Of a DNA stretch of 39,979 nucleotides, positions 1 through 39,979 are shown one piece after another. A program made the translations under genes and the position numbers. The DNA lies in NCBI GenBank assembly GCA_000310025.1, contig FN649751.1, positions 2,146,944 through 2,186,922 on the forward strand, written 5' to 3'. The notes beneath the pieces were generated by a model. It searched no databases, was not told where the DNA came from, and saw nothing but the letters and a program-made list of their open reading frames with translations. The first letter of the stretch is position 1, and the number at the start of each line of letters is the position of its first letter. This stretch comes from Ectocarpus siliculosus. Lineage: Eukaryota; Sar; Phaeophyceae; Ectocarpales; Ectocarpaceae.

Positions 1-600
1 GTTTTCAGGAGGGTTTCCCCTTCACTCAGAATTATTTCTTTTGGGCCGGGGGGGTGTTTGTTGGGGGCCCCCCAGAAAGAAATTTAATTGGGGTTGTTAG
101 GGGGGGGTTGGAGCGGTCCCCCCATCAAATAATTTTTTTTTTTCGGAAAAGGGTTATTTTGGGGGTTGGGGACCCCCCCCCCCCCCCCGGTGCCCCAAAA
201 AAAAGGGGGTTAAACCTTCTTTTTTTTTTTTTTGGTTCCACCCCCGCCAGAAAAATTCCCCCCCCGGGCCCCCCCCCTTGTTTTTGGTTCCTTTACCCGG
301 GAACCCCCCCCCATTTGGGAATTTCCCCGGGTTATTTTTGGGCAAACTTCAGGGACAACACTTTTTTTTGCGCGCCCCCTTCCCCCACAAATTCCCCTTC
401 TTCCCGGGGTTCCCTTGGTTCCCCATTTTCTTGTTATTCTTATTCTTCTTCTTCTTCATTTCTTAATATTATTATTGTTATTATTCTTACTTAATATTTT
501 CTTCTTGGGGAAAACCCGGGGGGGGTTTCCCGACCCCACCCCCCCCCCCCAAAAGGGAGGTTTACCGGGGGGGGGGGGGGGGGGGGGTACTCATAGCCGT
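1..600. other. Homopolymer-rich, probably low-quality assembly end
   Basis: The stretch is dominated by long runs of G, C, T and A (for example C runs at about 173-188 and 538-550 and a G run at about 568-587) in a pattern unlike the rest of the window. Open frames here encode only Pro/Phe/Gly-rich low-complexity peptides. It resembles an unpolished contig end or poor base calls rather than real biology. No gene is supported. Confidence 0.6.
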
Positions 601-692
601 GCATGCCGTAGTCCTTAGATCATTGACCGGGGGTGAGTAGGAGGGGCGTACTCATGTTTTGCGTGCCTTAGCGGTTAGGTCGTTGCCCACAC
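588..692 (+). repeat. Dispersed repeat family 1, two tandem diverged copies
   Basis: Two adjacent related copies lie at about 588-630 and 649-692, each starting with GTACTCAT and containing a GTGCNTGCC..TAG..TTAG core that ends in TTGACC or TTGCCC. The same element appears inverted at about 25,190-25,290 and again at about 38,545-38,640. It does not code for anything visible. Confidence 0.6.
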
Positions 693-1033
693 GCGTCCTC
701 GAGAGGACGGAGCATTGTTCCCACAGGACCGATCACCGATGGCCAATCGTTCCTTCCTCTTTCGCCAAAGGTGGCTCAAAAATGTTTTCCCTAGCCTATC
801 TGTCCGTGGGGGCGGGAGAATCGCATACCTTCTTGCGTTGAAAGTGTACGGCAAGCAGCGCTAGCCCAGAAAAACGGCAATTGTTTCGTCCCGTGGGATC
901 TAGCTAGGGCAAGGCGCTTCCAAGCGCATCTACGTTCAACATGAGCATCAAACTGAGATGCGCTGGTACACGCGGACGGATGGCTACAAGTAACACGTGT
1001 TTTGTTCTGTTAGTTTTGTGGTTGCCCGACCGC

Positions 1034-1078
1034 GCTGGCTTGCCGCTGGCTTGCCGCTGGCTTGCCGCTGGCTCGCCA
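1034..1078. repeat. Short tandem repeat, 11-bp unit
   Basis: The 11-bp unit GCTGGCTTGCC is repeated about four times, the last copy slightly diverged. It lies between the last recognised exon of the cysteine-rich gene and the poor-quality contig end. Confidence 0.7.
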
Positions 1079-1219
1079 CTCCGACTTGCGAAAAAACACC
1101 TACAAGTACAGCCCATCTGCGCCATCGTATACCACATCGTTTGCAGCGACAAGAAAAACAGGACGTGGATGGGAAAAAAAAGGGATGCGGAAAGAAAGCA
1201 GCTGGTCTGCATCTCCTAC

Positions 1220-4200
1220 CTGGAAGTACCGGTAAGTGTCTCCACGCCACGTGGCGTGGACAGGCTGGGCCTGACAGCCGTACCCTTCCTGCACCCCGGT
1301 ATGGACGCAGCTTCCCTGCCGGCAAAACGCACCGTCGGCACCGGGAAAAAACAAAAAGCACGATACAAGGACGGGTGCGGGGGTGGGTGCGGGGAAGAAG
1401 GCGCTGAGCTCCTACACGCCAACAACCCCAGCGCCCTGCAACAACAATTTTTCGCCCGTCCGAGCGACGGTTTCTGTTGCCGCTGGGGGGGGGCTCATAT
1501 CGCAAGGGGCGCAGGCGTGCTTGGGCTAGCTTTACTGCCGCCGGAGGGGGGGAGAGGGACGGGGGTGGATGCATACACGGCCGAGATGGAGTCAAGCGTG
1601 AAAGAAGAGAACATCGTGAGCACGAGACTACAGCAAGGGAGGTGCACATGTTTCGGCGGGGTGTGAAGGCTAAAGTACGTTCGATTGGACCCCGTGTGAT
1701 GGAAGAAGGCTGACGGGAAAACTATCAAACGCCAAGATGGAGACGGAAGGTGTGGTCAAGGGCGGCCTTTCTTGTCGGTGCAGTCCGAAAAAGGCAGGAA
1801 ACCAAAACCCTTCGCAGGAAACCAAACCAGCGTCACCACAACAAACACCACCCAGGTAAAAAAAAACATCGTGCAAACCCCGACTGAAATTTACGAGGCG
1901 GCCGAGAGACCCCCGGCTCTTCAAACACACCTCGACGCAGGCGTCGAAGCTGCACGCGTCCCCGTCGTCGCAGTCCTCCGCGGAGTGGCAATCCCGGGGA
2001 GCGTACTCCACGCTGCCCTCCCACACCGCCCCCCGGTCTCCCACCGACAACGAAAAGCTCGCAGCTGACAGCTCCCCGCCCCCCCCCTCCTCCTCCTCCT
2101 CCTCCTCCTCCTCCCCCTCGCCCTCTACTACGCCCCTACCCTCTACGCGTTCACCCCCACGCCGGCCATCACCATCGAGGTGTCTCCCCCTGCGGACAGG
2201 GGGCTTTTGGCCCAGCCCCGCGCCCGCCCTATCGGAAGACTCCGTCTCCGCCTGATCCCACACCAACACCGGAACGGTGCACTGTATTCGTTCTTGCTCG
2301 CGAAGCACGCTCCCGTGGCACAGGAAATTGGGATCTATTGAATGGCGAGGGCGGCGGGTGTGTTCGGCGAGCCAACAGGGAGGGGGGGGTGGGGGGCGTG
2401 AGAGTGAGAATCGCCGCTTCATTCATAAAAAAAATAACTCGACATGCAACTAACTGCTTGTGCCGCCTCAAGCATTGTATCCGAGGCCGAACCCAGAACT
2501 GCTCCCCCTCTCGTCACCCTTGTTCGATGAGGAACGGGTAGCCCGTGAGATGCCGTCCACTGCGCTCCGGCCGATAACCCACATTTTTTAGACCTTTCCG
2601 TAACCAGGACCCGCAGGGTTGTTCACCTCGCTGATCCAGGGGGGCGTCAGTCATGAGTACTGTAACAGGGGGAGTGGTGTCGGAGGCACTTGCCTGCGTC
2701 TGGTGGCCGGCAGAGGTTGACCACCATGCTGTGCGGCTCCCCCTGGAGCTCGAAGCGCTTCGGCAGGCAGCGGTGGTCGCAGGGGCAAGAGCCTTCCGTG
2801 CCGTCGCATATCGGCAGGCAAACCTGTCGTGTCGCGATCGTTAAAAAACACGGCAATCATTCAGGGGAGGCGCTCGCCCAGGGGGGAGAGGCAAGCCATT
2901 CGATCCGTGAGGCAGAACCGTGGTTTGGCACAGATATCCGCCAGATAGACAAGATGGTGACACGGGGCGGCGGCCATCATTGCGGTACAACCTTCCACGC
3001 TGAAGCAGTGAAACCGTCGTGGCCGAGATTAAAAAACGTCCCGTCTTTCCCCGTCGACGTACATCGCAGACTCTCAAGACATCAGAGACTACTTGCATCC
3101 ACGAAAAACTCAACCTGCCCGCACGCTACGAGAGATAATCCAAGACATAGGCTCATGTCAACTGCAAAACACTACCCGGGAAGCCGTGCGCGCGCTTCTA
3201 TTGCCAGAGTGCACACACAAACGCACACCCTCACGGGGTCCCAGCTCATGACCTTTTCTTTATTTTCAACCGCAATGAGACTGTCTTTTCATTGGTAAGC
3301 ACGATCGATGCTAACAATAAAAAAGCACACCCATACACATACAAATACACATACACATGGGGCCCACCTTTTCCTTGGACAGGCCATCCTCCATGCACAT
3401 CTCGTCGAACTCGCACCGGTCCTCCTCGCCGCACGGCCTGCACACCAGGTGGCACAGCTCGGGGTCCCGACAGTCCCGCCCGCCGACCATGACCCGCACG
3501 TCCGACACCGCCTCCCCGAACCCGGAGCCCACCACCATAAGGGCCTCCCCCGCCTTCACCACCTCCGGACCCACGGACACGATTGTCGGCCGCACCGGCG
3601 GGGCTGGGGAACCGTCGCCCGCCTTCTCTTCCACTTCCGCGGCAGGAGCCGTCGGGGAAAGTGTCGGCAGGGCTGCGGTTGTGCTGCCGGGGGCAGAGGC
3701 AGCGTCGCCCGGGTCCGAACCGTTGACCGCTGGTGCCGGGGTTGATGAGTCCGCGGGCGCGGCGAGCGGCACGCTCGGCTCTTTGCACGTGTATATGCTG
3801 GACGGACAGCGGTGCAAGCAGCAGACACAGCAGTGGGGGGGGTTACACATTGAACACAAGGAGAGAGTATACCGTGCGTTTTGAAACAGGTGTGCAAGGA
3901 ACGGAGGACGGCAGGCAGCAGGGGTGACCTTGGTGGTGAGGGAAAGTATGCAATGGCCGCAGCTCTTAAGCGGAGAGCCGAAACCTTGTGGTGATTACGA
4001 AACCTGGCGTGTTTTTGTTGTTGCTGTTGCATAGGAATTCCAACGTGTAACACCAACCCAGCAATAGGATGCAGATGGCGCTCTTTGTCGTCGTCGCCTA
4101 ACCCTATCCCTAAACCAACTCGTTCCCGGACACGAACCAGCAGCAGCCGCACAATATCTCACCTGTAGTCGTCCGGAGGGACTCCCACGTACCCGCCGTA

Positions 4201-5685
4201 GTTTGAAAATGTGTCCCCGAAGGCCAGCGTGTAGCAGCCGCGAGGCCCGCACCACATCCCGGGAACGCAGCACCCCGCCAACCCGCCGGGCCTCTCGAGC
4301 TCCAGACCCAGACCGTTGGCGACCACCGTCACAAGATTCTCCGACCAAAGCGGCCGCGCCGGTGGCGGCGTTGCTGCATCGGAGGAGGAGGCGTTTCGCG
4401 GCGTGCTGCTTGCAGCCCCTTCGGGTGCTTCTTCCGCCTGCTCTGCTGCTTGCAACGCCGGCAGTGTCTGCGCGTGCGGCCGGGATGCGTGTGGGTGGGA
4501 GAGAGCTGTGAGCGAGTATCTACATGTGCTGGGCGAAGGACGAGGGGGTCAGGCCTCTCGTGAGGTGTTGCTGTGGTAGCCGAACTGCGGCTGCACATGT
4601 GCATACAGCGGGAGATAGATGCGTCTGTGCTGCGGGGAAATGAGTTTTGTTGCGTCGCACTGGCACCCACATCTCTCTCCAGAATCGATGCGGGTTCCGT
4701 AAAGCTGCTGCTGCTGTGATGTTGTGTCGATGCTAACTCAGGGAGTACGCGTGGATCCAATTCGGGCTATCATAGGGAGGGATGATTGTCATAATCCTCG
4801 TCGAAGGTGCGGCGTCCGAGATATGGGATATCGGTCATGTCTGCCGTCGTACCAGCGTGGTCCCCTGCTATAGTAGTCTGCACCGCCTGTAAGCTCTACA
4901 GTAACGCTTGTTCGCTGCACCCATTTCGGGTGTGCTCATCATTTCCGCTGGTGCAAAATCCGAAAAAAATGAAAACTGCACTGCATGTAACGACACGGAA
5001 AAAATGTCCAATTCCGGTCCCGTCAAACGTTGGGCAGAGAACCGAGAGAGAAGACAGAGAGTCAATGACCACCCAAGCTAGCAGTCGTAGTGATGTCACG
5101 CACAGCAGTAGTTGCGGGCCTGGATACCACATTTTTCAATACAGTCGAGAGTCTAGGTGGTAGGTGTCTGCTTGTGTATGTAGTCACGCTGTTGAAATAT
5201 TTTCAAGTCTTCACTTCACGTGACTACCAGCAGCCAACTTTATGCACACTGCGAGAGCTCAAGCTGCAGCGATGTGATGGTGTTGGCGATTGTTACGACT
5301 AAGCTTTGGCTCTCCATCCCTGATCACACCCCGTGCTGCACGTGCTCGTATCATCCTGCTTTAGTCTGCCGCACATACATAGTCTGCTGCACACATTTTA
5401 TTGCAGAAGTACCTGATCTGGTAGGAAAATATCTGGCGGCGTGGGATCAAGCCCATTCCTGAGGCAAGCCGCCGCGTGCCCCTCCCGCGTGTCTGCGGCC
5501 TTGACCCAGTACAAAGCGCTTCCCTCCGTCAACGTGAAGGGTTCGTCCGCTAGTGGTAGTAGTGCCTCCGCTGCAGCTACAGCAGTCGACTTTGCACGAA
5601 GGCAGAAGGTTCCAAAAGAAACACTTGCTGCAAGTGCTCTTCCCATAGAGGAGAGACGCTGCTGCGGAGCACGTTGTCGTTTCAT
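1220..5685 (-). CDS. Cysteine-rich, probably secreted or membrane protein with IPT/TIG-like domain (3' end unresolved)
   Basis: Proposed minus-strand exons are 5685-5413 (or 5570-5413 after an acceptor), 4467-4163, 3797-3368, 2823-2694, 2064-1931 and 1315-1220; every junction agrees in phase. A Ser/Thr/Ala/Pro-rich linker leads into a segment beginning RPTIVSVGPEVVKAGEALMV that continues VVGSGFG, the signature of an IPT/TIG immunoglobulin-like fold. After it come closely spaced cysteine modules, including CHSAEDCDDGDACSFDAC, which the next junction extends with a GSC motif, as in extracellular CDDGxxC modules. Disulfide-rich modules suggest an extracellular protein. No signal peptide or transmembrane segment was found, so both ends may be incomplete. 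The junction after 2694 uses a GC-AG donor (CAG|GCAAGT), and the acceptor at 2064 has a purine-rich upstream tract, so that exon is the weakest. Function unknown. Confidence 0.55.
2086..2118. repeat. (TCC)n microsatellite
   Basis: About ten tandem TCC triplets lie in the intron just upstream of the 2064-1931 exon (minus strand). On the coding strand this gives a purine-rich tract where a polypyrimidine tract would be expected. Confidence 0.85.
3255..3322 (+). repeat. Dispersed repeat family 2, copy 1
   Basis: The segment contains TTTTCAA, TGAGACTG, ATTGGT and CGATGCTAA followed by an A-rich tail. It matches 7,470-7,545 closely, and part of it matches 24,790-24,850 in inverted orientation. 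It lies in an intron of the cysteine-rich gene. Confidence 0.6.
3323..3358. repeat. ACACAT/ACAAAT microsatellite
   Basis: A degenerate six-base tandem repeat directly follows dispersed repeat family 2, consistent with the A-rich tail of a retroposed element expanding into a microsatellite. Confidence 0.6.
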
Positions 5686-6577
5686 GGCTGCCGCCGCCGC
5701 GCCGCCGCGGGAAAGGATGCAAGGCGACTGGGAGGCACAGAGGCCTCAGGGGGCTTCAATGACTGCCTCCCCAACTCCCCAAGAGATAACCAGCGGGGAC
5801 TCGCGATTGGTATTCCGAGAGGGGGTTCATGCCATGTTGGGGCCGCCGCCAAGGCAGAAGGCCCGAGAGGCATGCGCCACACCGTCCAGCCGGTCGTCCT
5901 CCTCTGTCAGTCGTGCAAGTCTCCGGGTGGGCAGACCCACACTTGATCTAGTGCTGGGTACACTCTCCTTGTGGGTGCCCTGGAGACCTTCCCAGAGGTA
6001 GGTGGTCCTGTGTGACCATCTGTGTCTATCGTGGATAGGGGAGAAGGCGGACCTTTCCTACACCTGTCACACAGAGAGAGATACGTAGGTACTGCTGTAG
6101 CTGTCATCACACCATTTGTGTGTACATACCCGTGACTGTGTGTGTTAGACAATCGTGTGTGCGTGTTTTAGCGACAGCATCAGTGCTACAGGGACATCTT
6201 GTACGGGAACGGCTCTGTCGATACCTCGGGGCCCTCCACGAAAATCATCAAGTCTCCATCTAATCTAAACGCAGGAACTACTTGCGTGTGTTGCATTGCA
6301 TCCCTCTCATCGGCCGAATTTCGCCGCAGGTCCGGTACAGCAGTAGTGTACACATACATATGTATACCGTTCTCGTCATGTAGGATACTACGACACACCG
6401 GAGGTGTACGGTGGCGGACTGCTACCGATGGCATGCCAATACATCTCACAGGAGGTGGTGGTTGGTCAAGCTCTCCGGGAATGACATACACCTTGCTGCA
6501 GCAGCAACAAACTGAAAGTTATCGCCGGAAGTTCCCGAAGTTTGTCCCATCCCCGTTGAAGTTGTACTGGTACATAC

Positions 6578-6733
6578 TGGTGTTTTGTAGCCCGCGATGC
6601 CGAATGCATCGCGTAGATCGCCTTGATTGTAGTTTACTCCAAGTACATGCATCTGGATTGCATTGCAGCGGGTGTAGCTGGCCGTAAGTACGTTTTCGAA
6701 GCAAGCGTCATCACAGGGAGTTCCCACGCCCAT
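6578..6733 (-). CDS. Isolated exon-like segment, cysteine-containing
   Basis: This minus-strand open frame of 52 codons starts at an ATG in good context (GAGAATGG) and ends at a GTATGT donor in phase 0. It contains GTPCDDACFENVLTASYTRC and then MHVLGVNYNQGDLRDAFGIA. It could be a 5' exon of the cysteine-rich gene or a separate gene, but no phase-consistent junction to the 5685 region was found. Other possible exons in 6,186-6,330 remain frame-ambiguous. Confidence 0.3.
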
Positions 6734-7170
6734 TCTCGGAGTGCAATGTATTCATTAGGAAACACATAAATACAAACACAGAAAGACTACCCATTATTGC
6801 ATGTGAAGACAGTAGTAGTTGGGGTTGAGTCTGTTTGCTGGTCCTTCCAAGGAGTTGGTTGGGACGCACGTGCCCACAGTCCCAACAAAACTGAAGACTT
6901 GTCTGTGGATAGAGCGAACTTGTTGTACAAAAGCAACCGGAGAAGATCATGTGTCTGCCTTCGTGCTCCAAACGGCTCTCATGCTGTCCGACAGCAACGG
7001 CCGTTGCAGCGTTGCAGCCAATGTGGCCAGCCCACCAGCAGCAAAGAGAAAGTACCTGGTACCAGGCATGGACGACCAACAAGATGCAGCCATAAAGCTC
7101 TGGGCAGACTCGGTTGCTCTTTTTCCTTTTTCAGGCTGCGTGAGGCGAGAGAGAGGGAAGGAGAAGAGAG

Positions 7171-10100
7171 ATGGACGGAGGAGCAAAAGCTGCAGGCGGC
7201 GGGGCCGAAGTCGTGTTCCGGAAGGTTGCCGCTGGCGAATCGAGGTTGTGGGAAACGAAGCGGATCCAGCATGCCGACCTTAACAGGCTTCATCTTCGGT
7301 CGATAGAATCCATCCTTGACCCCACGGTCTCGGCCGACAGCATCATCGGTGAGTCACACACACAGATACACAAGCTATTTCATCTGGAGAGTAGCTTAGC
7401 CTAGCCTCCCCCATTACGCCTCCTCACGGAGCCGCAGATCTAAATAGCCGCTTTTGGAAGAATTTTTGGGTTTTCAATCTCACTGAGACTGGCTTAGTTT
7501 GATTGGTCAGGCGGTTAGCGCGGTCGATGCTAATAAAAAGTACACAAGCAGTGTGTGCACGCTTTTTCTCCTGTCTCGTATTTTCAAACTGCATAGGTGT
7601 TGTTGGTGGACCTGCGGAACACTCGTCAGTGACGTGGCTATTTGAAGTATGTAACCTCGACTGACACGTGAAACATACGCAAGAGATGTGCGTAGATTGG
7701 CGCCAGAATAAATGGGACGAAAACATGCCGACAACGCACCTAGTCCGCGTGGCACGATAAGCGTCTTGCTTGACAACCGTTGGAGAGGAAATACAGAGCA
7801 CCTCTCTGTACCAGCTTCCGGTGGAGGTTGTTGGTGCAGTACCGAGCGCGTTGCTCGCGCCGTGTCTTGCTTCCTCTGCGAGATGCTGGAGGTTCTCCCG
7901 CATCACCATTGCCTGATAGACACCCTTCGACAGCAGTAGGTGCTATGGATGACTGCGTCTGCGTCGGCACGGACCGGTTGTGCTCTCTGTGGTGCGCGTA
8001 GTGCGTGGAGTTCGACGTGTGGATCTTTTGTCTGCAGAGAGACGAAGCAGGTGTTGCGATGCTGCGCGGCTTCAGGTTTTTCTATCTCGTACAAGTACCA
8101 CCCCGCTTACGCGAACCCCAAGAGCAAATGGGTTCCAAATGTTTATTACCCAATGGTTTTTGGCGGTTGTTGCTCTTGCTCAGGCGCGGTAGCGTATGCC
8201 GTAACTAGCCACGGGCTGCGAGTGACCCAGCGAGAGCAAGGGCGCATCGTGGCCCAGCGCGTGGAAGCGCCTTACCTGGCGAGTGTCTCCTCGGGGAGCT
8301 GGCGCTCCGGTTCCGGCCAAGAGAGGGAGGAGTGGAGGATGGTGGTGGCAAACGTTGGGGTTTCCAAGGGGGTGGGGGAAGGAAAGATGGTCGAGCGGGT
8401 GCTCTCGGTGTCTTTCATGACGGACCCCGTTCCGAAACCCACCGACCTTGCCGGAAAGGGGGCGGCGGCGGTATCCTCGCTCCTGGGCTCGGTTGGCTCG
8501 ATCGCCTCGACGTTCAGCTCCTCGATGACCTCGAGTTCTAAGGATGGCCCGGCGGGCAGCAGCGCCGGCAGTGCCGGCGCGGCGGCGGGGAAGGCGGGGG
8601 CGGCGAGCGGGGCTGCTTCTTCGCTTACCGCCGTCGAGATCGCGAACGTGAGAAGCAACCAACGCGCCGACTCTCTTCTCCAGGCGGTCGTGGCGGAACT
8701 CGGCAGAGTCGGCTGGCAAGGCGCGGTAGACCGACGAACAGGCACCGCCGCCACCGCCGCCGCCGTTGTTGGGCCTCGCGGGACGAAGCCGTCGCCGGGG
8801 TCGCCGGGGCCTGAGCAACAGAAGGCGGCGGAGAAAGGCGAGGACGCCGGTGACGGCGCCAGGCCCGGCGAACGGGCCGCTTCCATGCCGCAAGAAGTTT
8901 TGGTGCTTGCGCCGTTCGACGGCAGCAACAGCAGCAGCAGCAGCGCGTCAGGCTCCGTGGCGTCGGCGTCGGCCCTCGGCCCTCTTTCTCCCGAGGAGGA
9001 GGGGAGGGAGGGAGAGAAGGCGGAGGGCCCTCCCCGGCAGGAGGAGGACCAAGAAACCGGAGTGCCGGAGGGCGGCGTAGCGACGGCCGGTGCCGGTGCA
9101 GACGCGGTCGTTGCGGCCGCTGCTGCTACTGTCGTTGAGGTGAGGTTGCTGCGGCAGACCCAAGGGTCACGACCGGTGTGCGGGACAAATGCTTGTTGAT
9201 GATATGCAGCGTCACGGGGGCGGCGCTTGTTTCGAACCCCGGTAGTCGCAGGAGAGGGATGTACCGGTGCATCTTCGAAAATGTACTTCGAAGTAAAGAT
9301 GGAGCTTGGTGAGGCTTAGGTTATGGGTTCACGAAAAGCAGGCAAATCAGCACGCCCGACACGAACGCTCGTACACGAGCAAATATATCAAGAATGCATC
9401 TCTTTGGCCCGCATCTCCATGACGTGTGCGAAACGTTGGACGTGTTTGTGAACAGGTGGGACTGTGCCTACAGTTCGTGGAAGGGCTTTGTGCGCGGGCC
9501 GAGGAGTATAGCAGGCACGACGCAGCCGAAACGTGGAGGCCGCTCCAAGACACAGTTTCCAGGCTGTGAGTTGACCATGATGACTCATCGGGTGTCGATG
9601 CGCCAGTGAACTGCACCTCTTCCCGACGCTGTCCGCAAGGGCTTGAATGCTCGAGCGTTTATTCTGTCTTGTATTTTGGTTCCTCCTTGCCCGTGCAACC
9701 ACAGCAAGAACACGGGTACAGGTCAATGGCATTCCAAAATAGTCGGTGTACCGGCCCTCGTCTGATGGCTGTTGTTTTGCCACGCCACACTGCGTGTTTG
9801 TTGTAGGGGAGAGTAAAAACTGTCCCGTCTGTCGCAAGTCAACCAAAGCCCGATTCACGCCGCTGATAGCTGACCTCTTTTTTATGTGCGGGATTTCGAC
9901 CGCCCTTTGTACATGTGTCCAGGGAGCGTGACAACGCGACTCTGCGTTCGCTGCTGGAGCCCAAGTACCGGGCCGTGGGAGCAGCGCCCCCGCCAGTGCC
10001 GATCTGGTCCGGACGGCGAAGCTTCGGCGAAACGTACGGGTCGTCGGTGGGGTCAGCAGCTACCAACGTGGGAAACGCCCCCAGCAAGCGGGTCGTCGAG

Positions 10101-11486
10101 CTGCTTCGGTCGACCCCGCTGTTCGTCATAGACGGGAAGCAGGTCAAGGCGAAGGTGGTATCGACGGCGGCGGCGGCGGCGGCGGCGAGCGGCGCTGCCA
10201 AGCGGGACGGCGAGCGACAAATCGACGGAAGCAGCTCTGCTACGGGTTCCGCGGCTTCCGATCTGGGCGGGAGTCGTCGGCATGCCTTGCTGGTGCGGGC
10301 GGCCGTCAAAGCCCTCACGGAGGTGGTGGGCCGAGTGTGCGAATCCCGCGAGGAGGCGTTCTTAAAGGCCCGCCTCCCAGGCGCGCAGGCCTACACGGTG
10401 GAGCTGGAGAGGTATGGGTCCACGATCGCGGGCGGGAGCGCGCTCAGAGCCACCGCCTCGTCTCCGGAGCGAGACTGGGCCAGTGCCGGCAGCGTGGAGG
10501 TCGACGACGACCTGTGGCGGCTCTTCGCCGCGCAGGAGACGCGGTTGTACAGCTCGTCGGCCGCCCTGGGGAAGAAGCCCGGGAGGCTCTACGTGACTTA
10601 CAGCACGCTGTGGTTCCATTCTAAGGTGGGCGCCGAAGCAGTGGGGTTAACTAACCCTCGGTGGCTATGTGGAGAAGAGCGCATGTTGGTTTCGAGCTCA
10701 CCCGTGTTTTTAGTTCGGCCTTTTTTTTTACATACCATTCTCCTTTTTATTAGGGGTGTTTTGTTCGTCAGGTGTTGTTTCGATCCAGGTATAGCTTCGT
10801 GTCTTGGTTTAGCGAGCGGGGGAGTGGGATTCGTTTTGGGCTTCGTGAGGCACGCGTGCCTGCGTCGTTTGAAACCAGCAACGGCGACGTAACTCACTCA
10901 CCCTTCATCCTCAAAGCGTTGATGCGGGGTTTGCCCTTCGTGGTTCAGCACATGTCTACTCTACTTTTGTTGGTGCGCATACCCACTGGCCTCGGCACAC
11001 TTTAGCAGGTCCGAGGCCTGTCCTGTATGCACAGGCCATCGCTCTCATCGACGCTGACAAGAGAGAAAGATGTGTCGGCTGTCTTTGTGGCTCACTGCTC
11101 CACTCGCCGCACACCCTCTTGTTTTCTTTTTTGCCCATTCGCCTTCGCCTGGCTCGCCTTGGAACATACCCTATCGTCTTAAAATGTCGGCAATAATGCA
11201 CAAGGTCTTGGGGTTCGAATCGAGACACGTGCTGCCTCTTGCCGAGGTGGTGTCCATCACTCTGCTGGGCACGGCGCTCGACCTCTCGTCGAGCCTGGTC
11301 ATCGCCACCAACAGCGGCGGGGTGCCTGGGGAGCTCATGTTCATCTTCCCGGGGCAGAAGCGGCGGCAGGTGGAGCCGCTGGAGGTCCTTCTCCGGCAGC
11401 TGGCGGTCCTCGCCGCCAAGGAGAGGGCGGCGACGGCGGAGGCAACAGAGGCAACAGCAGCAGCGTCGCCCGACGTTTCGTCGTGA
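7171..11486 (+). CDS. GRAM domain-containing protein
   Basis: Exons 7171-7348, 8184-9139, 9927-10625 and 11205-11486 join in phase (178+956+699+282 nt) to about 704 residues. The GRAM domain (about residues 573-680) is rebuilt across the last intron: exon 3 ends GRLYVTYSTLWFHSK and exon 4 continues VLGFESRHVLPLAEV, then SSLVIATN. GRAM domains are PH-like modules that bind phosphoinositides or other membrane lipids, so a peripheral membrane role is likely. The N-terminal part (residues 30-140, with AYAVTSHGLRVTQREQGRIV) has the strand rhythm of a PH/PTB-like fold; that is inference. Between them lies a low-complexity Ser/Gly/Ala/Glu linker with a Ser run near residue 315. The exon 3 start is uncertain by 5 nt: an alternative pairs donor GAG|GTTGCT with acceptor CCAG|GGAG. 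No catalytic domain or clear transmembrane segment was seen. Confidence 0.8.
7470..7545 (+). repeat. Dispersed repeat family 2, copy 2
   Basis: It lies in intron 1 of the GRAM gene and contains TTTTCAATCTCACTGAGACTG, then ATTGGTCAGGCGGTTAGCGC and CGATGCTAATAAAAAG. It aligns with the copy at 3,255-3,322. The GGTCAGGCGGTTAGCGCGG stretch resembles a tRNA D-arm/A-box, which hints at a tRNA-derived SINE. Confidence 0.6.
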
Positions 11487-13908
11487 TGGTGGAGGAAGGC
11501 ACGGCAACGGCATGGTGCTGTTTAGGAGCACGCAACCAACAAAGGAAGGGGTGTGTGCGCGGTACATTCGTTGAGACGGGTGTTCGAGAGGGACTATTAC
11601 TGCTGCGCGATGGTGTTTGAAAGCCAGCCGGCGACGACGAGAGCGAGGTGTTGGTGGTGGCTTAACGTGGGGGTGGTTTCAGCAGGTTGAACGGCTCGAT
11701 CCACTCGTTTTGACGGTCGCAGAATAACCTGTGTTGTCCCGGTGTTACCGTTATCAAACCAACAATAAAAAAATGCGGGAGAAGAATTTCGGGGAAGACG
11801 ACACAAAACAGCGCACACGCTGGGTGCGCTTGCGAACGTCCGGCTCTGTCTTTGCCAAAACTTCGCTTCGGGGGGCGACGGAAAGGGGGCGGGCGGGAAA
11901 ACCTTCCCCACCTCGAACAACGCAGGAATCCGAAAATATTTGTCGGCAGACGTGTCCGGCGGGGCTTCTCCCCATACGGGAATGCTTTCACACTTTCGGC
12001 AGAGGCGCGAAAGTATTATATTTAGCTGTTTATTGTTAGAGTTGAAGAGAAACACAACGTGTCAATGAGGCCACAGGCGGGCGGGGTTGCACTCATGTAA
12101 ATCCGTGCCATAGGCGACAGTCAGGCGGGGTGGGATGATGGAGAACGTCAGTGTCTCGGCGCTGACAAGCCTTGAGAGCGGTGAAAAATGCCGGGCATGA
12201 TACAGGTAAGCGTTCTTCATTGGCGGCGCTTCGCGACCTTGCCACGAAAGGACGATATTCGGAGCGTGAGAGTGCAGGCCAGTTCGAAAACGAACGGCCT
12301 TCAAGCTTCTATCGTCGGGTATATTTTCCGATAGCAGCCAGTGGATGAGAATTTTGGGCTTCAAAAGGTGTAGATAATCAAAATCGGAGTTTGCTTTCGT
12401 GCACATATTGTCCCAAATCTACTCTATGGACAAGTCGCGAGGCAACACCAAAGCCTGGCCACTTAGGGAGACTTCAAGCCATGCCAAGTTCTCTGTCGTG
12501 TGGCGGTCGTTCGTGAGTGCAACCTTGCAGCCTTTCGTTTCGAATGCCATGCGTCGAAAGCTGGGGATCTTGGTTGAGGATCAGTTTTGAAATCATCTGT
12601 TGTGTATTGCTGCGTATACGCAACAAAAATGCTCCATTGCGTGCATCCTTTCCTGGCTCCCTGGACACACCTGTTGTGTGGCTTGGACTTGACTTCACAT
12701 TGGCAATGATGTTTCGTGTTGACGCCAGCTGTACAGCAAAGACTTGCTGTAGTAGTCTCTGCAATTGTCGATAGTCAATACTCCTACAACACCCTAGATG
12801 CAATTCTTTGGCGTACATCTCTTTTCCTCCCCCCATCCCCCCACCCTCTGTAAGGTCTCTCTGTGACTGCCGCCTCTTCCATCGTCCCTTCCTCCCTCAT
12901 GCCGGCCACCGCCGCCTGCTCTACCTCGATTTGCCCACTCAAGAACACCCAAACATCCAAAGCGCCGCCCCCACCACCACAAGCCTGTGTGGCCATAGGG
13001 TTCGACTACAAGAGTAGATAGAGTGATGGTGAAAGGAACCACCACCAGCCCACGACAGGGTGCACCGGCGAAATCTCGCGTTCCGTCGTCACGAACGCTC
13101 CTCTAGCCAAAACATCCTACCCTACGGACTAAACCCGCGTCAGGTCCACTCTTGCTACGACAACAGCAACGTCCACGACATACTTTGCGTTCATGATCAC
13201 CCCTCGAAACAAAAAAAAGGGATACGCATACCAAGCCTTTTAGCTCAAGGTACCCGGCCCATCGTGTTTTTCCGTCCGCCGCATCATATTCATAGCTCCG
13301 TCCGTATCGTCCATCGTGATTCTGGCACAACACGCGACACAACCTTGCTCCGCCCATTCACAGTAAAATCACAAAAACAACTTGAGAGGGTGCAATCGCA
13401 GCTGGCTCCATTTTAGTAGTCAAACAATTATTCAACCAAATTATTTAGCCATGCAGTCAAACAATCAATCAATAACGAGAAAACAACACGTTTGCGTACC
13501 TCACCACCCTAAACACCGATCGATGTGAACGCCCCTCTCCCCTTTCCAAACTGATCGATGTGACCTCTGTTTCCGATCAGCCGGTCGACCCTCCAAACGT
13601 TTTCGTCACCTCAAGTATAGGCCAAGAATACCAACGACCCTCGGGGCGGCGGAATGTCGACAATTTTGGTCTACACCACGATGGTTTCGGATTGTCAAGG
13701 TTATCAAGCCGAGCAATCCTCTCTCATCCCCGCACAGTGGCCTTGTAACAGACCTCCCCGATCTCCCTCCTTCGATAGAGTACATAATATAAGTGGTACC
13801 TCTCATGCGCATTTTTTGTAAGTGGTGTCAGTTGTTAGATGGAAACAAAACCTAGAGCACGACGTGAGGTGTTTTGTCTTTAGAAATATCGTGGGGGCCG
13901 CGTGTTGT
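11487..13908. other. Convergent intergenic region, no firm gene
   Basis: This separates the 3' ends of the GRAM gene (plus) and the SET-domain gene (minus). A minus-strand open frame of 114 codons at 12,062-12,406 has a balanced composition, and one of 118 codons lies on the plus strand at 13,060-13,416. Neither shows a recognisable motif or splice partner. I treat the region as 3' UTR plus spacer. Confidence 0.5.
12062..12406 (-). CDS. Hypothetical small ORF
   Basis: The frame is uninterrupted for 114 codons from an ATG and includes KPKILIHWLLSENIPDDRSL. Composition is normal and not repeat-driven, but no family is recognised and there is no supporting context. It may be chance or a degraded mobile-element fragment. 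Confidence 0.2.
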   Translation of the reverse strand: MCTKANSDFDYLHLLKPKILIHWLLSENIPDDRSLKAVRFRTGLHSHAPNIVLSWQGREAPPMKNAYLYHARHFSPLSRLVSAETLTFSIIPPRLTVAYGTDLHECNPARLWPH

Positions 13909-14109
13909 CTATAGCTGGTCCTCTTTCTTGCTTTGGCGCCCGCGGCACTCCGGCGCCCGGCAAGCGCACTCCATGGCCACCGCCGCCCCTCCGAGGCCAA
14001 CGGTGTGACGGGCGGCGTACGAGTACAAGAGCTCCTCTCCGGCGGGAATCTTCCTCAGGGAGAAAAAGCAAACGCGCCTCTCTTGCGATTCCCCCTTGCC
14101 CGCGGTCAC
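13909..14109 (-). other. Terminal exon: C-terminal SET and post-SET motif
   Basis: The exon starts after a GCCGCAG acceptor and encodes 66 residues and a TAG stop. It carries RRVCFFSLRKIPAGEELLYSY, where the tyrosines and hydrophobic residues line the SET active site. The post-SET CxCxxxxC follows and, with the Cys of NHSC in the preceding exon, would bind zinc. This exon fixes the 3' end of the gene. Confidence 0.9.
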
Positions 14110-15814
14110 CTGCGGCGGGGAACAACAACAGAAAGAGACCAAAAGCGCAGGGGTACACATGGGGCGGGAGCAACTCAATCCTGAAGAGGTGCCCAGGCTT
14201 GTGAGTTTCTCGCGGGACAAGGCATGCTTGTGTCGACGTGGCGGGAAGAGTGTGACGGTGTAACTTCAAGAAAACGCGTTCCGGAATCGTGTTACGCACT
14301 CGGCGATGCACCAGTGCGCTTCTTGGGCACGGCAGCTCAAGGTAGAATCAGTCCTACCTCGTGCAGTGTACCATTCGAGGGTGCGCCCACCCACAAATAT
14401 ACATGAGTGCTCAATAGCAGGGAGTCCGCGCGAGCCTTCGCGCCCCCCCCAATCCTGTTTTCCATTCTACCGTTTGCCAGCCATCCTCCTTGGCCCGCTT
14501 ACCGATCACTGGTGTCACAACAACAGGGGATCATGTATTCCATGCCATGTACGTCAAGACTTCAAACGGTCTCGCGCGTCCACCGCTCTAACATCCCAAG
14601 ACCTACGGGGTGTAGTCTACATCGCAAGCAGCTCACCGCCAGCAGGTAGACGTTTGGGCCGCATGAGTGGTTCAAGAACCGAGCGAGGTTCCCCTTGCGA
14701 GTGGCGTCGATGAACACCTCGCCCTCCCCGGCGCGAATAACGTGCTCCTGTGGGCCATAGACGGAAGCAGCAAAGAGAGTGGCGCGGGGAATCCCGGAAA
14801 TAAGGGAAGGGAGGCGTTGGCCGGGCAACGCTGCTGCTTCGGCGTGCAAGTCGCCGCAGTCGGTAGATATTTTTTTCTCAGGGACAATACGTACGTGCTG
14901 GCACGGGGTGTGCCCACGTCACCTTTCTTCTTCGGCTTCTTCTTCGCGCGCGGGTTGGTTCGGTTTAGTTTTTCGTGCGCTTCCCTGCAGCGGACCCCAC
15001 GTGGGAATCAAGCTGTACCAGGATGGCGCAAGTGCTCACGTGATAAGTTACCCAGGAGGCACAGAGGATCGTGTCAAGCCACCGCGGACCCACGAAGACT
15101 GTCAAGAGGGGACCCGTTTTACCACCAAGGCGCATAGCTGTCTCGTTTTGGCTTTTCCCCAATCGGTACATTCACCTTCTGCACGTAGCCCGTCCCTCGC
15201 TCTCACCTGGAACTTCGTCCTGCGGTACAGCGCCACTCGCCTTTCCGCCTCAGCGAGCTTCACCACCTCGCCTACGTACTCGACTACAAGCTCGTGGGCG
15301 CCGATGGCTTGGGTGGTGAAGACACCGAGCCCCTTGTGTACGATCGGCAGCGTTGTTGCGACAAGAAGCAGGCATCAGCATCTTCGAGTGCCGTGAGCGT
15401 CACGCACCACGCACAAATTTCCGCCGGGCTCCGTACGGTATGGCCTTCATTTTTTTTAGAAGCAAACAACTCACCCAGGTCGCAGCCAATCTGCAGGCCC
15501 ACCCCGTAGTATCTATTTTTATCAGAAGCAACACACCATCGAAGGAGCAAGAGTCTACAGTAGCCAAGATGGGACTCGGAGGAGGATGTGGTAAGGTGCT
15601 CTGCGGGAGGATATTGGTCCTTTACCGTTGAGATTCGATGCCTGGTTTCCAGCCGAAACACCTCAAGGGGGAGAGCCCTTGGGGATTTGGAATTTTCTCC
15701 CTGACACCCAGAACTGCTGTAGCCGTAAGAAACCGCACGAGCAGAACCATGCATAATTGTACGAGGGGTATAGCCCGCGACAAGAGTGTGAAGCGGGGTA
15801 CAGCCCCCCCCCCT

Positions 15815-15855
<41 letters not shown>

Positions 15856-18800
15856 GTCTCTCTCCCTCTCTCTCTCTCTCTCTCCCATCTTACACAACCC
15901 TCCCCCATCCGCCCCCTAGCCCTCTAGCCCTCTCCTCGCACCTGCACTGCGGACTTCCCCAAGCGTAGGCGTGTCCTCGACACAACGGCTACCTCCTTCA
16001 GCAGGCCCCGGAACGCGCGCATGTGCCGCGCCGCTTCCTCCCCGAACCGCTGCCTCGCCCCGTGGGCCGCCTGCAGCACTTTCCACTCGGGCACCACCAC
16101 CTTCGCAGCCTCGGGCTTAACCTTAACTTTCCCCCCGAGGGTGGGGTTGGGGCCTCTGGGCACCTGAACGAGGGAATGGCAATGGGGAAATCCAAAACTA
16201 AACAAGACCATGCGTGGACCTCAGCAGGGAAGAAGTGGGAGTGAGAAGGGTTTGACCATGCTGGCACTACTGTGCCAATTCATTATGCGGGGGAGCTACA
16301 AAAGCCTTGGCTCTTGGCTCCCAGTCGGGCCGGTGATGACTCATCTAGTGAAACGCCACCACCTTCCGTGCCATGATGCACGTGATCAACTCAAATAGTC
16401 CTACTAAATAGTTGACGCATGTGCATGTCGATCGATATCGTCTGTACGAGCAACCTACGGCGTACCGGCTGACGGACGGGTGTGTGGGAAAGGAGCTCTC
16501 CGTCCGGGGCGGCAAACTGCCGGGTAACGGGAGTGGGCAGCGGGAGCGTGTATGCCTTGCGCTTGTGCAAGGTGGTGAGGTCAATAGCTTCACACTTGGC
16601 GCTCTCGACCGTCCGCCTGGTTCGTTCGACACGAGCACATGCAGGCGGGCGACGCGTTGGGGGTCGTGATCAAGGCGACGCCGCGGCGAAGGAGTGAGAA
16701 CGTGAGGCATGATGCCTGCCCGTGCATCGTTACGACTTTTCTGCTTCCGATGATGGTTTGTTGATGCAAAGTTGAGACAACGCTTGACATAGCGTCGTTT
16801 TCGGCGGTGAAGTGCGTCAGGTTTTCGACGGCTCGGGCTGGGGAGAGGGAGGGGGTAAGAAAGTTAGAGCTGATACAAACAAACACGTCCACACGGTGAC
16901 ACTCGCACCAACAATCGATATCGTTCCCCGTCGGAACACGCCTCCTCCAACCGTTCTTGACAACACCCCCCAATCGAAAGGTACAACGAAGTCATGAAGG
17001 TCTACCGATGTAGAGCCTGTGGATCACCTGCAGCCAACAAGCGCACGCACGTCCTCTGAGCCTACCGTCTGGCCGCAACGTCGGCTCCAATGCCCCAAAC
17101 TTCTGCTGTGTCGCCTTTGCTACACCCACCTCAGAGCCTTGTCGGTGCAGTCAGCCCTGTACAACGACAGCGACTCCCTCAGCGCGCTCTCTTCCTCGCC
17201 TATCACCCGTCGGGTGTACAACAGCGCCGGGCTCGAAGCCACCGCCACCGCCACCTCGACCGCAGCCGCCTCGACCCTCCCCCGGCGCCCCCCCGCCCCC
17301 CCGTCGGCTCTCCTCTTCTGGCCCCCTCCACTCGCCGACACCCCCACCCCTGCCTCCTGCTCTTCGTGTGCGCGAGCGGCTGCGGAAGCGCGCCTGATGG
17401 CCACGTGCATGTAGTACGCGTCCTCGTTGGCCGGGGTGAGCTCGAATCCGGCGAAGGGCCCGTCGAGCGGCCAGGCGTCGGAGGAGGCGGCGGGGCCCAT
17501 AATGTTGTGCCGGGAGGCCTTGGTCTCGGCGGAGGTGAGGCGGTCCAGCAGGGCCTGTGCCTGGGGCCAGATCCGTTCCGCTCCCTTGAGAACGTCCCTG
17601 GGTTTCCAGTGTAACGTGCATTATTCGTGGGCGGCGGCCGCGGTGGCATCACAACGGGGGGTGGGGAGGAGTTGAAGGAGACTTTGGCACAGAACAACGG
17701 GGATTGAAGGTTCCTGGCGGAATAAAAGCATTTACTACTGTCGTCAGAAGAGAGACTTGCTGAAAATGCTTGCTGGGGAACTTGGTGGACAAAGGTATCG
17801 CGACGTGTGAGTCGCCCTGCCGATCGATGATGTTTGTTACCGCGCGTTTCAGCCCTCACGTACAGTACCCTATCCGTGCAAGCCGTTTCTGGTTGAGTGT
17901 TGAGTGAGGGGAGAAATGACGGTCGAGCAGAACTCGCGACAGGACCTTTTCGTGACACGACCCTGTTCGGAACACGCCATTGAGTGGACTGGAAGCGTTT
18001 CAGCCCTGCGACGACAAACAGAACCGCGCTCGGAGCGCGCGAACACAAAAGTGATGATGCTCCAAGACAACACATACTTTGTACAGCCCAGCACAAAGGC
18101 CGTGGCAGAGCACACGATGCCCGTCACCGTGACGTACCCGGCCGCCGTGTGGTAGACAGTGCCGGGATCGTTGAAGGTCCTCGCGTTGGCGCACAGCAGC
18201 TGCACGTCCAAGGCGAGCTGGTGAATCGACCCGTACAGCTCCCACTGCGACCGCCGCCGGATGGTCGAGAAATCGATCGGGTACTCGATCGCCTCCGCGT
18301 ACCCCTCTACGCCGTCGGGCACGGGGTCCTTGAACAGGTTCAACGGGTCAAGCTGCTGGAGACGGTCGAGCGCGAACGTGCCCACCATGCGCAGCAGGCG
18401 CCGGCGTTCGATCGGCAGCTGGCCGGAAAGAGATTGCACCGCCCCCACGCCGGCAAGGCCGCCGTCTCTAGGACCACCGCCACTACCACCCTCGCCAGCT
18501 TCGCGCGACGTGCTGCCGCCACTCGTACCGCCACCGCTACTGCCGCCGCCGCCGCCGCCGCTTCCACCGCCACCAGCTCCACCACAGGTACCACCGCCGG
18601 TAGTACCGCCGCCGCCGTCATCACCACCGATGCTACCGCGGCCAACGATCTCGTCACCGCCAACACTCTTGCCACCGCCACTAGCTTCACCGCCGCTAGT
18701 ACCGCCACCGCTACCGCTAACAGCTCTAAGAGGTGTGCCATCGCGGCGGGGTTTTGTAGCATCTACCCCTCCGCCCCCGCTGTTCGCTGAGCGGAAGGTA

Positions 18801-21800
18801 GATAAGACCTTCGCAGCCGGACCCGAAGCCGCCTGGCGGTGCACTTCTTTCTCCCGCGGAGCAGCGGCCGCCGGCAGCTAACCGTCGCATTGGCGGCACA
18901 ATAACGAAACGAATGGTGGAATGGGGCGAGGGGGACGCGGGGGAAATGGTCATTTTCTCGTAACGGTGCTGGCTTTGCTAGCGACGGACAGGTTCGCCAT
19001 GCCCGTGCGTAAAGAGAGGGTCAGCAGCAGGTCCACAAGCTGCGAAACTGTGCGCTGGGCAGGGTGTTCGAAGCTAATAGATATAGTCCCCGGAACCTTT
19101 GAAGCGTTCTCGACGACGACACGGCTGTGTGGTCTGTTCCCTGGAGGTTAATACGGACCACCGTTACAATGAATCAACGCGCGTGCCAACGGTAAAAGAT
19201 TTCCCAAGCCACGACTAAAACGGTCACGAGGTGGTCACTCGAGCCCGAGCCGGTCGCGTGCGTACCTTCCATCCCTCTAGAGCCCACCCAGTCGAAGGCT
19301 TAGGCTTGCAAGACATACTGCTCTCAATCGTCCTCGCGTTCTATCGCCGCTCACAGTACCTCTGCCTACGCCTTTCGTGTGCAACGGAGCAGTTACGACT
19401 CAGGGTCACACAAACAGAGACGTCCAGAAACCATTATCCTTCGCAGTCCAACCTCGTACAAAATGAGTCACCTTGCCCGAGGAGGAGAAGGAGGAGGACG
19501 ACGACGACCGCTTCACGCCCGCTTTGCCCGCGCCAGCAACGCCGCGGTCAGGCTCTCTGGAACGCCCGCCGCCCGCCGGCTGACCCCTCCCCCGCCGCGG
19601 GACGGGGCCGCCGGCACTCGTGGGAACTCCGTCTCCGGCCCGCGCCGCCCCGCCAAGAGAAGAAGGCGGGTGAGGTTTACGCTTGGGGCGCGCCTTGCGC
19701 GCTAGGCACGGCGGGCACTCCCACTGGTATATGATAGGTGGGGCACGACGACGAGCGAGATGACGAGCACGGAAATCGATGTCGGGGGGAGGCACAAAAG
19801 CGTCCCCGAACGTCGAACTTCTCTGGAGATAGCTCGACCGAACAAAATTGAACAATGCATGCATGGATCTCCGGCACGCGCAAGTTGTGGGGTTTCTTGC
19901 ATGTATGCGCGTTTCCTCGGGGAGAGGTGTGTTGTACTCCATTGATTTCAAGCGCCATAACTGCTGTAAGGCCAGACGAGGCAGGCATATAGATCAGAGC
20001 ACATGGCACCACCGAAACAACGCGAAGTCAGCGGGGCGGGCTCGGGGGCACCGCAGACAGAGACCACCAACAATATCCTGGCGACACAGCAGTCCGCGTC
20101 CTACCTTAACGTCGCCCCCGGTGAGATCGGACAGTTTGATGCCATTCTTCCTCTTCAAGCATGGGAAGCAGAAGGAGTGAATCTTCGCGAGCTCCGAGGT
20201 GGAGCAGACCATCAGGCCGCCGTCCGGCTGAAAGCGGCAGTACGTGCACACGTCCATCTTGCCCTCTTGGGTCGCTCGCATGTGCTTCAGGTTCCACATG
20301 CGGTTCTCCTTGCGCAGGGGATCGTTCTTCCCGAGAGTGGTTTTCTCGTGGTCGCCGCCGCCGCCGCCGCCGCCGCCCCCGCCGCCGGCAGTGCTTGCTT
20401 TCGCAATGGGTGGCGCGTTGTCTTGTTTTTCCTTCCGCGGCTTGCTACCTCCGCCGCCGGCCCCTCCGTCGTTGTTGCCAGTCGACGAGGGGGTTTCACG
20501 GGCGTGAATCGGCCCAATCCCCGAGCCAGCGCTGCCCTGCCCCGTCCCGGACCCTCCGGCGCCATACCGCACCCCGTTTCTCTCGCCCCCCTCCACATCC
20601 ATGTGGTCGCTCACCCTACCGCTGGCTCGGGTTTGCTCCCAGCCGCCGGCGCTGCCGTCGCCGCCGGCGCGCGGTGCTTCGGTGTCTTGCTCCGGGAAGC
20701 CTTCGCTGGTGCCACTGTGGTCGCCGCTATACCTCGCTGCGCGCGCCGTACCTACTCTCCCCACGGTTTGTTCCTCCTCAACGCTACTCTCCACCGGTTG
20801 CGGTTTCCAGGTGAACGCACCGATCTTGAGGTCGGGCGACGGCACGCTCGACCGCCAGCCATCTCCCGCAGAACCGAAACCTCTCGACGAACCCTCCGCC
20901 CCCGCCGCCGCGTCCCTCTTTTCGGCCTGTTCGGTGAGAGCACGCTCCTCCTCGGCGAACTCCGGGTACCCGGCTTCTGTCGCTACCTCGCTCGGCACGA
21001 GCCCCATCTCAACCATGGTAGCCGCTAGGCCAGCGCGGAAGGGTCCCGTCGCGCGAGCGCCGAAGCTCACCGCTGTGCCGTCGAAGACCCTGGCCGGGCC
21101 CAGCGCTCCGGCGAAGGGCGCCCCGAGCCTCCGCTTATCGGTATAGGCGTGGTGCTTCGGCCTCTTCCCGGCTCGGGGCGAGAGGGGAAGGTGCGCCACC
21201 AGCGCTCCGAGCTCTTCGGCTTTTCTTGTGTTGCCGTCCGTTCGCCCCCTCCGGTTGCTGGCGTGGCGGCCGTCTCCCGGGATGCTCCCCGTCGTTCGAG
21301 GCACCCCTCCCTCTTTCCGTCCCAGATCCAGGGCTCCGCGGCCCGCGGCGCTCTTCTGTTGATATGGCGGCGTCGGGTTCCGTGGCCTCGGCCTCCTGAT
21401 GGCGTGCCTCGCAACGATGTGCACGTACTTCTCTTCGTACAGTAAGGAGCGCAAGAGGAGGTTGTCCAGTTCGGGGGAGAAGACTTCAGCCCGACTGATG
21501 TTGCACGGCGGGTCAACGACAGCGTTGATGGTGACCACCGTCAACGGCACCGTGGATGCTGCTGCCGCCGCCGCCGCCGCACGCTTCGGGTTCTTGCATC
21601 TGGCTTTCTTTTCGCCGCTTGTCGTCAACGGTGAGATCGTCACAGGCGATGGTCCCTCCCGCCGGGCGCCGCCCCCGCCGGCCTTTTCCAGGGAAGACTG
21701 CGGTCTGGCCTTGTGGGATTTCTTCACCCTGGTCTCCTCGCGTTTGGCCATCTGTGCGCGATCCTCCGGGGTCCAATCGGGCTCTCTCTGCTCATTTTTC

Positions 21801-24215
21801 GGGGGGTCGCACGAAAGGTTTGCGCCATTTGTTTTCCCGGATCGTTGGGATGAGAGGACGTCGTCGAGACAAGGAAGAGCACGCCGACGAAAAGAAGAAG
21901 AGGGATGGGATGGTTTCAAGGTTTCCGAGCGGAAGGAAGCGTTTTGTTACACATGAGCGGGACCCGCTCCGTGACAAGACTATGTAAGCGAAGGAGGCTA
22001 TCTACATGGCAAGGCTACATCTGCACAGCAGTTTCTGCAGTGGCCGTTTCGGATCGAGGGTTTGTAACCGTTTCGTGCGACACTCTTACCGTGAGGGGTG
22101 TGCGTCGGTTGTGTGTACGTCTGCTTAGTTGCTTGTTTGCTCCCTCTCTTGGGTGAACCTGTTGCGTATCGTCCACATCCATCGCACCCCCCAATGCACC
22201 ACTGCATCGCGAAGAACGCCAAATGAATCCCCGCACAAGATGTTCACCCTCGAACAGCTATCATCACAAACGATGAAAGAGAGTACGGCTGTACCAAATG
22301 CGAAAAACCTGCATAGCCTAATATTCTGGCGAAGCGGCTGATCGTCTTTGAACTCGCCGCATGTACACCACTACAAGGTCAAGCTGCGCCGGGTTCCGTT
22401 CTCCGGAGAAAGAATCATAAACATGGGACGACGTTGCTCCACAAAAACAGATGATCAACTCAGGCTTACCCCGGCAACGAGATTGACCCGTCCGGCGTCG
22501 GTACAGGACGGGCAGTACCACGGGTCTTTCTCCGTTTGGTGGTGGGCGGCAAGGTGGCTGTCCGTGCCGATCGGGAGGCATTCCTCGTGGAACACCCGGG
22601 GGCACTGGTCGCAGCAGGTGATGTCGCCGGACTCGCCGCAGACACTGGCAATCGAGGGCGTGAGAATAGTGGGGGGCGGTAGCGTAGAGAGCGAAAAACA
22701 CAAGAGGGTAAAGAGGTAAAAAGAGAAGAGCGTTCATCATAAACCACCGAGCGACCGCGCCGCTGGAAAGCCGGGGGAATGAACAGCGCGAGGATATCAC
22801 ACGCGTGCGTAGCGGCTGGAGCAGCGTTTTCGACGCACCCACACAACAAAACTCACCAACATTTTCGAATCAATAACAATCCCATTTCCACCACCCCCTT
22901 TTCCCTTTGCTGCCTCCGGTCACGTGCCCACCTGCAGAAGAAGTGGTTGCCATCTTCCCCGACCAAGGTTCCGTCTTGCGATACGCTCCACAAGGATACC
23001 CCCGCCAGGATTTCGTCCTTGGCCCCCTGAGACACTGCCTGCCCGCCCCAGTCCTTCCCTCCCCAAGCAGACCTCTTCTTCGCCCTCCCCTTGCCCTTTC
23101 CGACTTTCGTGGGACCCGCCCTCTCGCACCGTGGAACGGACGCGGTCGCTCCTCCGCCCGCCGCACTACCGCCACCGCCACGGCCACCGCTAGCAGCACC
23201 AACGCCGCCCTCTTTGCCCGCGGAGGGCCTCCGTGAAGCGGCGACGCGCGGTTGATGCTCCACCGGGAAAGCCTCGGCAGGCGTTGCGCCGATGATGCCG
23301 GCGCGGCTGCCGTTGCCACGGCGGCCGATGCTGCCGTTCGTGGAACGGCGAACCAACACCACGCAAACTTCCGGGCTATCGGCGTCTTTGGGGCGCTTCG
23401 ACTTCACTCGCGTCCTTGGGGGCACACCGGTGGCGGCGGGCAGCGACCCTTGCCCCCCCCCGCCGGCGCCGGGCTGTGCTGCCTTACTCTTTGTCGACGC
23501 CGCCGGTGGCAGGCTCGAGGCCTTCACGTTGGGACCCTGCTTGTTAGCGGCCGTGCTGATCGAGAGCAGCGACAGGCCGGCCGGGGAGGTCGGGTTCGCA
23601 CCGTGGGCAGCAGTACTAGCAGCAGCGCTACCACCATCACCACCACCCGCGGCAACGTCGGATCGGTGATTCGTGGCCGTTCGCGGAGCGGGAGCAACAC
23701 CGGTGAAAGAGAAGACGGGGGCAACGCCGAGCGCGCCGCGGATGTCGCCTTCACCGCCGTCGCCGCCGCCGGCGGAAGTGCTGCTTGTGGTGGTTTCAGT
23801 CGTGGATCGAAAAAAGAAGGCACCCTTGAGCGAGCTCCACGTGGAGCGGGTTGAGGAACGAGATTCGTTCAAGTCCCGGCAACTTCTCTGTGGAAGAGGG
23901 TGCAAAGACCACAACCGGTGCGGTGGACCGCGCGCACCTTTCGTAGGAACAGCTACTACAGCGACAAGGACGATGACAAGGGCAACAACGAAACCATGCA
24001 GCAGCAGCAGCAGCAGCAGCAGCAGCGGCAACAACAACAACAATAACAACGACAACCAACGACAGCAGCAGCAACAACAAAGGACAACTAGACACTGCAA
24101 CAGTCTGAAGACGCATAGGCACAGATCCAACGTGTGATATGTGCGATCAAACACGGTCTGCGGGACTTTTATGTCACCTAGTCAGTGATGACGAAGTGTC
24201 CGGCATGCTGGACAT
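13909..24215 (-). CDS. PHD / zf-4CXXC-like / bromodomain / SET histone lysine methyltransferase, trithorax-like
   Basis: Twelve minus-strand exons: 24215-24178, 23885-22932, 22644-22470, 21787-20105, 19723-19472, 18877-18138, 17597-17130, 16616-16466, 16163-15942, 15332-15207, 14747-14637, 14109-13909. They total 5,121 nt, in phase throughout, about 1,706 residues. The ATG sits in GCCACCATG; the first two exons are the least certain. A PHD finger (330-378) is completed across an intron (FC|SVC...CCDQCPRVFHEEC...WYCPSC). A C2/C/HC/C2/C2 finger (903-956), with FCFPCLKRKNG and WECPPC on separate exons, fits zf-4CXXC_R1. A Gly/Ser linker precedes a bromodomain (about 1190-1300) with YAEAIEYPIDFSTI and the acetyl-lysine-binding Asn in ARTFNDPGTVYH. 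The SET domain (about 1550-1671) has KSAVQ|GLGVF, RFLNHSCGPN (Asn1629, His1630) and GEELLYSY; post-SET is CACRAPEC. Expected role: nuclear S-adenosylmethionine-dependent histone lysine methylation. No FYRN/FYRC was recognised, so it is not a standard MLL. The SET core looks catalytically intact. Confidence 0.88.
15818..15886. repeat. (CT)n microsatellite
   Basis: A nearly pure CT dinucleotide tract with a few interruptions lies in the intron between the last pre-SET exon (16163-15942) and the first pure SET exon (15332-15207) of the methyltransferase gene. Confidence 0.95.
18480..18720 (-). repeat. Trinucleotide-rich coding repeat encoding Gly/Ser/Thr linker
   Basis: Degenerate ACC/GCC/GCT triplets on the plus strand read on the minus strand as a Gly-rich linker of about 80 residues just before the bromodomain. 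The periodicity keeps several other frames open and creates long antisense ORFs without function. Confidence 0.8.
23995..24080. repeat. (CAG)n/(CAA)n microsatellite
   Basis: About ten CAG triplets are followed by CAA/AAC and further CAG-rich triplets. In the proposed model the tract falls in the first intron (24177-23886) of the methyltransferase gene. On the coding strand it would otherwise give an unlikely Cys/Leu-rich peptide. Confidence 0.9.
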
Positions 24216-24601
24216 GGTGGCTCGTTCCAGCAGATAGCGTCGCCCCGAGAAAAACTGCAATGAACGGGACAACCAGTCAAACAGAGCCGGCGGTGACACG
24301 AAAGGGAATGAGTGCTCCGCCGAGTGCGAATGTTGTGTACGCATGTTGTGTGTACGGTGATGTCTGATACTTTCGATCGCGCTAAAAAAATTAGGTGCAC
24401 TAGCCGGGGGTGCCCCCATGCACTCGGCGAAAGCATTTGCGACTGCTGTTGTCTACCGACTATTTTCGCTGCACTTGGCAACAGAAACGACGGCAAACAA
24501 AACCATATCCTATATTAAGAAAGGACAACTCCTTCGAGCTCTTCAAAACCGATCGGAATATCCAATATGGTGCTTTGTGTGCTCATCAAACTATACTATC
24601 A
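24216..24601. promoter_or_regulatory. Putative upstream region of the methyltransferase gene
   Basis: About 390 bp separate the proposed ATG at 24215 from the nearest candidate exon at 24602. No TATA box or other defined motif can be assigned, and a non-coding first exon could lie here. Confidence 0.25.
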
Positions 24602-26577
24602 TGCCCTTGGAGGATAGTACTCCGTGTACTGGTGGGCGACTACCTTCCCAAATTTAAATATTTGGCTCTGACGGGCATGCAGGAACGTTAACTTGCAGTC
24701 ACCTACTACTGTGCAGCCACAAAGTCTCGAACACGTACGGTAGGGGGCGGGGGCGGGGGCGGGGAGAGAGAGAGCATGTGTGATGTGTGTTTCTTTAGTT
24801 AGCACCGAGAGCGTTGACCGGTTGACCAATGATAAGACGGTCAATATTATACGGTAGCGGGAAAAATATCGCTATCACGCCTCCTTGTCATCGGGCTCCC
24901 CCGACGGGGGGGCACGGAGGAATTTATTCCTACAACTCTGCACTTACTTGTCAAAATCAAGTTTCAATCCTTTCGGAATATTAAGACAAACATACCAGCC
25001 GGGGATACACAGGGCAAATCCGCACTATGAATCGATTTTCCTCCGCCCCCGCACCAGAAAATGAATAAGCAGCTGTCATCCGTAGGCAAGGAAATACGCA
25101 GAAGATGCCAAACAACCTTAGCAGGATGCGGCACACCCTTCATGCGACTCGCCGAATTCCTCACGGCGCTTCGTGTTTGGTTATGTGAGAGCCTGGTCCG
25201 GTGAGAACCCGGCATGCTCCGTCCCGGCATTGTAGGGATGCGAGGTCAATGGTCTAACGACTACGGCATGCACGACTATGAGTACACCCCTCCCCCTTCC
25301 ATTGCCGCCGTGATTGCCTCAAAACACTGTCGCGACAAAGGATTAAAGTACCTGTTTCCCATCTTGCCTTAAAAGTCGATTTTCGTGTATACACCCTAGA
25401 AACTCTCGTTCTAGGGCGTGGCGTAGTAGCTGGAAAAAGCACCCAACAAAAGCAAAGCACATCCACCCATCCTATTTAACGTAGGGGCACCACTACCATA
25501 TTGTACTGGTGCTGTATTGGGCGCTCATCTTCTATCTTTTCGTGACCTACAGGGTTGGTTGTGTTTGTGCTGTCTTGTGTCTTCGCATTAAGAATTACCC
25601 CATTCAGATAATATCCAGTACCTATTCTTTACCTACTATTCCAAAGGGCAAAATATCAAAATAACGACTTTCCGCCTGTCTCCAGCTAACCTCAAACAAA
25701 GCAAACAAGGAGCTTGCATGGGTTAGAAGTAGTGAGTTCTCTGGATATATATATGCCGCTGGAGGGGGGAAACGGTTTCTTCAAACAAACCTCTTGTATC
25801 TACAGGGCTAGAGAAAGCCAACACACTTACTACATAGATGAAATTGCACGATCCTATCCAACATGATGCCCGTGCGTAAAAAGGCGCCGGTCTTACCCAA
25901 GGTGCTTCTAGTTCGACCGCTGTCTCCACAAGCACGCGCCAGCGAAAAGATATCCGGCAAACCACGCTCTCTCTGTCTATGTACATCTATGCAAACTCAC
26001 ATGATATCTGGTGGGTAGCCAGATATCCAGCCAGCCTCTCTCGAAGCTAATATTTACCGGCGGACGGACCCCGTGATGAGCGGGCAGCCCTGTGGCCTGC
26101 TTCTACTACTGCTGTCGGATGTCACAAGACGGCGGCGGCAGTCCTCTCCCGCTCTCTCTCTCGCTCTCTCTCTTGTGCGCGAGTGGAAGGCGCGTTTTGG
26201 GGGGGAGACGGAGAGAGAGAGCGAGAGAGAGAGGTTGGGGGGGGGGTCTATAAGGTTCAAATTTGCCCCCCTGCTCCCACTCTCACCGTACGGTAGTGTG
26301 CGCACACAATCTTACGCATATTTACCAACGGAGAGCGGAGAAGAACACGTAGCATATCAGAAACATGACCGGAGCCATCATGTAGCAGCGTACGGTGCAC
26401 ATAGTATGGCCGTACGTACGAAGCGGACTCACCTCCTTCTTTCATATTTCGATGAATGGGCAATCTCCTCATCCAACGGGTCTCCAGTCAAGTACAATCC
26501 GAAAACGTCCATGATGATGCCCCAGAGAAGGCTCCTGGATGTCCATGAGAGCTGATGGATGTACCATATGCTAGAGG
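24602..26577 (-). CDS. Tentative multi-exon gene, unknown function (5' incomplete)
   Basis: Three minus-strand exons fit in phase: about 26577-26434 (after a TTCCAG acceptor, ending at a strong AGGAG|GTGAGT donor), about 25970-25896 (after a GACAG acceptor, ending TGG|GTAAGA) and about 24668-24602 (ending in a TGA stop). The first encodes an aromatic and hydrophobic stretch, SSIWYIHQLSWTSRSLLWGI, followed by LTGDPLDEEIAHSSKYERR. The last encodes KFGKVVAHQYTEYYPPRA. The hydrophobic segment could be membrane-associated. No family is recognised, and phase agreement at two junctions has a fair chance of being coincidence. Confidence 0.3.
24790..24850 (-). repeat. Dispersed repeat family 2, copy 3 (inverted)
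   Basis: Read on the minus strand it contains CTTATCATTGGTCAACCGGT and then GGTGCTAACTAAAGAAAC. This follows the ATTGGT..GGTTAGCGC..GATGCTAA core of the copies at 3,255 and 7,470, with more divergence. Confidence 0.45.
25190..25290 (-). repeat. Dispersed repeat family 1, inverted copy
   Basis: Read on the minus strand it starts GTGTACTCATAGTCGTGCAT, continues with CGTTAGACCATTGACC and CCCTACAATGCCGGGAC, and ends GCCGGGTTCTCACCGG. It aligns over about 90 bp with 38,545-38,640 and over its first 45 bp with 588-630. Confidence 0.65.
26150..26236. repeat. CT/GA inverted repeat, potential hairpin
   Basis: A CT-rich arm (about 26,153-26,174) with one central CG interruption is mirrored by a GA-rich arm (about 26,210-26,233) with the same interruption. 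The arms are complementary over about 20 bp around a loop of about 36 bp. Confidence 0.65.
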
Positions 26578-26589
26578 GCACCTGGAACC

Positions 26590-27792
26590 AGCCATGGTTG
26601 GTGGCAAGCAGTGGCAAAGCACTGTCGCAGCAGCATCAGCGAGTCGGCGGGGTTGGCGGTTGTGGTGAGTGATGATGGTACTGCTGTATGTAATAGTGGT
26701 CCGCTTGCTCTCTCTGTCTCTACCCTGATGGGTCCTGTTTGCGTACTGGTGTACCCGCATTCACACAAAATGGTTTCTTCTTCCTGCGGCGTATCTTCTT
26801 GTTCGTGGTGCGAGCAGCAAATCATTTTCACACCTCTCCCAACAAGGCCCCGGCAAAAAGAAACAAGGGGTCAGAGGGATTCGGACATCGGACATGCATG
26901 TCCTCCTTCAGACCACATCTCGCAGCTATCACGTATGTATGAGAAAGACGACCAGCGTTTCCTACCGTGGCACGGGTGCTTGGCATGGCGTGCCAAATCA
27001 CCCCAGCCGCTGTTGTACTGCCATTGCCAAGTGCACCCAACCTGCCGAAGAAAGAGGAGGATCCACGAAGGGCCTGCGGCAGCGGACAGGTACAACACAC
27101 GTCCGGAAAAGGCAAATAATTTTGAAATTCTTGACCCATGCACTGCTGTATTTAGTTCGTTGTGGTTGCTGCCGACAGCACCCTGGGTCCTGCAGCGTGG
27201 CCTACATGAACGTGAGCTGTTGTGTGTGAAGAGGCGCGAAACTGCTGTGCGTGTGTGCTTGGCATCACAGACACTACATACAGCAGTCTACAGCACATCT
27301 GCGTCCCACACATTATTTCCGAACATCGGAGCAACACACTGACAGATGTCTGCTGTTCACGCGAACCAAACACTCTCTGTTGGTCATTACCAACGTAACG
27401 AGGATGGGACGGTGATGATTGAAGCTTACTTCCCACACCACAACAGGTCGAGAGGACCACAGCAGGACCGCAGCGTAGCATGTGCTGCCTGCCTTGGGTA
27501 GACTATGCCTGCTGTATGTTTCGTACCATGCAGTTATCAAGCAGCATTGGAGCAAAATTTATCGCCGACACTAAAACTGTCCGCTGGGCATAGCTAGCTG
27601 ACCGGCTCGTCAGCTCACCTCGGGCCGTTCAACTTGGTCGTTAGTGCGTGGTGTTGAAGAGTTCGAATGAATGCGGCTCAAATGATTTGTTTGCATGTAG
27701 ACTATGCATGTCCCGACCGGAAACAAGGAAGGGTTCCATCAAAACCAAAAACTGTTCTTACAATAGTTCAGTCACGAACCATCGTCGCCGTC
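26590..27792. other. No firm gene upstream of the transposon
   Basis: Open frames on both strands are short and lack motifs. A possible minus-strand exon ends with a GTAAGC donor near 27,430, after a peptide ending WSSRPVVVWE, and could belong to the tentative gene at 24,602-26,577. Otherwise I see only the ACTGCTGTA-type motifs. Confidence 0.4.
26680..27287. repeat. Inverted pair of ACTGCTGTATGTA motifs, possible small foldback element
   Basis: ACTGCTGTATGTA at 26,680 (plus) and the identical 13-mer read on the minus strand at 27,287-27,275 face each other about 600 bp apart, with another ACTGCTGTA at 27,142. This arrangement is typical of the ends of a MITE, but no target duplication was recognised. 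Confidence 0.35.
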
Positions 27793-27794
27793 TA

Positions 27795-27817
27795 CAGAAC
27801 CGGCCCGCACTTAAGAA
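27795..27817 (+). repeat. Left terminal inverted repeat
   Basis: 23 bp, identical to the reverse complement of 31,928-31,950, directly preceded by the TA target dinucleotide. Confidence 0.95.
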
Positions 27818-28025
27818 CCTCTTATTTGGAGCGAGGCTCGCTTCTTGTTGGCTGCCCCAAGCGGAGCTCAAGTTCTTATTTGCCAGGTTCTTATTTCGTC
27901 GTCAAGTTGTCTCCAGAAACGGTGTTCTTGTTCTTATTTCATCATCGATTGCTCAATTGGTGCACTACTCAACTGCACTCGAGGCAGAGTTTCATACCCG
28001 CAAACTCCCCCCCATGGGGCAACTG

Positions 28026-31000
28026 TCAACCGTCTTGGTCCACAAGAGTGACGTTGGGGGTGCGTACCCTTCCCGCCCTACTGACGCTCTCAAGCAAAAC
28101 CCATGAGCCTACCGCCGCGTCCGGATCTCCGCTGTACTTGTCTAAGGGCAGCTTCATCTTGCGCGTACTGTGGTCTACTTCCAGCTGCACACAGTAGTCG
28201 TACAGGTGGCGCTGCGGAGATTGCTGAATGATCAACCCACCGAACCACCCCATGCCCAGCCGAACAAGCACTCCACGTTGCAAAAGCAATCTGTCAAGAG
28301 CAGCGGGGGTAAATTCTTGAAGGCGAAAGCCCGCCGGGATCTCCATTCCCTGCGTCTCGTCCTCCGGGTCGTCTGGGTCCATGCTGTCGTCCTCGTCCAA
28401 AAGAGCTAGCTCGTCGGTCTGGGATTGAGACATGTCTGCGACGAAGGGTACCGTGAAACACGAGAAGGAACGTACGGGTGTCATCGCCGTTACTCAACTG
28501 AAGTGAACACACCATTTGTTCGTAGACGTGACGCGGAAACAGAATATCAGCAATATCCCAAACAGCACAAGGAAAGATGAACAAAAAGGACAATGAATTA
28601 ACTGTAGTCTATGTAGTGCCAATCAAACTTACTGTCGTCGTCTTCATCGCTGTATCCAGCGCCCTCCATGCCCTCCCCGCTGTTGGCACCGTTGCGCTCA
28701 TCCCCGACGACCGGCTCGCGCCTTCCGGCGCCCTCCTCCTCCTTCCCCTCGGGCCCATCGCTGCCGTCCTCCGAACCTCCTTCGTTCTCGCTGGAGTCTT
28801 CATCGTTTGCGAAGGTGTACGGCTGGTCCAAACCCTCCAAGGTGATTCGATCATCGCCTGAGCCGTCCACGGTCATCGCCATCCCGCACTTTTCGAAAAG
28901 GCGGTGTCGGTACCCCTGATTGCTGTTGAGTTTTTCCATGGCCGCTCCCGCCCATTGAGTGATCAGTACGCGCCGGTCAGAAGCTGTCAGCGACGCGGTT
29001 TCCCACCTCTCGATGTTGTCCGACTGATCGAGCCACTTGTCCATCTCGTTGCCAACTTCCACCTTGAGAAATCGTCCGGCTCCTGCATCAACTGGCTGCA
29101 CCTCGTCCGTGCACTCCGCAGGGCCAAGCCAGGCGAGAGTGTTGCACTGCTTCGCAAGATACCCCTTGAACTCGTCCGTGGTCTGCGCGTGCAAGTTGTC
29201 CATTATCAGAATGGACCTCGCCTTGGGGAGCTCACCCCGCCCGCGGATCAGGCCTTCGCGGTACGACCTCTTGGCCCACTCCATGCAGAACTTTTGGTCC
29301 GCCCACGCATTCTGCTGGAAAAACACGTCCACGTCCTTGTGGTACGCGGCCTTCTCCACCGGCGAAATCCGCTTCCCCTGGCCTCGGAAAATCACCGAAA
29401 TCCGCATAGTCTTCTCACCCGGACCAAAGATTACTTGCATGGTGCACTGCCTTTTCTCTAGGCCAGCAAAGGGCTGCGAGATGGCTACACGCAACGCGCC
29501 TGTTTTTTCCCACGTGCTGATCAGCCCGTTCACGAATGGCAAAGGCACTTGATCCACATTCCAACGCTCCCAGAGCTGGAACTGACCGTACTTGGGATCT
29601 CTGGACTCTCCCTCCGCGACCGTCGACATCGCCGACACGTCCGATGCCTCGGGTGCCCTGTACCGTACCGGCTCTTGCAGGAGCTTGCGAAACCGCCGGT
29701 GGAAGCGCTGGATCTTTGGTAGGCGCTCTTCAACAGACTTGTTCTTGAGGTTGCTCCTGCGCCGTTTGGACAGCTTATGCCTCTTTGCCCATTTTCGTGC
29801 CCACCTGAAGGACGCGCTGAACGCCGCCGCCCGTTGGTCCTCAGGGTGATTCTCTTGCACGAGCTTCCGGAAGGTGACCGTCAGCCACAGGGTCGACACC
29901 TTCAGCTTCCTCCTCCGCCGCGCCAAGAACATATTGTACAGCTTCTTCTCTTCCTCAGGAAACCACCGCTTTGGCTGCTGTTTGGCAAGGAGGGTCTTCT
30001 TCACGTAATCTGCTGCCGATTGGACTATATTGGCCTCGTCCTGAGCCCACTTCACGATCAGGCTGTAGTTAACCTTGAGACGGTCCTCTAAGTACTGGAG
30101 AGGCGTGAGCTTCTCCTCCTTGAAGAGGTCTGCGGCGTCTTCCTGGAGGAGGCGCAGCTGGGTCACAACATGGGCTTTGAACCTGTAGTCGTATCGCTTG
30201 CGCTTCACAGCTCCACGAGTCTCCTTGACTTTGCGGTCCGTAAAGCCGTCGCTTTCCAAGTCGAGATCGCGGAAGCGCTTCCGTTGGAGGACAAACGAAG
30301 CCGCCCCCCTGGCACCATCGACCTTCACGTGCCAACAACGTCCAGGCCCGGCTTCTTCCCACGGCTGAACATGCCCTTTGGGAGTCTTCCCCAGCATCCG
30401 CTGCAGCCGCAAGCCGTTGGACATGTTTGCATTGCTGTGCTGTGTTTTCACGTGGATCCCAAGTCCTTGCTCGTTCACGAAGGTCATGGGACAGTGAGTG
30501 CACGGTAGGCGCCGCTCTGGGGCCGGAGGTGGGAAGTTGATGCCCGACACATGCTCTGTGACACCACCGCGAGTCCGCTCAATCTGCACGGCGCGGTAGG
30601 AGAAGGGCGGAATTGAAGTGCAGGTGATTCAACGAGCTGTGGACCTGAAATTGCGTGGATGTCGATGGCAAAATATATAAATCTATGCAGATGGGGCGGG
30701 GGGTGATTACATGACCGTCTCTCGTGTGTTTGTATCACGGTGCTGCAAAAAAAAGGTTACAAAATACGGTTGGGACGGCGCTCGTGTACGCGTTCTTTTT
30801 CGCCACTGTGTCTACTGTGCCGTCCTTGCCTTCCTCAAAAACGTGAGGCAAACGGAGAATATTTGAAAAAGTTGTACACATACATATACGCCATGCTGAA
30901 AGTCAGTCGTTTACACCAACCTGTGACAGAGTAGTTTTTCTCTCGATTTTTCATTTCATCACCACCGCGTTCTTTTTTAAACAACAGCAGCAGCAGGAGC

Positions 31001-31557
31001 ACTCTTGCTGTATCTACACTACATACATACAGCGGCTGGACCGCCGTACGACTGCTGTATATATGTACATCATCACAGCAACAGAGTTGTCAGACGACTG
31101 AACTCACCGGTTTTCCGCTGCCACGAGCGAACGCGTTGATGATGTTCCCACCTAGAACACCTTGGGCAGCTCGATTCCTGGCTTGCTTCCCCCGATCTGC
31201 GACCTTTCTCTTCCCGGCAGCCGCAGCAGTAGCAGGCGGTGGGTGCGAAGACGGTGCACCTCGCGCGCCGCCCGCATCTTGTGGCGTTAAAAACGACGGA
31301 CGGGTGCTGGTGGAAATACCCTGGGCCTCTCCATCAATCTGCGTGATCCACTCTTCTTCGTTGAATACACCCGTCTGCTTCAGCCCCCATGCGTTCTCGA
31401 TTGCGTCCCATCGCTCCTTCGCAACGGAGTTGCCCGCCTTCACATGTGCCTTTATCGTCTCGAAGTGACGGTCAAGAATCAGTCCTCGTTGTTTCAACTC
31501 CGAGAGTTTGCCAAGGTCCTTCAACAACCCATGGGATAGGGGGTTGGACAGGGACAT
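28026..31557 (-). CDS. DDE (pogo-like) transposase with C2H2 finger
   Basis: Exons 31557-31108, 30583-28633 and 28435-28026 (450+1,951+410 nt) are phase-consistent with strong splice sites (CCG|GTGAGT, GTGCAG, ACA|GTAAGT, GTCGCAG). They give about 936 residues. Exon 1 starts MSLSNPLSHGLLKDLGKL; KLSELKQRGLILDRHFETIK resembles a SHOCT-type helical hairpin. Exon 2 has a C2H2 finger (178-199, CTHCPMTF...HVKTQH), a basic region likely to form helix-turn-helix DNA-binding domains (about 270-440), and a DDE_1-like catalytic core with candidate Asp494 (NVDQVPLPF), Asp612 (LIMDNLHAQT) and Asp649 (EVQPVDAG), the last two 37 apart. An acidic tail leads to exon 3, whose GVLVRLGMGWFGG, YDYCVQLEVDHSTRKMKLPL and GSWVLLE are periodic like a small beta-barrel (Tudor/Agenet-like; inference). 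It would cut at the inverted repeats and insert at TA. No frameshift or internal stop was seen. Confidence 0.9.
31015..31075. repeat. Short imperfect hairpin in transposase intron 1
   Basis: CTACATACATACAGCGGC is followed by a short loop and by GACTGCTGTATATATGTAC, forming an imperfect stem with the ACTGCTGTA motif in its right arm. Its role is unknown. Confidence 0.5.
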
Positions 31558-31927
31558 GATCCCCCTGCACGGCAGGCAACTCGTGGCACGCTGCACCGCG
31601 TTGCGTGGTAAAAAAAAAAACTCGCTGGCACGGGACACGACGTGTATGAACAGCAGACCCCCACCTAAAAAAAAAATCTAAAAGTCTAGGTAGGTACCAA
31701 CTACCTAGCAAAAAAACCTGGGAACGCCCCCCCCCCCCTCCTCCTCCATCTGTGTATGTTCTTCTCTCGCCACCGCCGCGTCATGTCGTATGTTCTTATC
31801 TGTTGCACCAGTCGTACACCTCACTGGAGGTTCTTATTCTTAACAGCAGGTCCGATCTGAGCACGTGTTCTTACGGGCAAATTCTTAAAAATTGGATTTT
31901 TTGAGGCTCAAATTCTTAACGTCCATA

Positions 31928-31950
31928 TTCTTAAGTGCGGGCCGGTTCTG
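31928..31950 (-). repeat. Right terminal inverted repeat
   Basis: 23 bp, perfect inverse of 27,795-27,817, followed by TA. Further TTCTTA hexamers lie just inside. Confidence 0.95.
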
Positions 31951-32079
31951 TACTGCTCTAGACTCTAGACTACTGCTCCACCACTCCTTCACTCCACCAC
32001 GCCACCCCTACAATGCATAGAAGTACAACCCTAAAAAACGTCCTTTTCATCGGTCGTTCGGAATGATTTAGTGAGGGCT

Positions 32080-34500
32080 GGGGGGGAGAGGGGGGGCATG
32101 AGGGAGCTGGGAGTCGCACGGCGGGCTTGAATTTTATGTCATGCAGCTACAGTACCTTTGCAAGAGGGAAGTATTGTACATTGCGTACAGGCCAGTAGTT
32201 TCCCGACGTGCGAGACACTACGTGGCATGGACTATCTTTTTCTCCCACTCGTCTTCTTGACTCTCTGGATCGCCTTTTTTGCGCCATCACTCAACACCTG
32301 CTTCGCCATCTTCACCCTCTCCTCATCTTCTTTTTCACCTCGGTTGCCTGATAGAAGACCAAACTACATAGTGAAACAGCGCCAGCAAAGCGGTGTAGGT
32401 ATTCGCCACGTTGACTGGCGTCCTCCACTTTTTCTTCCTGGTAACACTCACAAAAGGCTGCCGATTTCGTTATTCTTGTTCCGGCCACGACAAACCCGAG
32501 GCTTCGAATGCCGTCGCTGTTATGACAGCTTTCTTCAACGCGGATAGGAGGTTGTGAGCGGTCAAGGTGGATCTTAAGCCAGCTGAATACACCCGGAACA
32601 AGAATTGCGCCCGGAAATCGCCACCCTTGTGTGTGTAGCCAGAAAGAAACAGAGGGCGGGGTGTGGGATGAGTGAGACAGTACCATCAAATATTTTCATT
32701 TCAGCAGTACAATCTAACAGTCCACCAAACTCGCCAGTGGACCATACCCGTTCGGGTTCAGAGGCGAAATCTTCGATATTTACTGAAGATTACTCATCAT
32801 CTCATCTTGTTTTTCGTTTTGCGGGGACCTTGCCCAAGCACTGTCAACGCCGAAGTGTGTAGGGTAGAAGACAGCGTCACCTCTTCCTGGCTACATCACA
32901 AATGACTGGTGATTTCCGGGTGCCATTGTTCTTGTTCGAGGCGTCTTGGCTGCGTTACCAGTCCCCTTGACCTCACACCTCGTCCTGCGCACCGTGTAGC
33001 GAGTAGCCGTAGCGGCGACGTCATTGGAAACCTCGGCTGTTGTCGCGGCGACAGGCAACAAATGTCGAGGCTTTCAATGCCGTCACTGCTGCGGCAGCCA
33101 GCCTCAAGGCAGACAGGGTATTCCAAGAGGTCAAGGTGACTCGTTTAGCCAGCCGGATCGCTCGGAACAAGACAAATGGCGCTCGGAAACCGCCACCCCA
33201 TTGTGAGAGTAACCAGAAAGGAGTAGAGGAAGGGATGTGGGATGGGTGGGACAATAGGTGCCTTAGGCAATCAAATATTTTTACTCCAACAGTGCGTTCA
33301 GGTATGTGAAACATATCTAACAGCCCATCCAAACTCGCCAGTGGACCATACCCATTCGGGTTCAGAGGCGAAACCTACTCATCTCATCTTGTTTTTCGTT
33401 TTTGGTGGACCTGCCCAAAACATTTTCAGCGACGACGTGTGTGGGGTGGAAGGCAGCGCCACCGCTTCCTGGATACATTCACAATCGGCTGGTGACGCCG
33501 CCATTGTTCTTGTTCCGGGTGTATTCGGCGGCCTTACCAGCCACCTTGACCTCACTCAACGCCCTGTCCGCTTGAGAGAACTGTCGTAGCGGCGACGTCA
33601 TTGGAAGCCTCGGCTTTTGTCGCGGCGACACAAAAAAACGAGGCAACAAATGTCGAGGCTTTCAATGCTGTCACTGCTTCGACAGTCAGCCACAAGGCGG
33701 ACAGGGTGCTGCATGAGGTCAAGGTGGTTCGTTTAGCCAGCCGATTACGCCCGGAACAAAACGAATGACGCTCGGAAATCGCCACCCATTTGAGTGTAAC
33801 CAGAAAGGAGTAGAGGAAGGGATGTGGGATGGGTGGGACCACAGGTGTCTTGGCTTATCAAATCGTTTCACTGCAACAGTGCGTTCAGATATGTGAAACA
33901 AATCTATATATAATAGTCCATCTCCAAACTCGCCAGTAGACCATACCCGTTCGGGTTCAGAGGCGAAATCTTCGATATTTACTGAAAATTACTCTCATCC
34001 CATCTTGTTTTTTCGTTTTTGGTGGACCTGCCCCAAAATGTTTTCAACGACGACGTGTGTCGGGTGGAAGGCAGCGCCACCTCTTCCGAGTTAGACTCAC
34101 AATCGGCTGGTCGTTTTCCAGATGTCATTGTTCTTGTTCGGGGCGTATTCGGCTGCCTTACCAGCCACCTTGGCCGCACACAACGCCCTGTCCGCTTGAG
34201 AGAACTGTCGTAGCAGCGACGTCATTGGAAGCCTCGGCTTTTGTCGTGGCGACAAATGTCGAGGCAACAAACGTGGAGGTTTCCAATGCTATCGCTGCTC
34301 CGCAGGTCTTTGAAGCGGACAGGGCGTTGTGTGAGGTCAAGGTGGCTCTTGAGGCATCCGAAAAAGCCCCGAACAAGACGAATGGCGTCCGGAAATCACC
34401 AGCCAATTGTGAGTGAAACCAGAAAGGAGTAGAGGACGGAATGTAGGATGAGTGGGACAGTAGGCATCTTGGCTGTTCAAATATTTCACTTGAACAGTGC
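32080..34500. repeat. Tandem array of about 570-615-bp units, at least some foldback
   Basis: Four head-to-tail units have boundaries near 32,640, 33,205, 33,799 and 34,415, marked by a recurring ACCAGAAAGGAGTAGAGG block, then GTGCGTTCAG (units 3 on), AACTCGCCAGT and TTCGGGTTCAGAGGCGAAA. The first unit is the most degraded. Inside the later units, two arms of about 140 bp face each other around a TGTCG(C/T)GGCGACA centre. In unit 34,100-34,412 both arms contain AAGCGGACAGGGCGTTGTGTG and end at an outward GTGAGT splice-donor-like sequence. The arms read as an exon-like peptide (ADRALCEVKVALEAS, then APNKTNGVRKSP). Frames are broken between arms and units, so this is a repeat rather than a gene. 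Confidence 0.8.
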
Positions 34501-34502
34501 GT

Positions 34503-34700
34503 TCAGCCGAAAGAACACACCTGAGAAAGTATTGGACCTTGAACACGACAAAGAGCCACAGGTCCAATCGAAAAACTAATATCAAAATTATGCCGAAGGA
34601 AGTCTGAAAAGGACCATGGCTGAACAATGGAATTCATGCCGAAAGAACACACGCGACAAAGTATTGAACCTTGAACACGAAACACAGCCACAGGCAGCAG
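34503..34700 (+). repeat. Tandem duplication, unit about 132 bp
   Basis: The block GCCGAAAGAACACAC...AAAGTATTG(G/A)ACCTTGAACACGA...AGCCACAGG occurs at about 34,505-34,562 and again at about 34,637-34,696. It adjoins the end of the foldback array. Confidence 0.75.
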
Positions 34701-35236
34701 GTCTAATCTAAGAGCTATTTCGAATTGATGCCGAAGATAATATCAAAAGTTACCAATCAATGTACATGAAAATGGTAGGAACTTGTGGCTGGGATGTTGA
34801 GACGTCCGCGACTAGGTGATTGGCGTTGATCGTGTCATGTGCCCGGCGGTCTGTGAAGGCTGGCGACGGTCCATGACAGCTGGTTGGTGGCCAATGGGCC
34901 GTTGTGTGAGTTTATCCTATGATGCGACTCCCAGCACAGATGCGAGCTGCGTCGGAACGAACGTGTTGGTGACTCTTGGCGTTTTTTTGTGTTGGAAACA
35001 TGCTTTGGATAACACCTGTATTCAACGCATCGAGACGAACGTGTGATATTTGGTCGAATATTGCCTTTCTTTGTAGTTTTGGACCTCTTGTTAATCGTTT
35101 GAGATTCGGATGCATTTATCATACGTGGCCGATCGCGACCTCCAGTCGTGCCCGAGGCTTGTCATACAGACTCGGAACTTGGAACTGCCACAACACGATG
35201 CTGAGTAAGTGATAACCCAATGCAGTCTTCCGGGCT
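34701..35236. other. No recognised feature
   Basis: Short open frames without motifs occur on both strands. I see no splice-supported exon, RNA gene or repeat here. Confidence 0.4.
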
Positions 35237-35647
35237 TCAAGCTGTATGTACAACAATCAGTGTTAAGAAACGGTGTGCGCTATCATCATGATTCTCGAGT
35301 TCGACATCCTGGCGAAGAGCCGCCTCTTGGCCAAGTTGCGTAACGCATAGCACACGTTTTCTTGTGGTACTCTCAACAGCAACTTGCTGGAGGGCCTCGA
35401 ATGTGAAATAACCCCCACCGAAACCCAGTGAAAATGCGGTCGCTTTCGAGGTCGAGCACGGCGCCACCTGAATGTCCCCGCACTTCCCTCCCCTCCCTGA
35501 AGAAAGACATCTGAACAACATTACAAGTAGCACCGACCTTTTACAACGACGGCGACGACGACAGTGATCTACAAGCGGCCCGTAGTTGATTGTATTTCTT
35601 TTCATACACTCTCGTCTTGAAGACAACACGAAGATACGGCTTGACAC
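35237..35647 (-). CDS. Hypothetical ORF or isolated exon
   Basis: A minus-strand frame of 136 codons. The part after a possible ACATTCAG acceptor near 35,474 encodes VAPCSTSKATAFSLGFGGGY and then TRKRVLCVTQLGQEAALRQD, ending in a stop at 35,237. Composition looks protein-like. No family is recognised and no partner exon was found, so a pseudogene fragment is equally possible. Confidence 0.3.
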   Translation of the reverse strand: MSSRIFVLSSRRECMKRNTINYGPLVDHCRRRRRCKRSVLLVMLFRCLSSGRGGKCGDIQVAPCSTSKATAFSLGFGGGYFTFEALQQVAVESTTRKRVLCVTQLGQEAALRQDVELENHDDSAHRFLTLIVVHTA

Positions 35648-35683
35648 AATGAACCCAGTAAACTATAGTAGCCGTGTTGTGAG

Positions 35684-35702
35684 CCCCCCCCCCCCCCCCC
35701 CC
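35684..35702. repeat. Poly-C tract
   Basis: A run of about 18 C between the hypothetical ORF at 35,237 and the 3' end of the flagellar-type gene. The exact length is likely to be unreliable. Confidence 0.8.
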
Positions 35703-35768
35703 GGAAAAAGAACACTCGAAGACAAATACTTTCGTATGACCTTTAGCTATTGTTTTGCGATCGCACTT

Positions 35769-38700
35769 TCATAAGATTATCCCCAGTGCCGCGGCACCGG
35801 AGGTAGTGAGCGGGTCGGAACCGCAGCGCGACGGGCCCGGGTCGTTGCAGGCGGCGGCAGGTGCATGGCCGGTGTAACCGGGGTTGTTGTGACGGTAGAA
35901 GAGGCGGAGGTCCAAACGTGGCCGTCTCGAGTTCTTCATGTCGCCATGCTCGCGAGCGCGAAGGTTCATTTTGCTCGCGGGTATGAAACCGCCGTATCCC
36001 GGTACCTGTAGAGAACATCACGAGCAATTAGAGTTTATTGTGGTTGTTTTGTTGCGGGGGTAAGTATTGCGCGGCGAACGGGGAACACGGGGGAAGTCCG
36101 ATGGGTCGAGGGGGCAGGGAGATATCATCAACATCATCACAAACAAAACAAGCTCTGACGGAAGCGAATCGATCTCACTCGGCCCCCCGGCGAAAACACT
36201 AGCGGGTCGATAGGTGGTACTCCCGAACAGAAAGTAGAAGCCGTTCAATACGCGTCACTCCTTCAGCCCCCAAGGAGCACATGTTCCACGGATCAACCCG
36301 GGTGTAGATTAGACTCTGAGATGAAACACAGAACCCAACGTCACTGCTCCTCCATCGCCGACCTCTTTCCCCCTACAAATAGTATCAGGTGGTAGGATAG
36401 AGAGGACCTGGTAGGTGGCCTTCGTGGTGCCTTCGAAGAGGTCGAGGGTCGTCGAGGACATGCCGGTCTTGTACCAGATCCTGCGGTCGCGCGGTATCTC
36501 CCCGTCCTTGCCCATGTCCATCTGGTAGCAGCTCTCCGTCACTTGCCCGTGCGTTACCGCCGGCATGACCTGTTCCGTGCCACAGGCCATCATCGCCAAC
36601 GGTAGAAAGAAACGGGTGTCTTCCGTGATGGTATGTTCAGAGAGAAAAATATGATAACGGAGCAGCGTTTCATGAGAGGAATTTTAAGCATGGCACCTCC
36701 TCTATCTCTTCGAACATATGGCGATGAGCACAAGAATATTCAGGAAGGGTGCTCTGTGCAGTTGCTACCGCCGGGTAGAGACCAAGGGATCAATATCGAA
36801 CAAACTAGGTACTGAAGAGGTACCTTTCTGTTGGCGACGAGCCATTCTGGCATCTCTCTCTCCTTGTACGACACGTCGGACCTGGCCGACTCCGCCACCT
36901 TCCTCAGTCCATCCTGGAGGTCGAGCCAGGTGACTTTACCGTCCCTGACGTAGATGTTTAAGGTATGTTGTGAAAGACTTTCGGGTAAGCGTTTTCAAGA
37001 CATCGGCTGAACTGGCGACCCCGATTGTTTCTTCGAGCACCTCACGAGAGCACCATCCAGCCTGAACCTGAGCCTCTGATTACTTTTTCAAACAGAAAAC
37101 ACCACGCAGGCCCTCAACCCTACTACACGGAGAAGTATTCGACCAGGGTGTATGTTTGGCGCCGACCAGAGACTGATACATGTGGTGGCCTCGAACGTCG
37201 TGCGCACCCAAACACCAAGGGTGCAGAAAACACAAGTCTCCCAGCAAAAACTCCAAGAGGTATCTAGTTCTAGCAAGCCTCTCCCACAGACTTCGTTTAT
37301 CACACAGCTTTCTCGCCGACTCAGGCAGCACCACCTTAATCGCTAGGCTTTCCCACTAGTGCAGTACTGGTACCTTTTCGCCTCAAACATCTTGAGGATA
37401 CGGTCCAGGATCCAAGGGCGCACGTCGCGGCCAAGCACACCCTGGATGAGCTTCGGCATGTCCCGTATGTGGACCACGCCGTTGCCCGCGTCTAGCCTGT
37501 CAAACTCCCGCTTGAAGGCGTTCTCCCCGTCGCGTTCCCCCCCTCTTGGTCCCTCTCCCCCGTCCAGTCCGTCTACCTCCTGTTTGTTTTTTTGCGTGGC
37601 ACGACCGTTCACGCCAGTTTTGTGTGGACAATAAGAGAGGAATGCAGTAGTGCAAGATGGTATTAGGAGTAAAAGGGCATTATATCTGATGTACATAGCA
37701 CCCGTGTACATCGGCATGCAGCAGTAGTGGATTTCGCAATCTTGGTTGATGCGGTTGTTGTCTCGATCGTTGACTGGCGGCGATGGCCAGCAAGGGCCAA
37801 TAACGGGCAGCACGTCGCAAAGGACTGATGCTACGTTAGGGGGGTGCACTTCCGTGGTGAAATCTTGCACTTTCGGGAGAAAACGTGGAGTCCTGTTTCC
37901 GTGTTTGAACAGCGAAATACGACGCGGCCAAAAAGTTCAAGTAGACTTTGTCCCCAACGTAAGATGACGTGACGCCCCTACCGCAGCATTACTCAAAGGT
38001 AATGCTTGTGTACCACACCGTGCAGGTACCAATGTTTGAAATCTTTTCGTCGGCGGGTTGTATCACCCAGAAATGGTATGGTTCAGCACTGCTGAATATG
38101 AACGGGGGATGTATATGAGAAAATCGTCCAAAAGTACGGTATGTTCTCAGCGGTTGATGGTAGGATCGATTTAGAGCGAATACTCTCGCGAATTTTCTGC
38201 TCAGGAGAACAGCTCTCCTACATACGCAAGTCACGTCACTATACTAAATAATAGATTAGGTGGTCATACGCTATACGTTTTGACCGACACGTACAGCTGC
38301 AACTCGTATTCGACGGGGAAAAGTATTGCTTCTGGGTCGATCGCCTTACGTCGGAGAAGTTCCTGAAGTCGTGCTCGTACAATGAGTCGTGAAGGAACGG
38401 CTTTGACCTATCCTGTGGTTTCGCCGAAAAGTGCTTGGCAGAAACCCCTCTGCGTGGATGACAAAATTGCCATATTATCCATTGTTGGAGGTTCGAAGGG
38501 AGGTCGCGGGCGTGCGGGCGTGAGGTGTGAGGGGGCGGGGGTCTCATGACGTGGTCGTTAGATCAGTGACTTCGTACCCCTACAACGCCGGGACCGAGCG
38601 ATATGCCGGGCTTTCGCCGGCTCAGGATACATTTCTGAAGGATGGGCCAGAAGCTGATCATCATCCTAACTATTCTCTTGTTGTTTAGGGAAACCCGACA

Positions 38701-39625
38701 ACGTTCGACCTCAACGGTTGTGCATACGGACATATGAGAGCACGTTTGGGCAGGTAGAGTAGAACCACCGATGGTCCGGGACCACCTCTACGGCTTTGTC
38801 AGTGAATAGTGAAGTTGTACGTGTTGAGACCGATCGTCACGGGTTCCGGCAAGAATCGTCGGGGAAGCCGTCCGGTGCTGCCAGCCTTACAACCTTCTGT
38901 CACGCTAGACACTCCACAGCTCTCAACGTACTGCTGTTTCGTACACGAACGCGAGCGACTACGTGTGTTCCGCCCGCGGCATGTCCGGATGTTGTGTCAT
39001 GTAAGTTGTTTTTTTGTTATTGGACGACGAGTGTACACTGCGTCTCTCACTGCGTTGTGAAACGGACTACTCAAGGGTCCGCCACCCCATTTCGAAGGAG
39101 CATAGCTTGGGTGGTGATGTGCGCTCTTATCTGGAAACTCTGGCCAGAGCGTGCACAAACCTGACGTAGATATGTAGTAAAGGCACGTGTTCTCACCGTC
39201 TGTCCGGTACTTGGTAGTCCCCCCTGGTAACGTTTGAGAACGCCTCGCTGCTGCAGGTGGTCATGGTGGGAGGGGCCAGAGCTACCCCGTTCTCATAGGC
39301 GACCCCCCTGCCCATCTTGGAGTACTTGTTGTCACGACTCTCATAAGTTTCGCCTACCGCGGGGGGAGGAGGGTGAGGGGGCAAGAACGACGGTCACGAC
39401 GGAGGGGGGAGATGGAATGAGGGTCATCATGCGTAAGCCATAGTCCCTGAACCTACAATAATATCAGGACCGCGGCACATCCTGTTGTTTCCCGTGTTCC
39501 CCTGACGTCGTTGGCCCTTCGCTGACCGTGAAGACTCCCACGTACCAATAGGTAGAGTCGTTCTCCTCTGACATGTGACGATGCGCAATTTACCACTCAC
39601 TACCTCTCTCTCCGTAAGACAGCAT
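35769..39625 (-). CDS. EF-hand-like and PGYxG-repeat protein, probable ciliary/flagellar microtubule protein
   Basis: Exons 39625-39604, 39353-39197, 38449-38350, 37579-37374, 36944-36824, 36569-36408 and 36005-35769 join in phase (1,005 nt) to about 334 residues. Residues 114-182 form an EF-hand-like pair: FDRLDAGNGVVHIRDM, then FEAKR|DGKVTWLDL, the second loop rebuilt across an intron. Both loops lack several acidic calcium ligands, so binding is doubtful. The C-terminal third has VPGYGGFIPASK (257-268) and NPGYTGHAP (about 300), the PGYxGxxP signature of CIMIP2/FAM166 (DUF2475) proteins, which line ciliary doublet microtubules. Residues 76-91 (KPFLHDSLYEHDFRNF) resemble other ciliary-protein segments. 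Expected location is the axoneme of flagellate cells. Weak points are the 7-codon first exon and the GTCCTC donor at 36408; an alternative start is the ATG at SKMGRG in exon 2. Confidence 0.75.
38545..38640 (+). repeat. Dispersed repeat family 1, copy 4
   Basis: The sequence CATGACGTGGTCGTTAGATC, then CCCTACAACGCCGGGAC and ATGCCGGGCTTTCGCCGG aligns with the minus strand of 25,190-25,290. It lies in intron 2 of the EF-hand/PGYxG gene. Confidence 0.6.
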
Positions 39626-39901
39626 ATTGTTCAAGGGACCAAGCTGAACGGTGTGAATGTTATGCGCGGTCTTCGAATTCCTGCCCACCGGTTAGTCTCA
39701 ACACCACCGCTGCACTCAAAGCTAGAGAAAATGATCCACAGCGCGGACAGATGTAGATGTCCCTGTTACTGAGGCAATGTTCTTTCGTGTTGAATTTCAT
39801 GTAATCCCCGGTACTGCATGCGAGCGCAGTGTGCGATTCGGTTGTTCTCGTTGTCCCACCCATGAGCCGGCGTTGCTCGCAGTTTTTAGCACCTTCTCTA
39901 T

Positions 39902-39913
39902 GGTCTCTCTCTC

Positions 39914-39979
<66 letters not shown>
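39902..39979. repeat. (CT)n microsatellite at window end
   Basis: A nearly uninterrupted CT tract runs to the last base. It may mark a contig edge or simply continue beyond the window. Confidence 0.95.

What the first reader, a model, noticed from the sequence alone, without database searches (positions are those of the whole stretch)
27795..31950. Intact pogo/Tc1-type transposon with TA duplication, 23-bp inverted repeats and a three-exon transposase
Both ends, the target duplication and a full-length open transposase are preserved, so the copy may be recent and active. The transposase has extra modules for the family: a SHOCT-like N-terminal exon, a C2H2 finger and a separate C-terminal exon.
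Basis: partly seen in the sequence, partly recalled or inferred. Interest (0 to 1): 0.75.

Follow-up and report, generated by a model that had tools for sequence, protein, structure and literature searches.

The report
Recent pogo-type transposon of brown alga
A complete "jumping gene" of a known broad class sits in what is probably a brown-alga genome, together with near-identical sister copies and small dependants; its enzyme carries extra conserved parts, but as a kind of element it is not new.

Summary
Window 27795-31950 is a 4,156-bp transposon with perfect 23-bp inverted repeats flanked by TA, and a three-exon 936-aa transposase on the minus strand. Relatives in the same genome support its exons, splice sites and purifying selection. 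Three other full-length copies are 99.3-99.8% identical to it and each other; ten 1.8-kb deleted copies share both ends. Paralogs of one full-length copy without the element carry one TA (8 of 8 fit one TA better), so TA is duplicated; of four other sites one is clean, one suggestive, two off by 2-3 bp. DDE_1 domain, DD36D triad and C2H2 finger make it pogo-type, closest in description to the published Mover family; no tree could be made. The SHOCT label is not supported. The N- and C-terminal exons are real and conserved, fold unknown. New here: TAAGAA/TTCTTA arrays beside both ends, shared by relatives. Activity is unproven: this copy has Tyr343 where 7 of 7 family rows are acidic. Ectocarpus mariner-type families are already catalogued; whether this is one could not be checked.

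The parts
27793..27794 (.). left TA (target duplication)
   Evidence: duplication shown at other copies
27795..27817 (+). left 23-bp terminal inverted repeat CAGAACCGGCCCGCACTTAAGAA
   Evidence: genome copies
27873..27936 (+). left subterminal motif copies TTCTTA (3)
28026..28435 (-). exon 3 of the transposase (136 aa counting the split codon, plus stop); conserved C-terminal module of unknown fold
   Evidence: fold not resolved
28436..28632 (-). intron 2 (197 nt, GTAAGT..GCAG); the other three full-length copies carry an extra 65-66 bp here
28633..30583 (-). exon 2: C2H2 finger, putative helix-turn-helix, catalytic domain, acidic tail
28985..29419 (-). Pfam DDE_1 match (38.5 bits, cut-off 22)
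29087..29089 (-). third catalytic Asp, D649 (Asn in the C2 copy)
29198..29200 (-). second catalytic Asp, D612 (36 residues between it and D649)
29552..29554 (-). first catalytic Asp, D494 (NVDQ), just outside the Pfam match; one search printed this position one too low
29762..29962 (-). weak HTH_Tnp_Tc5 match (17.8 bits, below cut-off 22.2)
30437..30502 (-). C2H2 finger C-x2-C-x12-H-x4-H
30584..31107 (-). intron 1 (524 nt, GTGAGT..GCAG)
31108..31557 (-). exon 1 of the transposase (150 aa), conserved N-terminal module, no known family found
31793..31918 (+). right subterminal motif copies TTCTTA (6)
31928..31950 (-). right 23-bp terminal inverted repeat
31951..31952 (.). right TA (target duplication)

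Best explanation
It is a recently mobile, probably autonomous cut-and-paste DNA transposon of the pogo superfamily. Its spliced transposase is inferred to recognise the inverted repeats and the clustered TAAGAA/TTCTTA motifs beside them through the finger and helix-turn-helix regions, to cut with a D-D-D (DD36D) RNase-H-like active site, and to insert at TA, which is duplicated. The same transposase lineage is inferred to drive internally deleted 1.8- and 2.9-kb copies and short MITEs with matching ends. Shown by sequence: ends, TA duplication, gene structure, triad, copies, deletion derivatives, motif arrays. Inferred: binding roles of the modules, mobilisation in trans, present activity.
For: Perfect inverted repeats. 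DDE_1 above cut-off. Triad: D494 in 3 of 3, D612 in 4 of 5 and D649 in 5 of 5 family rows. In the regional alignment, D612 and D649 stand opposite Asp in the other 11 DDE_1 proteins of the genome that were fetched, and D494 in the 6 of 11 that cover it. Four full-length copies 99.29-99.76% identical over aligned bases. Ten 1.8-kb copies 99.12-99.84% identical to each other, with both ends. One TA at uninserted paralogs of C155 (8 of 8 fit better) and of one MITE. Exons 1 and 3 conserved in divergent relatives, dN/dS 0.35-0.37 and 0.20-0.39. Splice signals: donor 1 in 3 of 3, acceptor 1 in 8 of 9, donor 2 in 7 of 9, acceptor 2 in 7 of 7 rows shown. Motif: 9 copies in the subterminal 314 bp of the window element against 0.22 expected (0 of 500 shuffles reach it) and 0 in the 3,796 bp inside; 6, 7, 8 and 8 copies in four related elements. 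The C2 copy has a premature stop and Asn for D649, yet keeps perfect ends: this fits mobilisation in trans but could equally be damage after insertion.
Against: Two of five informative empty sites depart from a simple TA duplication by 2 and 3 bp, and a third (C13b) is ambiguous. The window copy has a private Tyr343 at an otherwise acidic position. Within the family one row (C54) has Gly for D612 and the most divergent one (C36) has 35 instead of 36 residues between the last two Asp (counted by eye). Helix-turn-helix and finger matches are below Pfam cut-offs. The structure models are too poor to confirm the fold. No expression or excision data.
Confidence: 0.9

Rival explanations
1. The window copy is itself inactive and was moved in trans, or was damaged after insertion, although its frame is open.
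For: Tyr343 where 7 of 7 other family rows examined have Asp or Glu; a defective C2 copy shows that dead copies keep perfect ends.
Against: No stop, no lost catalytic residue, splice sites intact. Its shorter intron 2 resembles the 1.8-kb copies, which lack about 49 of the extra 65 bp, so it need not be damage.
Confidence: 0.3
2. It belongs to the Tc1/mariner superfamily proper, not to pogo.
For: The TA target is shared with Tc1/mariner (PMC7386202, section 8). Foldseek's top two hits for the poor exon-2 model are Mos1 and Metnase (E 0.035 and 0.063, not significant). A published Ectocarpus catalogue has a Mariner-Tc1 class and does not use the word pogo in its main text (PMC12477816).
Against: DDE_1 match above cut-off, with Asp as third catalytic residue. 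That DDE_1 marks pogo-type and DDE_3 marks Tc1/mariner proper is recalled, not tested.
Confidence: 0.07
3. The gene is a domesticated host gene and the inverted repeats are relics.
For: Long, spliced gene under purifying selection.
Against: Several near-identical copies at unrelated sites with ends and a duplicated TA.
Confidence: 0.01
4. TA is part of the element's ends and insertion makes no target duplication.
For: C2a (5 of 5 fetched paralogs aligned, 2 of them scored) and C13a (1 of 1) fit a joined site without the extra TA better; so does the DNA alignment of C13b, by 2 points in 5 of 5 comparisons.
Against: C155 paralogs (8 of 8 fit one TA better), the exact MITE paralog, and the protein alignment around C13b.
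Confidence: 0.05

Closest known systems
Mover family of the pogo superfamily (Gao et al. 2020, PMC7386202; abstract, sections 6 and 8 and passages read)
   Same: DD36D spacing; TA target duplication; no DNA-binding domain that reaches the hmmscan cut-off; known from stramenopiles, a red alga and a rhizarian; inverted repeats of at most 40 bp, as in most pogo families
   Different: The text read names no conserved N-terminal or C-terminal exon, finger or subterminal arrays for Mover. Sequence relatedness to Mover could not be tested. DD36D is not unique: Tigger spans 29-36, Lemi 29-42, and four Fot-like elements have 36.
TcMar-2_Ec32 and its MITE TcMar-N1_Ec32 of Ectocarpus (Dinatale et al. 2025, PMC12477816; abstract, section 15 and passages read)
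   Same: Autonomous element of about 4 kb with more numerous short non-autonomous relatives in a brown alga; transposase with an added N-terminal domain
   Different: TcMar-2 carries an EsV-1-7 domain; none was found in this transposase (exon 2 at E<=1; exons 1 and 3 at E<=10). Whether this element is one of the other 15 of the 17 families of that catalogue (for example TcMar-1_Ec32) could not be checked; supplements were not available.
Passer family of the pogo superfamily (PMC7386202, sections 6 and 8)
   Same: Present in stramenopiles; TA target duplication
   Different: Almost all Passer are DD35D with BrkDBD and/or HTH_Tnp_Tc5; here DD36D and only a sub-threshold HTH_Tnp_Tc5 match

Membership tests
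pogo superfamily | DDE_1-type catalytic domain with D-D-D triad | tested here: met
   DDE_1 38.5 bits against cut-off 22; D494, D612, D649; exceptions in the family: Gly for D612 in C54, Asn for D649 in the C2 copy
pogo superfamily | TA (or TAA/TAAA) target-site duplication | tested here: met
   Single TA at uninserted paralogs: MITE; C155; C13b ambiguous; C2a and C13a off by 2-3 bp
pogo superfamily | terminal inverted repeats | tested here: met
   23 bp perfect
pogo superfamily | N-terminal helix-turn-helix DNA-binding domain | tested here: inconclusive
   HTH_Tnp_Tc5 17.8 bits, below 22.2
pogo superfamily | groups with pogo transposases in a tree | not testable with these tools
   no reference eukaryote transposases on hand
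Mover family | DD36D | tested here: met
   36 residues between D612 and D649; relative C36 appears to have 35
Mover family | DNA-binding domain not detected by hmmscan | tested here: met
   no DNA-binding family above its cut-off
Mover family | well-supported clade with known Mover transposases | not testable with these tools
   reference sequences are in a supplement that could not be read
TcMar-2_Ec32 | N-terminal EsV-1-7 domain | tested here: not met
   no PF19114 match in exon 2 (E<=1) or exons 1 and 3 (E<=10), although the genome holds at least 150 such domains
SHOCT domain (exon 1) | match to a known family | tested here: not met
   0 Pfam families at E<=10 in 3 of 3 members; 0 NCBIfam; HMMER filters can lose weak short matches

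The most novel reading that the evidence does not exclude
A distinct pogo family of brown algae. Its transposase is a fixed four-part protein (conserved N-terminal exon, C2H2 finger, DD36D core, C-terminal exon that may form an SH3-like/Tudor-like barrel), and its ends work as asymmetric arrays of TAAGAA/TTCTTA sites, six at the 5' end and three in the opposite sense at the 3' end. The C-terminal module may read chromatin and bias insertion.
Probability: 0.25. Interest if true: 0.5.

Novelty: new variant of a known kind. Interest (0 to 1): 0.35.

Why it matters
A copy with intact ends, an open spliced transposase, natural deletion derivatives and, for sister copies, demonstrable empty sites is a ready starting point for testing transposition in a brown alga. 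The two conserved extra exons pose a clear question about what they add to a pogo transposase. As a kind of element it is ordinary.

Tried and rejected
Looked for close relatives of the exon-2 protein in viral contigs: 3 stretches matched a peptide pattern, none encodes a relative. AlphaFold2 models of exon 2 (mean pLDDT 40.5) and exon 3 (46.0) are too poor to use. Their PDB searches gave no match at E<=0.001; the 50 rows shown for exon 3 include SH3-like, Tudor, PWWP and chromodomain chains at E about 0.4-1, mixed with unrelated folds, which is no more than a hint. PDB sequence searches: exon 2 matched only single fingers of CTCF and Kaiso at E 0.05-0.8, exon 3 nothing below E 0.4, exon 1 nothing. 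Rejected: SHOCT for exon 1; MIX for exon 3 (E 0.014-0.02, below cut-off); domesticated gene; TA as part of the element. The flank of copy C134 lies at a dispersed repeat but the site is rearranged and uninformative. The first alignment with the other DDE_1 proteins (A3) did not line up the first Asp; only the regional realignment did. A tree against pogo, Fot, Tigger and Tc1 references could not be made. Strains and sister species could not be compared. Literature: eight searches; no paper held pogo+transposase+zinc finger+SHOCT or Ectocarpus+transposon+SHOCT. Papers opened: PMC7386202, PMC12477816 (as stated above) and PMC7325037 (abstract and passages).
Full report
What is there. The window is G000:C26:2146944-2186922 of a 189-Mb, 492-contig genome. 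At window 27795-31950 lies an element with perfect 23-bp inverted repeats, 25 bp with the flanking TA. The host is probably a brown alga of the Ectocarpus type: 150 of 150 EsV-1-7 matches returned are over the cut-off (880 candidates, 150 scored), against none in 14 control genomes; a paper states that this domain has proliferated in brown algae (PMC12477816, passage read). The host name is an inference.

Gene. On the minus strand three exons (31557-31108, 30583-28633, 28435-28026) give 936 aa without a stop. The model is not just a long frame. Exon 1 is found in order upstream of exon-2 relatives in C16, C472, C29, C4 and C54, in the last two about 4 kb away. Splice signals are kept: donor 1 in 3 of 3 rows, acceptor 1 in 8 of 9 (C36 lacks AG at that place), donor 2 visible in 7 of 9, acceptor 2 in 7 of 7. 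dN/dS of the window gene against divergent copies is 0.27-0.32 for exon 2 (C4, C18, C29, C54, C472), 0.35-0.37 for exon 1 (C472, C16) and 0.20-0.29 for exon 3 (C4, C5, C12, C18, C29, C54, C472). C5, C12 and C16, which carry stops, give 0.42-0.51 in exon 2, and C16 0.39 in exon 3; C9 gives 0.29 in exon 2. C36 gives 0.18 and 0.10, but its silent sites are saturated. Close copies with few changes scatter widely (0.07 to 1.87); the 1.8-kb copies give 0.70-1.75 in exon 2. These are simple Nei-Gojobori estimates from local alignments; overlapping pieces were counted twice in some rows (for example C54 exon 2, 708 codons).

Domains. Pfam finds DDE_1 above its cut-off, and C2H2 and HTH_Tnp_Tc5 matches below theirs. 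The finger's C-C-H-H ligands are kept in 5 of 5 family rows that cover them, and also in the most divergent relative C36. The triad is D494-D612-D649 with 36 residues between the last two (D612, D649 and the spacing, which printed the first Asp one place too low; D494). Family rows keep D494 in 3 of 3, D612 in 4 of 5 (C54 has Gly) and D649 in 5 of 5; the C2 copy has Asn for D649, and C36 appears to have 35 residues between the last two. In one search, D612 and D649 stand opposite Asp in 11 of 11 other DDE_1 proteins fetched from the genome, and D494 in the 6 of 11 that cover it. The genome search lists 94 DDE_1 matches, this family included. Exon 1 has no Pfam match at E<=10 and no PDB sequence match, so the SHOCT label is not supported. 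Exon 3 has no significant Pfam or PDB match, and its model is of low confidence.

Copies. Four full-length copies (C26 = window, C134, C155, C2) are 99.29-99.76% identical over aligned bases, gaps left out. Three of four are open; C2 has a stop at codon 358 and Asn for D649, and an insertion of roughly 430 bp between exon 1 and the right end. Two 2.9-kb copies (C199, C408) share identical 90-bp flanks and count as one site. Ten 1.8-kb copies are 99.12-99.84% identical to one another; six of them compared are 93-94% identical to the full copies and are internal deletions of a sister element. The window copy lacks 65-66 bp of intron 2 that the other three carry; the 1.8-kb copies lack about 49 bp of it, so the longer form may be the derived one.

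Target. TA flanks all 16 complete copies, but the search pattern contained TA, so this alone proves nothing. Empty sites: the full-length copy C155 lies in a dispersed repeat; 9 listed rows span the joined site, 8 were fetched, and 8 of 8 fit one TA better than none, 6 of 8 exactly. A MITE at C23:2256413 has one 92%-identical paralog with one TA. The 1.8-kb copy C13b sits in a decayed sister transposase gene: the protein alignment across the site is better with one TA (30.0 against 26.6 bits), but only three codons lie on the left and the DNA alignment favours no TA by 2 points in 5 of 5 comparisons, so it is suggestive at most. Against: copy C2a has one more TA than 5 of 5 fetched paralogs (of 38 listed), and copy C13a has 3 more bases than its single paralog. 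I read these two as earlier differences or small footprints; that is inference. The window copy's own flanks are unique.

Ends. The inner part of the repeat (TTAAGAA) is repeated beside it. In the 180-bp ends minus the inverted repeats, TAAGAA in either orientation occurs 9 times in the window element (0.22 expected, 0 of 500 shuffles reach it) and not at all in the 3,796 bp between. Counts in nine related elements: C472 6, C12 7, 1.8-kb 8, 2.9-kb 8, MITEs 6, 4, 2, 1 and 1. The last two are not above chance (76 and 101 of 500 shuffles reach them), and the one with 2 is reached by 4 of 500. Inner parts hold 0-2 copies. In 10 of 10 elements all copies run the same way along the element (trivially so in the two MITEs with one copy), so in the window element the 5' end has copies in the sense of its repeat and the 3' end in the opposite sense. 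A degenerate end pattern TACAGNNNNNGCCCGCACTTAAGAA has 133 genome matches against 0 for the reversed control (not every match is listed), with three common variants of the inner five bases among those listed. That these motifs bind transposase is an inference.

Mechanism and placing. Cut-and-paste transposition at TA by a pogo-type transposase is the reading that best fits ends, triad, duplication, copies and deletion derivatives together. The published Mover family (DD36D, stramenopiles, no detectable DNA-binding domain; PMC7386202, sections 6 and 8 read) is the closest description. Membership needs a tree that I could not make. The Ectocarpus catalogue (PMC12477816) lists 17 Mariner-Tc1 families, most copies non-autonomous, and one transposase with an added EsV-1-7 domain. 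This element lacks that domain, and its identity with one of the other families could not be checked. No relative was found in viral contigs by a search that reaches close relatives only.

Verdict. A real, complete, recently amplified element of a known kind, with an unusual but conserved protein architecture and striking subterminal arrays. Present activity is possible and untested, and the window copy carries one suspicious residue, Tyr343.

Noticed in passing
window 32400-34560: Just right of the element: a diverged array of about 600-bp units (start-to-start spacing mostly 570-625 bp; several segments also occur inverted). Not identified.
   Followed up: partly
window 1-600: Very homopolymer-rich, irregular sequence with a TTCTTATTA-like array at 428-489; may be low-quality assembly. 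No end of this transposon family was found there with up to 9 mismatches.
   Followed up: partly
G000:C2:1117217-1121862: Near-identical full-length copy with a premature stop, loss of the third catalytic Asp and a roughly 430-bp insertion, but perfect ends: either moved in trans or damaged after insertion.
   Followed up: yes
G000:C13:2873903-2875724: A 1.8-kb derivative inserted inside the C-terminal coding part of a decayed sister transposase gene.
   Followed up: yes
G000, 94 DDE_1 matches: The genome holds at least two other, more numerous DDE_1 transposase groups; counted by eye in the sequences, the D-D spacing is about 31 in one and about 35 in the other.
   Followed up: partly
G000:C30:1878821-1878934: A 38-residue match to the transposase lies in an open frame reported as 7,146 aa long.
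   Followed up: no
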